DNA of 64,000 nucleotides, taken from NCBI GenBank assembly GCA_903860975.1, contig CAIOSI010000041.1, positions 1 to 64,000 of the forward strand. Reading direction: 5' to 3'. This document shows positions 1 to 64,000 of the stretch, one piece after another. The first letter of the stretch is position 1, and each line of letters starts with the position of its first letter. The position numbers and the translations under genes were made by a program. The notes under the pieces were generated by a model. It was not told the DNA's origin. It searched no databases and worked only from the letters and a program-made list of their open reading frames with translations. The DNA comes from an uncultured Alphaproteobacteria bacterium. Lineage in GTDB: Bacteria; Pseudomonadota; Alphaproteobacteria; Caulobacterales; Caulobacteraceae.

Positions 1-272
1 ATGCTGTCGAGCCGCGAGAGATCGATCAGCATGCCGCCGTCGCGAATGTGATTCTGCGCCCAGCTGTGTCCGCCCGAACAGATGCCGATGGTCAGGCCCT
101 GATCCCGCGCTTGCCGCACTGCATCCACCACGTCAGCGTCGTCAATGGCCTGAACGATGAGCGCCGGACGGCGGCCCGGATCTTGCGCGTTGAAGCTGGT
201 GCTGAGCAGCGCCGCGTCAAAACCCGGCTCGCCCTTCGCGATGGTCCGGCCTGCACTTGCACTTCGCTTCAT
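1..272 (-). CDS. FAD-binding oxidoreductase (PCMH/BBE type), N-terminal part
   Basis: Only the first 90 codons are inside the window; the gene runs off the left edge. The visible part reads as the start of an FAD-linked oxidase: after about 35 residues comes a beta-alpha stretch (PALIVQAIDDADVVDAVR), then GICSGGHSW and RDGGMLIDLSRL. This is the usual FAD pyrophosphate-binding signature of PCMH-type flavoproteins (berberine bridge / 6-hydroxynicotine oxidase-like); the SGGHS region is where the flavin is commonly attached to His in this family. The ATG overlaps the stop of the upstream tetR gene as ATGA, and a GAGGGG ribosome-binding site lies inside tetR, so the two are almost certainly one translationally coupled operon. 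Substrate cannot be told from this fragment. Confidence 0.85.
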   Translation of the reverse strand, partial: MKRSASAGRTIAKGEPGFDAALLSTSFNAQDPGRRPALIVQAIDDADVVDAVRQARDQGLTIGICSGGHSWAQNHIRDGGMLIDLSRLDS

Positions 273-958
273 AGTGATTTCCCCTCGGGAAGCCGAGCCG
301 GCGGCAGCGCCAGCCAGCGCAGTGGCAACGCCGGGGCAGGGCCAAACGCAACCGCTTCATGGCCCAGCGCCGCAGCGGCGGCTGGATCAAGCCCTAGCCA
401 TTCGAGCAAGCGGGTCGTTGCCGGTTCGATGGCGGTGATTGCCAAAGTTCCGCGATGCAGATCGAGCGCGAGGCCGCTGATCGCGCCCGACACCATGCTC
501 GTTGTCAGGTCGAGGTCGGCAAAAGCAAAACGGCCAAGCTCCTGGCCTTCTGCAAGATCGAGTGCCAGCCGCAGCCGCAATTCCGCAACAAGACCGTCAG
601 CAGGAAGCCCGACGTCATAAATCAGGCGGCCGAGGCCCGGCTCGGTTGCCACCATCCGCAGTGTCTGCCGTGTTATCCGCATAAAGCGCAGCGCCGGATC
701 AGCCAGATCCGGGGTCAACCCTGCCATTGTCGCCGCATGGCTGGCGCCCAGAAGTTCGCCAAGATCGGCAATCAGGGCAGCGATATCCTGATAGTAATTG
801 TAGAATGTCGCATGCACGACCCCAGCATGATCGGTGATCTGGCGAATGCCGAGCGCCGCCGCCGTCTGCGTCATCAAGAGCGACTGCGCCGCCACCAGCA
901 GTTGGTCTCGCGTTCTGGCTCGTTTGGAGCCCCGTAAACGTATGGTCGAAAGAGTCAT
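269..958 (-). CDS. TetR/AcrR family transcriptional regulator
   Basis: A 229-residue repressor-like protein. Residues about 12-60 form a TetR-type DNA-binding domain: a first helix (RTRDQLLVAAQSLL), then IRQITDHAGVVHATFYNYY, the typical turn and recognition helix ending in the F-Y-x-Y motif. The remainder is a helical, poorly conserved ligand-binding domain. The open frame extends about 85 codons further upstream, but that part has no family similarity and runs through a 30-bp palindrome and a decayed gene, so I place the start at the ATG just before MTLSTIRLRG. No Shine-Dalgarno is visible there. The gene overlaps the downstream FAD oxidoreductase by 4 bp (ATGA), implying that it controls that enzyme and itself. 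Confidence 0.88.
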   Translation of the reverse strand: MTLSTIRLRGSKRARTRDQLLVAAQSLLMTQTAAALGIRQITDHAGVVHATFYNYYQDIAALIADLGELLGASHAATMAGLTPDLADPALRFMRITRQTLRMVATEPGLGRLIYDVGLPADGLVAELRLRLALDLAEGQELGRFAFADLDLTTSMVSGAISGLALDLHRGTLAITAIEPATTRLLEWLGLDPAAAAALGHEAVAFGPAPALPLRWLALPPARLPEGKSL

Positions 959-962
959 AAAA

Positions 963-992
963 TGACGTAATATCAAAATTGATATTACGTCA
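963..992. promoter_or_regulatory. 30-bp perfect palindrome, probable TetR operator
   Basis: Two perfect 14-bp arms, TGACGTAATATCAA and its reverse complement, are separated by AA. The block is AT-rich in a GC-rich neighbourhood and sits 5 bases upstream of the tetR start codon. Size, symmetry and position fit an autoregulatory TetR-dimer operator covering the promoter or ribosome-binding region. Binding by the neighbouring regulator is inferred from position. Confidence 0.8.
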
Positions 993-1149
993 AAAAAACT
1001 TGGAGATCGCTCGGTTTTGTTCCGCCACGTTTGACCGCTAAAACTCGGCTCTGGCTGATCTCGGCTGCCGCGGCAGGTCGTGTCCCCGCTGTTGGTGTAG
1101 CTGTGCGGTAGCGGAGCCGCGATCATCTCTGTGGGCGCATTCGGCGTCA
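993..1149. other. Non-coding stretch between TetR operator and glycosylase relic
   Basis: No supported gene. It may contain the most degraded C-terminal codons of the glycosylase relic. The tetR promoter should lie here, reading leftward, but I cannot assign clear -35/-10 elements. Confidence 0.4.
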
Positions 1150-1580
1150 GAAGGAGCGGGGCTCGTCTATGCGCTGGCCGTTGTGTTCTCTCGTGATGTC
1201 CAAAGCCTGGCAAATCCGTCCCGGACCGGATCAGCGTTTTCTCGGGTCAGTGAGACCAGGCCTGGAGATGATAAGGTTCAGGCCTTCAGTCGGCGCAAGC
1301 TCTCGGATCAGCACAGCGCTCGCCGGGCCAGCGCACGCAAGGTTCATACACCCGTGGATGCCGTAAAATCTTTAGATTTAGAAGCGTCCGGAAGGGCCAA
1401 ACATCGCCGCGTTGGGCTTCGTCGGGCCAGAAAAGCTGTGTGAGGCGCGATCATGGCCCTCATAGGCCTCGGTCTCGACAATGTTCGCCGACGCCCGCCA
1501 CGGTCAGCGACCAGGCGATCAGCATGGGAGCTGCGGTTGCGGAATGCGATGCGAACAGCTCAGCTTGACGACATGGTGCC
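1150..1580 (-). pseudogene. Decayed 3-methyladenine DNA glycosylase (AAG/MPG family)
   Basis: Read on the minus strand, this stretch preserves most of an AAG-type glycosylase, broken by stops and a frameshift. In order: [20 protein letters not shown] (the usual A-x-x-L-I-G-W-T-L-T-V region), a -1/+2 shift, then [33 protein letters not shown], two TAA codons in frame where YVYR is expected, FYGIHGCMNLAC, GPASAVLIRELAPTEG, then a TGA and GPGRICQALDITREHNGQ. These are the conserved AAG blocks including the ETEAY active-site region (the E of VETEAY is the catalytic acid in the family). A C-terminal remnant may reach about position 1060. With at least three in-frame stops and one frameshift it cannot make an intact enzyme. 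It repairs alkylated bases when functional. Confidence 0.82.
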
Positions 1581-1620
1581 TCAGAGCGTGAAATAGGGGC
1601 AATCATAGGAAGGATTTTTC

Positions 1621-2802
1621 ATGCCTTACGTCGAGGGCCAAACCATCCACGACGCCGACAGCCATGTGATGGAACTGCCAGGTACGATCAATCCCTACAT
1701 TGATCCCGCGTTTCGCGAGCGGTTTGTCGAGCTGGCGGGGGCCAAGGCGATCCTTCCGGAGTGGTCCTCGAAGATCCAGGCCATGCAGGATGATGCCCAG
1801 TTCCGCGCGGGCGATGAAGCCAACTTGCTGCTTCGTAAAAACTACCAGGCTCTCGGCGCCTTCCGTTCGGCGGACCGGCCCAAGGCGCTCGACCACTTTG
1901 GCTTCGCAAGCCAGCTTGTCTTCACCACCGCCTGCCTGTCCAATTTTGGTCTCGAGCAGATGGGGGAGATCGAGCTCGCCGTGGAAACTGCGCGCGGGCA
2001 CAATCGGATGATGACCGAGTTCTGTTCTGTGGATCGTCGGCTCCTCGCCACCGCCTATATTCCCCTCATCGACCGGGCGCGAGCGCCACAGATCGCGCGC
2101 GAAGCCATCGCCATGGGTGCCAAGGCTCTGGTGATTGCTTCCCGTCACCCGCCGGGTTTCTCGCCCAGCCATGTCGAACTCGATCCGCTTTGGGCGCTCG
2201 CCCAGGAGGCAGGCCTGCCGATCCTCTTCCACGTTGGCGGCGAGGAGAAGATGGCCAAGGATTACCTGGAGAACGGTCTGCCGTTCGTGAAGGACTTCCA
2301 TGGCGGCGACGAGAATTTCACGTCTCTGACTTTTATGACAATTCCGCTCAGCCTTTGGCAGACGCTATCGGCGCTGGTCATCGATGGGGTCTTCGATCGT
2401 TTCCCGCGGCTAAAGTGGGGCGCAATTGAGTTGGGTGCCTCTTGGCTTCCCAGCCTGATGCGGTTCTTAGATTCAGGCGTCGCGGCGTTCGGCAGAGAGG
2501 AGCGGCTGCAAAAGCTTTCCGGCAAACCCAGCGAAATCCTGCGCCGCCAGTTCCGCGCCACGCCTTATCCGCATGAAGACACCAGCTGGATCATCGAGAA
2601 TTCGGGCCAGGAGATGTGTTTGTTCTCCTCGGACTTCCCGCATGTGGAAGGCGGACGCAATCCACTGAAGCGGTTCAACGACAGCCTGGCCGGGGTCTCA
2701 GATGAGGCCAAGCGCGCCTTCTTTCGCGACAATTTCATTGACCTGATGGGCCGTGGTCTAGATCCGGCCCTTCACGACCTGCCTTCGCTTCAGGCGGCCT
2801 GA
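1621..2802 (+). CDS. Amidohydrolase family protein (ACMSD-like TIM barrel)
   Basis: A 393-residue member of the amidohydrolase-2 (PF04909-like) group, which contains metal-dependent decarboxylases and hydrolases acting on aromatic or cyclic acids. Near the N-terminus is IHDADSHVME, the metal-binding loop of the first strand (D-x-H form). Around residue 204 is ILFHVGGEE, and near 338 DFPHVEGGRNP, matching the later metal-ligand strands. An AGGAAGGA ribosome-binding site precedes the ATG. It stands alone between a decayed gene and a convergent acyl-CoA dehydrogenase. Related proteins include gamma-resorcylate and 2-amino-3-carboxymuconate-semialdehyde decarboxylases, but the true substrate is unknown. 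Confidence 0.88.
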   Translation: MPYVEGQTIHDADSHVMELPGTINPYIDPAFRERFVELAGAKAILPEWSSKIQAMQDDAQFRAGDEANLLLRKNYQALGAFRSADRPKALDHFGFASQLVFTTACLSNFGLEQMGEIELAVETARGHNRMMTEFCSVDRRLLATAYIPLIDRARAPQIAREAIAMGAKALVIASRHPPGFSPSHVELDPLWALAQEAGLPILFHVGGEEKMAKDYLENGLPFVKDFHGGDENFTSLTFMTIPLSLWQTLSALVIDGVFDRFPRLKWGAIELGASWLPSLMRFLDSGVAAFGREERLQKLSGKPSEILRRQFRATPYPHEDTSWIIENSGQEMCLFSSDFPHVEGGRNPLKRFNDSLAGVSDEAKRAFFRDNFIDLMGRGLDPALHDLPSLQAA

Positions 2803-2929
2803 GAACGTCGACGGCGCGCCATTGGAGGCTGCCATCGCGCTGAGGCGGGCTTCCAAAGGGCCGGTATCAGGATCGACTTAAAATAATCGCGGTCGCACCT
2901 GATCTCGGGCGCTTCGGAAAATCCGTTCT

Positions 2930-4684
2930 CTAGGATCCCAGCGCCGAGGCGTTCGTGGATTCCAAATCCTCAGCGCCGTCCATCAGCCCGTCGGCCAGGC
3001 CCGGGGCCTGAGCCAAGACTTGGCCGGCGAAAACCCGCGCGAGCGCGGCTTTGCTTTGGAGCCAGGGATCGTGCGTGAACTGCGGGTCGCCAACCGCGGC
3101 CAGCGCCTGGCGGCCCAGCATCGCGGCGCCGATCACGTCGCCGGCGAGCTTCAAGTAGGGTGTGGCGGCCGCCAAGGCCGGTGCCCCGCCGTTGGCCAAT
3201 ACCCAGTCGGTCGCTCGCTCCAAGGCCGCAACGCCAACGGCAAGGCGGTGGCCAACGGAGGCGAGGTCGGCGATTTCGATCAGGTTTTCGGCGGTCAGCG
3301 CCAGGTCCGCGCAGAGGCTGCGCATCACCGCGCCTTCGCCCATGCGCACCTTACGGCCAACGAGGTCGATGGCCTGGATGCCGTTTGTGCCCTCGTAGAT
3401 CGGTGCGATGCGGGCATCGCGGTAGTGTTGGGCTGCGCCGGTCTCTTCGATGAAACCCATGCCGCCGTGGACTTGCACACCGAGCGAGGCCACCTCGACA
3501 CCGACGTCCGTCGACCAGGCCTTCGCGATCGGCGTCAGTAACTCTTGGCGCGCCTTCGCTGCGGCGCGTTGCTCTTCGCTGCCGGCCAAGCGGGCGAGAT
3601 CGGATAGGACGCCGGTCGTCAGACAAATGGCGCGGGCTGCTTCGGTCTTCGCCTTCATCAGCATCAACATTCGCCGAACGTCCGGATGGCCGTAGATCGC
3701 GCCATCTGCCTCCCAAACGGTGCGGCCCTGCTTGCGTTCCCTGGCAAAAGCCAGGGCCTGCTGGAAGGCGCGCTCGGCAATGGCGACGCCCTGAACGCCC
3801 ACCTGCAGGCGTGCGGCATTCATCATGACGAACATGTGTGGAATGCCTTGGCCCAGTTCGCCGACCAGTTCTGCCTCGGCGTCTTCGTAGAGCATCACGC
3901 AGGTGGGCGAGCCGTGAATGCCGAGCTTGTTCTCAATTGAGGCCGCCCTGAATTGGTTGCGGGGTCCGAGGCTTCCATCATCCTTCACCTGAAACTTTGA
4001 AGCCAGGAACAGGCTGATCCCCTTCACGCCGGGCGGTGCGTCCGGTGTGCGCGCGATGACAAGGTGGCAGATGTTGTCCGCCGCATCGTGGTCGCCCCAG
4101 GTGATATAGATTTTCTGCCCAGAAAGCCGCCAGCCGCCGTTTCCATCCGGGCGAGCCATGGAGGTAAGCGCGGCAAGGTCGGAGCCGGCCTGCGGCTCCG
4201 TCAGGCACATGGCCCCCGTCCATTCGCCCGAGACGAGTTTCGGAAGCACCAGTCGCTTCTGACGTTGCGTCCCATGCAGATCGAGGGCTTCGATGGCACC
4301 CTGGGTGAGCATGGGGCAGAGACCAAAAGCCATATTCGAGGCATGCACCATCTCGAACACGGCAAGCTCCATGGCCTTGCTGAGGCCCTGGCCGCCATGT
4401 TCTGGGTCGGCGCTGAGCGAGTTCCAGCCGCCTGCGACGAACGCTTGGTAGGCCTCGGCAAAGCCAGGTGCTGCAGTGACCTTGCCGTTTTCGTAGCGCG
4501 CACCCTCAGTGTCGCCCTTGCGGTTCAAAGGGGCTAAAACTTCACTGGTGAAGGCACCGGCCGCCTCCAGGATCGCGCTGACCGTGTCGCTATCGAGGTT
4601 GGGATAGGCGCTCGCGATCAGCGCGTCATGGCCGACGCTCGACAGCGCGAAGGCGAGGTCCCGGATGGGGGCGCGGAAGGTCAT
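2930..4684 (-). CDS. Acyl-CoA dehydrogenase, long DmdC-type
   Basis: A 584-residue flavoenzyme that would oxidise an acyl-CoA thioester to the 2-enoyl-CoA. It is longer than classic acyl-CoA dehydrogenases (about 380-400) and fits the DmdC/FadE group with an extra C-terminal domain. Visible motifs are MCLTEPQAGSDLAALT (about 159-174, flavin and substrate contact), WGDHDAADN (about 196), QVHGGMGFIEE (about 404) and IAPIYEGTNGIQAIDLVGRK near 426, with Glu431 the expected catalytic base. The start codon overlaps the stop of an upstream truncated hydrolase gene (ATGA). The substrate may be a short-chain, methylthio- or aryl-propionyl-CoA; the sequence does not decide. Confidence 0.93.
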   Translation of the reverse strand: MTFRAPIRDLAFALSSVGHDALIASAYPNLDSDTVSAILEAAGAFTSEVLAPLNRKGDTEGARYENGKVTAAPGFAEAYQAFVAGGWNSLSADPEHGGQGLSKAMELAVFEMVHASNMAFGLCPMLTQGAIEALDLHGTQRQKRLVLPKLVSGEWTGAMCLTEPQAGSDLAALTSMARPDGNGGWRLSGQKIYITWGDHDAADNICHLVIARTPDAPPGVKGISLFLASKFQVKDDGSLGPRNQFRAASIENKLGIHGSPTCVMLYEDAEAELVGELGQGIPHMFVMMNAARLQVGVQGVAIAERAFQQALAFARERKQGRTVWEADGAIYGHPDVRRMLMLMKAKTEAARAICLTTGVLSDLARLAGSEEQRAAAKARQELLTPIAKAWSTDVGVEVASLGVQVHGGMGFIEETGAAQHYRDARIAPIYEGTNGIQAIDLVGRKVRMGEGAVMRSLCADLALTAENLIEIADLASVGHRLAVGVAALERATDWVLANGGAPALAAATPYLKLAGDVIGAAMLGRQALAAVGDPQFTHDPWLQSKAALARVFAGQVLAQAPGLADGLMDGAEDLESTNASALGS

Positions 4685-5067
4685 GAACGGGCTCCGGATT
4701 TATTGCGGGCGTAAGTTTGGGCTCGGGCGCCCCAGATGTCCTTGGCGGTTCGAGCAAAGGTCGTCCCGAAGATCTTCTCGATTCGCCGTGATTTATGCCC
4801 TCGCCCCGCCAGCAGGCGATAGACTTTTCTAAACTGCGTCGTAACCCGAACATCGTTGGAGACGGAATCTGCGTCCGGGGCCACCGCCTTGATCCGTTCG
4901 CCTTCGAGGCGAAGCGACATTCCAGAGCGACTGGGGCCACTCGTTCCGTGGATCAAATTGGCGTTGAGATAGATCGTGGACGATAGCGCCTCGCCAGCTT
5001 GGGTACGCCCTGCGGCCAGCACCACGGCGAAGATCACCCCGCCCGCTCCGAATCCCGATTGGATCAC
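4681..5067 (-). pseudogene. Collapsed exported amidohydrolase/dipeptidase (chimeric remnant)
   Basis: An open frame of 128 codons from a GTG with a good GGGAG site seven bases upstream. It starts with a signal-peptide-like segment (GGVIFAVVLAAGRTQAGEA), followed by IYLNANLIHGTSGPSRSGMS and LRLEGERIKAV, the usual N-terminal small beta domain of amidohydrolases such as imidazolonepropionase-like peptidases. The metal-binding barrel is missing: the frame jumps to LLAGRGHKSRRIEKIFGTTF and ARTAKDIWGA, which resembles the extreme C-terminus of peptidase M19 (membrane dipeptidase family). The catalytic centre is absent, so this is probably a deletion product of one or two hydrolase genes. It overlaps the acyl-CoA dehydrogenase start by 4 bp and could still serve that gene's translation. 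Confidence 0.6.
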
Positions 5068-5207
5068 CAATTCACTCCCGTTTGCACCGAAAGTGCATCT
5101 GAGCCTCGCAAGCGCAACAGCGGGCATAAGGCCTAAATAGGCTCCTGCTGGCTTTCAGCGAGGTTGCGGACCCACCATCTTCGGCCGACACATCAGAGTA
5201 TCGCCTT

Positions 5208-5807
5208 ATGATCCGAACCGCCGCCGCCTTTGCTGTCACCCTCGCGCTCAGCGGTGCGGCCCTCGCCAATCCTTCGACCCAAGATCCGGCCAAGGTGCCG
5301 GCTGGAAATTATGTGCTCGATAAGCGGCACGCCAGCGTGACGACGAAGATCGTCCATATGGGGTTCTCGCACTACACCTTGCGCTTCAACGGGCTGGATG
5401 GGAGCTTCACCTATGACCCGACAAACTGGCAGGCGACCTCGGTCACTTTCACCGTCGATCCCAAGTCTGTGGATACCCATGACGCGGCGTTCAACAAGCA
5501 GATCGCCGGCTACTTTGAGGCCGACAAGTTCACCACGATCAGCTTCACCTCAACAGATTTACAAGGGGCTGACGGCAAAGGAAAAATGACCGGAGACCTT
5601 ACCCTCCACGGCGTCACCAAGCCGGTCACGCTGGATATCATCTTTGACGGCGCGGGCCATGGGATTACCCCCTTGGGTACGCGGCTGGGATTTTCGGGAT
5701 CAACGCAGATCAAGCGATCCGACTTCGGCGTCGGCAATGTCTTCCTCAACTCGTTCGCCAGCGACGATGTCGACGTGATTTTCGAACTTGAGTTCGAAAA
5801 GAAATAG
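5208..5807 (+). CDS. YceI family periplasmic protein
   Basis: A 199-residue exported protein: an N-terminal signal peptide of about 20 residues ending near ALA, then a single YceI domain. Typical features are YVLDKRHASVTTKIVHMGFS at the start of the barrel, FTVDPKSVDTHDAAFN, FTSTDL, TGDLTLHGVTKPVTLDI and a C-terminal FGVGN...VDVIFELEFEK strand. YceI proteins are lipocalin-like barrels that bind polyisoprenoid or amphipathic molecules in the periplasm. The next gene fuses a cytochrome b561 to a second YceI domain, as often seen with YceI partners, so the two probably act in the same envelope redox or isoprenoid process. Confidence 0.93.
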   Translation: MIRTAAAFAVTLALSGAALANPSTQDPAKVPAGNYVLDKRHASVTTKIVHMGFSHYTLRFNGLDGSFTYDPTNWQATSVTFTVDPKSVDTHDAAFNKQIAGYFEADKFTTISFTSTDLQGADGKGKMTGDLTLHGVTKPVTLDIIFDGAGHGITPLGTRLGFSGSTQIKRSDFGVGNVFLNSFASDDVDVIFELEFEKK

Positions 5808-5841
5808 AAGACTGCCAGCTCGCCCGCAGGAAGACCGCCAA

Positions 5842-7122
5842 ATGATCGAAGCCCGTTCCGTGCCACGCGAGGCACGCAGCCGTTACGCCACCATCGCGAT
5901 TATACTGCACTGGCTGATTGCGCTCGCCATCGTGGTCCAGGTCGGTCTGGCCTGGCGAATGGGCTCCAAAACGCCGGAAGGCTTTGCCCTTAATCAGCTG
6001 CATAAATCGATCGGCGTAACGATCCTGATGCTCAGCGTCATTCGGCTGGGTTGGCGCTTGACCAACCCATTGCCCCCGGAGCCGCCTGGGTTGGCGCGAT
6101 GGGAACGTGTGCTGTCCCAAGTCGTTCAATGGGGATTTTATGTGATCATGATCGGCCTGCCGCTGACCGGCTGGCTGATGGTCTCGACCAGCCGCATCGC
6201 GATTCCGACTTTGCTGTTCTGGACGGTTCCGTGGCCGGCTATTCCCGGCGCCGAGGCTTTAGCACCAGCCTCTAGAGAGATCGCGCATACGATCGGCGAG
6301 AAGGCCCATGGCCTCTTGGCCCTGGGGGGGTACGGCCTATTTGTACTCCACGTTGCCGGCGCGCTGAAGCATCAGGTTTTCGAGCCGAATACGCCGATCC
6401 TGTCTCGCATGGCGCCTGGCGCGGTATCGGGGCGTTGGTGGGACCTGCGCTTGATCTTGATCGCAATAGCCCTGGTCGGCGCTGCGGCTTTCGGAGAGTT
6501 TGTCCATCCGCCGCATCCGGCCCAGGGGCCCTCGCCTGTCGCCCAAGTACCTGCCGCCTCGTTTCTGCCCCAGACGACAGCAACCCAGACGGCAGTTCAG
6601 ACCGCTGCGCAGTCAAAGGCCCCGCTCGCCTGGACGGTCGCCCCAGGCTCCAGTCTCAACTTCCAGACAGTTTGGAGCGGCGAGGCGGTTCAGGGCCGAT
6701 TTGAAATTTGGAAGGCCGATATTCTGTTTGGACCGGACGCATTGGACCGCTCGAAGGTCACGGTCGTCATCGACATGACATCCGCCAAGACGGGCGACGA
6801 CCAGCGTGATGCCTCGCTGCCTTCCGCCGACTGGTTCGATGCGGCCACGCATCCCAAGGCTGTCTTCACCGCTACGAAGTTCGAAAAGGCTGGCGCTGAG
6901 CGCTACCTCGCCCGCGGAACCCTCGATCTGCGCGGCGTGAAGAAGCCCGTGAGCCTGCCGTTCAAGCTAAACATCGTCGGCGACAAGGCGCAGATGATCG
7001 GCGAAGTCGATCTCGATCGTACGCTGTTCGGCGTCGGCCAGGGCGCATTTGCGGCAACCGACCAGGTCTCGGGCAAGGTTGTGGTCCGCATCCAATTGAA
7101 CGCTGTCAGCGACAATCCGTAG
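5842..7122 (+). CDS. Cytochrome b561 fused to a YceI domain
   Basis: A 426-residue protein. The first ~180 residues are a four-helix cytochrome b561: IILHWLIALAIVVQVGLAW, then LNQLHKSIGVTILMLSVI, GFYVIMIGLPLTGWLMV and HTIGEKAHGLLALGGYGLFV with further LHVAGALKH. The paired histidines would hold b-type haems. After another membrane helix (LILIAIALVGAAAFG) and a Pro/Gln/Thr-rich linker comes a periplasmic YceI domain (about 245-425). The frame is open from a point overlapping the preceding YceI gene, but I choose the ATG with a GCAGGAAG site in front, which leaves a short gap. Predicted role: inner-membrane electron transfer coupled to a lipocalin-like partner. Confidence 0.9.
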   Translation: MIEARSVPREARSRYATIAIILHWLIALAIVVQVGLAWRMGSKTPEGFALNQLHKSIGVTILMLSVIRLGWRLTNPLPPEPPGLARWERVLSQVVQWGFYVIMIGLPLTGWLMVSTSRIAIPTLLFWTVPWPAIPGAEALAPASREIAHTIGEKAHGLLALGGYGLFVLHVAGALKHQVFEPNTPILSRMAPGAVSGRWWDLRLILIAIALVGAAAFGEFVHPPHPAQGPSPVAQVPAASFLPQTTATQTAVQTAAQSKAPLAWTVAPGSSLNFQTVWSGEAVQGRFEIWKADILFGPDALDRSKVTVVIDMTSAKTGDDQRDASLPSADWFDAATHPKAVFTATKFEKAGAERYLARGTLDLRGVKKPVSLPFKLNIVGDKAQMIGEVDLDRTLFGVGQGAFAATDQVSGKVVVRIQLNAVSDNP

Positions 7123-7194
7123 GTGACCATCATTGACAGCGCGACGAGCCGGCCGGAGCCTTATCTCACCTTCACCTCAACCATGGACGTCACG

Positions 7195-7950
7195 ATGAAA
7201 TCTGTGCTCTTGGCTACCTTGATGGCGCTCAGTATCGGCGCTGCGGCCGTCGCGGCGGCTCCCAGCCTTCCCGCCTACGTCTCCGCGGCGGTCGCCGATA
7301 AGGGCCGCGACGCCGACCGCGATGTCGACGCCCGCCGCCATCCCGCAGAAGTCATTGCGTTTTCTGGCGTGAAGTCTGGCGACAAGGTCGTCGATTTGAT
7401 CCCGGGCTCAGGCTACTTCACCAAGATCTTCTCGAAGATCGTTGGTCCCAAGGGGCACGTCTTCATGATCTGGCCGAACGCGTATGCAAAGGAAGCCCAG
7501 CCCGACCCCGCTAAGAACGCAGATTTAGCCCGGACTGGATACCCGAATACCTCAGTCATCCTGCAGCCAGGCGCGGCATTCGCGACCCCTGAGCCCGTGG
7601 ACCTGGTCTTTACGGTCCAGAATTATCATGACTACCCCGACAAGTTCATGGGCAAGATCGACCCCATGGTCTTCAATCGGGCGGTCTTCAAGGCATTGAA
7701 GCCGGGTGGCGTCTTCCTGATTGTCGACCACACGGGCGAGGCCGGATCGGGTATGCGCGACACCGACACCCTTCACCGCATCGATCCCGCCATCGTCAAG
7801 CAACAGGTGACCGATGCCGGCTTCGTGTTTGAGGGTGAGAGCCTGGTGCTCCGTAATCCCGCCGACGATCTGAAGAAGGTGGTGTTCGACAAGGCCATCC
7901 GTGGCCACACCGACCAGTTCATCTACAAATTCCGCAAGCCGAAGAAGTAA
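7195..7950 (+). CDS. Exported class I SAM-methyltransferase-fold protein
   Basis: A 251-residue protein with a clear Sec-type signal peptide (MKSVLLATLMALSIGAAAV, cut near AAA-AP). The rest is a Rossmann methyltransferase fold: VVDLIPGSGYFTKIFSKIVG (motif I, SAM loop), FTVQNYHDYPD (motif IV region) and ALKPGGVFLIVDH (post-motif). Alternative starts 12 and 72 bases upstream exist; I choose the ATG directly before the signal peptide. A paralogue with a lipoprotein-like signal lies 45 kb away in this window. An exported methyltransferase fold is puzzling because SAM is cytoplasmic; it may bind another ligand. It follows the b561-YceI fusion by about 70 bp and could be in its operon. Confidence 0.85.
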   Translation: MKSVLLATLMALSIGAAAVAAAPSLPAYVSAAVADKGRDADRDVDARRHPAEVIAFSGVKSGDKVVDLIPGSGYFTKIFSKIVGPKGHVFMIWPNAYAKEAQPDPAKNADLARTGYPNTSVILQPGAAFATPEPVDLVFTVQNYHDYPDKFMGKIDPMVFNRAVFKALKPGGVFLIVDHTGEAGSGMRDTDTLHRIDPAIVKQQVTDAGFVFEGESLVLRNPADDLKKVVFDKAIRGHTDQFIYKFRKPKK

Positions 7951-7985
7951 CGACACTTTGAGCTGCGGCGGTGTAACCAGTCTTC

Positions 7986-8909
7986 GTGGAACATGCCGCT
8001 GACATCGCCAGAGCCGCAGACGCGCTGAAGGACGGCGGGTTGGTCATACTGCCGACCGAGACGGTCTATGGCTTGGCGGCGGACGCGGCGAACCCGCGTG
8101 CTGTGGCGGCGGTCTACGAAGCCAAGGGCCGGCCGGCTTTCAACCCGCTGATCGCCCATGTCGCAGACGTCGCCGCAGCGCGCCGCATCGCCAAGTTCGA
8201 TCTGCGCGCCGATGAGCTGACCGCTGCGTTCTGGCCAGGCCCGCTGACACTTGTCCTGCCCATCGCAGATGAGACAGCCGTGTGTGATCTGGCCCGCGCC
8301 GGCCTCGATACCGTGGCGATCCGTGCACCGGCTCATCCGATCGCCCACGCATTGCTCGAGGCTTTGGGGGGGCCGCTGGTTGCGCCGTCCGCCAATCGTT
8401 CCGGCCGGCCCAGCCCTACAACCTTCGCCGACGCTTGGGAGGAAACCGGCGCGGCGGCCACCTTTGGGCTTGATGGCGGAGCCTGCGCCATCGGCCTGGA
8501 ATCCACCGTCATCGCGCTATTAGATAAGCCGCGCTTACTGCGGCCAGGCGCAGTCACCCGAGCTGAACTCGAGGCGCTGATCGGACCACTCTTTGACGCT
8601 GAGGCCGACGCCAAACGCTCTCCGGGCCGGCTCGCGCGCCACTATGCGCCGAACCTGCCGGTGCGGTTAGATGCAGACGAGCCACGTGCCGACGAGGTCT
8701 GGCTGGGCTTTGGACGATGCGGCGGCGCGGCGTTCAATTTAAGCCCGGATGGCGATCTCGTAGAAGCCGCCGCGAACCTCTTTGCCTACCTGCGCGCGGC
8801 CGACCGCAGCGAGGGGGCTACGGGTATCGCCGTCGCACCGATCCCAGACACGGGTCTTGGTGAGGCGATCAATGATCGCTTAAGGCGTGCGGCGGGGTTT
8901 GTAGGCTAG
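7986..8909 (+). CDS. sua5: L-threonylcarbamoyladenylate synthase, Sua5 type
   Basis: Makes threonylcarbamoyl-AMP from threonine, bicarbonate and ATP, the first step of t6A37 modification of ANN-decoding tRNAs, in the cytoplasm. The 307-residue length indicates the two-domain Sua5 form rather than short TsaC. The N-terminal YrdC domain shows VILPTETVYGLAADA (about 19-33), KGRPAFNPLIAHV, FWPGPLTLVLP and VAPSANRSGRPSPT; the C-terminal Sua5 domain follows SPGRLARHYAPNLPVRL. The start is a GTG 35 bases after the methyltransferase stop; no in-frame ATG fits the domain. Downstream spacing to the FAD dehydrogenase is about 23 bp, so they may be cotranscribed. Confidence 0.93.
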   Translation: MEHAADIARAADALKDGGLVILPTETVYGLAADAANPRAVAAVYEAKGRPAFNPLIAHVADVAAARRIAKFDLRADELTAAFWPGPLTLVLPIADETAVCDLARAGLDTVAIRAPAHPIAHALLEALGGPLVAPSANRSGRPSPTTFADAWEETGAAATFGLDGGACAIGLESTVIALLDKPRLLRPGAVTRAELEALIGPLFDAEADAKRSPGRLARHYAPNLPVRLDADEPRADEVWLGFGRCGGAAFNLSPDGDLVEAAANLFAYLRAADRSEGATGIAVAPIPDTGLGEAINDRLRRAAGFVG

Positions 8910-8932
8910 GCTGGCGGCGTTAGACTGCGTTT

Positions 8933-10342
8933 ATGACCGTGCCCGTTCCCGCTGATGTGCTTGCTCGTCTCAAGGCTGTTCTGGGCGAGGGCGGGTGGAG
9001 CCAGGACCCGCAACGGTTAGCGCCAAAATTGCTCGAATGGCGCGATCGCTGGACAGGCGAGACGCCGCTTCTGGCCTTACCGAAGACCACAGCCGACGTC
9101 GCAGCCATCGTCGGCATCTGCGCAGAGTCTGGAACGCCGATCACGACCCAGGGCGGCAATACAGGCCTCGTCGGGGGGCAGATCCCGATGGGCGAGGTGC
9201 TGCTGTCGACGGAACGCATGCGTTCGATCCGCCAAACCGACACCTTCGATGACGTCCTGGTAGCCGAGGCCGGCGTAACGCTTTCGGCGGTCCATCAGGC
9301 TGCAGCCGCCGTGAGCCGTCGTTTTCCATTGGGCCTTGCCTCGGAGGGCTCGGCGAGCGTGGGTGGCGTCGTCTCCACCAACGCCGGCGGCACCCAAGTG
9401 CTGCGCTACGGCATGACCCGCAATCTGGTGCTGGGTCTTGAGGCCGTATTGCCCAACGGTGAGGTCTGGAATGGACTCAAACGGCTACGCAAGGACAACA
9501 CCGGCTATGATTTGAAACAGCTGTTCATCGGTGCCGAGGGGACATTGGGTGTGGTGACCGCAGCAGCGCTCAAGCTCTATCCCGTCATGGTTTCGCGCGC
9601 GGTGGCGATGATTGGCTTGAACAGTCCCGACGCGGCCCTGAAGCTCCTGGTTCAGGCCAAGGACGAGACAGGTGGGGCCGTAGAGGCCTTCGAACTGATG
9701 GGCCGACTGGGCATTGATTTCGCGCTCAAGAATATCGCTGGCACGCGCGATCCGTTGGCGAAGGTTCATCCATGGTACGTCCTGGCGGAGTTCTCCTCGG
9801 GCGAGCCAGGGTCGGCCGAGGCTTCCATGGAACGGTTCCTGGCCTCGGGTCTGGAACAGGGCCTGATCTGCGACGCCGTCGTGGCCCAGACGGACGCGCA
9901 AAGCCGGGCGCTTTGGGCCATCCGCGAAAATCAGTCACCCGCACAGAAGCCTGAGGGGGCCACCTGGAAGCATGATGTCTCTGTGCCGGTGAGCCAGGTT
10001 GCGGCCTTCCTAGCGCAGGCTGACGCGGCCATGCGCGCTGTTGCTCCTGGATGCCGGATCGCCGCATTCGGCCATATGGGCGATGGCAACATCCACTATG
10101 ACGTCCTGCGTGGAGACCATGTCGCAGACGCCGAACACGCCGCCTGCCGCGACGCGGGCTCCCGCATCGTCCATGACATCGTCGCCGCGATGGGCGGCTC
10201 GATCAGCGCTGAACATGGCTTGGGTTCGATGAAAACCGAGGAAGCCCGCCGGTACAAATCGGCGGTCGAAATCGAGGCTTTGACCGCTATTCGGCGTGCG
10301 CTTGACCCTCAGCGGATCATGAACCCCAGAGTGCTCTTCTAG
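8933..10342 (+). CDS. FAD-binding 2-hydroxyacid dehydrogenase (GlcD / D2HGDH-like)
   Basis: A 469-residue flavoprotein of the FAD_binding_4 plus FAD-oxidase C-terminal type, acting on D-2-hydroxyacids such as D-2-hydroxyglutarate, D-lactate or glycolate. The FAD domain includes ITTQGGNTGLVGGQIPMGEV (about 71-90) and LASEGSASVGGVVSTNAGGT (about 134-153), followed by GAEGTLGVVTAAALKLYP. The C-terminal domain ends with FGHMGDGNIHYDV (about 382, metal/substrate histidines) and SAEHGLGSMKTEEARRY, the standard signature. It is a single-chain form, so more like D-2-hydroxyglutarate dehydrogenase than multi-subunit glycolate oxidase. Confidence 0.92.
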   Translation: MTVPVPADVLARLKAVLGEGGWSQDPQRLAPKLLEWRDRWTGETPLLALPKTTADVAAIVGICAESGTPITTQGGNTGLVGGQIPMGEVLLSTERMRSIRQTDTFDDVLVAEAGVTLSAVHQAAAAVSRRFPLGLASEGSASVGGVVSTNAGGTQVLRYGMTRNLVLGLEAVLPNGEVWNGLKRLRKDNTGYDLKQLFIGAEGTLGVVTAAALKLYPVMVSRAVAMIGLNSPDAALKLLVQAKDETGGAVEAFELMGRLGIDFALKNIAGTRDPLAKVHPWYVLAEFSSGEPGSAEASMERFLASGLEQGLICDAVVAQTDAQSRALWAIRENQSPAQKPEGATWKHDVSVPVSQVAAFLAQADAAMRAVAPGCRIAAFGHMGDGNIHYDVLRGDHVADAEHAACRDAGSRIVHDIVAAMGGSISAEHGLGSMKTEEARRYKSAVEIEALTAIRRALDPQRIMNPRVLF

Positions 10343-10394
10343 GCACCATTTTAGAGGGCTTGGCGTAGCCTTCGCCGGAGCCTAAGACGCCGGA

Positions 10395-11201
10395 ATGCTT
10401 ATCGTCCTTTCCCCGGCCAAGGCACTCAATTTCACGGCCGCGCCGGCGTCTGTTCCTCTGACTGCCCCGCAGCTTGCCGATCAGACCGCAGAGTTGGCCC
10501 AGGTCGCCAAAAAGCTCCGTACAATCGACTTGAAGCGGATGATGGACCTCTCCGACACCCTTGCAGAACTCAATCGAGAGCGGTTCCAAGCCTTCCAGCC
10601 GGATAGCGAGGACGGCTTGCAGGCGGCCTTCGCCTTCAACGGCGACGTCTATACGGGCCTGAAGGCTCGCGAGCTGGATAAGAAAGCTCTGGCCTGGGCG
10701 CAAGATCACCTGCGGATCCTTTCAGGTCTTTACGGTGTGCTGCGGCCCCTCGACGCCATCCAGCCCTACCGGCTTGAGATGGGCGTCAGGATCAAGACCA
10801 AGCGGGGGCTGAGCCTCTACGATTTCTGGGGCTCCAGAGTTGCGCAGGTGCTGGATGCTGCAATGGCGGACCACAAGGAGCGCACCGTCATCAACTGCGC
10901 GAGCCAGGAGTACTTCGGCGCAGTCGACCGCGCCGCGTTGAAGGGGTCGGTGGTGAGTTGCCGGTTCCTGGAGGAAAAGGATGGTGAGGCGCGGATCATG
11001 TCATTCTTCGCGAAGCGTGCGCGCGGCGCCATGGCCCGCTTCGTCATCGACAATCGTGTCGAGCATGCGTCCGACCTTCGGGCCTTCGACCGCGAGGGCT
11101 ACCGGTTTCAAGGCCACCTCTCGAGCGATGAGGAATTCACGTTCTCCCGGCCGCAGCCGCCACCGGTGGCGCAGGTCCGGACGAAGAAAGCCGTGGCTTG
11201 A
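10395..11201 (+). CDS. yaaA: Peroxide stress protein YaaA
   Basis: A 268-residue member of the YaaA/DUF328 family. Family hallmarks are MLIVLSPAKALNF at the very start, FQPDSEDGLQAAFAFNGDVY with the G-D-V-Y-x-G-L motif (about 74-96), LRILSGLYGVLRPLDAIQPY (about 110-130), YDFWG and INCASQEYFGAVD. E. coli YaaA binds DNA and lowers intracellular free iron during hydrogen peroxide stress; the same role is inferred here. It stands about 50 bp after the FAD dehydrogenase, with no obvious terminator between. The extreme C-terminus (PQPPPVAQVRTKKAVA) is a short basic tail beyond the family core. Confidence 0.95.
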   Translation: MLIVLSPAKALNFTAAPASVPLTAPQLADQTAELAQVAKKLRTIDLKRMMDLSDTLAELNRERFQAFQPDSEDGLQAAFAFNGDVYTGLKARELDKKALAWAQDHLRILSGLYGVLRPLDAIQPYRLEMGVRIKTKRGLSLYDFWGSRVAQVLDAAMADHKERTVINCASQEYFGAVDRAALKGSVVSCRFLEEKDGEARIMSFFAKRARGAMARFVIDNRVEHASDLRAFDREGYRFQGHLSSDEEFTFSRPQPPPVAQVRTKKAVA

Positions 11202-11272
11202 CGAGGGCGTTCGATCCGGGCCTTTGACCGCCCAACGCATGTTTGAATCTGCGAACAGGGGAGGCGACGCTC

Positions 11273-12055
11273 ATGGCCTATAAGCCATTTGATCTGACCG
11301 GGAAGGTTGCACTGGTCACCGGCGGCAACGGTGGTATCGGGCTTGGCATGGCAGACGCCATGGCCCAGGCAGGCGCGGACATCGTCATTTGGGGCACCAA
11401 CGCAGAAAAGAACGCCATCGCCGAAGCCAAGCTTAAGGTCCACGGCGTCAAGGTTCTGGCCCAGAAGATCGATGTGGCCGATGAGCATGCTGTGAGCGCC
11501 GGCTTTGTCGAGGCCGTAGGCAAGATGGGCCGCGTCGACACCGTGGTCGCCAATGCCGGCATTGGCGGCGGCGCCAAGTCCTTCGCCGAGTTCGATACCG
11601 CGACCTATCGCCGGGTGCTGTCGGTCAATCTGGATGGGGTCTTTTTCACCTTCCGAGAGGCCTGCAAGCATATGGTCGCCCGCGCGGCGGAAGGCGATAC
11701 CGGGGGATCGCTTGTCGCCATCTCGTCATTGAGCGCTCTGGACGGGGCCGCCCGCAACGAGGCCTACGCCTCGACCAAGGGCGCAGTGATCTCGATGATC
11801 CGTGCCATTGCTGTGGAGCATGCCCGTTACGGCGTTCGCGCCAACGCCATCCTGCCCGGCTGGATCGCCACCGACATGACCGCTGGCGCTCAGGGCAACG
11901 ATAAGTTCAACGACGCGGTGATCAAGCGTGTGCCAGTCCGTCGCTGGGGCGAGCCCGAGGACTTCGGTGGCATGGCCGTCTACCTGGCTTCGGATGCGTC
12001 CAAGTTCCACACAGGCGACAGCTTCCTGATCGACGGCGGCTATGCGATCTTTTGA
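11273..12055 (+). CDS. SDR family NAD(P)-dependent oxidoreductase
   Basis: A 260-residue classical short-chain dehydrogenase. Visible are VALVTGGNGGIGLGMADAMA (cofactor Rossmann motif TGxxxGIG, about 15-34), VVANAGIGGG (NAG motif), SLVAISSLSAL with the catalytic Ser and YASTKGAV with Tyr-x-x-x-Lys, then NAILPGWIATDMT. The ATG chosen has an AGGGGAGG site eight bases upstream; a longer reading with ten extra codons lacks one. Family members reduce or oxidise sugars, hydroxyacids or steroids; related sequences are often called gluconate 5-dehydrogenase or 3-oxoacyl-ACP reductase-like. Specific substrate unknown. Confidence 0.92.
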   Translation: MAYKPFDLTGKVALVTGGNGGIGLGMADAMAQAGADIVIWGTNAEKNAIAEAKLKVHGVKVLAQKIDVADEHAVSAGFVEAVGKMGRVDTVVANAGIGGGAKSFAEFDTATYRRVLSVNLDGVFFTFREACKHMVARAAEGDTGGSLVAISSLSALDGAARNEAYASTKGAVISMIRAIAVEHARYGVRANAILPGWIATDMTAGAQGNDKFNDAVIKRVPVRRWGEPEDFGGMAVYLASDASKFHTGDSFLIDGGYAIF

Positions 12056-12233
12056 TGCAGACGGCCGTTAAGCCGTCGTCGTTTCGCTGAGCGCTGGTCT
12101 GTCCAAGTTGGACGCCGAAGAAGATGCCGCAGAAGCTGTTCCTTGCGTGGTGGGGTTTTAGCTCGCCCAACGCGGTTGCGGACACGCCTGACGACGACAC
12201 CTCCAACGGCACCCAGTTCCCGTCGGCGCTGGC
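12056..12233. other. Intergenic region with a doubtful 37-codon ORF
   Basis: On the plus strand an ATG at 12124 opens a 37-codon frame (MPQKLFLAWWGFSSPNAVAD and then an Asp/Thr-rich end, stop at 12237) with only a weak GAAGA in front. It reads protein-like but I do not recognise it; it may be a gene remnant. Nothing else supported here. Confidence 0.25.
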
Positions 12234-12806
12234 TTAGGGGGCCGATGCCAGGTAACCGGTCGGGTCTTTCAGAAACACCCGAAACTCCCCAATGCAGCCC
12301 GTCCAGGCTGCGATTTGGGTGCGAAAATGCTCGAAGGGATCGTCAGCGAACAGTAGGGTCGAGAAAACCACATGGGATTTGCTCGCCTTGTCTTGATAGG
12401 TGCGGCAGAGGGCCGAGGTCTGGTTGAAGGCGTTCAGCTGGACGAAACTTGGGCCCGCCTTGTCGTCCGCATAGTCGAATTGCACCGCTCTGCAGGCCCG
12501 GCCCTGTGCGTCGCAAGACGCAAAAAGCGCCGTGAAGTTGGCCGCGGCAGAGGTGACATTCACCAGCACCGTATCGCCGTCCTTGCTGATCAAGCTGGCC
12601 TTCGCGCCGCCGAAATTCAGCAGCGCAATCACGCTCAGTGGATTGCGCGCGTCGAAGTCGGCAATGGGGGCCTGGGCCGCTGCGGGCTTCGCGGCCGCCT
12701 CTGGTCTGGCCGCGGCCGTCACGGGCACCTTTGGTGTGGGGCGCTTGTGCGCAGACGCCGTCGTCAAAATGGCAGCAGCAATCAGGGCGAAGGTCTTCCA
12801 GGACAT
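12234..12806 (-). CDS. Exported protein, probable YbjN-like domain
   Basis: A 190-residue protein with a signal peptide (MSWKTFALIAAAILTTASA), an Ala/Pro-rich linker to about residue 48, and one C-terminal domain of about 130 residues. The domain begins NPLSVIALLNFGGAKASLIS and contains FASCDAQGRACRAVQFDY, NAFNQTSALCRTYQD and DPFEHFRTQIAAWTGCIGEF. This pattern resembles the YbjN/sensory-transduction-regulator fold, although similarity by eye is modest. Four Cys residues in the mature domain could pair in the periplasm. It diverges from the SPFH-NfeD pair. Function unknown. Confidence 0.7.
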   Translation of the reverse strand: MSWKTFALIAAAILTTASAHKRPTPKVPVTAAARPEAAAKPAAAQAPIADFDARNPLSVIALLNFGGAKASLISKDGDTVLVNVTSAAANFTALFASCDAQGRACRAVQFDYADDKAGPSFVQLNAFNQTSALCRTYQDKASKSHVVFSTLLFADDPFEHFRTQIAAWTGCIGEFRVFLKDPTGYLASAP

Positions 12807-12914
12807 GGTCGAGGGCTATCAGACCTCGCTTTTGGGTGCGAGCTCGGCCTTCGGGTTTCCGTGGCGTGGAGTTGCAACCGTAGCTAAGCTCAACCGAAAG
12901 TTTGGGAGGATTTC

Positions 12915-13895
12915 GTGATCTCCGTTATCGTCGCCACCGTTTTTCTGATCCTGGCCATCGTCGTTGTGCTGGGCGCAATCAAGATCGTGCCGCAGGGACA
13001 GGAGGTCACTGTCGAGCGGTTCGGCCGCTACACGCGCACATTGAAACCCGGGATCAGTTTCCTGATGCCCTTCGTCGAGGGCGTGGGCCGCAGGATCAAT
13101 ATGATGGAGCAGGTGCTCGACGTGCCGCGCCAGGACGTCATCACCAAAGATAATGTCTCTGTTCAGGTCGACGCGATCGTCTTCATCCAGGTGATGGACG
13201 CTGCTGCTGCCGCCTATCGGGTGACCAATTTGGATTTCGCCATCACCCAACTGACCATGACCAACCTGCGCACGGTGGTCGGCAACATGGAGCTGGATGA
13301 GGTGCTGTCGCAGCGCGATCAGATCAACACCCGGTTGCTGGACGTCATCGACCAGGCGACCAGCCCCTGGGGTGTGAAGGTCGCGCGGATCGAGATCAAG
13401 GATCTGCAGCCGCCGCCAGACATCACAAATGCCATGGCTCGCCAGATGAAGGCCGAACGCGAACGCCGCGCGGTGATCACCGAGGCTGACGGCGAAAAAC
13501 AGGCCGCAATCACTGTGGCGGAAGGCCAGAAACAGTCGGCGATCCTACAGGCCGAGGGCCGGCGTGAGGCGGCGTTCCGCGACGCTGAGGCCCGCGAACG
13601 CTCGGCTGGTGCAGAAGCCAAGGCCACCGAGCTGGTGTCCAACGCCATCTCAGCCGGCGACGTCAATGCCATCAACTATTTTATCGCCCAGAAGTACGTG
13701 GAGGCCTTTGGCAAACTGGCTGAGAGCCCGCAGCAGAAGACGGTGATTGTTCCGGCCGACATGGGCTCACTGGTTGGCTCGATCGCCGGCATAGGCGAAC
13801 TGGTGAAGTCCGCCATGACCGACCAACAAGGGCCCGTCCCCAGACCTCCCCGCGGCGGATTGGCCGTTCCGGCGACGCCGCCAAAGGCAAGTTGA
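12915..13895 (+). CDS. qmcA: SPFH/Band 7 membrane protein (stomatin/QmcA type)
   Basis: A 326-residue membrane-anchored protein: one N-terminal transmembrane helix ([19 protein letters not shown]), then the SPFH domain starting [20 protein letters not shown] and continuing through [20 protein letters not shown] and [19 protein letters not shown] to about residue 170. An Ala/Glu-rich coiled-coil follows (about 175-245, EREREAxxxEAEGxKQA repeats) and a Pro-rich tail. The start is GTG with GGGAGGA in front. Such proteins oligomerise into microdomain-like cages and are typically paired with NfeD, which follows three bases after the stop. Likely role: membrane organisation or protease FtsH modulation. 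Confidence 0.94.
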
Positions 13896-13898
13896 GCC

Positions 13899-14363
13899 AT
13901 GCCCGACCTGCATCTGCTTTATCTGGCGCATCCTTTATGGGCCTGGATCGCGTTCGCCGCCGCATTGCTCGCTGTTGAAGTGGCGACGGGCTCGGGCTGG
14001 ATGCTGTGGCCAGCGGCCGCGGCCGGGATTGTCGCGCTTTTGCAAAGCCTAACGGGTCTGGATCTTTCCCACGCCACACTGGTCTTCGCGCTCTTGACCA
14101 TTTCGCTGGCCCTGTTCGCCCGCCGCTATCTGCCGAAGGCGCTGTTTCATAATTCGCAAGGCGGCGACATTAACGACAATATCGGCCGCCTGGTCGGTCA
14201 CAAGGGTCGTGTTGTCGGTGCCTTTGAGGCCGCAAATGGGCGGGTGTTCATCGATGGCAAGGAGTGGGCCGCCGAGCTTGACGAGGGCGAAGGCCTTGCC
14301 GTGGGCTCTACCGTCGAGGTAACGGGCGTCAGCGGTGCCCATCTGAGGGTGCGCAGCGCCTGA
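13899..14363 (+). CDS. nfeD: NfeD family membrane protein
   Basis: A 154-residue partner of the SPFH protein. The first ~75 residues hold two or three hydrophobic helices (HPLWAWIAFAAALLAVEVAT, MLWPAAAAGIVALLQSL, LVFALLTISLALFARRYL), and the C-terminal ~65 residues form the cytosolic OB-fold NfeD domain (LVGHKGRVVGAFEAANGRVF, KEWAAELDEGEGLAVGSTVE). This is the short NfeD form without the ClpP-like protease domain. It begins three bases after the SPFH stop, so the pair is one operon, as known for most SPFH-NfeD pairs. Confidence 0.93.
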   Translation: MPDLHLLYLAHPLWAWIAFAAALLAVEVATGSGWMLWPAAAAGIVALLQSLTGLDLSHATLVFALLTISLALFARRYLPKALFHNSQGGDINDNIGRLVGHKGRVVGAFEAANGRVFIDGKEWAAELDEGEGLAVGSTVEVTGVSGAHLRVRSA

Positions 14364-14536
14364 TATTTAGGCCGCGGGAGTGCTGGCGAAAGTCTAACGC
14401 TGTTCGCCAAGCCCAACTCAGTGAGCCATACGTTCGCTGGCCTTTAGCGTCGTCTTGACCCCCACGAGGTTCATGGCGCTTATGTGCGCCGAGGGGGCGT
14501 ATGCCCTTTATGAAACGTCCAGGAGATACTGAAGTC

Positions 14537-15877
14537 ATGAGGCCAATGAGATTTGGGCTGCTCTGCGCCCTTATCGTCGCTGTGATGGCGCCCACCGCCG
14601 TTATGGCCCAAAGGTTGCCGACCAGCGGCGGCGGCAAGACGCCATTTCCGACGACCGTCAGCGCCGAGTCCAGAAAGCAAGGCATGGCCGACGCGCCTGG
14701 TATTGTTCAGAAGGCGGGCCTGAATTGCCAGGTGTCGGATGCGCGTTTGGCGGGCAAGATTCTTCCGGACAAGAAGACCGGCTCTTTGGGGGGCAGCGTC
14801 TATGAAATCGCCTGCGGCCCTGGTTCCATTGGCTTCCTGGTGCAGACGAGCCCAAGCGCTCAGCCGGCCATATACAGCTGCATTGGCTCTAACTTCCCTG
14901 CTGACATGAGCGTGCCGGCCAGTCCTTGCATCCTGCCGGGCAATCTCGACTTGAAGCCGGCGATCATCGGTCTGACCAAAAAATCCGACGCCCCGTGCGA
15001 GCCTGACCGGATCCGCTCGATAGGCCAGACCCCGTCCAGCACCCTGTTCGAAGCTGCCTGCCCAGGTGGCGGAGACTTTGTGGTCAGTGGAAGTGTTCCA
15101 TTGGACACCAGCAAGCCGGCGACCATCCTGAATTGCCTGTCGACGGAAACGTCTGCGGCCAAGTGCCTCCTGACTGACGCTGCGACGCGCCTGGCGGCAG
15201 AAGATCACCTTGCCCAGCTGGCCGACAGCGGCTGCACGGTCAAGGATCGCCGCTATATCGGACTGCTCAAGGATGGCACCGAAGCCTATGAATTCGCCTG
15301 CGCGACCGGCAAGGGCTTCATCGTCCGTGTGACCACCAAGGGCACGATCGCCGAGACCCTGGATTGCGCCAAAATCTCAGGCGGCGGCTGCACATTGATT
15401 GACACCCGCACAGCGACCGCTGAGCAGGCCGGTCTCTACACAAAGCTCGCCAAGACCGCGGGCTCGGCGTGTCAAGTCAGCCGCTATGCCATCTTCCCTG
15501 CCAAGGGTGACAAGGAAGTGGTCGAGCTGGTTTGCGCCGACGGCATCGGCGCCATCGGTATGTTCCCGGCCACGGGTAAGGGTATCGTGCTCGACTGCGG
15601 CCACGCCCTCGTGGCGGGCTACAAGTGCTCTCTGGGCAAGGACGATTTCACCGGCCTGACCGCAGACTTGCGCAAGTTCGACAAGAAGGATTGCACAGTC
15701 TCTGCGGTTGGTTCGCCGCTGAAGGCACCTGATGGTTCGATCCGGCTGGAAGTTGCCTGCTCCGACGGCCTGCCGGGCTACATGATACAGTTCGCCGACC
15801 CGCAAACGCCTAAGGAAGCTGTGGGCTGCGCTCTGGCTGGCAACTGCGTCCTGCCGACCAACAAAAAGAAGAGCTAG
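14537..15877 (+). CDS. Secreted cysteine-containing tandem-repeat protein, function unknown
   Basis: A 446-residue protein starting with a signal peptide (MRFGLLCALIVAVMAPTAVM, cleavage near AQ). I do not recognise a named family. The mature part is made of about five repeats of roughly 70-90 residues. Each has an opening Cys (CQVSDARLAGKI, CEPDRIRSIGQ, CTVKDRRYIGLL, CQVSRYAIFPAK, CTVSAVGSPLK), an acidic aromatic strand with a second Cys (YEIACG, FEAACPG, YEFACATG, VELVCADG, LEVACSDG), a hydrophobic strand (GFLVQ, DFVVS, GFIVRV, IGMFP, GYMIQF), and a closing pair of Cys (YSCIG..., LNCLS...KC, LDCAKISGGGC, LDCGHALVAGYKC, VGCALAGNC). This implies a disulfide-braced bead-on-string periplasmic or surface protein. 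A strong terminator follows. Confidence 0.8.
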   Translation: MRPMRFGLLCALIVAVMAPTAVMAQRLPTSGGGKTPFPTTVSAESRKQGMADAPGIVQKAGLNCQVSDARLAGKILPDKKTGSLGGSVYEIACGPGSIGFLVQTSPSAQPAIYSCIGSNFPADMSVPASPCILPGNLDLKPAIIGLTKKSDAPCEPDRIRSIGQTPSSTLFEAACPGGGDFVVSGSVPLDTSKPATILNCLSTETSAAKCLLTDAATRLAAEDHLAQLADSGCTVKDRRYIGLLKDGTEAYEFACATGKGFIVRVTTKGTIAETLDCAKISGGGCTLIDTRTATAEQAGLYTKLAKTAGSACQVSRYAIFPAKGDKEVVELVCADGIGAIGMFPATGKGIVLDCGHALVAGYKCSLGKDDFTGLTADLRKFDKKDCTVSAVGSPLKAPDGSIRLEVACSDGLPGYMIQFADPQTPKEAVGCALAGNCVLPTNKKKS

Positions 15878-15904
15878 CGCCTTCTCAACGGCTGAAGTCG
15901 GAAA

Positions 15905-15932
15905 GGCCCGCGGGTTCGCTCGCGGGTCTTTT
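15905..15932 (+). terminator. Intrinsic terminator after the cysteine-repeat gene
   Basis: A GC-rich stem (CCCGCG with CGCGGG, extended by two pairs) with an eight-base loop, followed by TCTTTT. The opposite strand also has a short T run, so it may serve the convergent TPP-enzyme gene as well. Confidence 0.8.
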
Positions 15933-15936
15933 CGTG

Positions 15937-17478
15937 TCAGATCACCGCTTCGATGAACATCGGACCGCGTTGGCCCATGGCGCCGGCGAAGGCCTTCTCA
16001 AAATCTTCAGCATCTGCGCAACGCACGGCCGGCAGGCCCAGGCCCTTGGCCAGCGGAACCCAGTCAATGGACGGCTCACCCAGGCCTAGCAGCTTGGCCG
16101 CTTGAGGCCCGGCTTGGCCCGCGCCTGTGCGGGTCATCTCGATGTTGAGAATGCGATAGCTGTTGTTGGCGAAGACCACGACGGTGACGTCGAGGTCCTC
16201 CCGCGCCAGGGTCCAAAGCGCCTGGATCGTGTACATCGCCGCGCCGTCGCCGTTCAGCGAGATCACCTTACGGCCGGGCGCAGCCACTGCAGCTCCCAAA
16301 GCCAGCGGCAGGCCGATACCGATCGCGCCGCCCGTTAGCGCCAGCACTTCGTGCGGTCGCGCGGTTAACGTTGCAGCCGCCACGCCGGCTCCTGACGTCA
16401 CCGCGTCGTCGCACACGATAGCGCCTTCCGGCATGTGCCGCGCGATCGAAGCGCCGACAGTGTAGGCGGTTTGCTTGCCGCTCGGCGCCGCCCCGGCCAG
16501 GGCCAACGTCTGGCTAGGACCTTGTACCGGAGCACCCATCGCATCGGCCAAAGCCGTGAGGCCCGCAACCGCGTCCTCTGTTCGCGCAGCCAGTGTCATT
16601 GTCGCGCAGCCTTGTGGAACCAGCACGCTTGGGCGGTTGGGATAGGCAAAGAAGGCCACGGGCTGGGTGGTGCCCGCCAAGACCATCAGGTCGACGCCCT
16701 CCAGGTCCGCCAGCGCCATCTCTCCGAAGTACTGCATCTTCTTCGGTGCGAAGGCTCCGGCTCCGCGTGACTGTCGCGAGACAAAGGTATCACTGTAGAT
16801 CGTAACGCCCGCAGCCTGCAGGCGCGCGGCTTGGGCCAGACCTTCGGCTTGGCACGCTCGACCGCCGATCACGATGACGGGCTTGGCCGCCGCCTTCAAT
16901 GCGCGCGCCACGGCCTCGATCGCAGCGCCCGCAGGTGCTGGGCGCACCGGCTTTTGAGCGATCACCACCGCGTTGGAGGTCTCCAACCAGGCGCTGTCGG
17001 CCGGCAGGATCAGGCTCGCGGGTCCGCCCGGCGGTCCAAAGCTCGCCGCTACCGCTTCGGCCGCGAGGCTGGCCACGGCGTCAGAGCTGTCAGCCGATTT
17101 GACCCAGACCGAGTTGGGTGCGGCAAGCGCTGGGATGTCGGAATTTAGCGGTGCGTCGTACTGACGGTGGTAGGTGGCGTGGTCGCCGATCACATTGACG
17201 ATCGGCGTGAAGGCGCGCCGAGCATTGTGCAAATTCGCCGCGCCGTTAGCGTAGCCAGGGCCCAGATGCAGTAGGGTGCAGGCGGGTTTGTCTGCGATCC
17301 GTCCGTATCCATCCGCCGCGCCCGTGGCGACACCTTCGAATAGGCACAGCACTGGCCGCATCTCAGGCCTGCGGTCCAGCGCCGCAACGAACTGCATCTC
17401 GCTGGTGCCGGGGTTGGCGAAACAAGCGGTGACCTCATTGGCCACCAGGGTCGCGAGCAGGGCGTCGGCACCGTTCAT
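15937..17478 (-). CDS. Thiamine-diphosphate enzyme, acetolactate-synthase-like
   Basis: A 513-residue ThDP-dependent enzyme of the benzoylformate decarboxylase / acetolactate synthase large-subunit family. The N-terminal PYR domain has VTACFANPGTSEMQFV and LCLFEGVATGAADGYGR (the conserved Glu, about residue 49, activates the cofactor), then LLHLGPGYANGAANLHNA. The central domain is about 185-320. The C-terminal PP domain carries GGAIGIGLPLALGAAVA and SLNGDGAAMYTIQALWTLA followed by FANNSYRIL: the GDG...NN metal/ThDP motif. It follows one base after the ligase gene, so they are cotranscribed. Such paired enzymes suggest breakdown of an aromatic 2-oxoacid or similar compound; no acetolactate synthase small subunit is present. 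Confidence 0.88.
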   Translation of the reverse strand: MNGADALLATLVANEVTACFANPGTSEMQFVAALDRRPEMRPVLCLFEGVATGAADGYGRIADKPACTLLHLGPGYANGAANLHNARRAFTPIVNVIGDHATYHRQYDAPLNSDIPALAAPNSVWVKSADSSDAVASLAAEAVAASFGPPGGPASLILPADSAWLETSNAVVIAQKPVRPAPAGAAIEAVARALKAAAKPVIVIGGRACQAEGLAQAARLQAAGVTIYSDTFVSRQSRGAGAFAPKKMQYFGEMALADLEGVDLMVLAGTTQPVAFFAYPNRPSVLVPQGCATMTLAARTEDAVAGLTALADAMGAPVQGPSQTLALAGAAPSGKQTAYTVGASIARHMPEGAIVCDDAVTSGAGVAAATLTARPHEVLALTGGAIGIGLPLALGAAVAAPGRKVISLNGDGAAMYTIQALWTLAREDLDVTVVVFANNSYRILNIEMTRTGAGQAGPQAAKLLGLGEPSIDWVPLAKGLGLPAVRCADAEDFEKAFAGAMGQRGPMFIEAVI

Positions 17479-17479
17479 G

Positions 17480-19255
17480 TCAGAACACCATCACGTCGGA
17501 GGAAACAGGATCGGCGAAGAGCCGTTGGATCGCCTCGGCGCGCCTTTGGCGGGCGAGCGCCTGGGCGATATAGCCCTTGTCGGTGATTTCGCCGCTGATC
17601 GGATCGGGCGCATCTGGCAGGACCAGCGCGCGCGCCACGCGGCCACCGGAGCTGCGCGCCTTGGCATTGAATGCGCTCAGTCCGGTGCGCGCAGCCGCGA
17701 TGACATCGGCCAGCGCCATGACCGGATTGGGATAGAGCAGCAGGCCCACCGCCTCCAGACCCTCCCCGCAAACGACGGCGTCAGTCACCGCCCCGCCGAT
17801 CGCCGAGATCGCGCCGATCCTGAGGTCGCCGACGCCCACGAAGGTGCCGGAAGCCAGCTTGAAGTTCTCAGCCAGGCGGCCGTCGAACACCATGCCTTTG
17901 GCGGGTTCACTCGGATCGACGAACCGCGCGGCGTCGCCGAGAATGTAGAAACCTTCGTCGTCAAAAGCTTCGGCTGATCGTTGCGGCTGGCCCAAATAGC
18001 CCTGGGTGATCTGCGGGCCTTTCACGCGGAAGTCGAGCTTTCCCGCCATCGGCACCAGACGAACCGAAGTTCCAGGAATCGGAAGGCCGATCAGCCCCAT
18101 GACATCATTGTGCCAATGGACGTTAGACGCGGTTGGGCCGGTCTCTGTCGCGCCGTAGCCCGAGGCGAAACTGATCTTCTCGCCAGAAATTCGAACGGCT
18201 ACGGCCTGGATGCGATCTGCAACCGCCTGGCCAAGCGCAGCACCGCCATATTGCAGCACCCGTACCCGCTCGAAGAATCGGCGGGCCAGAACATCGTCCT
18301 TCTCGAGTTCATCGACGAACAACATCCAGCCCGCCGGCACCATGTTCTGGTAGGTCGGCGAAATCTCCCGCAGATTTCGAACCGTCTCCCCGAACCGCGC
18401 CGCTGTCGGCTGGCCATGGTCGATGTAGACCGTGCCGCCCCGGTGCGCGGACATGTGCAGGATCGAGTTCGCGCCCAGGCTATGGCTCCAGGGCGCAGAG
18501 TTGACCATCACCAGGGGGTCTTGATCGTCAAAACAGGCCTCCAGCTGGGCCGAGTTCAGGCTCGTGTTGGCGTGCGTGCAGATCACGGCCTTGGGATGGC
18601 CAGTTGAGCCGGAAGTTAGCAGGTATTTGGCATGATCGGTTGGTATGGCGGTCGCCTCAGCCGCCCTGGCGATCAGGAGTTCCCCAATCGTGATGTCGCC
18701 GCGCCTGGCGTTTTTCGACGCGATGACGGGCAGGCCCTCTAGGTCCGTAGCACCTAGACCGTCAGCAAATAGCGCGGCGTCATCGGTGTAGACCGCCGAC
18801 GGCTTCAAGACGTCACAGGCCCGCGCCAGACGCTCCAGATTGGCACCTTTTAGCCCGTATTGCGGCGAGACCGGCGCAACGGGATAGCCCTGGCTCATGG
18901 CGGCATAGGCAATCAGAGCGTGTTCGATCCCATTGTAGGCCAGGATCAGGAGCGGGCGCTTGCCGACAAGGCCCCGCTCGCGCAGGCCTCCAGCGATCGT
19001 ACGCACCTGTTCGTAGGCTTCGGCGAATGTGACCGTCCGCCATCCTTCGCCTGAACGTTCGGCCAGCCAGACGCGAGAGGGCGCAGCCACAGCCCAGTGG
19101 GCGAGACACGCCGTCATGGTTTGGAAGCGGGTCGCGTAAGGCGTTGGATTCGTCAGCAGCATCTCGCCGTCGGCGCGCTGCTCGATCTCCAGCCTCGGCG
19201 CTGAATAGCGCGCGTCGCGGAACGGGGCGGTGGTGTGATGCAACTTGACGTCCAT
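17480..19255 (-). CDS. AMP-binding acyl-CoA ligase, feruloyl-CoA-synthase-like
   Basis: A 591-residue ANL-superfamily ligase that would activate a carboxylic acid with ATP and CoA. Motifs are YLLTSGSTGHPKAVICTHAN (P-loop-like A3, about 212-231), SFASGYGATETGPTAS (A5), GKLDFRVKGPQITQGYLGQP and FYILGDAARFVDP (A7), KGMVFDGRLAENFKLASGTF (A8). The NFKL/SGTFV sequence in place of the usual IKxGGENV is typical of the feruloyl-CoA synthase subgroup, also supported by the N-terminal motif RYSAPRLEIEQRADGEMLL. No enoyl-CoA hydratase/aldolase or vanillin dehydrogenase neighbours are present, so the exact substrate is uncertain. It leads a two-gene operon with the TPP enzyme. Confidence 0.88.
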   Translation of the reverse strand: MDVKLHHTTAPFRDARYSAPRLEIEQRADGEMLLTNPTPYATRFQTMTACLAHWAVAAPSRVWLAERSGEGWRTVTFAEAYEQVRTIAGGLRERGLVGKRPLLILAYNGIEHALIAYAAMSQGYPVAPVSPQYGLKGANLERLARACDVLKPSAVYTDDAALFADGLGATDLEGLPVIASKNARRGDITIGELLIARAAEATAIPTDHAKYLLTSGSTGHPKAVICTHANTSLNSAQLEACFDDQDPLVMVNSAPWSHSLGANSILHMSAHRGGTVYIDHGQPTAARFGETVRNLREISPTYQNMVPAGWMLFVDELEKDDVLARRFFERVRVLQYGGAALGQAVADRIQAVAVRISGEKISFASGYGATETGPTASNVHWHNDVMGLIGLPIPGTSVRLVPMAGKLDFRVKGPQITQGYLGQPQRSAEAFDDEGFYILGDAARFVDPSEPAKGMVFDGRLAENFKLASGTFVGVGDLRIGAISAIGGAVTDAVVCGEGLEAVGLLLYPNPVMALADVIAAARTGLSAFNAKARSSGGRVARALVLPDAPDPISGEITDKGYIAQALARQRRAEAIQRLFADPVSSDVMVF

Positions 19256-19683
19256 GGCAGTAGCCTTATTCCAAGCGCGCGCAGCCTTGGGAAGGCTCTG
19301 TGGCTGAGCCTGCCCAATTGGCGGGCCAAGAACAGCCGCTCAGCGGGCGACAGACCAAGCATCAGGGCACCGTGCCGGCCCGCGCAGCTTCGGCCTCGCC
19401 GAAAGCCACTGCGCGACTAGCAGGTCTCAGCTCAGGGACTGTCGTGTCGATTGTATGTTCCACTAAGGCCTGGATAGGGGGTGGCTGTTTGGGACGGCTT
19501 CACGGCGTTGGAGCCGACGGTCATGTCCTTATCCTTTCGCTGGGTGCCCGTGCGCAGGTGGCGCATGAAATCTCTTGCGTAGCGGCGGTCTCGCCCAGGG
19601 CTTCGTCCCAATATCGGATCAGCAGATGCTGACTGAGATCGTCCTTTATCGAGGCGCCAGATCGACCAATGCCAACAGCCTCG
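19256..19683. other. 428-bp intergenic region
   Basis: No supported gene. The ligase promoter should lie at the left side reading leftward. On the minus strand about 19560-19680 a 50-codon stretch reads protein-like (LSQHLLIRYWDEALGETAA) but has no start with a ribosome-binding site and I do not recognise it; it could be a relic. A short inverted repeat CGTCAC-ggaa-GTGACG lies at 19682-19697 on the stop of the DUF599 gene. Confidence 0.35.
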
Positions 19684-20472
19684 TCACGGAAGTGACGCGC
19701 GCGCGGCTCCCGGATCTATGGCCTTCTTGCTGCTTGGCGTCGAATTCAGGGGTTCCTGCTCAAGGAGCTTTCGCAAATCTGCGATGGCATAGGCCGCGGT
19801 TGAGCGGCGCTGGCGCCAGATCAGCAGCGACACGGCCCCAGAAGTCGCGGCGATGAAGGTGACCGGCCCGAAAACCCAGGCTGCAGCAGCCAGCGCGAAG
19901 TAGTAGCCGCGGACGCCCGAATTGACCGAATGTAGCGCGGGATTGAGAATTCGGCTGGCCGCATCGCCATAAGCGTGACGGCGTCTATCATCGCCGTGCT
20001 CAGGAATCGCGCCAATGGCGGCCAGCACATAGTTGAGCTGGCGGATGCCCCAGATGAAGTCCAGCAGGCCGCGGGCCAGGGTTAGAACAACGAGACCAAG
20101 CTGGGCCTGGAAAAGGAGCCGCGAGGAGGTGTGAACGACCGCCAAGCTGGAGACATTACGGAAGCTTGCCTGTCCGCCGAAGAGCACGCCAGCTGTTGCC
20201 GCGATGAGGATGAGGTTGGAGGAGGCGAAGAAGGAGGATGAGCTCAGGGTCTGGGCCAAGAGCTGGCCATCCATAAACCGACCGTCGCGCCGGGCCATGT
20301 TGTGCATCCAGGCGCTGCGCACGACCATCAGGTCGGTGTTGATCGCCGCTCCGCCCCGGCGGCTAAGCAGGTTCAGGATCGGTTGGTAGAACAGCCAGCA
20401 TACGATGAAGAAACTCAGCGCCGCGACGTTGAGCGGGTCGAGGCTCAAGGGGCCAAGGTCAATCATCGGCAA
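19684..20472 (-). CDS. DUF599 domain integral membrane protein
   Basis: A 262-residue protein of the DUF599 family. An N-terminal helix (VAALSFFIVCWLFYQPILNL) is followed by the family-typical cytosolic part with RSAWMHNMARRDGRFMDGQL, then helices around LILIAATAGVLFGG, AQLGLVVLTLARGLLDFIWG and YFALAAAAWVFGPVTFIAAT. The segment RQLNYVLAAIGAIPEHG also fits the family. Molecular function is unknown. Its start overlaps the end of the MFS transporter gene by 14 bp, so the two are cotranscribed. Confidence 0.85.
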   Translation of the reverse strand: MPMIDLGPLSLDPLNVAALSFFIVCWLFYQPILNLLSRRGGAAINTDLMVVRSAWMHNMARRDGRFMDGQLLAQTLSSSSFFASSNLILIAATAGVLFGGQASFRNVSSLAVVHTSSRLLFQAQLGLVVLTLARGLLDFIWGIRQLNYVLAAIGAIPEHGDDRRRHAYGDAASRILNPALHSVNSGVRGYYFALAAAAWVFGPVTFIAATSGAVSLLIWRQRRSTAAYAIADLRKLLEQEPLNSTPSSKKAIDPGAARASLP

Positions 20473-21766
20473 TCAAGCTCGTGATGTTTGTGTTGCGCAT
20501 CGACGCCGCGGCCGCTGCACCCACCAGCATGACGGCTGCGACGTAGATGTAGAAACCACTCTCGATCTTCGCCTGTTTCAGCCACTCGGCGACATATTCG
20601 GCCGTACCCCCGAACATGGCATTGGCCAGGGCATAGGGTAGAGAGACGCCCAGGGCCCGGACGTGAGCCGGGAATAACTCAGCTTTTACGACCGCGTTTA
20701 CGGCGGAATAGCCGGAGTGGCAGAGCACTAAAACCATCACCAGCCCGAAGGCCGCCAGCGCCGAGGTCGAGTGGGAGATCGCGGTCATCACGGGATAGGT
20801 GGCCAATCCACCCAGTCCAAGCCCCACTGCGATGGTGGTTTTGCGACCTACGAAGTCTGAGAGCCAGCCAATCAGCGGCTGTAATGGCATGTAGGCAAGC
20901 AGAACCGCCGCCATGATCGCGGTCGCGTAATCCTTGGAAAAGCCCGCCGTGTTGACCAGGAATTTCTGCATGTAGGTCGTATAGGCGTAGAAGGCCAATG
21001 AGCCGGCTGCGGTCAGGACCAAGACGATCGCAAACTCTCGCGGATGTTGCCGCAGCAGCGTTATCGTGCGTCCTCGCTCGGATGTCGCCGTAGCCTCGTT
21101 CAGGTAGGCGCGGGTCTCGTCCAGGCCGGTGCGGATCCAGAAGACGACGATCGCCAGCATCCCGCCCACAGCAAAGGGGATACGCCATCCCCAGGCAGCA
21201 AGGTCGGCCTTCATCAGGACGTGCTGCAAGATCACCAAGACCAGCAAGGCCATCACCTGGCCGCCGATCAGGCTGGTATATTGAAACGAGGACCAGAAGC
21301 CGCGTCGCTTCGCGCCAGCCATCTCCGACATGTAGGTCGCGCTCGCGCCGTATTCGCCGCCCAGCGATAGACCTTGCACCAAGCGCGCGGCCAACAAGCC
21401 CAACTGCGCCAGGACACCGATTTGGGCAAAGGTCGGCAGGATCGCGATGGCGAAGGAGCCCAGACTCATCAGCGCAACCGAGAGCGTCAGTGCTGCGCGC
21501 CTCCCGGCTCGGTCGGCGTAGATGCCCATGAGCCACGCCCCGGCGGGGCGAGCGATAAAACCGGCCGCGAAGATGGCGGCTGTTTGCAGCTGCTGGGCGG
21601 TCGCATCGCCCTTCGGGAAAAAGTGAGCGGCGAAGTAGAGACTGGTGGAGGAATAGGCGAACCAGTCGTACCACTCGACCAGATTGCCCGCCGACCCACC
21701 CATGATCGCCTTGAACCGCGCAAAGGCAGTCATCGATTGCCCTGCAGTCACTGCACCTTGCGCCAT
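20459..21766 (-). CDS. MFS metabolite:H+ symporter (ProP/ShiA-like)
   Basis: A 435-residue major facilitator of the metabolite-H+ symporter subfamily, with 12 predicted helices. Early motifs are GNLVEWYDWFAYSSTSLYFA (helix 1, hallmark of the ProP/KgtP/citrate group) and LMGIYADRAGRRAALTLSVA (loop 2-3, G-x-x-x-D-R-x-G-R-R), then GLSLGGEYGASATYMSEMAG and LIGWLSDFVGRKTTIAVG (loop 8-9 repeat). Probable cargo is an organic acid, aromatic acid or betaine. The nearby acyl-CoA ligase and TPP enzyme suggest uptake of the same substrate, but they are separated by a 428-bp gap. Confidence 0.9.
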   Translation of the reverse strand: MAQGAVTAGQSMTAFARFKAIMGGSAGNLVEWYDWFAYSSTSLYFAAHFFPKGDATAQQLQTAAIFAAGFIARPAGAWLMGIYADRAGRRAALTLSVALMSLGSFAIAILPTFAQIGVLAQLGLLAARLVQGLSLGGEYGASATYMSEMAGAKRRGFWSSFQYTSLIGGQVMALLVLVILQHVLMKADLAAWGWRIPFAVGGMLAIVVFWIRTGLDETRAYLNEATATSERGRTITLLRQHPREFAIVLVLTAAGSLAFYAYTTYMQKFLVNTAGFSKDYATAIMAAVLLAYMPLQPLIGWLSDFVGRKTTIAVGLGLGGLATYPVMTAISHSTSALAAFGLVMVLVLCHSGYSAVNAVVKAELFPAHVRALGVSLPYALANAMFGGTAEYVAEWLKQAKIESGFYIYVAAVMLVGAAAAASMRNTNITSLIADD

Positions 21767-21828
21767 GCATCCCCCGATTGCTTCAGCGCAAGGCTAGGCG
21801 AGTTTTCGACTGGCGTCAGCGGATAGCG

Positions 21829-21981
21829 TCAGATCCGTCCGAGCAGGACGAGGATGATGACGATCACGAGGATCAGGCCCAGGCCGCCGCTCGGAAAGTA
21901 GCCCCAGCTGCGCGAGTGGCCCCAGCTCGGAAACGCCCCGACAACGAGTAGGATCAGGATAATGATTAGGATCAGGCCCAC
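21829..21981 (-). CDS. DUF3309 family small membrane protein
   Basis: A 50-residue protein. Two hydrophobic helices (GLILIIILILLVVGAF and GLILVIVIILVLLGRI) flank a short conserved middle, PSWGHSRSWGYFPSGG, which is the DUF3309 signature. It begins with GTG, with GGAG nine bases upstream. Function unknown; such proteins are widespread in Proteobacteria and often single-gene units. Confidence 0.88.
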   Translation of the reverse strand: MGLILIIILILLVVGAFPSWGHSRSWGYFPSGGLGLILVIVIILVLLGRI

Positions 21982-22049
21982 GCGTCTTTTCTCCGTCCAG
22001 TGTCCAAGGCAACGCCAACGGACGGCTGCGGTTAAGGTTCCTGCGGGGA

Positions 22050-22445
22050 CTAGTCTGCGAGGTCTGCGGTGTGGAGGTGGGCGTCGGAGTCCTTAACGCC
22101 GAGCGCATACATCAAACCGACCCACCCGCCCTTGACACGGGGCAGGAGTAGCAGCGTCGCAACCGTCAGAGCGGACAGAATGATCGGCAGGGAGTAGGAC
22201 GGATTCGAGCGCCAGACGATCGGGAAAAATAACATCGGCGCGACCACAAGGTGCCCGATCAGCAGGATCGTCACATAAGCTGGACCGTCATCAGCCGGAT
22301 ATCGCGCCAAGTCTGTATCGCAGACCTCGCAGCGTTCGTTCACTTTCAGGTACTTCCAAAACAGCCTGCCGCGGCCACAGGCCGGACAGTGGCCCGAAAG
22401 TCCTCGGGAAACCGAGCGTCGAAGCGGGTGAATGATTTCAGCCAT
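22050..22445 (-). CDS. DUF983 family zinc-ribbon membrane protein
   Basis: A 131-residue DUF983 protein. The N-terminal half has a four-cysteine zinc-ribbon-like pair, GHCPACGRGRLF and ERCEVCDTDL; the C-terminal half has two membrane helices (YVTILLIGHLVVAPMLFFPI and LPIILSALTVATLLLLP). DUF983 genes in alphaproteobacteria often lie near cytochrome oxidase assembly genes; here no such neighbours are present. Function unknown. Confidence 0.9.
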   Translation of the reverse strand: MAEIIHPLRRSVSRGLSGHCPACGRGRLFWKYLKVNERCEVCDTDLARYPADDGPAYVTILLIGHLVVAPMLFFPIVWRSNPSYSLPIILSALTVATLLLLPRVKGGWVGLMYALGVKDSDAHLHTADLAD

Positions 22446-22556
22446 GGCCCCGATATGGGCCTCGGGCCTGCAGAATGAAAGACCGAAGGGCCCATCGGTC
22501 GCAGGCGCTGAACCGCTATTTCTCTGCGGTGTTTTAAGCCCTTGTGCGGGTGGGTC

Positions 22557-22694
22557 TTAGCGCTTGGCGTCGTCCGCGGTCTTCGTCATCGCATGACCGG
22601 CCGCCGAGACATCCTTGCCGACGCCGGCAACGGTATTGCAGCTGGCGACCACCAAAGCGGACGCTGCGGCCAAAAGCACGATCAGTTTGCGCAT
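22557..22694 (-). CDS. Entericidin-family small lipoprotein
   Basis: A 45-residue protein with a lipoprotein signal: MRKLIVLLAAASALVVASC with Cys19 as the lipidation site, followed by NTVAGVGKDVSAAGHAM and a short charged end. The N-T-x-x-G-x-G-x-D-x-x-x-x-G motif after the Cys is the entericidin A/B signature. GGGGAG precedes the ATG. Entericidins are tiny outer-envelope lipoproteins linked to stress and stationary phase in enterics; the role here is inferred from family only. Confidence 0.88.
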   Translation of the reverse strand: MRKLIVLLAAASALVVASCNTVAGVGKDVSAAGHAMTKTADDAKR

Positions 22695-23068
22695 GGAATA
22701 CTCCCCATCGATCCCTCATGGGATTTCCACGATGGCGTATCCACAGTCAAGCTCAAGGACACTCACGAGCGTCGCAAAATCATCCGCATGCGGGTGAAAT
22801 CGAACAACACCGCTTCAGGCTTGGGAACAGAAGAAGAGAGCAACAGGGCGATGGGGGCCTCGCTTGACCCCATCACGGTCTCAATCCGGGTCCTATGCGG
22901 CATATATGGGCCCAAAGGGGGTGTCGGCACCCTGGCGAGGGCCAGCCCGACCTGTTCGGCGTTTTCGCGGACTTATCTTTCGCTCATGGCGACCTTGAGC
23001 GTCTGACGCGGCCCCGCCCGATCGCGCCTGCGACCGCGGGGAATTGCGCAGGGCTGTCGCGATCTCGA
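22695..23068. other. 374-bp region after lepA
   Basis: Mostly non-coding as far as I can see. A 46-codon minus-strand frame (22763-22903; MPHRTRIETVMG and FDFTRMRMILRRS) has no convincing ribosome-binding site. A perfect 7-bp hairpin GATGGGG...CCCCATC lies at 22850-22874 without a T run on either side. The right part probably carries the lepA 3' end signals. Confidence 0.3.
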
Positions 23069-24874
23069 TTAGTCCGCGTCCATTTTCAGCGCCGCGATGA
23101 ACGCTTCTTGCGGAATCTCAACCTTGCCGAATTGGCGCATCCGCTTCTTGCCCGCTTTCTGTTTGTCCAGCAGCTTACGCTTGCGGCTCATGTCGCCACC
23201 GTAGCATTTAGCGGTCACATCCTTGCGCAGGGCACGCACAGTTTCGCGTGCGATGATCCGACCGCCAATCGCAGCTTGGATCGGGATCTGGAACATGTGC
23301 GGGCTGATTAGGTCCTTCATCTTCTCGACCATGCCACGGCCTCTGGCTTCGGCGCGGTCAGCATGGACCAGCATGGAAAGCGCATCGACGGGCTCGGAGT
23401 TCACCAGGATCGACATCTTCACCAGGTTGCCGACGCGATAATCTTCCAGCGCATAGTCGAAGGAGGCGTAGCCTTTGGACACACTCTTCAGCCGATCGTA
23501 GAAATCGAAGACCACCTCGTTCAGCGGCAGGTCGTAGACCACCAGGGCACGAGAGCCGACGTAGCTCAGCTCACGTTGAGAACCGCGTCGGTCCTGGCAG
23601 AGTTTGATGACCGAGCCCAGGTATTCGTCCGGCGTCAGGATGGTGGCCTTGATCCAGGGCTCTGCAATGGTGGCGATCTTCACCGGATCTGGCATGTCGG
23701 CGGGGTTGTGTAGCTCGACTTCAGAGCCGTCGTTAAGACCGATCTTGTAGATAACGCTGGGCGCCGTTGCGATCAGGTCGAGGTCAAACTCGCGGCTTAG
23801 GCGCTCTTGGATGATCTCCAGGTGCAAAAGGCCTAGGAATCCGCACCGGAAGCCAAAGCCAAGGGCGGCCGACGTTTCCATTTCGTAGCTGAACGAGGCG
23901 TCGTTTAGGCGCAAGCGGCCGATCGCTGCGCGCAGGTCCTCGAAGTCGGCAGCGTCGACCGGGAAGAGACCGCAGAACACCACGGGCTGCACATCACGAA
24001 AGCCCGGCAAGGCTTCGGTGGCGGGGCGCTTTTCGTCAGTGATGGTGTCGCCGACGGCGGCCTGGGCGACTTCCTTGATCTGTGCGGTGATGAAGCCGAT
24101 CTCGCCGGGGCCCAGGCTTTCGACCTCAGTGCGCTTGGGGTTGAAGACCCCAATGCGGTCGATCAGGTGGGTCGAGCCTTGCTGCATCATCTGGACACGC
24201 TGGCCCTTTCGCAGCGAACCGTCGATCACGCGCACCAGAACGACCACGCCTAGGTAGGCGTCGTACCAAGCGTCGACCAGCAAGGCTTTCAACGGCGCGT
24301 TCGCATCGCCCTTGGGCGCGGGCAGGCGGTGGACGATGGCTTCCAAGAGCTCGTGGATGCCCACGCCGGTCTTGGCCGAAGTCAGGATGGCCTCTGAGGC
24401 GTCCAGGCCAATGACGTCTTCGATTTGCTGGCGGATCCGTTCGGGCTCAGCGGCCGGCAGGTCGATCTTGTTCAGGACCGGCACGATCTCGTGGTTATTG
24501 TCGATGGCCTGGTAGACGTTCGCCAGCGTCTGAGCCTCGACACCCTGGCTGGCGTCCACCACCAGGATCGAGCCCTCGCAGGCGGCCAGGCTGCGCGAGA
24601 CCTCGTAGGCGAAGTCCACGTGCCCGGGTGTGTCCATCAAGTTCAGCGTGTAGGTCTCGCCGTCGTCTGCCTTGTAGGTCAAGCGAACGGTCTGAGCCTT
24701 GATGGTGATCCCGCGCTCGCGCTCGATCTCCATGTTGTCGAGCACCTGCTCGGTCATCTCGCGCTGAGTCAGTGCGCCGGTCTCTTGAATGAGCCGGTCG
24801 GACAGCGTGGATTTGCCGTGGTCAATGTGGGCCACGATGGAGAAGTTGCGGATGTGGTCGAGCGCAGTGGTCAT
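23069..24874 (-). CDS. lepA: Elongation factor 4 (LepA)
   Basis: A 601-residue ribosomal GTPase that acts in translation (back-translocation / initiation quality). G-domain motifs are AHIDHGKST (P-loop, residues 15-23), [17 protein letters not shown] (G3) and NKIDLP (G4). The EF4-specific C-terminal domain ends with [20 protein letters not shown] and [20 protein letters not shown]. The frame is open 21 codons further upstream, but the family start [20 protein letters not shown] fits the ATG chosen here; no clear Shine-Dalgarno precedes it. It diverges from eipA across a region with a CtrA-type site. Confidence 0.97.
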
Positions 24875-24955
24875 GTTGCGCCCGCGTCTAGCACATTCAC
24901 GTGCATTGGCGAGGCGTGCGCCTATCAGCTGCGTCATGTCGCATGCGAAACACGG

Positions 24956-24970
24956 TTAATCGGGCGTTAA
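24956..24970. promoter_or_regulatory. Perfect CtrA-type box TTAA-N7-TTAA
   Basis: TTAATCGGGCGTTAA matches the full CtrA consensus (TTAA, seven bases, TTAA) without mismatch. It is 64 bp upstream of the eipA ATG and 82 bp upstream of lepA. In Brucella, eipA is known to be under CtrA control; activation of eipA by CtrA here is inferred. Confidence 0.7.
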
Positions 24971-25033
24971 GGCGACACATTCCATCACCACCATGGGCGG
25001 AGCAGATTTTAGCCTAGGAGGATATTGCGCCCC

Positions 25034-25756
25034 ATGGACCGTCGTACTCTTATTGTGTCGGGCTTAGTGACCCTTGGCGCGGCAAACGCCGTGCGCGCCG
25101 AGCCGATCCAGCTGCCACCGGCCCGGCCGCGCGATGACGCAGCGCCCGCGCGCAGGACGCAGTCTCAAGCCGCCGAGGCTCCGCCGCCCCCAAATACCAA
25201 GCCGAGCTACTCGACTGGCGGCGTCGGCTCGCCCTCTGCGGCTGATACCTCAGGACGCCCCTCTGCTTCGCAGTCCACCTATTCCGAGGATGAGATTGTC
25301 CACGGCGTCTCCGACTTCCTGGGTGTAACGGCAGAGTCCGCAGGAGGGGCGGTTGAGCGCGTCTTCAAGAGCAACGGTCGGCCGAGCGCCTATATCGCCG
25401 GCGAGGAGGGCTCGGGTGCGATCGCCATCGGCGCCCGTTATGGCCGTGGCATGCTCTACTTGAAGGGGCGCGAGCCGATGGAGGTGTTCTGGCGCGGGCC
25501 CTCGGTCGGTTGGGATTTTGGCGCTAACGTGAGCCGGGTGTTCACCCTTTGCTATATGCTCGACGACCCGAAGGATATTTTCCAACGATTTCCAGGCGTC
25601 GAAGGCTCAGCCTATTTCATCGGTGGCTTGGGCGTGAATTATCAGCGCACCGACGAGATCGTGCTGGCCCCGATCCGTGCGGGCGTTGGCTTTCGGTTGG
25701 GTGCCAACGTGGGCTACCTGGCCTACTCCCGGAAGAAAAACTACATTCCGTTCTAG
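25034..25756 (+). CDS. eipA: EipA/DUF1134 periplasmic envelope-integrity protein
   Basis: A 240-residue exported protein of the DUF1134 family. A signal peptide (RRTLIVSGLVTLGAANAVRA) is followed by a low-complexity Pro/Ser/Ala linker to about residue 85, then the compact DUF1134 beta-barrel: VHGVSDFLGVTAESAGGAVE, GAIAIGARYGRGMLYLKG, WRGPSVGWDFGANVSRVFTL, CYMLDDPKDIFQRFPGVEGS and YFIGGLGVNYQR. Brucella EipA supports envelope-stress resistance and virulence. The ATG is chosen with AGGAGG eleven bases upstream. The CtrA box in the promoter implies cell-cycle timing. Confidence 0.9.
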   Translation: MDRRTLIVSGLVTLGAANAVRAEPIQLPPARPRDDAAPARRTQSQAAEAPPPPNTKPSYSTGGVGSPSAADTSGRPSASQSTYSEDEIVHGVSDFLGVTAESAGGAVERVFKSNGRPSAYIAGEEGSGAIAIGARYGRGMLYLKGREPMEVFWRGPSVGWDFGANVSRVFTLCYMLDDPKDIFQRFPGVEGSAYFIGGLGVNYQRTDEIVLAPIRAGVGFRLGANVGYLAYSRKKNYIPF

Positions 25757-25772
25757 CGGTCGTCGCCGGACC

Positions 25773-27272
25773 TCAGGGTTGGCGGTAGCAGGTCAGCGTT
25801 CCGATCATTGTGTCGCCCTCACGCTCGCAGGTCCAGCGAGGGTCCGCCGCGGATATGCGGGGCGGAAAGCGCTGGGCGGACGTCACGCTGGTGCGGTCAT
25901 AAAGCCAGATAATCCCGGAGCGTTGAGGTGTGGCGGCCGCCAAGGCCAGGGTGTTTGCGTCCTGCGTTGGCGTGGGCGCGATAACGGTGACCATAACGGG
26001 GCGACCGGCACGCTGAAAGAAGACGCCGCCCACCCTCTGCATTGAATCTGGATGCTCGAACCGCGCGGCGGGATGGTCCCACACGAAGACGAGGTGGTTG
26101 ACGCCGTGGCGCATCAAAGTGGTTGAGCCACGCTCATAACCGTAGGGGACCCCTTGACGAACGAGTTCCTGCAGCGCGCCCGGGCGTAGCGCTGAGGCGA
26201 GGTAGATCGCCATTAAGACGAAGGAGATCAAAGGCGCATAGGCCGATCGCCTGGCAATAAGAACCACACCTAGCAGCAGGCCTGGGATCAAGGGGATCAC
26301 ATAGCGGGGGGTTAGCACCGGTTTGATCGCGCCAAGGATCAGCATCAAGCCCAGGCCCAGGGCCGCAGCAAAAACCGTAAGCCAAAGGTGCGCAACAGGC
26401 GCCGCGTCCGGCCCCTCGGTCGTGGTTTTCCGTGATGTCAGAAGGGCTGAGATCAGGACGAACCCAACAACGACTGGCATCCAGGACGTGAGGGGCGCGA
26501 TCGCCCACGCCAACAGACTGACGGCGCTTTGCGCGGTAACGAAGGGGTGCCAGGCCTGCATGCGGCTGAATTCCGCGAGTCTAGGGCCGTGGTAGCCTAT
26601 CCAGCCGCACGCGGGCGCAAAAGCCAGAAGGGCGGGCCAAGTGCGCAAGGCGCGCTCTCGCCGGCTCAGCAGGTACACGAGGCCTTGGGCTATGACTGCG
26701 ATCACGGCGAGGTAGTGGATCAGTATTGCGATACAGGCCAGGGCGCTCCAGCGCCAGGCGACAGCGCCGCTGGGCTTATCCAGAAGTTGGGCGAAGACCA
26801 CACATTGCGCCGTGGAAACCGCCAGAAGGAGCGCGTAGCCACGCCCGGATAGAAACAGCCCTATGCCCCACCAGGCAAAAATGAGGACGCTCCAAGTCAA
26901 GTGGCCATGACGGCTCAAGCTTTTGATTTTGCTGAAGGTCGGGATTGCACCGGCGAGCGTAAGCGCGAGCAGCGCAGGCGCGCGCAGGGCGAGATCCGAG
27001 ACGCCAGCGACGCTGGTCCAAAGGCGCATCGTCAGGTAATAGAGTGGTGCCTGGATGTCGTTGAAGACGTCGCGCGCGAAGGTCGACCAGTCGGGTGTGG
27101 CGGCGATTTGAGCTGTCCAGGCTTCGTCAAACCACAAGGGCTGTGTCGCCGCCAGCCAGACCCGTTGGGCGCTGAGCACGATCAAAGCGATCGCGACGAT
27201 CGCAAAGGCTGCCGCTGACGCTCGCAGCCCGGCAACCTTTTGGCGGGACGTTGAATTGGAGGTCGTGGTCAA
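25773..27272 (-). CDS. GT39/PMT-like polytopic glycosyltransferase family protein
   Basis: A 499-residue membrane protein with about 11 predicted helices and the ArnT/PMT-like layout. After the first helix comes QPLWFDEAWTAQIAATPDWS, the acidic first periplasmic loop (Asp-Glu) that carries the catalytic Asp in GT-C enzymes, and NDIQAPLYYLTMRLWTSVAG, the second typical loop. A C-terminal soluble domain from about residue 390 contains VFVWDHPAARFEHP. It probably transfers a sugar from a polyprenyl-phosphate donor to lipid or protein in the periplasm; donor and acceptor are unknown. It converges with eipA. Confidence 0.75.
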   Translation of the reverse strand: MTTTSNSTSRQKVAGLRASAAAFAIVAIALIVLSAQRVWLAATQPLWFDEAWTAQIAATPDWSTFARDVFNDIQAPLYYLTMRLWTSVAGVSDLALRAPALLALTLAGAIPTFSKIKSLSRHGHLTWSVLIFAWWGIGLFLSGRGYALLLAVSTAQCVVFAQLLDKPSGAVAWRWSALACIAILIHYLAVIAVIAQGLVYLLSRRERALRTWPALLAFAPACGWIGYHGPRLAEFSRMQAWHPFVTAQSAVSLLAWAIAPLTSWMPVVVGFVLISALLTSRKTTTEGPDAAPVAHLWLTVFAAALGLGLMLILGAIKPVLTPRYVIPLIPGLLLGVVLIARRSAYAPLISFVLMAIYLASALRPGALQELVRQGVPYGYERGSTTLMRHGVNHLVFVWDHPAARFEHPDSMQRVGGVFFQRAGRPVMVTVIAPTPTQDANTLALAAATPQRSGIIWLYDRTSVTSAQRFPPRISAADPRWTCEREGDTMIGTLTCYRQP

Positions 27273-27323
27273 GACCCGCTCCGGCTAACGAGACCAGCTT
27301 AGGAAACGCGCGTTAATTCGCAA

Positions 27324-28271
27324 TTGTCACTTTGGAGCGCGAACACCGCCGCATTAATCGAAGATTCGCTGAACTCGGGCATTTTGGACCCAAGCGCCAA
27401 AAGGCGTGTGTTCGGGAACGCCATGGCGCTGCAGCTCACGCAAGCATTGGGAAGACTGGCAGCGCCGTTCACCGACGCCGTCGGGCCATTGATTATCTGC
27501 GTTGCGGTGTTTGCAGCGCTGGCCTGGATAACCAAGGGGCGAGCGAAAGCCCTGATCGACGCGCGCGCGGCCACCGCAGAGACCCGGATCAACGCCGCTG
27601 TAGCGGTCGTTGACACGTTGGCGATCGGGCCGGCTCTGGCCATTGGGATGGCAGCTCTGGTCGGTGCGCTCGCAAGTCACGGACTGCAACTCGACACTGT
27701 GGCAATTTGGTCCCGCCTCGGTCGCTGGCCAACCGTGGCTGTGGCTGTGGTTCTGGGCGACTTCCTCGGTTATTGGCGTCATCGCGTCCAGCACAGCGCC
27801 TGGCTTTGGCCAGCGCACGCCATGCACCTTAGCGACACCCATCTCACATGGTTCAGTCTTGGCCGCATGCATCCCATCGACCGGGCTGGCTCGCTGCTCG
27901 ATATGGTGATCTTGAGCGCATTAGGCATGCCGGTCTGGGCCTTAGCCGCCAACGGTGTTGTCCGTCACTACTACGGCTATTTCATCCATGCCGATGTGCC
28001 CTGGACCCTGGGAAGGGCGGGTTGGGTCATGAACTCGCCGGTCATGCACCGCTGGCACCATGCGCGCGACGTCGAGGGCTCGGGGTACAATTTCGCGACC
28101 GTCTTTTCGCTTTGGGACCGAGCCTTTGGCACATTCTACCAGCCTGGGCCCTGCAACGTTCCCACTGGCGTGCGCGAGAACATGGGACAAGGCGTGCTTG
28201 GCCAGTATGCCCACCCCATCAAGACGTGGTGGGAAGCAATCCGGCCTAGGCGACAGCAGCTCAGCTCCTGA
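27324..28271 (+). CDS. Fatty acid hydroxylase / sterol desaturase superfamily protein
   Basis: A membrane di-iron enzyme of up to 315 residues. Histidine motifs are in the family order: [20 protein letters not shown] (H-x3-H, then H-x3-H), then HADVPWT and [20 protein letters not shown] (H-x-x-H-H), all on the cytosolic side of four to five helices. Substrate could be a fatty acid, hopanoid, sterol or carotenoid. The start is uncertain: a TTG begins the longest frame, while an in-frame ATG at 27423 would remove 33 residues that still look coding. It converges with pheT, whose stop overlaps its end by 11 bp. Confidence 0.85.
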
Positions 28272-30627
28272 GTTTTGCTCCCACGGCCTTTTCTGCGGCC
28301 GCAACGATGCGGGCCGACAGCGCCTCGATCTCGGCGTCCGTGAGGGTTTTCTCGCTCGGCTGCACCATGACCTCGATCGCCACCGATTTCTGCCCCTCTG
28401 GCACGCCCTTACCTTGATAGACGTCGAAAACGCTTGCGCCCGCGATCAACGATTTGTCCGCCCCCAGGATCGGTCGGATCAGGTCGCCTGCCGGAACCCC
28501 TAGATCCACCAGAAAGGCGAAGTCGCGAGTTAAAGGCATCAGCGCAGATAGCGTCAGCGCCGGCTTGGTCTTTGTCGGCTTCTTTTTGGGCTCCGGGATC
28601 GCGTCCAGCGTGAGTTCGAACGCCAGCATCGGGCCGTCGGCATCCAGATCTTTCAAGATCTGCGGATGCAGTTCGCCGAACTCGGCAACCATGTTCTTGG
28701 GGCCAAGTTGCATTCGAGCCGAGCGGCCTGGGTGGAACCAGGGCGAAGCCTGCTGAACGATCTGGAGGCCAGGAGCCCCCATTTCATCGAGCAGGGCGAT
28801 CAGGTCGGCCTTCAACTGGAATAGTGGATCATGCGCAACGCCGTCCCATTTGCGCGGCGGATGCGGCGCGACGAGGGCGGCGACAACGGTCCTTTGGTCC
28901 TGCGGCTCGTCGCCCAGGAAGGTCGGGCCGACCTCGAACAGCGCCACGTCAGAGAACCCCTGGCGGGCATTGCGGGCCGCCGCATCAATCAGGTTCGGCA
29001 AGATGCAGGGGCGCATGCAGTCGAGATCCGAGGCGATCGGGTTCGACAGGCGCAGCTTCTCGTCACCCCCGCCGAACCGCTTCGCCCAATCGGTGCGCAT
29101 GAAGCTCCAGGTCACTGCCTCGACATAGCCGCGCGCGGCCATGAACCGACGGGCGTTACGGATGCGCGTCTGGCGCACGGTCAGCACGCCACCGACGGCG
29201 CGGGGCATATCCGGAAGCGCGCTCGAAGGTAGCGACCCGAAGCCTTCGATGCGCGCCACTTCCTCAACAAGGTCAGCCTTGCCCGCCACGTCGCGCCGCC
29301 AGGTTGGTGGGGTGATCATCGCGCCCGACTGCTCGAAGCCCAGGTCCGTTAGGATCTGGTCGATCCGCGGGTTACTGACAGTCAGGCCAGAAAGTTTTTT
29401 CACATAGGCGTGGTCGAACTCAACGGCCGCCGGCGGTTCAGGCGCATGGCCCGCCACGCGGATGTCGCAGGCCTCGCCCCCGCAGATCTCCAGGATCAGG
29501 CGTGTGGCCATTTCCAATCCCGGGACTATGAAGCCAGTGTCGACGCCGCGAGCAAAGCGATATTGCGCGTCGGAATTGAGGCCGAGCGTGCGACCTGTCT
29601 GGGCCGTGCGGATCGGATCGAAGTAGGCGCTCTCAACGAAGACGTCCGTAGTGGACTCGCTGACCTTCGTGGACTCGCCACCCATGACGCCCCCCAGTCC
29701 CACGGCCCCGGAGCCGTCCGCGATAACGCAGATCTCGGGCCCGGCGGGGTAAGTCTTGCCGTCCAGGGCCTCAAGCGTCTCGCCCTCTCGGCCCAGGCGC
29801 GCTTCGATGACGCCGCCCTGCAGTTTTGCTGCATCATAGACGTGCAGCGGCCGGCAGCGATCGTAGGACATCAGGTTGGTGATATCGACGAGCGCGCTGA
29901 TCGGCCGAAGTCCGACAGCGATCAGCTTCTGTTGCAGCCATGCCGGCGAGGGGCCGTTCTTCACGCCTTTGATCAGGCGCCCGGCGAACACGGAGCAGGC
30001 GTCGCCATCGACCCGAATCTCCAAGTTCGTCGGGCCAAATCCGGGGATTGCTGGAATGGTCGGGTCATTTAGCCTGCCAAGGCCCGCCGCCGCCAGGTCG
30101 CGCGCGATGCCGACGACGCCAAGCCAATCAGGGCGGTTTGGCGTGACTTCAAAGTCAATAATCGCTTCCAAACCGAACGCCTCGGCGGCCGGCAATCCCA
30201 CGGCCAAGCTGTCCGAAAGTTCGACAATGCCGTCGGCCTCGTTCGCAACCTCTAGTTCACGGCCTGAGCACAGCATGCCGTGCGAGACCACGCCGCGTAC
30301 CGGTCGCGCCTCCAATGTGATGCCCGAGCCCGGCACATAGGCACCCAGCGGCGCATAGATTGTCGTCAGACCCGCCCGCGCGTTGGGCGCGCCGCAAACG
30401 ATCTCCTTGCGGCCATCCTTGGTGTCGACCTGGCAGACGCGTAGGCGGTCGGCGTTGGGATGTTGGACGGCTTCTACGATCTTGGCGACGGAGAAGGCCG
30501 CCAGTTTCGCCGCTGGATCCTCAACGTGCTCAACCTCGAGCCCGGCCATGGTCATGGTGTCCACAACCTCGGCCGTGGACGCGTTCGTCTCGAGGTGTTC
30601 CTTGAGCCAGGAAAGCGTGAATTTCAT
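28261..30627 (-). CDS. pheT: Phenylalanine--tRNA ligase beta subunit
   Basis: A 788-residue subunit of the (alpha-beta)2 PheRS that charges tRNA-Phe. Domain order is standard: N-terminal [20 protein letters not shown], tRNA-binding OB domain (about 40-150; [20 protein letters not shown]), B3/B4 editing domain (about 210-385; [20 protein letters not shown]), B5 and catalytic-like core, and C-terminal anticodon-binding FDX domain (about 690-788; [31 protein letters not shown]). It follows pheS by ten bases and ends the rpmI-rplT-pheST run. Confidence 0.98.
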
Positions 30628-30637
30628 CGTCCTCTCC

Positions 30638-31747
30638 TCAGCTCAGGCCAGTGGCGGGATTGGGCGCGGCGAAGGCTGAAAAGCCGAAATGTTCTAGCCA
30701 CCTGACGTCGCTGGCGAACATGTCGCGCAGATCCGGCATACCGTATTTTAGCATGCCGAGGCGATCGATACCGAAGCCGAAGGCGAAGCCTTGCCAGACA
30801 TTAGGGTCAAGTCCGCAGTTCAGCAGCACATTTGGGTGCACCATCCCGCAGCCCACGATCTCCAGCCAGTCGTCGCCTTGACCGATCTTCACTTCACCGC
30901 CGGAGCGGTCGCAGCGCACGTCCATTTCGGCCGAGGGTTCGGTAAACGGGAAGTGGTGGGGCCGAAATCGGGTCTCCACCAGCGGCGTCTCGAAGTACCG
31001 CGAGATGAAGGTCTCAAGCGTCCACTTCAGGTGGCCCATGTGGATCGCCTTGTCGATCACCAGGCCCTCCATTTGGTGGAACATCGGCGTGTGTGTGGCG
31101 TCCGAGTCGGATCGATATGTGCGTCCTGGCACAATAATGCGGATCGGCGGCTCCTGGCCGTTCGCGATCCAGCCCGGCAGCTTTTCGTTCGTTCGCTGCA
31201 TGGTGCGGATTTGCACGGGGCTGGTGTGGGTCCGCAGGACTTTGCGGTGACCCTGCTCGTCCTGGGGCAGCCAGAAGGTGTCATGCATCTCCCGCGCCGG
31301 GTGTTTCGGCGGAAAGTTCAGAGCGGAGAAGTTGTGAAAATCGTCCTCGATGTCGGGACCTTCCGCCAGGCCAAAACCCATCTCAGCGAAAATGGCGATC
31401 ATCTCGTCCAAGACCTGCATGGTCGGATGCACCCGACCTCGGCGTTCGGGTGGCGGGGGCAGCGTCAAGTCGACCCGCTCGGCGGCGAGCTTGGTGTCGA
31501 GCTCGGCCGCCTCTAGCGCAGCTTTGCGCGCAGCGATCGCTATACTGGTCCGGTCGCGCAGGCCGTTAATGGCCGGGCCCCGTTCTCGGCGCTCGTCGGC
31601 GCTCATGGATCCGAGCGTCTTCAGGAGCTCCGAAACGGACCCAGATTTGCCGAGCGCTGTCACGCGGACGGCTTCCAAGGTGGCCATATCACTAGCCCCG
31701 GCGACGGCGGCGGCCAGATCGGCCTCGAGTTTCAAAATATCGGTCAT
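30638..31747 (-). CDS. pheS: Phenylalanine--tRNA ligase alpha subunit
   Basis: A 369-residue catalytic subunit. The N-terminal coiled coil is about 1-90. The class II core shows [20 protein letters not shown], then [11 protein letters not shown] (motif 2 region), [20 protein letters not shown] and [20 protein letters not shown] (motif 3). The residue pattern HTSPVQ and FGFGIDR is diagnostic for PheRS alpha. It is preceded by an intrinsic terminator/attenuator after rplT, so pheST expression may be partly uncoupled from the ribosomal protein genes. Confidence 0.98.
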
Positions 31748-31793
31748 GTTACGGGTGTCCTACCCTGCGGTCTGCATGGGGAGAAGAGGGCAG

Positions 31794-31830
31794 CAAAAAG
31801 CCCTCCGGCGTGTTCGGCCGAAGGGCTTTG
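31794..31830 (-). terminator. Intrinsic terminator / attenuator between rplT and pheS
   Basis: On the minus strand, a long GC-rich stem (AGCCCT-CGGC against GCCG-AGGGCT with one mismatch) and seven-base loop is followed by TTTTT. It lies 30 bp past the rplT stop and about 47 bp before pheS. A second, weaker hairpin (AAGGTC-gctg-GACCTT) sits just upstream of it. No Phe-rich leader peptide is visible, so classic pheM-type attenuation is not supported; partial read-through is the simplest view. Confidence 0.8.
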
Positions 31831-31859
31831 AATGCTTCAAGGTCCAGCGACCTTCAGCC

Positions 31860-32216
31860 TTAAGCCAGCGCGGCGCGAACCTTGTCGGCGATGGCCTTGA
31901 AAGCGGCTGGGTCGTTGCCCGCGATATCCGCGAGGACCTTACGGTCCATTTCGATCCCGGCCCGATCAAGGCCGTGGATAAATCGGGCGTAGGTCAGCCC
32001 TTCTGTGCGGGCCGCAGCGTTGATGCGCTGGATCCACAGCGAGCGGAACTGACGCTTGCGAACCTTGCGATCGCGGTAGGCGTACTGCCCAGCCTTGTCC
32101 ACGGCCGCTTTGGCGGTGCGGATGGTGTTCTTACGGCGCCCGTAGAAGCCCTTGGCCTGCTCGAGAACCTTCTTGTGCTTGGCGTGGGCGGTGACGCCCC
32201 TTTTTACGCGAGCCAT
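31860..32216 (-). CDS. rplT: 50S ribosomal protein L20
   Basis: A 118-residue primary rRNA-binding assembly protein of the large subunit. The whole sequence fits: [60 protein letters not shown] and [19 protein letters not shown]. Length is typical. It follows rpmI by 13 bp, the conserved L35-L20 arrangement. Confidence 0.99.
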
Positions 32217-32229
32217 CTGTCAGCGCTCC

Positions 32230-32433
32230 TTAGCTTAGGCCGTAGGGCAGGAAGATCTTGATGATCTTCGCATCGGAGGCGCTCATGACCTTCGTGCCGC
32301 GGTTCTGACGGATATACTTGGCGTTGTGGGAGATCAGGCGGTGGCGCTTACCGGCCACGCCAGCCTTGATCTTACCCGTCGCAGTGAGTTTGAAGCGCTT
32401 TTTGGCGCCTGACTTCGTCTTCAGTTTCGGCAT
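32230..32433 (-). CDS. rpmI: 50S ribosomal protein L35
   Basis: A 67-residue ribosomal protein: [20 protein letters not shown] with [15 protein letters not shown] and a C-terminal [12 protein letters not shown]. The reading frame is open 59 codons further upstream, but the family always starts MPKLKT, and AGAGAA lies in front of that ATG. Unlike in many bacteria, infC is not directly upstream; a beta-lactamase-fold gene, an MFS gene and a small gene lie between. Confidence 0.98.
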
Positions 32434-32816
32434 TTCTCTGCGGAGCGGCGAAGCCCCGTCCTCTGGTGTATTGATGAGCCGCCCTGGCATGCCATGGGCC
32501 AGGCAGCTCCGAAGGGTGGGGCTGTTAGACGAATATGGGTAAAAGGGCAAGGTCGAGGTTGAGGCGAGCCTGGCGTTGTGCGCATTCCGGTCCTCCCGGT
32601 TTTGTCCCACTGTGCGATCCTAGGACTGAGGTCACCAACTCCTTCATCGGATTGCTGGCCCCACCTCCGTGTCTCTTTGAGGCCTGCAACCGGGGGGGGC
32701 CTCCAAGCCTTTGCAGCGATTAAACCTGCCGCTTTAACCGTGTGTCAGAACCACATGTTAACCGCGATCACATAGATAATGGCTCGGGTCGCGGATGGCG
32801 ATCCTAGGAGCCTAGA
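32434..32816. other. 383-bp upstream region of rpmI
   Basis: Should hold the promoter and leader of the rpmI-rplT operon, reading leftward. I see no clear -35/-10 pair or a recognisable ribosomal-protein leader fold by eye. Two TTAAC half-sites (near 32734 and 32758) are 20 bases apart and not a full CtrA box. Confidence 0.3.
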
Positions 32817-33002
32817 ATGAGCAGCATCCAATCCGTCAGCCAAACCCTGCCGTCCGTAACCCAAGGGGTCGCGTCCAATCCCGCCGCCAATCAGCCATCT
32901 GTGGCTAGCCCCGATCAGGACGGCGACACAGACAACGGCGGCGCCCAGCTTTCTGCGGCTAATCCGCCGGGCGTTGGGATCAACGTCGACGTCACAGTTT
33001 AG
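32817..33002 (+). CDS. Small hypothetical protein
   Basis: A 61-codon frame opening with MSSIQSVSQTLPSVTQGVAS and ending INVDVTV; rich in Ser, Gln, Asn, Pro and Asp, with no membrane segment or signal. A good AGGAG lies about seven bases before the ATG. It is alone in the gap between rpmI and the MFS gene, divergent from rpmI. I do not recognise a family. The ribosome-binding site and protein-like composition make it more likely than not to be real. Confidence 0.5.
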   Translation: MSSIQSVSQTLPSVTQGVASNPAANQPSVASPDQDGDTDNGGAQLSAANPPGVGINVDVTV

Positions 33003-33067
33003 ATTTAAAGCTGGCGCGCGCCACTCTTGTCCCGTCGCGCGCGAAGCGCGGTTCACAAAAGCGGCCC

Positions 33068-34300
33068 TTAATCGGCCGGGTTGTGAACCGTTCGCGGTGG
33101 GGCTCGACGCGCAGCACTAAGCGCAAGCAGGATCGCTGGCGCGACGATCAGCGCCCCTTGGAAAAAGGGCGCATTGATGCTGATCCCGGCAAAGGTAAGG
33201 CCCGCACAGAGCGGACCTCCAAACCGGGCGAACGCGCCGCAGGCGTTGTTGAGGCCGAGGATCTGGCCTTGCCGGTGCGGATCAGCGGTGCGCGAGATGA
33301 GGGCGCCGACATTGGGCCAGGCCACGGATTGGCCGATCGCGGTCACACACATCAGACAGGTGGTCATGACGAGCCCGGTCGAGAAAGGCTGGAGCAGTGA
33401 GCCTATCGCGTTGACGCCCATTCCGATCGCCAACATCCGACCTTCGCCATAGCGCTCCGACAGCGGCCCGGTGATGAAGAATTGGGTGAAGGAGGCGACG
33501 ACCCCAACGGCGGCAAAACAGACGCTGATCTGCCGCGGCCCCCATCCAAAGCGCGCATTCCCCCAAAGGCCGAAGGTCGACTCTATGCCGGTGAAGGCAA
33601 AGCCAACGAGGAAGGTCAGGAGCATCAGCCGGCCGATCACCGGGTTGGTCACCGCCTCACCAACCGCGGCCCAGCGACTTGGGCGATGGCTGATCGACTG
33701 GTCGCGCACCCGGCTCTCGCGGATAAAAAGCATAATGCCGGTTACGGCCAAGGCCGACAGAGCCGCAGCGATGAACAAGGGCGTTCGAAAGCCCACGGGG
33801 CCGATATCTGTGTGGGCGAACGCTCCGCCGACGGCTGGCCCCACGATCATTCCCACGTTCCAGGCTGCGCCCTGCCGCGACAGCATCCGTGCCCGTTTTT
33901 CGGGCGGCGTGACGTCGGCGATATAGCCCTGAATGACAGCCCCATTGCCGCTCATGAGCCCGCCCAAAAACCGGATAATAAAGGCGGTGATCACATTGGG
34001 TGCGAAGGCGAGCGCCAGGTAGCAGAGGCAGTTTCCGGTAATCGTCGAGATCAAGAGGGGCTTGCGCCCATAACGGTCCGACAGCCGTCCCCAGAACGGC
34101 TCCCCGAAGAAGCCGCCCATGGCATAGGCCGAGAAGATCAGGCTGATCTGCCAGGGCTGCGCATGCATCGACTTGGCATAGAAGGGCAGCAAAGGGACGA
34201 TGATCCCGAAGCCCAGCATATTGATGAAGATGACGGCGATCAGCGACGGTGCAGCCATGGGCGGCGGCGACGCCGCATTCAGTGGCGAGGTGTCTGACAT
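33068..34300 (-). CDS. MFS transporter, DHA1/TCR-type drug exporter
   Basis: A 410-residue, 12-helix facilitator of the tetracycline-resistance-like DHA1 group: INMLGFGIIVPLLPFYAKSM (helix 1), GEPFWGRLSDRYGRKPLLIS (motif A), FLGGLMSGNGAVIQGYIADV and GAAWNVGMIVGPAVGGAFAH (motif C-like, typical of antiporters), then GPLSERYGEGRMLAIGMGVN (second motif A). Export of drugs or small metabolites by proton exchange is the family role. The start is uncertain: an upstream TTG adds 12 residues, and none of the candidates has a strong ribosome-binding site. It follows the beta-lactamase-fold gene by 110 bp. Confidence 0.88.
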   Translation of the reverse strand: MSDTSPLNAASPPPMAAPSLIAVIFINMLGFGIIVPLLPFYAKSMHAQPWQISLIFSAYAMGGFFGEPFWGRLSDRYGRKPLLISTITGNCLCYLALAFAPNVITAFIIRFLGGLMSGNGAVIQGYIADVTPPEKRARMLSRQGAAWNVGMIVGPAVGGAFAHTDIGPVGFRTPLFIAAALSALAVTGIMLFIRESRVRDQSISHRPSRWAAVGEAVTNPVIGRLMLLTFLVGFAFTGIESTFGLWGNARFGWGPRQISVCFAAVGVVASFTQFFITGPLSERYGEGRMLAIGMGVNAIGSLLQPFSTGLVMTTCLMCVTAIGQSVAWPNVGALISRTADPHRQGQILGLNNACGAFARFGGPLCAGLTFAGISINAPFFQGALIVAPAILLALSAARRAPPRTVHNPAD

Positions 34301-34412
34301 GGCCGGCGTGGTAAGCCCGGGTTCTCGTTGCGGCAAGGCTTCAAGGTGCGCCGGTCAGCCAAAGTGTTGTTCAGCGTTGGCGATGGGCCACAGTCGCGCG
34401 GCGAGTTTGGCG

Positions 34413-35297
34413 CTAAGGGTTCTGCTTTTTCCATTCTGAACGGAAAGCCGCCTCAGCCGTGGCGTAGAATGACTTGCACCCTTCGGGGTCCACGAAAGCG
34501 TCGGCCTGGCCGGCGTCTAATGCGGCCCTCTTTACCTGCATATTGAAGAACGAGCCGTGGCTTGCGAGGAACACATCGCAAGGCAGCTTCTTCCAGGTCG
34601 AAAAGCTCTTCTCATAGTCGCCGGTCTGGCCTGGATAGGTCTCGGTCTTGCCGAGTTTGTAGCCGGGTAAAACACTTGATGAGCAGTGATCGAGCGCCTG
34701 TCGCACCTTGCCGGCGACCGTCACCGGGAAGGTCCAGGTCGTACAGCCCGGTGTATGCCCTGGTGTAATGTGGGCCGTTAGCGTCCATCCTCCAAGGTGC
34801 ACCATGTCGCCATCCTTCACGATGACGTCCAGCTTGACCGGCTCGTATTCGAAGCGCGGGCCCTTAAGAAACGGGTCGCCCTTACCGCCAGCTGCGACGA
34901 TTGTCCCATCTGCGGCGCTTGCGTAGAATTTTACGTCCCGCGCGGCGGCGCGCTTGACCTCGGCAAGGCCTCCTGCGTGGTCGAAGTGCTCGTGAGTGTT
35001 GAGCAAGATCTTCACCTGCCTGGGGTCGAAGCCGAGCGTCTTGATGTTCTTGACGATCTGGACGCCCACCTCGGCGTCACCTCCATCGATGACGATCAGC
35101 CCTGTCTTGGTGACGATCAGAAAGGAGGCGTAGTCCGAAGCGCCGACGTAATAGAGCCCGTCAGCGATTTTGAACGGCGCATAGGGCTCGTGGCCCGACG
35201 GCTCTTGCGCCCAAGCTGCGGGCATGAAGCCGCACGACATGAAAACGGCCGCCGAGGTGGCGACCGCTCCCAGATTTCCAAGGGCCTTCGGGGTCAC
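34413..35297 (-). CDS. Metallo-beta-lactamase-fold hydrolase, subclass B3 type
   Basis: A 294-residue exported protein with a signal peptide ([21 protein letters not shown]). Zinc ligands follow the B3 pattern: [10 protein letters not shown] (His102, His104, Asp106, His107), [13 protein letters not shown] (His181) and FLASHGSFF (His247). The TPGHTPG-TTW motif and the missing Cys ligand point to subclass B3 rather than B1. Many B3-like proteins are true beta-lactamases, others hydrolyse lactones or other amides; activity cannot be read from sequence. It begins with GTG overlapping the infC stop (GTGA), so its translation is coupled to an essential factor. Confidence 0.88.
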
Positions 35298-35827
35298 CGC
35301 GGCGCCAGGATCATGATCATTTGACGGCCTTCCATGCGCGGCTCGTATTCACACTTTGCGATAGGCTCAAAGTCGGCGCGCACCCGTTGCAGCAGCTTCA
35401 TGCCAAGCTCGGGGTGCGCCAACTCACGACCACGGAATCGCAGGGTGACCTTCACCTTGTCGCCCTCTTCAAAGAAGCGATTCATGGAACGCTGCTTCAC
35501 TTCGTAGTCGTGGATGTCAATGTTCGGCCGGAGTTTTATCTCCTTGATTTCCTGAACCTTTTGCCGCTTTCGCGCCTCGTTCTTTTTCTTCTGCTCCTGG
35601 AACTTGAACTTTCCGTAGTCCAGAATTTTGCAAACGGGCGGATCCGCGTTCGGAACGATCTCCACCAGGTCCAGACCCGCCTCTTCGGCGGCTTCCAGGG
35701 CTGAGGAGGTTGGCATGACGCCTTGCTTCTCGCCGTGCTGGTCGATCAGCAGAACCTTGGGAACGCGGATTTCATCATTGATGCGCGGCCCGTCCTTGAC
35801 GGGGGGCGCCTGCATGGGGCGGCGAAT
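35294..35827 (-). CDS. infC: Translation initiation factor IF-3, probable AUU start
   Basis: A 177-residue IF-3 that binds the 30S subunit and proofreads start codons. Domains are the N-terminal [19 protein letters not shown] to [20 protein letters not shown], a lysine-rich linker ([20 protein letters not shown]), and the C-terminal [20 protein letters not shown] with [16 protein letters not shown]. Start choice: AGGAG lies eight bases before an in-frame ATT (then CGC CGC CCC ATG). A TTG two codons earlier is too close to the AGGAG, and the in-frame ATG is twenty bases away. In E. coli infC also starts with AUU, by which IF-3 represses its own translation; the same control is inferred. Confidence 0.96.
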
Positions 35828-35835
35828 AGGCAAGG

Positions 35836-35840
35836 CTCCT
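35836..35840 (-). promoter_or_regulatory. Shine-Dalgarno of infC deciding an AUU start
   Basis: AGGAG with eight bases to ATT at 35827-35825. The spacing is ideal for ATT, too short for the TTG (two bases) and too long for the downstream ATG (20 bases). Confidence 0.7.
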
Positions 35841-35897
35841 AATGTTGTTTCAACAGAAACGCCGGGGCGCGTTCAGCGCTCTGGCCGGTCGCAACAG

Positions 35898-35926
35898 TAT
35901 ATGATTTAGCGACCTTACGCTATCAA
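35898..35926 (-). promoter_or_regulatory. Candidate sigma-70 promoter of infC
   Basis: On the minus strand TTGATA, 17 bases, CATATA, placing the transcript start near 35891, about 65 bases before the infC start codon. It lies between the end of the GT9 gene and infC. Confidence 0.55.
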
Positions 35927-35934
35927 GCCGCCGT

Positions 35935-36912
35935 CTAGGGCGTGGGGAGCAAAGCTGCCGCCGCCTGCGCTACTTTCGCCACAGGAAGTTCCGACAGCTT
36001 GGCTGCCCGCAGGACCGCGACATTGCCTCGCGGCGCCGATAGCTGCGGATCCGACGCACTCGAGAAGAGCACGACCGTTGGCGCGCCTGCCGCGGCAGCC
36101 AGATGCAGGGGTCCGGTGTCGTTGCCGATAGCGAGCGCAGCCTTCGCGCCGAGTACCGCAATCGAGGCGAAATCGGTGCGGCCCGTCAGATCTCTGGCCC
36201 GCGGAACCTGGCGCTGGATCGATTGGGCCAATGCCGCTTCTTGCGGACCGCCGATGATCACAATGTCCAAACCGCGGGAATAGAGGATGCGGGCAAGCTC
36301 GCCATAACGGTCTACGGGCCAGCGTTTCTCCGGGCGATGCGCTGAGCCACCAGGCACGAACATCACATAGGGCTTGGCCTTAACGCCGCTGGCCGGTGGC
36401 CGCGAACCCTCCGCGCGGCCCAGGACCCAAGACAGGTCCGGCGCGGGCGCAGCCCCTTGCCGCGTCGGAGCGTCAGGCCAAATGCCGGCATACATCAACT
36501 GGTCGGCCTGGCGCTCCAGGGTGTGCATCTGGTTTCGTAGCGGGTTGGCGTGCGCCAGCGAACAGCCGAACGCGATCCCTGACCACGGCGGAGGATTGGG
36601 CCTCATGACCTGAAAAATTCGGTTCGAATGCGAGGAGGTCTGCAGGTCATACACCCGTGTGTAGCCCGCAGCACGCAATCGGGTTCTAAGCGCGATCCAT
36701 TGGGCGAAACCCTCCGGCCGTCCGTCGGTGAAGACCGCATTGAAGTAGGGCGATGCCTTGGCCAAACCCTCGAAGGGGGGCGTCGTCAGAAGGCTGATTT
36801 GGGCCTTCGGATGGGCCTGGCGAATCTTCTTCATTGCCGCCAGCGCCAAGACGAAATCGCCCAGAGCCGACAGCTTAATGACCAGGATCCTTTGGACTTC
36901 GCGTTTGGCCAT
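35935..36912 (-). CDS. Glycosyltransferase family 9 (heptosyltransferase-like)
   Basis: A 325-residue GT-B enzyme of the ADP-heptose:LPS heptosyltransferase family. The N-terminus ILVIKLSALGDFVLALAAMK is the hallmark loop (acceptor binding, Gly-Asp). The C-terminal nucleotide-sugar domain shows YVMFVPGGSAHRPEKRWPVD (about 200-220), DIVIIGGPQEAALAQSI and AIGNDTGPLHLAAAAGAPTV (GNDTGPMH motif). The frame extends over 120 codons upstream through the preceding gene; the start chosen is the ATG overlapping the GT4 stop (TGATG). It likely adds a heptose or similar sugar to the lipid A core. Confidence 0.92.
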   Translation of the reverse strand: MAKREVQRILVIKLSALGDFVLALAAMKKIRQAHPKAQISLLTTPPFEGLAKASPYFNAVFTDGRPEGFAQWIALRTRLRAAGYTRVYDLQTSSHSNRIFQVMRPNPPPWSGIAFGCSLAHANPLRNQMHTLERQADQLMYAGIWPDAPTRQGAAPAPDLSWVLGRAEGSRPPASGVKAKPYVMFVPGGSAHRPEKRWPVDRYGELARILYSRGLDIVIIGGPQEAALAQSIQRQVPRARDLTGRTDFASIAVLGAKAALAIGNDTGPLHLAAAAGAPTVVLFSSASDPQLSAPRGNVAVLRAAKLSELPVAKVAQAAAALLPTP

Positions 36913-38093
36913 CACCGGCTTTCTGCGGAGAGGCGGCGGGTGTGTAGGATCCGTTCGTAGGCCGCAAGCGTTTCGGCGCACATGACGTCGACGCGATAGC
37001 GCTGGCGGGTGCGGTTCAGGCCAATCTGGCCCATTTCCGCGCGCTTGCTGGGGCCGAGATCGATCGCGCGGACCATAGCGCTGGCCCAGGCCTGCGGATT
37101 TGAGGGCGCCGTCAGCCACCCGGACAGGCCATCCGCAACCGTCTCCATGGTCCCGCCGTGGTTCGACGCGATGACGGTACGGCCCATGGCCTGCGGCTCG
37201 ACGGCAGCGCGTCCGAAGGATTCCGGGACGATCGTGGGCAGGATCGCGATATCGGCGAGGAGGTAGGCGGCGGGCATATCGTTGCAATGGCCAACGATCC
37301 GGACCTGCGCATCGAGCCCGGCCGCGGCAATCGCCGAAGCGAGTTCCTCGCCATAGCCCGTACGGCCCTGATCATCGCCAGCGAAAAGAATGACGAAATC
37401 CTCGCGACCTTCTGCCTTCATCATTGCCGCAGCCGCGATGATCGTCAGGTGGCCCTTCAGGCGGGTTAGTCGTCCAGCGAGCAATAACTTCGTACGTCGG
37501 TCACCAGCCGCTATCCCCCAGGCCTGGCGCAGGGCGTCGATCCGATCGGCCGTCACCCACGAGGGGTTGAAGCGATCAAGATCGATACCTCGCGGGATCG
37601 AGATAACTTTATCGGGGTCCAAATGGTGTTCGGCCAGCACGTGATCACGGGTGTAGTCGGAGTTAGCGATCACCAGGTCTCCGCGGGTCATCACAGCGTT
37701 GTACCAGCGCTTTAGACCTGACTTGGCTTTGTAGACCCCATGGTAGGTGGCGACGAACGGCGTATTGGTGATATGCGCCGCCGCGAGGGCAGAGAATGCC
37801 GGCGCGCGTGAGCGCGCATGCACCAAACTCACGTTTTCCTGGCGGATCAGGTCCACCAGGCGCGCTGCGTTGCCGAGCATCACGAGTGGATTTTTCGATT
37901 GAACGGGCATCTGGGCCAGGCGCGCGCCGTCGCCTTCCAACCTGGCGACCATCCGCCCGCCTCGGGTGGCGACCAGCGCATTGCCACCGCTGGCGATGAC
38001 CGCGCGCGCGACGTCGAGCGTTGTCTGCTCAGCGCCGCCGGTTTCTAACTCCGGGACAACTTGCAGCAGGGTGAAATTTTCAGGAAGCGCCAC
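36912..38093 (-). CDS. Glycosyltransferase family 4
   Basis: A 393-residue GT-B retaining glycosyltransferase. N-terminal acceptor side: LLQVVPELETGGAEQTTLDV (GGAE loop) and VHARSRAPAFSALAAAHI. The C-terminal donor domain has TKLLLAGRLTRLKGHLTIIA (about 210-230), VRIVGHCNDMPAAYLLADIA and PTIVPESFGRAAVEPQAMGR, the E-x7-E motif for nucleotide-sugar binding. It is cotranscribed with the GT9 gene (one-base stop-start overlap). Together they probably build the LPS core oligosaccharide. Confidence 0.93.
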   Translation of the reverse strand: MALPENFTLLQVVPELETGGAEQTTLDVARAVIASGGNALVATRGGRMVARLEGDGARLAQMPVQSKNPLVMLGNAARLVDLIRQENVSLVHARSRAPAFSALAAAHITNTPFVATYHGVYKAKSGLKRWYNAVMTRGDLVIANSDYTRDHVLAEHHLDPDKVISIPRGIDLDRFNPSWVTADRIDALRQAWGIAAGDRRTKLLLAGRLTRLKGHLTIIAAAAMMKAEGREDFVILFAGDDQGRTGYGEELASAIAAAGLDAQVRIVGHCNDMPAAYLLADIAILPTIVPESFGRAAVEPQAMGRTVIASNHGGTMETVADGLSGWLTAPSNPQAWASAMVRAIDLGPSKRAEMGQIGLNRTRQRYRVDVMCAETLAAYERILHTRRLSAESR

Positions 38094-38153
38094 AATCTCT
38101 GCATAACCCGAAACGGGGTGGCGTAAAGGCGTCGTCGCGCTATCAATCCGTCG

Positions 38154-38912
38154 ATGAGCGAAAGCGCCGGAAATCTTGATCGGCTGGGCGGCGAAAAGAT
38201 TGCCTGGCGCCGCGTCGCCGGACGCGGCCCGACGATCCTTTGGTTGGGCGGATTCCGGTCCGATATGACGGGCGCAAAGGCCGAGGCCCTGGCTGACTGG
38301 GCCAAAGTGCAGGGGCGCGCCTACCTACGATTCGACTATCTGGGTCATGGAGAATCGACCGGGGATTTCCAGGCCAAAGGGACGATCACGCGTTGGCGCG
38401 AAGATTCTCTGGCGGTACTCGATCAGTTGGTCGAAGGCCCGGTCGTTTTGGTAGGCTCCTCAATGGGCGGTTGGATTGCCTGCCTCCTTGCGATCGCACG
38501 ACCCGAACGGGTGCGCGCGATGGTGCTGATTGCGCCGGCTGCGGACTTCACGGAAAAATTGATGGTGCCTGAGATCTCCCCTGAAGGTCGCGCCGCCTTG
38601 GCTTCAGACGGCGTCTGGCTGCGAGCGTCTGATTACGGCGACCCCTACCCGATCACCCAAGCCCTGCTGGACGACGGTGCGCGATGGTCGATCCTGGGGG
38701 GCGATCCGGTTATGATCGACGTGCCTGTGCGGCTTCTACAAGGCGGCGCAGACCCAGATGTTCCTTGGCGTCACGCACTGGAGCTTGCGCAAACGATCGA
38801 GGGTCAGGACGTCACGTTCACGCTCATCAAGGACGGCGATCACCGTCTGTCCCGGCCTCAGGATATCGCCAGGCTTATCGCGGCGGTGGCTGAAGTCGGC
38901 TTATGTGTTTGA
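38154..38912 (+). CDS. Alpha/beta hydrolase
   Basis: A 252-residue hydrolase resembling the ABHD10/acyl-protein-thioesterase-like group. The fold starts with TILWLGGFRSDMTGAKAEAL (oxyanion strand), then RFDYLGHGESTGDF, the nucleophile elbow VVLVGSSMGGWIACLLA (G-S-S-M-G, Ser about 103) and, near the end, LLQGGADPDVPWRHALEL (Asp) and LIKDGDHRLSRPQDI (His). Triad Ser-Asp-His is complete. No signal peptide; cytoplasmic. Substrate unknown. It diverges from the GT4 gene with a 60-bp gap. Confidence 0.88.
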   Translation: MSESAGNLDRLGGEKIAWRRVAGRGPTILWLGGFRSDMTGAKAEALADWAKVQGRAYLRFDYLGHGESTGDFQAKGTITRWREDSLAVLDQLVEGPVVLVGSSMGGWIACLLAIARPERVRAMVLIAPAADFTEKLMVPEISPEGRAALASDGVWLRASDYGDPYPITQALLDDGARWSILGGDPVMIDVPVRLLQGGADPDVPWRHALELAQTIEGQDVTFTLIKDGDHRLSRPQDIARLIAAVAEVGLCV

Positions 38913-39001
38913 CGCGCCCCGTTCACCCAGGCTAGGCGGGGGGCAACGCGAAAACGCAGCGACCTGGCTCGCCACCGGCGAGGCGGCCCGCCGCGTGATT
39001 T

Positions 39002-39871
39002 TTAGCCGCCACTCGCCAAGATCGCAGCCAGGCCTTCGCGGTAAGTCGGATAATCGGGCCTCCAGCCGAGTTCGGCCTTCGCGCGGGCGTTGGAGACCCG
39101 CTTGCTCTCAAGATAGAAGCGCCGGGCCGTGGGCGATAAGCCGGCCTCGGCCAGAAGGACGGCTGGCGGCGACGGCAGACTCAGTAACTCCGCGGCGTAA
39201 GCGATGACTTCGGCGTTTGCGGCGGGCTCATCGTCACAGAGGTTGTAGATCCCGGCCGCTCTTGGACGGGTCATCGAGGCCTCCAGCCCCGATGCCAGGT
39301 CTTCGACATGGATGCGAGAGAAGACCTGGCTGGGCGCGATGATGCGGCGCGCCTGGTTGGCTCGCAGGCGATCAAAGGCCGAGCGGCCCGGGCCATAGAT
39401 TCCAGGCAGGCGAAAGATCGTCACCGTCAGGCCCATGCCGCGGCCAACCTCCAGCCAGTCGCGTTCGGCGCCCACGCGGCGAGCGCCCTCCATCGACTGA
39501 GCGGCCAGTCTGCTCGTCTCGGTGACCCAGCCGCCGCGCCGATCGCCATAAACTCCTGTGGTCGACAGATATCCCACCCAATTGGGGAACGTGGTGGTTT
39601 GGGCCAGGATCGGGATCAGGGTGCGAAGGCCTGGACAGCCCTCAGCGTCCGGCGGGGCCGTCACCAGCACCGCATCGGCCTCAGACACGGCGCGCTGCAT
39701 CTCGCGTTGATTACCCAACAGAACAGGCATCACGCCCATGGCTTCCAGATCTGCGCGCCTTTCTGGACGGCGAAGGGTTCCAGCCACATGCCAGCCTTCG
39801 CCCTGCAGCCTTGCCGTAAGGGCAAGCGCAGAAAAGCCGAAGCCGAAGACGAAAAGCCGCTTGGTCTGCAC
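39002..39871 (-). CDS. NAD-dependent epimerase/dehydratase family protein (YeeZ-like)
   Basis: A 289-residue extended-SDR protein. The cofactor motif is slightly unusual: KRLFVFGFGFSALALTARLQ (GxGxxxxxL). VGYLSTTGVYGDRRGGWVTE holds the Ser/Thr-x-Tyr part (YLSTTGVYG), and GIYGPGRSAFDRLRA follows. The typical YxxxK is not obvious, as in YeeZ-type proteins, which may be non-catalytic or act as reductases. The stop of galU upstream is 5 bp away, so it forms a two-gene operon with galU and may work on sugar nucleotides. Confidence 0.8.
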   Translation of the reverse strand: MQTKRLFVFGFGFSALALTARLQGEGWHVAGTLRRPERRADLEAMGVMPVLLGNQREMQRAVSEADAVLVTAPPDAEGCPGLRTLIPILAQTTTFPNWVGYLSTTGVYGDRRGGWVTETSRLAAQSMEGARRVGAERDWLEVGRGMGLTVTIFRLPGIYGPGRSAFDRLRANQARRIIAPSQVFSRIHVEDLASGLEASMTRPRAAGIYNLCDDEPAANAEVIAYAAELLSLPSPPAVLLAEAGLSPTARRFYLESKRVSNARAKAELGWRPDYPTYREGLAAILASGG

Positions 39872-39876
39872 CGGTC

Positions 39877-40746
39877 CTAAAGCAAGGCTCTGATCGCGGC
39901 CCGTGCCTCCTCGGCAAGGTCAGGACGGCGCAATGCGAAGGCCACATTGGCTCTAAGCAGGCCAATCTTATCGCCGCAGTCGTAAGTCGTTCCCTCGTAC
40001 TCCAACGCATGGAAGGACTGCGTCTTCATCAGACTGAACATGCCGTCGGTCAGCTGGATCTCCCCGCCCGCACCGCGCTCCTGGGTCTCCAAGATGTTGA
40101 AGATTTCCGGCTGGAGAATGTATCGACCTGAGATGAAAAGGTTCGACGGTTCAGTTCCCAGCGGAGGCTTTTCGACCATCCCCGTCATCCGGTTTAACCG
40201 CCCGTTCTGCCCGTCAAGCGCGACGATGCCATATTTGTGCGTTTCGCCCTCGGGGGCAGGTTCGACAACGACGATGTTGCCGCCTACCTTTTCGTAGGCC
40301 TCGACCGCTTGAGCCAAAGCCGAGCGTTCTGTTGCCATCAGCATGTCCGGCAGCATGACCGCAAAGGGCTCGTTGCCGATGACATCGCGGGCGCACCAAA
40401 CGGCATGGCCCAGGCCCAGGGGTGCCATCTGGCGGATGAAACTCATCTGTCCCGGGACGGGCAGATCTCGTCGCACATCGGCCAAGATTTCGGTCTTACC
40501 CTTGGCCTCAAGCGCGGCCTCGATCTCCGGATTGGAGTCGAAATAATCCTCGATGGCACCTTGGCCGCGACCGACGATGAAGACGAAGTGCTCTATTCCG
40601 GCGGCGCGCGCTTCCTCCACGACGTAGGACAAGATGGGCCTGTCGACGACATTTAGAAGGTTTTTGGGTGTGGTCTTGGCCCCTGGCAGTACCCGTGTTC
40701 CCATGCCAGCCACCGGCAATACCGCCTTGCGAACACGCCCGTTCAT
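39877..40746 (-). CDS. galU: UTP--glucose-1-phosphate uridylyltransferase
   Basis: A 289-residue enzyme making UDP-glucose from UTP and glucose-1-phosphate. Signature at the N-terminus: VRKAVLPVAGMGTRVLPGAK followed by TTPKNLLNVVDRPILSYVVE, then FVIVGRGQGAIEDYFD, MAPLGLGHAVWCARDVIGNE and EKPPLGTEPSNLFISGRYIL. The frame is open 59 codons upstream, but the ATG chosen has GGAGAG nine bases before it. The product feeds UDP-glucose dehydrogenase, encoded 5 kb away, and glucan/LPS synthesis. Confidence 0.96.
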   Translation of the reverse strand: MNGRVRKAVLPVAGMGTRVLPGAKTTPKNLLNVVDRPILSYVVEEARAAGIEHFVFIVGRGQGAIEDYFDSNPEIEAALEAKGKTEILADVRRDLPVPGQMSFIRQMAPLGLGHAVWCARDVIGNEPFAVMLPDMLMATERSALAQAVEAYEKVGGNIVVVEPAPEGETHKYGIVALDGQNGRLNRMTGMVEKPPLGTEPSNLFISGRYILQPEIFNILETQERGAGGEIQLTDGMFSLMKTQSFHALEYEGTTYDCGDKIGLLRANVAFALRRPDLAEEARAAIRALL

Positions 40747-40989
40747 CCAATTCTCTCCGACTGCGATCACGGGCCAGGGTTTGGCCGTGCCCCCTACCAA
40801 ACGCCATTTCTTGCGAGGCGCGCGCTTCATATTGCGTCGCCCTAGACAAGGTAAGACTTGAAATCCATCGCGACAGCGACGAAAAAGCGTCCCGGACGCA
40901 CGATCACGATTTCGGGAACTCACGAAGCCGTGTAAGAGTCGCCCATTGTCGGGGGATCGTCCTCCATAGTCCTCCAGGGGAGCAATTCC

Positions 40990-41262
40990 ATGAATCTGCG
41001 TATCATCACTTCCGTTGCCGTCGCCGCCGGTCTGGCCCTGAGCCTGTCCGCCTGCGCCAAGAAAGCCGACGACGCTGCCGCGACCACGACCCCGGCAGCT
41101 GATTCGGCCGCGACTGCTGCGGCTCCTGCCGCCGCCGCCGCCGCCGCTCCTGCGGCCGCCGACGCTGCAGCTCCCGCCGCCGCTGCCGCCCCCGCGGCTG
41201 CTGAGGCTGCTGCTCCGGCCGCTGCTGCTGGCGCGATGGCTTCCACGCCTGCGAAGAAGTAA
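40990..41262 (+). CDS. Alanine-rich small lipoprotein
   Basis: A 90-residue lipoprotein: signal TSVAVAAGLALSLSACAKK with the lipidated Cys at about residue 22, then about 60 residues almost entirely Ala with Pro, Asp, Glu and Thr, ending STPAKK. AGGGGAG precedes the ATG. The Ala/Pro tail could be an extended or helical spacer between outer membrane and wall. A strong terminator follows, suggesting a highly expressed monocistronic gene. No known domain. Confidence 0.75.
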   Translation: MNLRIITSVAVAAGLALSLSACAKKADDAAATTTPAADSAATAAAPAAAAAAAPAAADAAAPAAAAAPAAAEAAAPAAAAGAMASTPAKK

Positions 41263-41296
41263 GATCCAAACCTTCAGGGTTTAGATCTAAAGGCTC

Positions 41297-41330
41297 GGCC
41301 GCCCCTCACGGGGCGGCCGTTGCTTTTTTA
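41297..41330 (+). terminator. Strong intrinsic terminator after the Ala-rich lipoprotein gene
   Basis: A perfect ten-base-pair stem CGGCCGCCCC / GGGGCGGCCG with loop TCAC, followed by TTGCTTTTTT. It separates the lipoprotein gene from the convergent glmS. Confidence 0.92.
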
Positions 41331-41399
41331 GGGTGCGACTGCGGCACCCAGAAATCTCCGCTGTCGCGGTTGCGCCAAAGCGGGTGGCCCCAAGCGTGG

Positions 41400-43220
41400 C
41401 TATTCCACCGTTACGGACTTGGCCAGGTTGCGCGGCTGATCGACGTCGGCACCTTTTTGGACAGCGACGTAGTAGGCGAGCAGCTGTATCGGCGCAGCCA
41501 TCACCAAGGGCGCGATCAAGGGATCGCTCTTTGGAGCGGTCACGACAACGCGGGCGCCGGCAGGCGCATGTTTCTGGCCCTCGGGGTCTGTGATGAACAC
41601 CACCTGGCCACCGCGAGCCATGACCTCGCTCATATTCGAGGCCGACTTTTCAAAATAGCTGTCAAACGGCGCCAGAATGACGATCGGCGTGTTTTCATCG
41701 ACAAGCGCGATAGGGCCGTGTTTGAGCTCGCCCGCCGCATATCCCTCCGCGTGGATGTAGCTGATTTCCTTAAGTTTCAAGGCACCCTCAAGCGCCAGGG
41801 GATACATGGGTCCGCGACCTAAGAATAGCACGTCGCGGGCCTTAGAAATCTCCGCTGCCACCGCCTTTACAGCGTCTTCCAAATTGATCGATTCGGCGAT
41901 CAGACGCGGAGCGCCCAGCAGCACATGGACAAGGCGCTTCTCCTCGGCCTCGTCGATCTGGTTGCGTGCCCGGGCAGCTGATACGGCCAGGGCGGTGAGC
42001 ACGCTGATCTGGGCCGTGAAGGCCTTCGTTGAGGCGACACCGATTTCGGGTCCGCAATGGATCGGCCAGACCACATCGACTTCGCGGGCCATGGTCGATT
42101 CTTGAGCGTTTACGACCGCCGCACTCTGCATACCCTTGGCTTGGCAGTAACGCAGGGCTGCAAGCGTGTCGGCCGTCTCTCCCGATTGCGACATCGCAAT
42201 GACCAGCGAGCCGGAGGAAAGCGCCGGTTGTCGGTAGCGGAATTCCGAGGCGATCTCGACGTCCACCGGCAGGTCTGCGAGCTGTTCGATGGCATATTTG
42301 CCCAGCAGACCGGCAATGTAAGAGGTGCCGCAGGCGACGATCTGAATTCGATCAAGTTTCGCGAAATCGATACCGCCTGGCACGGCCGTGCGCTCGGTGA
42401 GTGTGTCAACGTAGGCCGCGATCGTGCGTTGGCAGCCTTCCGGCTGATCATGGATCTCCTTTTCCATGAAATGGCGGTAGTTGCCTTTCTCTACCAGCGC
42501 TGCCGAGGCGGCCACCGTACGCACTTCGCGCTGTACGACCTGGCCGTGCTCGTCAAATATCTCTGCTTTTTGGTGGTTGATCGCGACGTAATCGCCCTCC
42601 TCCAAATAGGCGATCTTGTTGGTGAAGGGCCCTACGGCAAGAGCGTCCGATCCCAGGAACATCTCGCCGTCGCCATAGCCAACGACCAGTGGACTGCCCT
42701 TTCGGGCACCCATTATCAGGTCGCTTTCGCCGTCAATCAGCACACTGATAGCGTAGGCGCCGCTCAGCTGGTCGAGGGCTGCCTTTAGCGCTTCGACGGG
42801 CTTCTTGCCGCTCTCCAACTCAAAGTCGATAAGGGCGGCGATGACCTCGGTGTCGGTATCGCTCTCGAAGCTACGCCCCTTGGCCCTCAGCGCCTCGCGC
42901 AGCTCAGCATAGTTTTCGATGATTCCGTTATGCACCAAGGTAACCCGACCGGCGGTGTGCGGGTGAGCGTTGCGGGTGCTTGGGCCACCATGAGTCGCCC
43001 AGCGGGTATGGCCAATACCGACGGTGGCGTTCAGTGGATCGGAGGCTAGAACCTCCTCCAGAGCCTTGATTTTCCCCGCAGCCCTGCGGCGTTCCACATG
43101 ACCATTGACGACGCCCGCCACCCCAGCGGAATCGTAGCCGCGGTATTCAAGGCGCTTCAGGCTATCGAGCAGACGCTCCTGCACGGAGCTTCGTCCGACG
43201 ATGCCGATGATGCCGCACAT
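41400..43220 (-). CDS. glmS: Glutamine--fructose-6-phosphate aminotransferase (isomerizing)
   Basis: A 606-residue enzyme producing glucosamine-6-phosphate, the entry to UDP-GlcNAc for peptidoglycan and lipid A. The N-terminal Ntn glutaminase has Cys2 ([10 protein letters not shown]), [13 protein letters not shown] and [20 protein letters not shown]. Two SIS domains follow (about 290-425 and 460-595) with [30 protein letters not shown] and [20 protein letters not shown]; the C-terminal end is [12 protein letters not shown]. It diverges from glmM, the next enzyme in the pathway. No glmS ribozyme is expected or visible. Confidence 0.98.
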
Positions 43221-43342
43221 GGGGTAAGGCGTCCTTTTATGTTAGTTCGTCGCGGTTGCTAAAGCGCGCGAGAGTGCGGCTTTATCATCCGCTCAACGTA
43301 CGTCGACTAAATCTGGGTTTCGGATCGTTTCGTGAGAACTCG

Positions 43343-44695
43343 ATGAACAAGCGCGCTTATTTTGGAACCGATGGGATTCGCGGTCAGGCCAACCGCTTCC
43401 CGATGACAGCAGAAGTCGCCCTGAGGTGTGGGATGGCCGCGGGAAAGCTGTTCATGTCCAAGGACGACCGACGCCATCTCGTGGTGATTGGCAAGGACAC
43501 CCGCTTGTCGGGTTATATGGTTGAGCCCGCCCTGGTCGCCGGTTTCGCTAGCGTAGGCATGGACGTTCGCCTGCTGGGGCCCATGCCGACGCCAGGGGTC
43601 GCCATGATGACCCGCTCTCTGCGTGCCGACCTTGGCGTGATGATTTCTGCCTCGCACAACGCCTATATCGACAATGGAATCAAACTCTTCGGTCCAGATG
43701 GATACAAGCTGTCCGATGAGCGAGAGTTGGAGATAGAGGCTTTCATGGACCAGGGCCTAGCTGATGGCTTGGCTGGCCCCACACAGCTTGGCCGAGTCGC
43801 GCGAGTGGATGATTCTCAGGCGCGTTATGTTGAGATCGCCAAGGCGACCTTTCCGCGCCGGCTTGATCTGTCGGGTCTGCGGGTCGTGATCGATTGCGCC
43901 CATGGCGCAGCCTACAAGGTTGCTCCTGTTGTGCTCTACGAACTGGGCGCCGAGGTCATCAAGATCGGCGTCGACCCGGATGGCACAAACATCAATGCCG
44001 ACTGCGGCTCCACCCACCCCGAAGCGGTTGTCGCTGCGGTGAAAGAATATCGCGCTGACATTGGCATCGCGCTGGATGGCGACGCCGACAGGCTGGTGAT
44101 CTGTGACGAGAAGGGTCAAGTCGTCGACGGCGATCAGATCATGGCCTTGATAGCCGCCGATTGGGACCGACGCGGCAAACTGCGCGGCGGCGGCGTGGTC
44201 GCCACCGTAATGTCCAATCTCGGCCTCGAGCGCTTTCTCAGGGACCGCAAGCTCAAGCTGGAGCGCACGGCCGTCGGCGATCGCGCCGTGATGATGCGGA
44301 TGCGCGAAGGCGGCTTCAACCTGGGCGGTGAACAGTCTGGCCACATCATTCTCTCCGACTTCTCAACGACAGGCGATGGGCTCCTTGCCGCCCTACAGTT
44401 GCTGGCCGTGCTGAAAGAGGGCGACAAGCCGATGAGCGCGCTCGCGCGCCAGTTCGAGCCTGTTCCTCAGAAGCTGGAAAACGTCCGCTTCGTTGGAGGC
44501 AAACCATTGGAGGACCCTGGCGTTCAGGGCGCTATCGCCAATGCTGAACTTCGGCTCAACGGCTCTGGCCGTGTGCTTGTCCGAGCCTCGGGCACCGAGC
44601 CGCTGATCCGCATTATGGCTGAGGGCGATGACGAAAAGCTTGTCGCCCAGGTGGTCAAGGAAATCGCTGGCGCCGTGAAGAAGGCGGCCGCCTGA
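43343..44695 (+). CDS. glmM: Phosphoglucosamine mutase
   Basis: A 450-residue enzyme converting glucosamine-6-P to glucosamine-1-P. Hallmarks: [20 protein letters not shown] (N-terminal), [20 protein letters not shown] (phosphoserine loop, Ser about 100), [20 protein letters not shown] (metal loop D-G-D-x-D-R) and [20 protein letters not shown] (C-terminal phosphate loop). The frame begins 29 codons earlier, but [14 protein letters not shown] is the family start. It diverges from glmS and so shares a control region with it. Confidence 0.98.
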
Positions 44696-45039
44696 GAGCT
44701 GCGAGGCTGATTTCGCAGCAAGGAAATCGCCGGAACTGTGCGAGGCCGATGTTTTGGTGACCGCCATCGCCTGGCTTTCTGTCATCAGCATATTTGCGAT
44801 GCAGGTTCTGCTGGGTGCCCGCTGTCCTACACGGCTGAGGCCGCGATTTGGGCTCATTCATCGGAAGGATCGGCGCATCGCTTGTCATCGCCGCCCGACA
44901 ATGGCGGGCCCAGTGCAACCTAATGCGAGGCCAATACCTCTGATGCGCATCCCCCCTACCCAAGCGGAAAAGATTGTGACAGTCTCGTAATCTCCGAACC
45001 GCTCGACCGGTGCGGAGCTATAAAAGTTTGGGAGAAACG
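44696..45039. other. 344-bp intergenic region
   Basis: No gene that I can support. A short hairpin GCTGCGA...TCGCAGC lies at 44698-44719 just past the glmM stop, without a T run. A plus-strand frame at 44754-44990 starts with a hydrophobic stretch but then turns Arg/Pro-rich, has no ribosome-binding site and looks like chance. Confidence 0.3.
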
Positions 45040-45198
45040 ATGGCTCGTCAATTCGCATACGGTGCGACGCGACCCATGGTGCGCAGCACAACTTCGCTCG
45101 CGTGCCTGGCATTCGTCGCCGTTTTGGGTGTCGCATTCTGGGCTGGGGCCGCATGGATCGGACAAGCCCTCCTGCGGGTCGCAGGCTTCGGTTTTTAG
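45040..45198 (+). CDS. Small single-pass membrane protein
   Basis: A 52-residue protein with one hydrophobic helix (LACLAFVAVLGVAFWAGAAW) between a basic N-terminus (MARQFAYGATRPMVRSTT) and a short tail (LLRVAGFGF), suggesting N-in orientation. GGGAG lies seven bases before the ATG. It ends three bases before the convergent UDP-glucose dehydrogenase stop. Unknown function; small proteins of this form are common near envelope genes. Confidence 0.6.
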   Translation: MARQFAYGATRPMVRSTTSLACLAFVAVLGVAFWAGAAWIGQALLRVAGFGF

Positions 45199-45200
45199 GC

Positions 45201-46553
45201 CTAAGTCGACGCCGGGGTCTTACGGCGCTCTGCCGCTGCGGACCATACCGGCGCGCGTCCGACACTGATGTACCCGAAGCCGCGCGCGCGCATGTCTTCG
45301 GGTTTATAGATGTTGCGCAGGTCGACCATCACCGGCGCATTCATCAAGAGTTTGATCCGGTCGAGGTCAAGCGCCCGGAACTGGTCCCACTCCGTTACGA
45401 TCACTAGGACGTCAGCTCCTGCGGCGACGTCATAGGGGTCGTCCTTGAAATCCACATCGCCAAGCAGGTGGCGTGCTTCATGCATGCCTTCCGGGTCGAA
45501 TGCCTGAACGCGCGCACCCTTGTCCTGTAGCGCTGGAATTATGGCCAACGCCGGAGCATCGCGCATGTCGTCGGTGTTTGGCTTGAAGGTCAGGCCAAGG
45601 ATGCCCACGGTCTTTCCTTTGACATCACCTTCTAGCGCTCGGATCACCTTGCGGGCCATGGCCCGCTTTCGTTCGTCGTTGGTCTTCACTGTGGTCTCGA
45701 CCAGTTCCACCGGCGCTCCGGCGTCTCGCGCGGTACGGACCAGCGCCAACGTGTCCTTGGGAAAGCAGGAGCCCCCATAGCCGGGGCCGGCGTTGAGGAA
45801 TTTCCCGCCAATACGGCCATCCAATCCGATGCCACGTGCCACCTGCTGCACATCGGCGCCGACAGCCTCGCAAAGGTCAGCCATCTCGTTGATGTAGGTG
45901 ATCTTCAGCGCCAGGAAGGCGTTGGCAGCGTACTTGATCAGCTCACTCGTGCGTCGGTTCGTGAACAGGATCGGTGTTTCGTTCAGGTAGAGCGGACGGT
46001 AGATTTCGCGCATCAAGTCTTGCGCCCGAGGCTCCAAGGTGCCGACGACCACGCGGTCCGGACGCTTGAAATCCTCGATCGCAGCACCTTCCCGCAGGAA
46101 TTCGGGGTTGGAAACAACGGCCACGTCTGCGTCTGGGCGGACACGCTTGAAGATGGCTTCGATCTCGTCGCCGGTACCGACCGGAACGGTCGACTTCGTC
46201 ACGATTACCGTGAAGCCCTCGACGAAGCCCGCGATCTCCTCGGCGGCGGCATAGACGTATGACAGGTCCGCATAACCATCGCCGCGGCGCGATGGCGTGC
46301 CAACGCCAATGAACACCGCATCAGCTTCACGCACGGCCTGCGACGCATCTGTGGTGAAGAACAGCCGCCCGGCTTTGACGTTCTGAGCAACCAACAGGTC
46401 TAGCCCCGGCTCAAAAATCGGAATGCCGCCAGACTGCAGCCGTTCGATCTTCAAGGCGTCCTTATCAATGCAGGTCACGGTGTGACCGAAGTCGGCGAAA
46501 CAGGCGCCGCTCACGAGGCCTACATAGCCTGTCCCGATCATTGCCACGCGCAT
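45201..46553 (-). CDS. ugd: UDP-glucose 6-dehydrogenase
   Basis: A 450-residue NAD-dependent enzyme oxidising UDP-glucose to UDP-glucuronate. MRVAMIGTGYVGLVSGACFA is the Rossmann N-terminus, then VFIGVGTPSRRGDGYADLSY, VTKSTVPVGTGDEI, NPEFLREGAAIEDFKRPDRV, NAFLALKITYINEMADLCEA and GPGYGGSCFPKDTLALVR (catalytic Cys), with GKTVGILGLTFKPNTDDMRD opening the C-terminal domain. The product feeds acidic exopolysaccharide or capsule. Substrate comes from GalU, encoded in the same window. Confidence 0.97.
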   Translation of the reverse strand: MRVAMIGTGYVGLVSGACFADFGHTVTCIDKDALKIERLQSGGIPIFEPGLDLLVAQNVKAGRLFFTTDASQAVREADAVFIGVGTPSRRGDGYADLSYVYAAAEEIAGFVEGFTVIVTKSTVPVGTGDEIEAIFKRVRPDADVAVVSNPEFLREGAAIEDFKRPDRVVVGTLEPRAQDLMREIYRPLYLNETPILFTNRRTSELIKYAANAFLALKITYINEMADLCEAVGADVQQVARGIGLDGRIGGKFLNAGPGYGGSCFPKDTLALVRTARDAGAPVELVETTVKTNDERKRAMARKVIRALEGDVKGKTVGILGLTFKPNTDDMRDAPALAIIPALQDKGARVQAFDPEGMHEARHLLGDVDFKDDPYDVAAGADVLVIVTEWDQFRALDLDRIKLLMNAPVMVDLRNIYKPEDMRARGFGYISVGRAPVWSAAAERRKTPAST

Positions 46554-46652
46554 TGGAGGTCCTCGATCTCATTTTCAGGCCGCGCTTTCAGCACGCAGTC
46601 CTTCCGTCGGCTAGCCACTTAGCGTCACAGTGTTCAGAATTCCTGAGCAGAC

Positions 46653-48155
46653 TCAGATTTCCTGGTTGTAGGCTCCGACTTCAGGGTGCTTTGCCAGGCG
46701 CGGTTTCACCTCTTTATGGAAGAGGGCGCGCATGTCGTCCTGGCTCTGGGTGCTTTCGACCACGACAACGATCTCGGGCTTGTTGGATGAGGCCCGCACC
46801 AGGACCCAGGAGCCGTCCTCCAGCGCGACCCGAACGCCATTGACGGTGATCAGTTCGGATATCTTACGCCCCAGGATCGTGCCTCCGGCATCGCGCAAGG
46901 CCGTGTATTCGGCGACCACATCGTCCACTAGGCCGTACTTCACTTCGTCTGCCACGTGCGGGCTCATGGTGAGTGAAGTGTAGGCGACGGGGAGGGCTTT
47001 TTTGAGGTCCGAGAGTTTTTTGCCCGGGTTGCGTTCGAGCATCGACAAGATCGCGGCTGCCGCAACGATACCGTCGTCGTAACCACGCCCGATTGGCGGA
47101 TTGAAGAAGAAATGGCCGGACTTCTCGAAACCCGCGAGCGCCCCCAGTTCGGCCGTCTTGCGCTTGATGTAGGAGTGGCCGGTTTTCCAGTAAACCGTCT
47201 TTGCGCCGTTGGCCTTCAGCACCGCATCAGTGGCGAAGAGGCCTGTGGATTTAACGTCGACAATAAAGGTTGCGTCCTTGTGTAGGCCGGAAAGGTCGCG
47301 GGCCAGCATTAGGCCGATCTTGTCGGCGAAGATCTCGTCACCTTCATCGTCCACGACGCCACAACGATCGCCATCGCCGTCAAAGCCCAGAGCCAAGTCG
47401 GCGTCATGTTGGCGTACGACCTCGGCCATGGCGTGCAGCATGACGCTGTCTTCCGGGTTTGGATTATATTTGGGGAAGGTCCAGTCGAGCTTGCAGTCCA
47501 TCTCGATGACCTCAGCTACACCCATGCGGCGCAGGGCCTCGGGTGCGAAGGCACCAGCCGTTCCGTTGCCACAGGCGCAGACCACCTTCAGAGGCCGGCT
47601 GATGCTCGCGCGGCTGGCTGCATCGGCGATGTAGCGCTCAGCGACCCCTCCGATATGCGCCAAGCTGCCGCCGGACCGTTGTTTCCACGTGCCGGCGAGT
47701 ACGATTTCCTTCAGCCGTCCCATTTCGTCTGGGCCGAAGGTCAACGGACGCTGCGCGCCCATCTTTACACCGGTCCAGCCATTTTCGTTATGGCTGGCTG
47801 TAACCATCGCCACGCAGGGCGCGTCGAGGTCGAACTGGGCAAAATAGGCCATGGGCGAGGTGGCGAGGCCGATGTCGATCACTTCGCAACCCGCCGCGAC
47901 AAGGCCGATCGTCAGAGCCTGTTTTATACTGAGCGAATAGGATCGATAGTCGTGGCCAACGACGATGCGGTTTTGGCCTAGCTCTTGAATGTAAGTGCCT
48001 AGGCCCAAGCCTAGCGCCTGGATGCCCAGCAGATTGATCTCGGGCCCGAACAGCCAACGCGCGTCATATTCCCGAAAACCCGTCGCCTTTACGAGAGGCA
48101 GGTTCTCGAAGTCGTAGGTGTTGGAGACGAGGTCGGCGCGGGGAGCTGGCAGCAT
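46653..48155 (-). CDS. Phosphomannomutase/phosphoglucomutase (AlgC/ExoC type)
   Basis: A 500-residue alpha-phosphohexomutase interconverting glucose-6-P/glucose-1-P and/or mannose-6-P/mannose-1-P. Motifs are FREYDARWLFGPEINLLGIQ, MVTASHNENGWTGVKMGAQR (phosphoserine loop), LALGFDGDGDRCGVVDDEGD (metal loop) and SWVLVRASSNKPEIVVVVES (phosphate loop). The SNKPE variant replaces the usual SGTEP. It supplies glucose-1-P for GalU or mannose-1-P for GDP-sugars. It is followed by ugd, 99 bp apart, and preceded by kdsD, so a run of envelope-sugar genes on the minus strand. Confidence 0.94.
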   Translation of the reverse strand: MLPAPRADLVSNTYDFENLPLVKATGFREYDARWLFGPEINLLGIQALGLGLGTYIQELGQNRIVVGHDYRSYSLSIKQALTIGLVAAGCEVIDIGLATSPMAYFAQFDLDAPCVAMVTASHNENGWTGVKMGAQRPLTFGPDEMGRLKEIVLAGTWKQRSGGSLAHIGGVAERYIADAASRASISRPLKVVCACGNGTAGAFAPEALRRMGVAEVIEMDCKLDWTFPKYNPNPEDSVMLHAMAEVVRQHDADLALGFDGDGDRCGVVDDEGDEIFADKIGLMLARDLSGLHKDATFIVDVKSTGLFATDAVLKANGAKTVYWKTGHSYIKRKTAELGALAGFEKSGHFFFNPPIGRGYDDGIVAAAAILSMLERNPGKKLSDLKKALPVAYTSLTMSPHVADEVKYGLVDDVVAEYTALRDAGGTILGRKISELITVNGVRVALEDGSWVLVRASSNKPEIVVVVESTQSQDDMRALFHKEVKPRLAKHPEVGAYNQEI

Positions 48156-48244
48156 CGGGACTCCAGTTGGACAGGATCGATCAACGTTGAGGCGGACGAT
48201 TACAACGCGGGTCCTTCAACAGTGTGTCGGGACCACCGACGTTG

Positions 48245-49210
48245 CTACATGACGCCGGCGCGTAGGAGGTCGTGGATATGCAAGATGCCAATGGGCCTTC
48301 CGGCTTCGACGACGAACAAGACGGTTACCGCAGGCGGCGGATCGCTCATCAATGCCAGAGCTTCCGAAGCTAGCATCGTCGGCGGGACCGTCTTTTTGGG
48401 GCCGGCCGTCATAACTTCGCCGGCCGCGTGCGACATCAGTCCGTCAATGTGCCGCCGCAAATCACCGTCGGTTATGGCACCCGACAAGGTGCCATCGGAC
48501 CCGATCACACCGACGATCCCCCAACGCTTTTCCGTCATCACCAGAAGAGCATCCTTCATCGGCGTTGTGGCGGAAACCAACGGCAATTCGCCCGATCCAT
48601 GCATCAAATCGCCGACCGTCTTCAGCATAGCGCCGAGCTTGCCACCGGGATGGAAGACCCTGAAGTCCTGCGGCTTGAATCCACGCCGCTCCAGCAGAGC
48701 AACCGCTAAAGCGTCGCCCAGGGCCAGCTGCAGAGTCGTAGATGTCGTAGGGACGTTGAGCTTCTCGGCCGCTTCAGGGGCATCGGGAATAGTCAGGACA
48801 ATGTCGGCCGCGCGGCCCAAAGCGCTATCCGGGAAGGCCGTGATAGCGATCAACGGAATGTGGAAGCGCACAGCATAAGCGATGACATCGGCGAGCTCGC
48901 GGGTTTCCCCTGTCTTGGAGAGCGCCAGGATAACATCGTCCTGGCCGATCATGCCTAAGTCGCCATGACTTGCCTCAGTGGCGTGAACAAACATGGCGAC
49001 CGAGCCCGTCGAGGCGAGCGTGGCGGCGATTTTTCGGGCAACGTGACCGGACTTGCCGATCCCGGTGAGGACAATGCGACCCTTGGCGGCGAATAAGAGC
49101 TCCACGGCCGTTGTGAATGTATCGTCGAGTTCGGCGGCGAGCTGGCCGAGGGCCTCTGCCTCAGCGGAAAGCACCCGACGACCGACCGTAATCGCATCGA
49201 ATTTTGTCAT
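48245..49210 (-). CDS. kdsD: D-arabinose-5-phosphate isomerase (KpsF/GutQ family)
   Basis: A 321-residue isomerase turning ribulose-5-P into arabinose-5-P, the first step of Kdo synthesis for LPS. The SIS domain spans about 40-175 (GRIVLTGIGKSGHVARKIAA, FVHATEASHGDLGMIGQDDV, LALSKTGETRELADVIAY). Two CBS domains follow (about 205-320; MTEKRWGIVGVIGSDGTLSG with AITDGDLRRHIDGLMS). The start overlaps a small upstream membrane-protein gene as ATGA. Confidence 0.95.
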   Translation of the reverse strand: MTKFDAITVGRRVLSAEAEALGQLAAELDDTFTTAVELLFAAKGRIVLTGIGKSGHVARKIAATLASTGSVAMFVHATEASHGDLGMIGQDDVILALSKTGETRELADVIAYAVRFHIPLIAITAFPDSALGRAADIVLTIPDAPEAAEKLNVPTTSTTLQLALGDALAVALLERRGFKPQDFRVFHPGGKLGAMLKTVGDLMHGSGELPLVSATTPMKDALLVMTEKRWGIVGVIGSDGTLSGAITDGDLRRHIDGLMSHAAGEVMTAGPKKTVPPTMLASEALALMSDPPPAVTVLFVVEAGRPIGILHIHDLLRAGVM

Positions 49211-49452
49211 TGTGAGGGGGCAAGCGCATGAGATTGAATGTCGTGAGCGGCTGCCCTCAAGTGGTTGCTCCGCCGCTGCGCCGAAATCGTCTCGCGTGTC
49301 CTGGCCGCCTGCTTTGCAGGCGTGCGCTGCAAGGGGAACGATCCAAACGGGCCCGGTGAACGCTCACCGAGCCCTTGCGGCCAAACCATCGCAAGCGCGA
49401 CGGCGGCGGCGGCGGCCAATGCCAGAATCGGCAGGTAGAGGCGATTGAGCAT
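49207..49452 (-). CDS. Small membrane protein coupled to kdsD
   Basis: An 81-residue protein with an N-terminal membrane helix (LYLPILALAAAAAVALAMVW) and a Pro/Arg/Gln-rich hydrophilic tail (PFGSFPLQRTPAKQAARTRE and onward). Its TGA overlaps the kdsD ATG (ATGA), which argues for real translation and coupling. No strong ribosome-binding site is visible upstream. No family recognised. The frame can be extended upstream but loses protein character. Confidence 0.55.
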   Translation of the reverse strand: MLNRLYLPILALAAAAAVALAMVWPQGLGERSPGPFGSFPLQRTPAKQAARTRETISAQRRSNHLRAAAHDIQSHALAPSQ

Positions 49453-49549
49453 GTGGGTTCTATAGCTGCTTCCCCTGCGACGGACCAATCCGTTGCATCC
49501 GTGTGACTGATGGATAGAAAGCCGACTAGCTTCACCGGAGACATTCGCC

Positions 49550-50260
49550 TTGCCGAAATTGATCTTACTGCGCCACGGCCAGAGCCAATGGAACCTCGAG
49601 GACCGCTTCACGGGCTGGGTGGACGTTGATCTCACCGCTGAGGGTGAAGCGCAGGCGCGAAAGGGAGGCGAACTGATCGCTGCCGAAGGCATTGCGATCG
49701 ACCGCTGCTTCACCTCGGTCCTGACGCGTGCGATCCGAACGTCGTGGCTGGCGTTGGCCGCGGCCGGCCAAACCTTTGTTCCTGAGATCAAAGACTGGCG
49801 GCTGAACGAGCGCCACTACGGCGGTTTGACCGGCCTTAACAAGGCCGAAACCGCGGCCAAGCATGGCGACGCACAAGTAAAAATCTGGCGTCGGTCTTAT
49901 GACGTGCCTCCGCCGCCGCTCGCCCCTGGCGGCGAGTTCGATTTCAGACGCGATCGGCGTTACGCCGGTGCCGTATTGCCGGACACGGAAAGTCTGGAGA
50001 CCACACTCTTTCGGGTCCAACCCTATTGGCAAGCTGAGATCGCGCCAAAGCTATCGACGGGCGAAACCCTGCTGATCGCCGCTCACGGTAACTCCCTACG
50101 CGCCATCGTTAAATTACTGTTTGACCTGAGCGGCGAGGAGATCGTTGGCGTGGAGATTCCGACAGGCAATCCGTTGCTAATGGATCTGGATGCGACATTG
50201 AAGCCCACCGCCGCACGCTATCTGGATCAATCCAGGGCCCAGCCGTTGCCGGCGATATAG
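49550..50260 (+). CDS. gpmA: 2,3-bisphosphoglycerate-dependent phosphoglycerate mutase
   Basis: A 236-residue glycolytic/gluconeogenic mutase interconverting 3- and 2-phosphoglycerate. LILLRHGQSQWNLEDRFTGW holds the phospho-accepting His (about 9), then SVLTRAIRTSWLAL, WRLNERHYGGLTGLNKAETA and LIAAHGNSLRAIVKLLFDL with the second His. The start is TTG: CGGAG lies nine bases before it and the family begins right there. It diverges from the small gene and kdsD, and its stop is nine bases before the deaminase gene. Confidence 0.95.
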   Translation: MPKLILLRHGQSQWNLEDRFTGWVDVDLTAEGEAQARKGGELIAAEGIAIDRCFTSVLTRAIRTSWLALAAAGQTFVPEIKDWRLNERHYGGLTGLNKAETAAKHGDAQVKIWRRSYDVPPPPLAPGGEFDFRRDRRYAGAVLPDTESLETTLFRVQPYWQAEIAPKLSTGETLLIAAHGNSLRAIVKLLFDLSGEEIVGVEIPTGNPLLMDLDATLKPTAARYLDQSRAQPLPAI

Positions 50261-50269
50261 GCTCTGTCG

Positions 50270-50710
50270 ATGATCCCAGCTGACGATGAACATTGGATGC
50301 GGCGCGCGATCGCGCTGGCTCAATCGAGCGTCGGCATGACCGGAGACAATCCGGCGGTCGGCTGTGTCATCGTCAAGAATGGCGTCTCGGTGGGCGAGGC
50401 GGCGACGGCGCAGAACGGCCGGCTTCATGCTGAAGAGCACGCGCTGGATCAGGCGGGCGAACACGCACGTAACGCCGTAGTCTACATCACTCTGGAGCCT
50501 TGCGGTGAGCGCTCATCTGGCGCGCCATCCTGTAGCCAGCGTCTGGTGGAAGCCTGTGTGGGACGTGTGATCATCGCCTGCGAAGACGCCTCTGTTTTGG
50601 CGGCCGGACGAGGCCTTCACCGCTTGGGGCAGGCCAAGATCGCCGTCCAGCTTGGCGTTCTGCGTGACGAGGCCGCCGCCCTTTATAAGGCCTACCGTCC
50701 TCGGCGCTGA
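50270..50710 (+). CDS. RibD-like cytidine/deoxycytidylate deaminase domain protein
   Basis: A 146-residue zinc deaminase with only the deaminase half of RibD. WMRRAIALAQSSVGMTGDNP with NPAVGCVIVKNG, then RLHAEEHALDQAGEHARNAV (His-Ala-Glu zinc/proton shuttle) and YITLEPCGERSSGAPSCSQR (Pro-Cys ... Cys). The RibD reductase domain is absent, so it either is a stand-alone pyrimidine deaminase or acts on another aminated compound. It starts nine bases after gpmA. Confidence 0.88.
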   Translation: MIPADDEHWMRRAIALAQSSVGMTGDNPAVGCVIVKNGVSVGEAATAQNGRLHAEEHALDQAGEHARNAVVYITLEPCGERSSGAPSCSQRLVEACVGRVIIACEDASVLAAGRGLHRLGQAKIAVQLGVLRDEAAALYKAYRPRR

Positions 50711-50787
50711 GTTTAAAACATCGGAAATGGGCCGTTAATCACCTTGATCTAAGAACGGATGACCACCGCGTCTTTGCGCCAGGGTCC

Positions 50788-52041
50788 ATGTCCGAAGTCT
50801 CCCACATCACGCGCCGAATTACCCAGCCCGAAGCCGACGAAATTTGCGCGAAGCATGAACGGCTGTGGGGCTCCAAACCGAATGGCGCGCGTGCGGTTTT
50901 CGCTTGGGCGGACATTTCGGGTCTTGACCTGTCCGGACGCAATCTTTGCGACGCCGACTTCAGCGGCGCGATGCTGGTCGGCTGCAAGCTGAAAAACGCC
51001 AGGCTCGACAACGCCATCATGTTTGGAGCCGACCTCCAGGACACGGATCTGCGCGGCGCCTCGCTTCGCCGGACCGATCTGCGCGGTGCCTGCCTTCGCA
51101 ATGCGGACCTCACAGGCGCCGACATGTTCGAAGCTGACCTTCGTGAGGGCGTGTTGGCCGCGGCCGACGCCAAATTCGGCTTCCGGCGCATTCAGGCTGG
51201 CGCCTCGCGCGTGGGCGACGCTCAGGGTGCAAAGCTCATCGGTGCCAACCTTGAACGCTCCAAGCTTTCTGGCGTGATCGCCGTCAAGGCTGACTTTACG
51301 GATGCCATCCTGAAGGACGCACGCCTGGTGCGCGCCAACCTCAAGCAGGCCACCCTTAAGGGATGCGACCTTTCCGGGGCAGACCTCTCCGGCGCTGACC
51401 TCGGCGGGGCCGATCTTCGCGACGCAGTGCTGGTAGGCGCAAAGACTCTGCAGTGGAACGTCTCTAACGCCAATATGGCAGGCGCGCTGACCGACAAGCC
51501 CGCCGGTATCGCTGCCGCCGCACTCCCGTACAAGACGATGATCCAGGACCATGCCCGCTGGTGCGAGACGGGCGGTCAGCAGGGGGCACCTTCGGTTTTC
51601 GATGGCGCCGACCTGCGCGCGTTGCAGACAGTGCGTGGCTACAACCTGACAGCGCTATCTGCGAAGGACGCCGTGTTCTACGGCCTTGATATGGAGGGCG
51701 TGCAACTGCAAGGCGCGCACCTTGAAAATACCGACCTACGCAACTGCAATCTACGACGCGCGGACCTGCGCGGCGCCAAACTCGCCGGCGCGAAACTTTC
51801 GGGCTCCGATCTGCGCCAAGCCCAGATGGGGCCGCTCCTCCTCGGCGCTGATCGCGTGCTGCCTTGCGATTTGCGCAAAGCCGAACTGAAGGGCGCAGAC
51901 CTCAGCGGCGCCGATGTCCGTCAGGCGCTGTTCAACGACTGCGACGTTAGCCGGGCAAATTTCACGGGCGCTTTTCTAAACCAGGCTAATTTCACCGGGG
52001 TCCTGCGCCAAGGCACCCGAGGCCTCGACAACATCATCTGA
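50788..52041 (+). CDS. Pentapeptide-repeat protein
   Basis: A 417-residue protein whose core is A(D/N)LxG-type repeats: two blocks, about residues 44-215 (WADISGLDLSGRNLCDADFS, ADLQDTDLRGASLRRTDLRG) and about 300-410 (VQLQGAHLENTDLRNCNLRR, CDLRKAELKGADLSGADVRQ), split by a non-repeat insert of roughly 50-60 residues (AALPYKTMIQDHARWCETGG). Each block would form a right-handed quadrilateral beta-helix. Some such proteins mimic DNA and protect gyrase (Qnr), but most have unknown roles. No signal peptide; a lone cistron followed by a long hairpin. Confidence 0.92.
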   Translation: MSEVSHITRRITQPEADEICAKHERLWGSKPNGARAVFAWADISGLDLSGRNLCDADFSGAMLVGCKLKNARLDNAIMFGADLQDTDLRGASLRRTDLRGACLRNADLTGADMFEADLREGVLAAADAKFGFRRIQAGASRVGDAQGAKLIGANLERSKLSGVIAVKADFTDAILKDARLVRANLKQATLKGCDLSGADLSGADLGGADLRDAVLVGAKTLQWNVSNANMAGALTDKPAGIAAAALPYKTMIQDHARWCETGGQQGAPSVFDGADLRALQTVRGYNLTALSAKDAVFYGLDMEGVQLQGAHLENTDLRNCNLRRADLRGAKLAGAKLSGSDLRQAQMGPLLLGADRVLPCDLRKAELKGADLSGADVRQALFNDCDVSRANFTGAFLNQANFTGVLRQGTRGLDNII

Positions 52042-52053
52042 TCCTTGCGTCAA

Positions 52054-52091
52054 TGATGAAGGGCGAGCCGATCACGCCCCGCCCTTCATCA
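52054..52091. terminator. Long hairpin between convergent genes, possible bidirectional terminator
   Basis: A perfect 12-bp stem TGATGAAGGGCG / CGCCCTTCATCA with a 14-base loop lies between the stops of the pentapeptide and hsp20 genes. There is no long T run on either strand, so intrinsic termination would be imperfect. Confidence 0.5.
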
Positions 52092-52107
52092 AATTGGCGT
52101 GCCGGAC

Positions 52108-52560
52108 CTATGCCGCCTTCTCGGCTTCGATCAGGGTCGGCTGAGCTGTGGCGATCTCTATGCGGCGCGGCTTCAGAGCTTCGGGCAGTTCGCGCTTGAG
52201 CGCGACCGAGAGCAGGCCGTCAGCCAATGCGGCTTCGGTCACCAATACGTAGTCGGCGAGTTGGAATTTCCGTTCGAAATTACGTTTCGCCAAGCCCTGG
52301 TGCAGGAAGCGACGTGGCTCGTCGTTGGCAGTCCTACGACCGGTCACCGTCAGTAGGTTTTCCTTAACTTCGATGTTCAGCTCTTCAGGGCGAAAGCCAG
52401 CAACGGCGATCTCGATGCGATAGGCGTTCTCGTCGGTGCGCTCGATGTTGTAAGGCGGATAGCCGCTTGCGCTATCTACGGCGGCGGAATCCAGCAGGTC
52501 AGCCAAGCGGTCAAAGCCGACCACTGAGCGATAGAGGGGGGAAAAGTCGATCGTACGCAT
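52108..52560 (-). CDS. Small heat shock protein, Hsp20/IbpA family
   Basis: A 150-residue ATP-independent holdase. MRTIDFSPLYRSVVGFDRLA is the typical N-terminus in alphaproteobacteria; the alpha-crystallin domain is about 35-125 (YNIERTDENAYRIEIAVAGF, RPEELNIEVKENLLTVTGRR, FLHQGLAKRNFERKFQLADY, GLLSVALKRELPEALKPRRI), and a C-terminal I-x-I/V-like tail follows. It keeps aggregating proteins refoldable during heat shock. Upstream are a sigma-32-like promoter and a hairpin that traps the ribosome-binding site like a ROSE thermometer. Confidence 0.96.
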   Translation of the reverse strand: MRTIDFSPLYRSVVGFDRLADLLDSAAVDSASGYPPYNIERTDENAYRIEIAVAGFRPEELNIEVKENLLTVTGRRTANDEPRRFLHQGLAKRNFERKFQLADYVLVTEAALADGLLSVALKRELPEALKPRRIEIATAQPTLIEAEKAA

Positions 52561-52569
52561 CGTTCACAT

Positions 52570-52587
52570 CCTTCTTTCAAAGCAAGG
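52570..52587 (-). promoter_or_regulatory. ROSE-like RNA thermometer hairpin on the hsp20 ribosome-binding site
   Basis: On the transcript, CCUUGCUUUGAAAGAAGG folds with CCUU paired to AAGG, a bulged G, then CUU paired to AAG, loop UGA. The AAGG part is the Shine-Dalgarno of hsp20, and UUGCU opposite it with one bulged G is the conserved ROSE core. The hairpin ends nine bases before the ATG. Melting at high temperature would free the ribosome-binding site. Confidence 0.65.
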
Positions 52588-52675
52588 TTGCGGTTCATAT
52601 GTCCGCCATTGCGAGCCTGTCGGCCTCGCGGTGGCGTCCAGAAGGCCCGGACATCCAGCGCCTCCAGCCTATGAG

Positions 52676-52701
52676 GTAGGCGTGCAAATTTATGGATCAA
52701 G
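52676..52701 (-). promoter_or_regulatory. Candidate sigma-32 promoter of hsp20
   Basis: On the minus strand CTTG(A), 17 bases, CCTAC(CT), close to the alphaproteobacterial heat-shock consensus (CTTGAA...CYTATNT). It gives a leader of about 105 bases before hsp20, long enough for a multi-hairpin ROSE leader. Confidence 0.55.
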
Positions 52702-52789
52702 ACCTTGTAACGTCGCTGCCTTTGACCGGATTGAGCCCCCGCGCTAGGCCTTACGCCCAACATCAGACCGTGTGGCGTGTTGAGGTGGC

Positions 52790-53656
52790 ATGGCGAATCC
52801 GCACCCGAATTTTGCACGACGCGGCTTGCTTTTAGGCGCTGCGGCGCTGAGCGCATGCTCCGGTCGACCCAAGGCTTTCGGGACGCCAAGGACCTTAGAC
52901 GCCGCCGTAAACGGGGCGTGGCGAGCGCCCGCCGATCGGGTCCGCGATCGCTGGCGTCACCCCCTTGAAACCCTCCGATTTTGGGGGCTCAAGCCTGGCG
53001 AGGCCGTGGTCGAATTCTGGCCAGGCGCGGGCTGGTATACCGATATCATTGCGCCGTTCCTCGCCGCGACCGGTGGCAGGTTCTACGCCGCCGACCTTGA
53101 CCCTTCCGACGCGGAGGGTCGCGAGATGGTCGAGGCCTACCGCCGCAGACTGCATGAAAATCCAGAGCTCTACGGCAAGCCGCAACTGACCGCGTTTAGC
53201 GCCGCCAGCGGGTCTGTCGCGCCGGCTGGTTCCGTCGACCTGGCTCTCTTCCTGCGCAACATTCATAACTGGATGGCGGCGGGCTTGGCGGAGAAGGCAT
53301 TCAGTGAGGCCTTTGCGGCGCTGAAACCCGGCGGAGTTTTAGGCGTCGAGGAGCATCGTGCCGACCCCGCCGGCATGCCCGACGTCATGGCTTCGTCCGG
53401 CTACGTGCCGCAGGCTTACGTGGTGCAGCTGGCAAAAGAAGCGGGGTTCACGCTGGCTGCGGCGAGCGAGGTCAATGCCAATCCGAAAGATACGCGGGAC
53501 TACCCCTTCGGGGTCTGGACCCTGCCACCCGTTCGCCGGTCATCGCCGCCAGGACAGCGCGACGATCCGTCGTTTGACCACACCACGTACGACATCATTG
53601 GTGAAAGTGATCGAATGACACTCAAGTTCGTCAAGTCTGGTCTACCCCATGCCTAG
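52790..53656 (+). CDS. Exported methyltransferase-fold lipoprotein, Tat-like signal
   Basis: A 288-residue paralogue of the exported methyltransferase at 7.2-7.95 kb. The N-terminus ARRGLLLGAAALSACSG has twin arginines and a lipobox (L-S-A-C), so it may be a Tat-exported lipoprotein. The domain: LETLRFWGLKPGEAVVEFWP with PGAGWYTDIIAPFL (motif I), RFYAADLDPSD, LFLRNIHNWMAAGLAEKAFS and AALKPGGVLGVEEHRADP. A short Pro-rich part and HTTYDIIGESDRMTLKFV end it. GAGGTGG lies before the ATG. It diverges from hsp20. Enzymatic activity outside the cytoplasm is doubtful because SAM is not there. Confidence 0.82.
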   Translation: MANPHPNFARRGLLLGAAALSACSGRPKAFGTPRTLDAAVNGAWRAPADRVRDRWRHPLETLRFWGLKPGEAVVEFWPGAGWYTDIIAPFLAATGGRFYAADLDPSDAEGREMVEAYRRRLHENPELYGKPQLTAFSAASGSVAPAGSVDLALFLRNIHNWMAAGLAEKAFSEAFAALKPGGVLGVEEHRADPAGMPDVMASSGYVPQAYVVQLAKEAGFTLAAASEVNANPKDTRDYPFGVWTLPPVRRSSPPGQRDDPSFDHTTYDIIGESDRMTLKFVKSGLPHA

Positions 53657-53727
53657 CTTGGTGGCCTGACGGTTTACTTCGCACGCGTCAGAAGCGAAGG
53701 TCGAGCCTGGATTGGGAGAGCCAAGTT

Positions 53728-54042
53728 ATGGCGACACTGGAGGAACTGACCGATCGGATCCGCCGCGCTGCGTTCGATACCGGCACCTCAAGCCTCGGTG
53801 CATCGATCAAGCTTGATCTCAAGGGCGAGGGCGTCATTCATATCGCAGGCACAGCCGTTACCAACGACGACCTACCAGCCGACCTTGTGGTCACTGTTGG
53901 GCTCAAGGATCTCACAGCCCTTGGCAAGGGCGAACTCGATCCGACGCGGGCGATGATGACGGGGCGGCTCAGGCTTTCCGACATGGGCCTTGCGATGAAA
54001 CTCCAGCCGAAAATTCAATCCCTATTCTCGAGAGCTGTCTAA
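53728..54042 (+). CDS. SCP2 sterol-transfer domain protein
   Basis: A 104-residue SCP2-fold protein: LGASIKLDLKGEGVIHIAGT, then ADLVVTVGLKDLTALGKGEL, DPTRAMMTGRLRLSDMGLAM and KLQPKIQSLF. The fold binds a lipid or acyl-CoA in a hydrophobic tunnel. It is seven to ten bases before the hydrolase gene, so probably one operon, suggesting that it presents a lipid to that enzyme. Confidence 0.92.
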   Translation: MATLEELTDRIRRAAFDTGTSSLGASIKLDLKGEGVIHIAGTAVTNDDLPADLVVTVGLKDLTALGKGELDPTRAMMTGRLRLSDMGLAMKLQPKIQSLFSRAV

Positions 54043-54051
54043 AGTAGGGTG

Positions 54052-55494
54052 ATGGCCGACGCAGCGACCTTGATCGAGACCGACCTCGCCAAGGCGCCGC
54101 CTGGTGGAGAGGTCGCGTGGTTCTTCGGCGCCGGCGGCGCAAAGCTGCGCGCGGCTCTGTTCAGACCGGAGACCCTTGCGCATGGGAGCCGTCCCCGCGG
54201 GTCCATTGTGCTATCGGGCGGGCGTACCGAGCCGATTGAGAAGTATTACGAGTTCATCAGCGAGTGCCTTCAGAGAGGCTTTGTCGTGCTGGCTCATGAT
54301 TGGCGCGGCCAGGGGCTATCCCAGCGCGAGCTCACCGATCCCCTCAAGGGACACGCCAAGGGCTTCAAACCCTATCTCAAGGATTTCCGGGACTTGCTCG
54401 ATACCTACGAGCAGAGATTGCCAAAGCCGTGGGTAGCGGCGGCCCATTCCATGGGGGGGTGCCTGACCTTGTTGGCCATGGCGCAGGGCGAAACCCGGTT
54501 TGCCGGCGCGATCCTTTCGGCACCGATGCTGGGAATTCGAACGCCGTTCCCGATGTTCGTCTCTCGTCTCTTGACGAGCCTAAACATGCGGGTTGGTCGA
54601 GGCTCGGCCTATACGCTTGGCGGTGGCGGCAGGCCTTTCGACGACACCTTCGAGGGCAATATCCTGACCCACGATCCTGCGCGTCATGCCCGGACTTGGA
54701 GCTTGGTTTCCGCCGAGCCCAAGCTGGCGCTAGGCGCTCCGACCTGGGGTTGGATTGACTTCACGCTCAGCGCCACCGCCTATCTGTCTCGACCGGAGAT
54801 CCTGCGGAATATCACTGTGCCCGTGGTCATCGTTTCCGCAGAGGCCGACCAGCTTATCGATACGGCCACGCAGGCCACTGCCGCACGTAACCTGCCGCAG
54901 GGAACGTTTATTAGCGTCCCTGGCGCTTACCACGAAATACTGATGGAGACCGACCCGATGCGTAACATCTTTCTGAGGGCCCTCGACGCACTCACTGGCC
55001 GAGTGGCGCCGACGCCGGCTGCCGCGCCCGAACCTGTGCCGACGACTGCACCGCCTGCTGCAGCTGCCACAGCGGCTGTCCCAGAAAAGCCGGCGGAGGC
55101 TAATCCAGTCGCCCAAAAGGTCGTCGCAAAGAAGAAGCCTACGGCCAGACCCGCAGCTAAGCCTGTTGCCGTAAAGGCCGCTCCGGCCAAGGTGGCTGCG
55201 AAACCTGCGGCAGCCAAGGCCCCTGCCAAGCCTAATAACACTGCCGCAAACAAGCCGGCGGCGAAAGCTTCGGCTGCGAAGCCTCAGGTTGCCAAAAAGG
55301 CACCTGTTAAGCCAGCGGCGGCTAAGAAGCCCGCCGCAGTGAAGAAACCGGCTGCCAAGCCTGCGGCCGAGAAGGCGCCAGCGGTTGCCAAGGCGGCGCC
55401 GGTCAAGAAACCCTCAGGGGCCAAGAAGCCGGAGGCGAAAAAGCCCATCGCCAAAAAACCTGCGGCTAAGAAACCGGCCCCGACGAAGGCCTAG
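54052..55494 (+). CDS. Alpha/beta hydrolase with a lysine-alanine-proline-rich histone-like tail
   Basis: A 480-residue two-part protein. The first ~325 residues are a monoacylglycerol-lipase-like hydrolase: GSIVLSGGRTEPIEKYYEFI, VVLAHDWRGQGLSQRELTDP, the elbow PWVAAAHSMGGCLTLLAMAQ (Ser in H-S-M-G-G), VVIVSAEADQLIDTATQATA (Asp) and SVPGAYHEILMETDPMRNIF (His). After a Pro/Ala linker the last ~150 residues are repeats of AKKPAAK-, KPAA- and AKAPAK-type units, like histone H1 or polycation tails. It overlaps the convergent hisN stop by four bases. The tail could bind nucleic acid, polyphosphate or membrane. An in-frame GTG one codon earlier is an alternative start. Confidence 0.88.
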   Translation: MADAATLIETDLAKAPPGGEVAWFFGAGGAKLRAALFRPETLAHGSRPRGSIVLSGGRTEPIEKYYEFISECLQRGFVVLAHDWRGQGLSQRELTDPLKGHAKGFKPYLKDFRDLLDTYEQRLPKPWVAAAHSMGGCLTLLAMAQGETRFAGAILSAPMLGIRTPFPMFVSRLLTSLNMRVGRGSAYTLGGGGRPFDDTFEGNILTHDPARHARTWSLVSAEPKLALGAPTWGWIDFTLSATAYLSRPEILRNITVPVVIVSAEADQLIDTATQATAARNLPQGTFISVPGAYHEILMETDPMRNIFLRALDALTGRVAPTPAAAPEPVPTTAPPAAAATAAVPEKPAEANPVAQKVVAKKKPTARPAAKPVAVKAAPAKVAAKPAAAKAPAKPNNTAANKPAAKASAAKPQVAKKAPVKPAAAKKPAAVKKPAAKPAAEKAPAVAKAAPVKKPSGAKKPEAKKPIAKKPAAKKPAPTKA

Positions 55495-56318
55495 GTGCCG
55501 ACTGCGCTAAGGGCGACCAGCGCCTCATTCAGGCAGGCGCGGTCGCCGGCGATGGCGATCCTTCCACCATGCGCGCCCAACGGTGCGCCAGTCCAATCGG
55601 TCGTGAACCCGCCAGCTCCCGCGATAACCGGGATAGCAGCGTCGATATCCCATGCCTTTAGCCGCGTTTCGATCACCAGATCGATCGTGCCCGCGGCGAC
55701 CATGGCATAGGCGTAGGCATCGCACCCTAGCCTTGCGAGCCGGGCGGCTGCGCGAACCGCGCGCCAACCCTCCTGCTCGGGTCCCTCGAAGATGGCCGGA
55801 TCGGTGGTGGCGATGAGGGCGCTGGATAGCGACGGACAGGGACGTACCTTTAAAGGGCGGGTCTCGCCGCGGGTGATCAAGCGCGATCCGCCGGCGTGTC
55901 CGATATAGAGCTCACCAAGAAACGGCTGGCCGATGGATCCCAGCACGGGCTTTCCCTGAAACCTAAGCCCGATCAATGTTGTCCAAACGGGCAGGCCGGC
56001 GATGAAGGCCCGGGTGCCATCGACGGGATCCAACACCCAGACAAACTCAGCGTCCGGGCGGTCCTCACCATATTCCTCGCCAATGACCCCGTGGTCTGGA
56101 TAGCGCTCGCAGATCAGATTGCGGATCGCACGCTCAGCGCCCTTATCGGCCTCGGTGACAGGGTCGAAACCCGCCAGGCCGCCCTTGTCTATCAAGCCGT
56201 GGTCGGCGCGAAATAGCGGCAATATAGCCTCAGCCGCCGCGTCGTTGAGTTCGACGAGGAAGGCGTCAAGCTCAGCAAGAAGTTTGGAATCCGGAAGCTC
56301 AGTGTCTGGAGCGGTCAT
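55491..56318 (-). CDS. hisN: Histidinol-phosphatase, inositol-monophosphatase type
   Basis: A 275-residue Mg-dependent phosphatase. PVTEADKGAERAIRNLICER, HGVIGEEYGEDRPDAEFVWV and LDPVDGTRAFIAGLPVWTTL (D-P-x-D-G-T) followed by KAWDIDAAIPVIAGAGG are the metal-binding motifs (Glu/Asp residues about 73, 95, 98, 220). The sequence is closest by eye to the HisN histidinol-phosphatase group that replaces HisB-type enzymes in many actinobacteria and alphaproteobacteria, though inositol-monophosphate activity cannot be excluded. Its end overlaps the convergent hydrolase by 4 bp. Confidence 0.9.
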   Translation of the reverse strand: MTAPDTELPDSKLLAELDAFLVELNDAAAEAILPLFRADHGLIDKGGLAGFDPVTEADKGAERAIRNLICERYPDHGVIGEEYGEDRPDAEFVWVLDPVDGTRAFIAGLPVWTTLIGLRFQGKPVLGSIGQPFLGELYIGHAGGSRLITRGETRPLKVRPCPSLSSALIATTDPAIFEGPEQEGWRAVRAAARLARLGCDAYAYAMVAAGTIDLVIETRLKAWDIDAAIPVIAGAGGFTTDWTGAPLGAHGGRIAIAGDRACLNEALVALSAVGT

Positions 56319-56345
56319 CCGACCGCTTTACCCCTTTGGCGCGGC

Positions 56346-56738
56346 TTAGGGAAACGCGTGCCTAGCGCTGGCGGGCTCAGGGTCATTCAAGGATTTGGCT
56401 AGCTCCAGCACACGCTGACGAGGCCGCTCCCTCAGGCTGTAGAAGGCATGGATGAGGTCCTTGGCTTCCTTGCCGAGCTGGGGCTCCGTCTGCTCCGGAT
56501 TTTTTTCGAACACCGATTCCTGACCAAGGCCCTCGTAGAAATAGCTGATCGAGACCTCGAGAACTTCGGCGAGTTGCCAAAGGCGGGCCGCCGACATGCG
56601 GTTGGCGGCGCACTCATATTTCTGGATCTGCTGGAAGCGCACGCCGCACGCGCCGGCGAGTTGCTGCTGTGTCAGACCTAGAATCCGGCGGCGGCGGCGA
56701 AGCCGGCGACCCAGATGAATATCGATCGTGTCCATCAT
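56346..56738 (-). CDS. XRE-family helix-turn-helix regulator
   Basis: A 130-residue DNA-binding protein. The HTH_3 domain spans about 9-63: LGRRLRRRRRILGLTQQQLA, GACGVRFQQIQKYECAANRM (recognition helix) and SAARLWQLAEVLEVSISYFY. A C-terminal half with predicted helices (AKDLIHAFYSLRERPRQRVL) probably dimerises. Alphaproteobacterial relatives include PraR-like regulators. It lies between hisN and the acyltransferase gene, transcribed away from the latter. Confidence 0.9.
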   Translation of the reverse strand: MMDTIDIHLGRRLRRRRRILGLTQQQLAGACGVRFQQIQKYECAANRMSAARLWQLAEVLEVSISYFYEGLGQESVFEKNPEQTEPQLGKEAKDLIHAFYSLRERPRQRVLELAKSLNDPEPASARHAFP

Positions 56739-56858
56739 TTCACGACGCCTATCTCCTTTGCCCTGTCCCGAAGCGGGACGGCGCGCAGGTCTCTTCGCAA
56801 GGCCTGCGCCAGGAGCTACGCGTTGCTAAGTTCAGGAGCCCAGCTCTAGTAAAGGCGC

Positions 56859-57773
56859 ATGACAGAATCCCCAGGCCAATGGCGACAGCACATCGTGTGG
56901 CGGATTGAATCTTGGGCGTATGCAGGCGCCGAGTTTTTGGCGCGTTTGTTTCCAATCGATGCCGTTTCGGATTTCGGCGGTTGGCTACTTCTCACGCTGG
57001 GGCCGCTGACCAACAAGCATGGGTTCGCGCGGACAAACCTCCGAATTGTCTTTCCGGACGCGACCGAGGCGCAGGTTGCTGCGATGCTTCGCGCTCAGTG
57101 GGAGGAGACCGGCCGCACTTTCGCTGAATCTCCGATCCTCGATCGGATTATCGCTGACCCCAATCGGGTGGAGGTCGTCGGCGCCGAACGTCTCGCCGAG
57201 ATCGCCGCCGGAGCCCCCGCCGTGTTCATTTCCGGACATTTCTCGTGTTTCGAGGTCATGTCGGCGGTGATCGTTCACTCGGGCATAACCTGTCAGATCA
57301 CCTATCGGGCGCTCAATAACCCCTATGTCGACGAACGCGTTCGCAAGAGCCGATGGCGCTACGGCGTGCGGCTATTTGCCCCGAAGGGCGCCGCAGGCGC
57401 TCGCGAGCTATTGCGGGCCCTGGGTCGTGGGGAGTCCGTGGCTTTGATGAACGATCAGAAATTTAATGGTGGCGTTGCCTCACCCTTGTTTGGTGTGATG
57501 GCTCACACCGCGCCGGGACCTGCCAGTTTCGCCCTTCGGTTCAAGATTCCGATCCAACCGATGAGCGTTCAGCGTATCAAAAAGGCACGCTACCGTGTGA
57601 TCGTCCACGAGCCCTTCTGGCTTGAGGATACCGGCGAGCGAGACGCCGACATTGAAGCCGGTGTTCGACGCATCAACACCTTCATCGAAGATCGCGTCCG
57701 CGCGCGCCCCACCGAATGGTTCTGGGTCCACCGACGCTGGTCGAAAGCGTTCTACAAGAAGGCTAGCCGTTAG
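56859..57773 (+). CDS. Lipid A biosynthesis acyltransferase family protein (LpxL/HtrB-like)
   Basis: A 304-residue membrane-associated acyltransferase. A signal-anchor-like N-terminus (SWAYAGAEFLARLFPIDAVS) is followed by LGPLTNKHGFARTNLRIVFP, the family N-terminal block, then APAVFISGHFSCFEVMSAVI (H-x4-E catalytic motif), ELLRALGRGESVALMNDQKF and GVMAHTAPGPASFALRFKIP. The C-terminus has RARPTEWFWVHRRWSK. It may add a secondary acyl chain to lipid A or act on another lipid. It ends overlapping the convergent DUF2093 gene by 11 bp. Confidence 0.9.
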   Translation: MTESPGQWRQHIVWRIESWAYAGAEFLARLFPIDAVSDFGGWLLLTLGPLTNKHGFARTNLRIVFPDATEAQVAAMLRAQWEETGRTFAESPILDRIIADPNRVEVVGAERLAEIAAGAPAVFISGHFSCFEVMSAVIVHSGITCQITYRALNNPYVDERVRKSRWRYGVRLFAPKGAAGARELLRALGRGESVALMNDQKFNGGVASPLFGVMAHTAPGPASFALRFKIPIQPMSVQRIKKARYRVIVHEPFWLEDTGERDADIEAGVRRINTFIEDRVRARPTEWFWVHRRWSKAFYKKASR

Positions 57774-57981
57774 ATTCTCGCCAACGCTGCAAGGCTTCCG
57801 CCGGGCCTGCATAGGCCTCTTGCCGGCCTGCATCCCAATACCGTAGCTGTTCTAGCGGAATTTTCAGACCCGTAACCGCGCAGATGACATAGCGGCCAGG
57901 TTTAAGAACAGCGAAGTCGCCGTCGCCGTAATGGAGTTTTGCGAGGTCTGCGCCCGTAAAGTCGCGGTCGTGAGCATTCAT
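57763..57981 (-). CDS. DUF2093 family protein
   Basis: A 72-residue DUF2093 protein, a small family almost restricted to Alphaproteobacteria: AKLHYGDGDFAVLKPGRYVI, CAVTGLKIPLEQLRYWDAGR and QEAYAGPAEALQRW. Function unknown. It is 28 bp after the xseA stop on the same strand and probably cotranscribed with it. Confidence 0.92.
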   Translation of the reverse strand: MNAHDRDFTGADLAKLHYGDGDFAVLKPGRYVICAVTGLKIPLEQLRYWDAGRQEAYAGPAEALQRWRESNG

Positions 57982-58009
57982 GAACGCTTATTTAGCGTGC
58001 GACCTCACT

Positions 58010-59458
58010 TCAGAACAGGCCACCTTGCGCCGAAGGATCGGTTTTTCGTTTGGCGGCCCTGGTTTGTGGAGCGACAGGCGCGGGTGGCGGCCCCTCGATA
58101 ATGGCCTGGCGGGTGACCTGATCGCCAAACTTGATCGCCACGACCTCTCCGCCCGACAGGACCGCGCCGGCACGAATGATGGAACCGTCCGAGCGGGTGA
58201 CACGTGCGAACCCGCGCTGCAGTGGTCGTTCTGGGTCGGCCGAGGCATGGAGCTTTGTGAGCGCTTCCATTCGTTCGCAGGCCCGCTCAAGACCCCGCAG
58301 AACGCTTGGGCGCAGGCGCACGCTGACGCCCTCAAGCTTCTGGCGCTGCACCGCCTGCGGACGTTGCAGGAGTAATGGCGAAAAGCGGGACGAGATTCGC
58401 ACCAGGTCGCGCTCGTGTGCTGCGGCATTGCGAGCCAGACCGGACGTCAGCCGTCCGGAGACGATGCCGAACCGCTGCGCGGCCAGCTCCACCTGGTCTG
58501 TCACCCGGGTCATGGACCTGCCGGCCGCTTCCACACGGCCGCGGCGATCTTCGACAGCCCGTCCGGCGCTTCGATGCATCCGTGCGCCCAGTTCACTGAT
58601 GGTGGCTTTAAATTCGGCCAGGACCGGCGTCGCCATTTCGGCCGCCGCAGTTGGCGTTGGAGCTCTGCGGTCAGAGACGAAATCGATCAGGGTGGTGTCC
58701 GTCTCATGGCCCACCGCGCTGATCAATGGAATCGAACAGGTATAGACGGCCCGGGCTAGAGCTTCGTCGTTGAATGGCCACAGATCCTCCACAGACCCAC
58801 CGCCACGCGCCACGATGAGAACGTCAGGCCGTGGGAGCGCACTTCCAACTTCAAGGGCGTCGAAGCCACGGATCGCCGCTGCAACCTGCGCAGCGGCAGC
58901 GTCCCCCTGGACGACCACCGGCCAGACCACCACGTGGCACGGCCAGCGGTCGCGAATGCGGTGCAGGATGTCCCGGATCACGGCGCCGGTTGGGCTCGTG
59001 ATGACCCCCACGACGGCCGGCATGGAGGGTATGGCCCGTTTTCGCTCGGCAGCGAAAAGACCTTCCGATGCGAGTTTGGCCTTAAGGCGTTCAAGCTGCG
59101 CCAGGAGAGCGCCAACACCCGCCGCCTCCATGGTCTCAATCACGATCTGATAGCGCGAACCCGCGGGGTAGGACGTGATCTTCCCCGTGACAATCACCTC
59201 AAGGCCTTGCTCGGGCCGGATCGACAGGCCGCGCACCTGACCCTTCCAGATCACACCATCGATAACGGCGCGCTCATCCTTGAGCGTCAGGTAGACGTGG
59301 CCGTTGGAATGGAAGGTGGTCTTGGAAATCTCGCCGCGGAGCCGCACGAAGCCGTAGGCATCCTCCAGCGTCCGTTTCAGTGCAAACGACAGCTCCGAGA
59401 CGGAATAAGGCTTTGCATTGCCGTTTTCAGTCTCAGGAGGAGGGGCGACGTCCGTCAT
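58010..59458 (-). CDS. xseA: Exodeoxyribonuclease VII large subunit
   Basis: A 482-residue subunit of the single-strand-specific exonuclease ExoVII. An OB domain is about 20-115 ([55 protein letters not shown]). The catalytic domain ([60 protein letters not shown] with [14 protein letters not shown]) is followed by a long helical coil that wraps XseB subunits. The C-terminus is [19 protein letters not shown]. XseB is not in this window. Confidence 0.97.
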
Positions 59459-59579
59459 CGTCGTAACCTAGCGGTTGGCGAGCGCATTCCCATGGCCGCT
59501 TCAGCCAAGGAAAAGGGCGCGCCTAGCTCGGCTGGCGCCAAGAGCGCCGCGGGCCAGACACGCCCCCATCCCCAACGGA

Positions 59580-60083
59580 TCAGATATAGCGGCGCAGGCT
59601 TCGCGCGAGCTCGTTTGGTCCGGAGCGCTTCTTCGACTGCGCAGGCTGGTAAGCCACTTGGCTGTGTTCGTGGCAGTAGGGTCCTTCGCCGGAGCGACGG
59701 CCGCAAAACGTGAAGTTGTCCATCGATGGGTCGCCGATCGGCCACTTGCACATGTGGGCGCCCAGCGTCAGGACGGTCGCCGTGCCGGGAGCCTCGTCGA
59801 CATAGCGTACGGGTGCTGGATGGTGGGCGCTCAGCGCTGTCGGTTCAGCCAAGCGGCGCGGGGCCGACGGCGTCGCAGTGACGGGACGCGCAGGACGCGG
59901 TGCTTTGAAGGTCGTTCGGGCGGGCTTTGACGGCGTGGCGCGGCCGGAAAGGCCCAGGCGGTGGACTTTTCCGATCACTGCGTTGCGGGTAACTCCGCCA
60001 AGTTGCTTCGCGATCTGGCTAGCCGACAGGCCATCCTGCCAGAGTTTCTTGAGGAGTTCGACGCGTTCGTCCGTCCAGCCCAT
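59580..60083 (-). CDS. gcrA: Cell cycle regulator GcrA
   Basis: A 167-residue global regulator that binds sigma-70 RNA polymerase and methylated GANTC promoters and drives the S-phase programme in Caulobacter. The N-terminal HTH is unmistakable: MGWTDERVELLKKLWQDGLS, ASQIAKQLGGVTRNAVIGKV and HRLGLSGR. A variable Pro/Ala linker follows. The C-terminal sigma-interacting domain includes CKWPIGDPSMDNFTFCGRRS and GEGPYCHEHSQVAYQP. GGGAGG lies before the ATG. The upstream region carries a GANTC and a near-consensus DnaA box. Confidence 0.98.
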   Translation of the reverse strand: MGWTDERVELLKKLWQDGLSASQIAKQLGGVTRNAVIGKVHRLGLSGRATPSKPARTTFKAPRPARPVTATPSAPRRLAEPTALSAHHPAPVRYVDEAPGTATVLTLGAHMCKWPIGDPSMDNFTFCGRRSGEGPYCHEHSQVAYQPAQSKKRSGPNELARSLRRYI

Positions 60084-60339
60084 GTTCGCCTCCCACCTTT
60101 GAAATTTCGAGGCGCAACCCCTGCGCCGTCACCGAAATCAACATCTTGTGGCGTGCAGCAATTCCTCTGCCCACCAGCCACCACCAGTAGTAACCAACTC
60201 CTTAAGGGCCACAATAGGCGCCCTATCTTTCGTCCACAGGAACTAGATATTGATTCGGGATTGTGCCCGGTTGTGGCTTCAGCACAGGAACTGCGCGGCA
60301 GCCTTGCGAGGACGGCCGTGGCGGCGCACATGAGGGGAT
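60084..60339. promoter_or_regulatory. Divergent control region of gcrA and the ABC permease
   Basis: Contains one GANTC (GATTC, 60252-60256), the CcrM/GcrA target, and TCGTCCACA at 60230-60238, which matches the DnaA box TTATCCACA in 7 of 9 positions. In Caulobacter gcrA transcription is DnaA-activated and CtrA-repressed; I see no full CtrA box here, only a lone TTAA at 60202-60205. No clear -35/-10 assigned. Confidence 0.5.
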
Positions 60340-61158
60340 ATGAACGACATGGCTCTCGCTGAACCCGTTATTCCGCCGCAACCGCGCGACTACCCGGGCG
60401 TGAACTGGGAGGGTCTGAAGACCCTTTACGTCCGTGAGGTCCGCCGCTTCTTCAAGGTGGGTACGCAAACGCTGGCCGCGCCCGTGGTTACGGCGCTGCT
60501 CTACATGCTGGTATTCGTTGTGGCGGTAGGCGGTGGCCGCCGGGTGAACGGTATCGAATATGGAACCTTCGTTGCGCCTGGCTTGGTCATGATGCAGATT
60601 TTGTCGAACGCCTTCGCGAATTCCTCATCCTCACTTTTGCAAGCGAAGTTCAACGGACTGATGGGAGACTTCATCACTCCGCCGCTATCCCCGTTTGAGC
60701 TTCTCGTTGGTTTTGGCGCCGGGGCTGCGACGCGCGGGCTCTTCGTGGGCACAGTCAGCCTGATTGCGATCCTGCCTTTTGCTCACCTGCCGGTGGCCGA
60801 GCCCTGGGCGGTTGGCTATTTCGGCCTCAGCGCGGCGCTGATCATGGGTTTTATCGGCATTATGGCTGGTCTGTGGGCAGAGAAATTTGACCACATGGCG
60901 GCCGTGACCAACTTCGTAATCATGCCTATGACCTTCCTGTCGGGCACGTTCTATCTGATCGAGAAGTTGCCGGAGCCGTTCCGCAGTTTCTCCAAGTTTA
61001 ACCCGTTCTTTTATCTGATCGACGGCTTCCGCTATGGCTTCATCGGTCGAGCCGAGAGCTCGCTTGCCGTTGGTGCGACGATGACCGGCACCCTTGTGTT
61101 GGCACTAGGTTGGATATGTTTCCGGATGTTCCAGACCGGCTATAAGATCAAAACCTGA
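60340..61158 (+). CDS. ABC-2 type transporter permease
   Basis: A 272-residue integral membrane subunit with six helices, of the YadH/NodJ-like ABC-2 class. LKTLYVREVRRFFKVGTQTL (cytosolic entry helix), VVTALLYMLVFVVAVGGGRR, FVAPGLVMMQILSNAFANSS (family block) and NFVIMPMTFLSGTFYLIEKL (the family's F-L-S-G-x-F-x-P region) are seen. The ATPase partner is not adjacent in this window. The ATG chosen has GAGGGG only two bases before it; an in-frame ATG nine bases later is a good alternative. Confidence 0.9.
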   Translation: MNDMALAEPVIPPQPRDYPGVNWEGLKTLYVREVRRFFKVGTQTLAAPVVTALLYMLVFVVAVGGGRRVNGIEYGTFVAPGLVMMQILSNAFANSSSSLLQAKFNGLMGDFITPPLSPFELLVGFGAGAATRGLFVGTVSLIAILPFAHLPVAEPWAVGYFGLSAALIMGFIGIMAGLWAEKFDHMAAVTNFVIMPMTFLSGTFYLIEKLPEPFRSFSKFNPFFYLIDGFRYGFIGRAESSLAVGATMTGTLVLALGWICFRMFQTGYKIKT

Positions 61159-61165
61159 GCTGCCC

Positions 61166-61184
61166 AGCGCCGTTCTGAGGCGCT
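61166..61184 (+). terminator. Weak hairpin after the ABC permease
   Basis: Six-base-pair stem AGCGCC/GGCGCT with a seven-base loop followed only by TT. May be a weak terminator. Confidence 0.35.
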
Positions 61185-61260
61185 TTACCCGGATCGGCTG
61201 AGGACCTAGCGTCACACGCGGTGCGGGACGCAAGATCCCGTCGCGTCGAGGGGGCGGAAT

Positions 61261-62511
61261 ATGACCTTTGCAGCTCAAGTGGCGCTGCCCAAGTCCGGCG
61301 GTCTGGCCGCTGGCGTCGTGCCGCTTTTGGCGCTGGCTATTTTCATCAACTACGTCGACCGCGGCAACCTTGCGACGGCCGCCCCGCTCATCAAGGACCA
61401 ACTCAAGCTCTCCGCCAGCGAGATCGGTCTTCTTCTGTCGGCCTTTTCCTGGACCTACACACCCAGCCAGATTCTCGCCGGCTGGTTGTCGGAGCGGATA
61501 AATGCCTATCGGACACTGGCGCTTGGTCTGTTGATCTGGTCGGTGGCGACCGCTTTATCGGGCGTAGCGTCAGGCTTCTGGATGCTCATTCTTCTTCGCC
61601 TTTTGCTCGGCATCGGCGAAAGCGCGGCCTTTCCCTGCAGCTCCAAACTCATTGCCCAGCACCTGCCACAAAATCAGATGGGTGCGGCGAACGGATTGAT
61701 CGGCGTAGGCCTGGCGCTGGGACCAGCGTTCGGAACCTTCTTCGGCGGCAAGCTCATGGCCATATCCGGCTGGCGGCCTCTGTTCATCGGCTTTGGCCTG
61801 GTCTCGCTACTTTGGCTTGTTCCCTGGCTGCTGGCGACCCGCGGGGCATCTGCCGCGCCAGAGCCGGAGGATCACGGGCAGGCACCGTCCTATTGGGCGA
61901 TCCTCGCTAAGAAGGAAGCCTGGGGTGCGGGTCTTGGCCACTTCTGCAACAATTACGCCTTCTATTTCGTCATCAGCTGGCTACCTCTCTACCTTGTGAA
62001 ATCCCGCGGCTTCTCCATTAGCCAGATGGCTGAGATCGGCGGCATGATCTACTTGGTCTACGCGGTGAGCTGCCTCGTCGTCGGTCGCCTCACCGATTTC
62101 CTTCTCAAACAAGGTCTAGACTCTAGCCTTGTTCGCAAAAGCGCCTGCATCGCGAGCGCGACCACTGTGGCGGTCAGCCTCGCGGTCTGCGCGGTCGGCT
62201 CCTCTCAGGTCTCGATCATCAGCCTCTTCGTCGCAGGCTTCGCCTTCGGTCTCAACACGTCTACGATGTATGCCGTGGGACAGACGCTTGGCGGAGCGCG
62301 TGGCGGCGGCAAGTGGATCGGTCTGCAGAACTGCATGGGCAATGTTGCCGGCATTGTCGGGCCCCTCATTACGGGAGCGATCGTTGAGCGCACGGGCCAG
62401 TTCTACTGGGCATTCCTCGTCGCAGCCGTCGTCTCTTTGGTCGGCATCGCAGGCTGGACCCTGTTGATCGGCAGAATTGAGCCTCTGGATTGGACGACAA
62501 AGCCTGCATGA
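61261..62511 (+). CDS. MFS transporter, anion:cation symporter (ACS)-like
   Basis: A 416-residue, 12-helix facilitator. ALAIFINYVDRGNLATAAPL is the ACS-type helix 1 (YxDRxNL), then GLLLSAFSWTYTPSQILAGW, LLLGIGESAAFPCSSKLIAQ and AANGLIGVGLALGPAFGTFF; C-terminal IVGPLITGAIVERTGQFYWA. This subfamily takes up hexuronates, galactonate, phthalate or similar organic anions. GGGGCGG lies before the ATG. It sits between the ABC permease and argD and is probably independent. Confidence 0.9.
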   Translation: MTFAAQVALPKSGGLAAGVVPLLALAIFINYVDRGNLATAAPLIKDQLKLSASEIGLLLSAFSWTYTPSQILAGWLSERINAYRTLALGLLIWSVATALSGVASGFWMLILLRLLLGIGESAAFPCSSKLIAQHLPQNQMGAANGLIGVGLALGPAFGTFFGGKLMAISGWRPLFIGFGLVSLLWLVPWLLATRGASAAPEPEDHGQAPSYWAILAKKEAWGAGLGHFCNNYAFYFVISWLPLYLVKSRGFSISQMAEIGGMIYLVYAVSCLVVGRLTDFLLKQGLDSSLVRKSACIASATTVAVSLAVCAVGSSQVSIISLFVAGFAFGLNTSTMYAVGQTLGGARGGGKWIGLQNCMGNVAGIVGPLITGAIVERTGQFYWAFLVAAVVSLVGIAGWTLLIGRIEPLDWTTKPA

Positions 62512-62537
62512 GGGATGTCGTGGTCATGGAACTTCGA

Positions 62538-62566
62538 TTGACATAGCGCCTCGCGCGGAAGAATAC
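62538..62566 (+). promoter_or_regulatory. Candidate sigma-70 promoter of argD-argF
   Basis: TTGACA, 17 bases, GAATAC, expected start near 62573. The -35 is a perfect consensus. It lies 65-93 bases before the argD GTG. Confidence 0.6.
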
Positions 62567-62579
62567 GCAAAGCCTTCCG

Positions 62580-62604
62580 ATCCCCGTCGCAATGCGGCGG
62601 GGAT
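62580..62604 (+). promoter_or_regulatory. Stable leader hairpin before argD
   Basis: ATCCCCGTCGC and GCGGCGGGGAT pair over 11 bp (one G-U) with loop AAT, immediately after the predicted transcript start and 12 bases before the AGGAGGA site of argD. No T run, so not a terminator; it may stabilise or regulate the argDF mRNA. Confidence 0.5.
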
Positions 62605-62630
62605 GCGTCCGTTTTAGGAGGACTCCTACG

Positions 62631-63851
62631 GTGACCGAGACGACCGCCGCCGCCGTTCCCAGCGACCACATAATGGCGGTTTACGGCCGTACTCCGCTGG
62701 CGTTCGAGCGAGGCGAGGGCGCGCGCCTCTATACCACTGACGGGGACGTCTACCTCGACTGCATGGCCGGCATTGCGGTGAACGCGTTGGGCCACGCCAA
62801 TCCAAAGCTTGTCCAGGTGTTGAAGGACCAGGCTGAAAAGCTGTGGCACACCTCCAACATCTTCACGATCCCAGGTCAGGCGAGACTCGCCAAGGCTTTG
62901 AGCGATGCGACCTTCGCTGACGAGGTTTTCTTCACCAACTCCGGCGCAGAGGCCATCGAGTGTGCGATCAAGACGGCGCGCAAATATCATTGGGCCAAAG
63001 GCCATCCTGAGCGGATCGACATCATTGGCTTCGATGGGTCGTTCCACGGCCGGACGATCGCGGCCGTCAACGCCTCGGGCAACGCCAGCTATCTGGAAGG
63101 CTTCGGCCCGCCGCTGCCGGGATTTGTGAGCGCCCAGTTCGGTGACATGGACGCACTTCGCGCCCTCGTGGGTCCGACGACGGCGGCGATCCTCTTGGAG
63201 CCAGTTCAGGGCGAGGGTGGCGCGCGCTCTTGGCCCGACGCCGACCTAACTGCAATCCGTAAGCTCTGTGACGAGACCGGGACGCTGCTGATCTATGACG
63301 AGGTTCAGTGCGGCCTTGGGCGCTCCGGTAAGCTTTTCGCCTACGAATGGGCAACCGACGCGGCGCCAGATATTATGGCTATCGCCAAGGCGTTAGGCGG
63401 TGGCTTTCCCGTGGGCGCGTGCCTAGCTACCGCAGAGGCCGGCCGTGGCATGACCGTGGGAAGCCATGGCTCGACCTATGGCGGCAATCCGTTGGCCATG
63501 GCCGTGGCCGAAGCCGCCTTGGCCGAGCTTTTGAAGCCGGAACTGATGGCTCATGTGCTCGAGATCGCTGGCTATTTCACTCAGCAGTTCAGCGGAATGA
63601 AGGAGCGCTTCCCTGACGTGTTGGAAGACATCCGTGGCAAGGGTCTGCTGATCGGCCTGAAGCTGAAAACGCCGAACCGTGAATTCATGCAGCATGCCCG
63701 CGACCAGCACCTGCTGATCGCCGGGGGGGGCGACAATTGTGTGCGGCTGTTGCCGCCGCTCAATTTGACAATGGCCGAGGCCAGCGAGGCGGTCGCCAAG
63801 CTGGAAGCGGCCTGTGAGACCGCGCGGGCTAAGGCCAAGGCTGCGGCGTGA
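62631..63851 (+). CDS. argD: Acetylornithine/succinyldiaminopimelate aminotransferase
   Basis: A 406-residue class-III PLP enzyme of arginine synthesis (N-acetylornithine:2-oxoglutarate). FERGEGARLYTTDGDVYLDC and MAGIAVNALGHANPKLVQVL open the fold, then FTNSGAEAIECAIKTARKYH, GFDGSFHGRTIAAVNASGN, LLEPVQGEGGARSWPDADLT, LLIYDEVQCGLGRSGKLFAY and IMAIAKALGGGFPVGACLAT with Lys253 as Schiff-base lysine. The start is GTG after AGGAGGA; the frame is open 13 codons upstream. The stop overlaps argF as GTGA. Confidence 0.97.
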   Translation: MTETTAAAVPSDHIMAVYGRTPLAFERGEGARLYTTDGDVYLDCMAGIAVNALGHANPKLVQVLKDQAEKLWHTSNIFTIPGQARLAKALSDATFADEVFFTNSGAEAIECAIKTARKYHWAKGHPERIDIIGFDGSFHGRTIAAVNASGNASYLEGFGPPLPGFVSAQFGDMDALRALVGPTTAAILLEPVQGEGGARSWPDADLTAIRKLCDETGTLLIYDEVQCGLGRSGKLFAYEWATDAAPDIMAIAKALGGGFPVGACLATAEAGRGMTVGSHGSTYGGNPLAMAVAEAALAELLKPELMAHVLEIAGYFTQQFSGMKERFPDVLEDIRGKGLLIGLKLKTPNREFMQHARDQHLLIAGGGDNCVRLLPPLNLTMAEASEAVAKLEAACETARAKAKAAA

Positions 63852-64000
63852 GTCAGCCGGTTCGTCACTTCCTCGACCTTTGGAGGCTCGAGGGCTCCGA
63901 CCTGCGCGCGATCCTCGAGGACGCCAAGCGCCGAAAGGCCGCACGACTGGGATGGCCCAAGGGCCGCCGCGACGCCAACCCCGTCGCTGAGGGGCGAACG
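63848..64000 (+). CDS. argF: Ornithine carbamoyltransferase, N-terminal part
   Basis: The first 51 codons of argF, cut by the window end. It starts with GTG overlapping the argD stop (GTGA). VRHFLDLWRLEGSDLRAILE and DAKRRKAARLGWPKGRRDAN match the OTCase N-terminal helix; the carbamoyl-phosphate motif lies beyond the edge. argD-argF is the usual arginine operon in Caulobacterales. Confidence 0.93.
   Translation, partial: MSQPVRHFLDLWRLEGSDLRAILEDAKRRKAARLGWPKGRRDANPVAEGRT

Follow-up and report, generated by a model that had tools for sequence, protein, structure and literature searches.

A probable ROSE-type RNA thermometer in the leader of an hsp20 gene with a sigma-32-type promoter in a Phenylobacterium-like bacterium

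The hsp20 gene, its promoter and its leader

The window, that is the whole stretch of 64,000 nucleotides that was analyzed, carries on its minus strand an hsp20 gene that encodes a small heat-shock protein of 150 amino acids and begins with the ATG at 52560-52558 (Table 1). A Pfam search identified the product as a genuine HSP20 protein (PF00011); the query for this search and for the orthologue search began at 52557, without the initiator methionine, and leader positions were set with the full protein from 52560. The nearest named relatives, among the best 80 of 455, were mostly Phenylobacterium, and the host is therefore Phenylobacterium-like. On the downstream side lies a gene for a pentapeptide-repeat protein (window 50788-52041, plus strand, 417 aa, Pfam 212 bits), and because this neighbor is convergent with hsp20, hsp20 is apparently transcribed alone. 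A divergent 288-aa open reading frame (window 52790-53656, plus strand) without a Pfam match at E ≤ 0.001 lies upstream of the hsp20 promoter. Similar letters (FWGLQPGQTVVE.. versus FWGLKPGEAVVE..) were found in locus L117, in a longer open reading frame on the opposite strand (L117:563-2284, minus strand) that overlaps the L117 hsp20 gene; judged from these letters, the divergent neighbor of hsp20 may be conserved. Matches to the suhB/mmgR sRNA family were observed at or just past the end of hsp20 in L108 (1968-2041), L112 (1941-2020) and L055 (2043-2119), with 31.6, 24.5 and 20.8 bits against a threshold of 41; the L108 alignment, the only one viewed, shows a hairpin followed by a U run and is maybe a plain terminator. 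In L060 a long inverted repeat (2037-2162) downstream of hsp20 gave sub-threshold matches to plant microRNA precursors.

Promoters recognized by sigma-32 (RpoH) follow a consensus of CTTGAA-N-CCCATNT-like boxes. Analysis of the region upstream of hsp20 revealed CTTGA and CCTAC boxes at 52701-52676 of the minus strand, with a gap of 16 nt between them. The earlier note on this DNA had described the same two boxes, with a 17-nt spacer and no strand named; the boxes stand and the spacer is corrected. This promoter lies at -141 relative to the hsp20 start and scores 10/11 against CTTGAA-N-CCYAnnT, and transcription would start at about 52668-52670. When 85 distinct orthologous leaders were compared, all 85 carried CTTGAA-N15/16-CCYAnnT at -134 to -146 from the ATG with a score of at least 9/11 (11/11 in 67, 10 in 16 and 9 in 2), the spacer being 15 nt in 73 and 16 nt in 12. 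In 850 mononucleotide shuffles, a score of 9 was reached by 3.4% and a score of 10 by 0.5%. No sigma-70-type promoter was identified in 52400-52850, and no terminator-like site was found. The hsp20 promoter fits the sigma-32 consensus, and its transcription would be expected to depend on this factor.

The leader of about 110 nt ends with CCGCAACCTTGCTTTGAAAGAAGGATGTGAACG directly before the ATG, and the 18 bases quoted earlier (CCTTGCTTTGAAAGAAGG) are exact at 52587-52570 of the minus strand. Folding of the leader revealed three hairpins. The last of them, hairpin III, is the one described in the earlier note, with a Shine-Dalgarno AAGG paired to CCUU, a bulged G and a UUGCU core; these letters proved exact, and the pairing was recovered in the minimum-energy fold at each of five temperatures between 20 and 45 °C. 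The UUGCU motif occupies 52585-52581, with the bulged G at 52583, and six other leaders gave the same geometry when segments of them were folded. Two further hairpins that the note did not contain, I and II, precede hairpin III and are conserved; in window letters, the 3' arm of hairpin I opposite GGAGGC[G]CUGG is CCGGGCCUUC. The pattern TTGCTTN{1,9}AAGAAGG occurred at two places in the 3.83-Mb genome, the hsp20 leader and L162; the latter lies antisense inside a CoA-transferase gene and was taken as a chance match.

Table 1. Positions of the hsp20 gene and of its promoter and leader features in the window
Feature	Position	Strand	Basis
hsp20	52108..52560	minus	Pfam HSP20, 69.2 bits; equivalents of IbpA Y34, R93, R97 and K98 by alignment
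Sigma-32-type promoter, CTTGAT-N15-CCTACCT	52674..52701	minus	sequence and conservation in 85/85 leaders
Hairpin I, GGAGGC[G]CUGG-AUGU-CCGG-GCCUUC, bulged G 52659	52641..52665	minus	RNAalifold, 74 leaders
Hairpin II, lower stem CGCCA/UGGCG and upper stem GCGAG[G]CC-GACA-GG-CUCGC, bulged G 52624	52600..52640	minus	own-leader fold and consensus
Hairpin III (putative thermosensor hairpin), CGCA-A-CCUU[G]CUU-UGA-AAG-AAGG-A-UGUG	52565..52592	minus	own and consensus folds, 74 leaders
Shine-Dalgarno AAGGA, 8 nt before the start codon, all but the last A paired with CCUU	52569..52573	minus	sequence and fold

Conservation, covariation and spread of the leader hairpins

To build the comparison, L002 was set aside from 112 loci as the other hsp20 gene, and 85 leaders distinct in their last 100 nt were retained. 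Alignment A1 comprises 74 of these; L015, L026, L041, L059, L068, L071, L074, L083, L084, L103 and L109 were omitted by eye as near-duplicates. The set contains the closest orthologues only (the best 80 of 455, plus 30 loci), so conservation is judged here on close relatives. All 85 leaders carried TTGCT, 23-30 nt before the start codon. Analysis of the 74 leaders by RNAalifold with RIBOSUM scoring yielded the three hairpins, with 91.4% of 2501 cells able to pair and double changes in 17 of the 35 pairs. Double-change cells numbered 142, compared with 49.9 ± 6.0 in shuffles, none of 500 of which reached 142; because the leader sequences are related, the shuffles overstate this significance. 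When partners were slid by 1-3 columns as a control, 33-53% of cells paired; this control retains the relatedness of the sequences, yet the structure it is compared with was derived from the same 74-leader alignment. We also counted 243 G-U cells versus 67 A-C cells, the column pair 29/38 alone contributing 62 of the 243, and this excess points to an RNA of the minus strand and not to a DNA operator.

Covariation was found mostly in hairpins I and II. Hairpin I had 99.1% of its cells paired and double changes in 4/10 pairs, and hairpin II (consensus helices 2 and 3) had double changes in 11/14 pairs. Double changes in hairpin III were confined to the lower stem (pairs 106/137 and 108/135, 7 cells), and its core pairs (columns 111-118 with 126-132) showed none inside Caulobacteraceae. 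The core varied on one side, from U-A to U-G at columns 114/129 in 11/74 leaders, a change that restores the canonical ROSE wobble. The anti-Shine-Dalgarno strand CCUUGCUU in columns 111-118 was 95-100% conserved, compared with 47-77% identity in columns 102-105 just before hairpin III. The earlier note had looked to orthologous leaders for covariation between UUGCU and AAGG; inside Caulobacteraceae these columns hardly vary and none could show, and between distant leaders compensated flanking pairs were found in seven segment folds.

These segment folds, computed at 30 °C for the terminal 36-45 nt of each of the seven leaders, displayed one bulged-G plan over the Shine-Dalgarno sequence, in which the flanking pairs differ and yet still pair; the comparison was made by fold, without statistics. 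The window segment formed CCUU[G]CUU/AAGAAGG, that of the second hsp20 gene of the genome formed GAGUC[G]CUU/AAGGACUC and those of L118 and L119 (family f29, outside Caulobacteraceae) formed CACAUU[G]CUU/GAGGAUGUG, and a bulged-G hairpin over the Shine-Dalgarno sequence was likewise obtained for L113, L117 and E. coli ibpA. When minimum-energy folds of whole leaders were computed, the bulged-G hairpin was retained in the window (30 and 42 °C), in the second hsp20 leader of the same genome (30 °C) and in L119, and the Shine-Dalgarno sequence was paired elsewhere in L113, E. coli ibpA and L118.

Over the 74 leaders the bulged G was invariant or nearly so in each of the three hairpins: 74/74 in hairpin I, 62 of 64 letters with 10 gaps in hairpin II, and 74/74 in hairpin III. 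In the alignments of both the first and the second hsp20 leader, the bulged Gs were the most conserved unpaired columns (≤20% gaps). In hairpin II the neighboring pair 63/77 changed on both sides in 20 sequences and the bulged G stayed. Segment folds of single sequences placed a bulged G on the 5' arm in 74, 55 and 70 of 74 leaders for hairpins I, II and III, respectively, the count for hairpin III requiring the G of TTGCT. The second hsp20 leader had the bulged G in 30/30 sequences in each of its two hairpins. In E. coli ibpA, hairpin II had a bulged G in the leader fold, and that of hairpin III was present in the ROSE_2 consensus and the segment fold and absent from the whole-leader fold. 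In the consensus of RF00435 the bulge occurs in hairpins I and III and is missing from hairpin II, which argues against a universal rule. The tip of hairpin I in the E. coli K-12 ibpA leader (L124:4417-4522, minus strand) reads [G]CC-UGAU-GG, and the same letters occur in hairpin II of L004.

To examine specificity, a covariance model (R1) was built from alignment A1. At E ≤ 10, R1 found a single place in its own genome, the hsp20 leader, with 94.4 bits. Matches were obtained in 234/299 sampled Caulobacteraceae genomes and in 204/268 of the complete, clean ones; the 65/299 without a match are weak evidence of absence because strict filters were used. Manual comparison of six genomes (G247, G205, G292, G181, G166 and G202) showed that the match ran into the hsp20 start. 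Of 289 sampled alpha-proteobacterial genomes four matched: this one, another member of its family and two that belong to a different family, f29; both f29 matches lay directly before an HSP20 gene, and the model had been built without f29.

The genome carries a second hsp20 gene, followed by a DUF1150 (LarA-type) gene, with its leader at L002:1277-1383 (G000:C14:43155-43261). This leader contains a two-hairpin ROSE-like element with GAGUC[G]CUU/AAGGACUC. Across 30 such leaders 40 double-change cells were counted, compared with 10.8 ± 3.4 in shuffles (0/500 reached this number), and the 30 proteins kept Y34, R93 and R97 and had S, T or N at position 98. A covariance model of this leader (R2) matched 18/200 genomes of the order under strict filters. 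When R2 was run on nine first-hsp20 loci, L113, L117-L119 and E. coli, the leaders of L117 and L060 were recovered at E 0.002 and 0.008, as was a place off the leader in L020, also at 0.008. A second R2 match in the own genome (L156, 22.4 bits) lies antisense inside a flagellar rod/hook gene and was taken as chance. R1 gave no match on ten second-hsp20 leaders or on the E. coli ibpA leader, and the two own leaders were therefore kept apart as sequence-structure families. In PMC10665427, whose main text did not yield the word "thermometer", the second small heat-shock gene of Caulobacter crescentus is placed under sigma-32 for its transcription and under Lon for its proteolysis; if functional, the second hsp20 leader would add a translational heat switch to this sigma-32/Lon-controlled system.

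Temperature response and competing explanations

Very probably, the leader serves as a ROSE-type RNA thermometer for an hsp20 mRNA whose transcription is driven by sigma-32. Heat shock would raise RpoH activity and with it the output of the promoter at 52701-52674. At low temperature the leader, about 110 nt long, would fold into its three hairpins, the last of which would bury AAGGA, the Shine-Dalgarno sequence, in a stem that the bulged G within UUGCU weakens; warming would loosen hairpin III and give access to the 30S subunit, and Hsp20 would be made mainly when needed. Opening of the leader by heat is the most likely behavior, and hsp20 would then be controlled at the level of translation as well. 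Comparative evidence upheld the combination of a sigma-32-type promoter and a ROSE-type leader that had been proposed earlier.

Temperature dependence was examined in folding models. Opening of the Shine-Dalgarno AAGGA in the window leader cost 5.85 kcal/mol at 30 °C and 4.82 at 42 °C, and in a 50-nt piece with hairpin III it cost 5.23 and 4.41 kcal/mol, respectively. The corresponding values for the E. coli ibpA leader were 1.63 kcal/mol at 30 °C and 1.83 at 42 °C, for a 4-nt AGGA versus the 5-nt site of the window. In the nearest-neighbor model, AAGG was still paired at 45 °C. Folding over 20-50 °C, including the 30 and 42 °C of the check that had been proposed with the original reading, did not predict melting of the leader; the E. 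coli ibpA leader, a known thermometer, gave no temperature trend either, and folding energies are therefore non-discriminating as a test of thermosensing. In these models the window hairpin III looks stiffer than that of E. coli ibpA, which is mildly against an easy switch.

The leader might instead be mainly a docking site for Hsp20, a possibility that we regard as unlikely and that may coexist with a thermometer. Free Hsp20 would bind the hairpins and block its own translation, and aggregated proteins would titrate it off, so that the leader would report aggregation and temperature would act indirectly. In E. coli, IbpA binds its own 5' UTR via R93 and represses translation, and self-repression has been suggested for alpha-proteobacteria also, according to PMC10474464. 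The window Hsp20 has equivalents of Y34, R93, R97 and K98 of E. coli IbpA, and among 84 distinct orthologues position 34 was Y in 83 and W in 1, positions 93 and 97 were each R in 83 with 1 gap, and position 98 was R in 66, K in 16 and Q in 1 with 1 gap. The conservation of Y34, R93 and R97 is consistent with self-repression by Hsp20, but something other than self-repression could account for keeping R93. The bulged Gs point both ways, since hairpins I and II keep theirs though they lie off the Shine-Dalgarno sequence in the consensus fold, and the one over the Shine-Dalgarno sequence is already explained by thermosensing. In a speculative extension, which we consider unlikely, ROSE leaders would be built by repeating the bulged-G hairpin (an unpaired 5'-arm G before C-Y). 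The upstream copies would then offer a binding platform whose most likely partner is the small heat-shock protein, via its R93 patch, and the leader would integrate temperature and aggregate load. The conserved bulged Gs of the upstream hairpins are in any case a point worth specialist attention.

It is improbable that the hairpins only stabilize or protect the mRNA, or pace RNase attack, with control exerted through sigma-32 transcription alone. The strong conservation of the promoter and the lack of opening at 42 °C in the folding model would suit such an arrangement, but it leaves unexplained both the sharp conservation of the anti-Shine-Dalgarno strand next to the variable columns before hairpin III and the bulged G opposite the Shine-Dalgarno sequence in the segment folds of seven leaders. 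That a leader peptide, an attenuator or a DNA operator palindrome lies behind the conservation is hardly credible. A mechanical 137-aa open reading frame (52476-52889, minus strand) does cross the leader and the stems are inverted repeats; however, the gap between CTTGCT and AAGAAGG ranges from 4 to 9 nt and, over 112 loci with duplicates and L002 counted, the motif is spread across the three reading frames set by the start codon (69, 30 and 13 loci), so that no frame is kept. An attenuator is countered by the failure to find a terminator-like site, and an operator by G-U cells far in excess of A-C cells. On the grounds of frame and of this G-U excess, the leader-peptide and operator readings were rejected.

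Relation of the leader to known ROSE elements

The window was searched with all Rfam families at their gathering scores, and no family matched; with the ROSE families at E ≤ 10, no match was obtained around the leader. The search with the ROSE and ROSE_2 models that the earlier note had recommended thus returned nothing for the window leader, whereas the E. coli ibpA leader, used as a positive control, scored 100.4 bits with ROSE_2. RF00435 passed its threshold in one of 20 relatives, the genus-mate G262 (48.7 bits), at the leader of a further hsp20 gene (L113:1501-1598, minus strand), and did not match in 14 control genomes, Caulobacter vibrioides among them. R1 matched the L113 leader over its full length with 15.7 bits (E 0.029). 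An all-Rfam scan was then applied to 18 loci, comprising L002, L113 and 16 orthologous leaders (L117 and 15 others). Of the 15, L098 and L086 aligned with ROSE_3 at 22 bits and the other 13 had no ROSE match; the L098 alignment with ROSE_3 (RF02523, E 0.008, below the gathering score of 43) was in register residue by residue. The L117 leader (hsp20 start 1634) aligned in register with ROSE_2 at 24.5 bits (E 0.0022, gathering score 65), the highest that any ROSE model gave among the scanned orthologous leaders, compared with gathering scores of 43-65. L002 had no ROSE match, even when its leader was scanned alone. Current Rfam ROSE models therefore miss the window leader, and gathering was reached in 0/16 orthologous leaders scanned. 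Because Rfam ROSE gives no match, membership rests on architecture, covariation and the sub-threshold matches of some relatives, and on this sequence evidence we class the leader with the ROSE-like thermometers as the literature defines them, outside Rfam RF00435, RF01832 and RF02523.

Other thermometer types were compared. In a fourU thermometer a run of four Us pairs with a Shine-Dalgarno AGGA, and this type was ruled out since the partner of AAGG in the window is CCUU. ROSE-G, described in PMC12857270 with CUGCU and opposed bulged Gs on both strands, was ruled out as well, the window motif being UUGCU with a single bulged G. As described in PMC3669281, PMC11342760 and PMC10474464, ROSE-like elements usually lie in the 5' UTR of a small heat-shock gene and also occur at other genes; they carry U(U/C)GCU in the 3'-proximal hairpin, with imperfect Shine-Dalgarno pairing and a bulged G, and on warming the Shine-Dalgarno sequence is freed and translation goes up. 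Two to four hairpins and 60 to over 100 nt are given in PMC10474464. The leader studied here belongs to an HSP20 gene whose 5' UTR would include this stretch, has the motif with its bulged G, and comprises three covarying hairpins in about 110 nt.

A ROSE element in a Caulobacterales-like genome had been called worth testing in the earlier note; it is no surprise for the group, since PMC3669281 already names Caulobacter crescentus as a carrier of classical elements and mentions ROSE predictions for it, citing Waldminghaus 2005 among others. The predicted C. crescentus element comes from the same bacterial family, belongs to the same element class and is probably the same leader as that of the window. 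A survey of C. crescentus 5' UTRs (PMC4117421) searched Rfam and reported four riboswitches, and "thermometer" was not found in its main text; in PMC5760092 small heat-shock terms occur only in one line of the reference list. Our analysis adds a covariation-backed thermometer definition in a family with a good laboratory model, Caulobacter crescentus, and the conserved bulged Gs and covarying stems of the 74 leaders indicate which bases to change.

Comparison with the described families revealed the same outline with differences in detail. Like ROSE (RF00435), the window leader precedes hsp20 and has several hairpins, the last with UU[G]CU over the Shine-Dalgarno sequence, and the first hairpin of the RF00435 consensus also has a bulged G before CC. 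In RF00435, however, hairpin II is a plain stem where the window has a bulged G, and UUGCU faces AGGA with a U-G pair, whereas in the window it faces AGAA with Watson-Crick pairs throughout. ROSE_2 (RF01832, E. coli ibpA) shares three hairpins and, in the Rfam consensus, a UC[G]CU hairpin over the Shine-Dalgarno sequence; among the scanned loci only L117 matches it, below gathering, and R1 misses the E. coli leader. Hairpin II of L098 aligns with the first hairpin of ROSE_3 (RF02523), in which a bulged G stands before CCG, but relatives reach 22 bits against a gathering score of 43. The Pseudomonas ibpA ROSE-like element, as presented in PMC3669281, has a sigma-32 promoter and a UYGCU hairpin over the Shine-Dalgarno sequence in common with the window and differs in having two hairpins in 61-62 nt, compared with three in about 110 nt. 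Taken together, the leader is ordinary in kind, well supported in structure and anticipated for Caulobacter in PMC3669281, and thermosensing is what would be expected of it.
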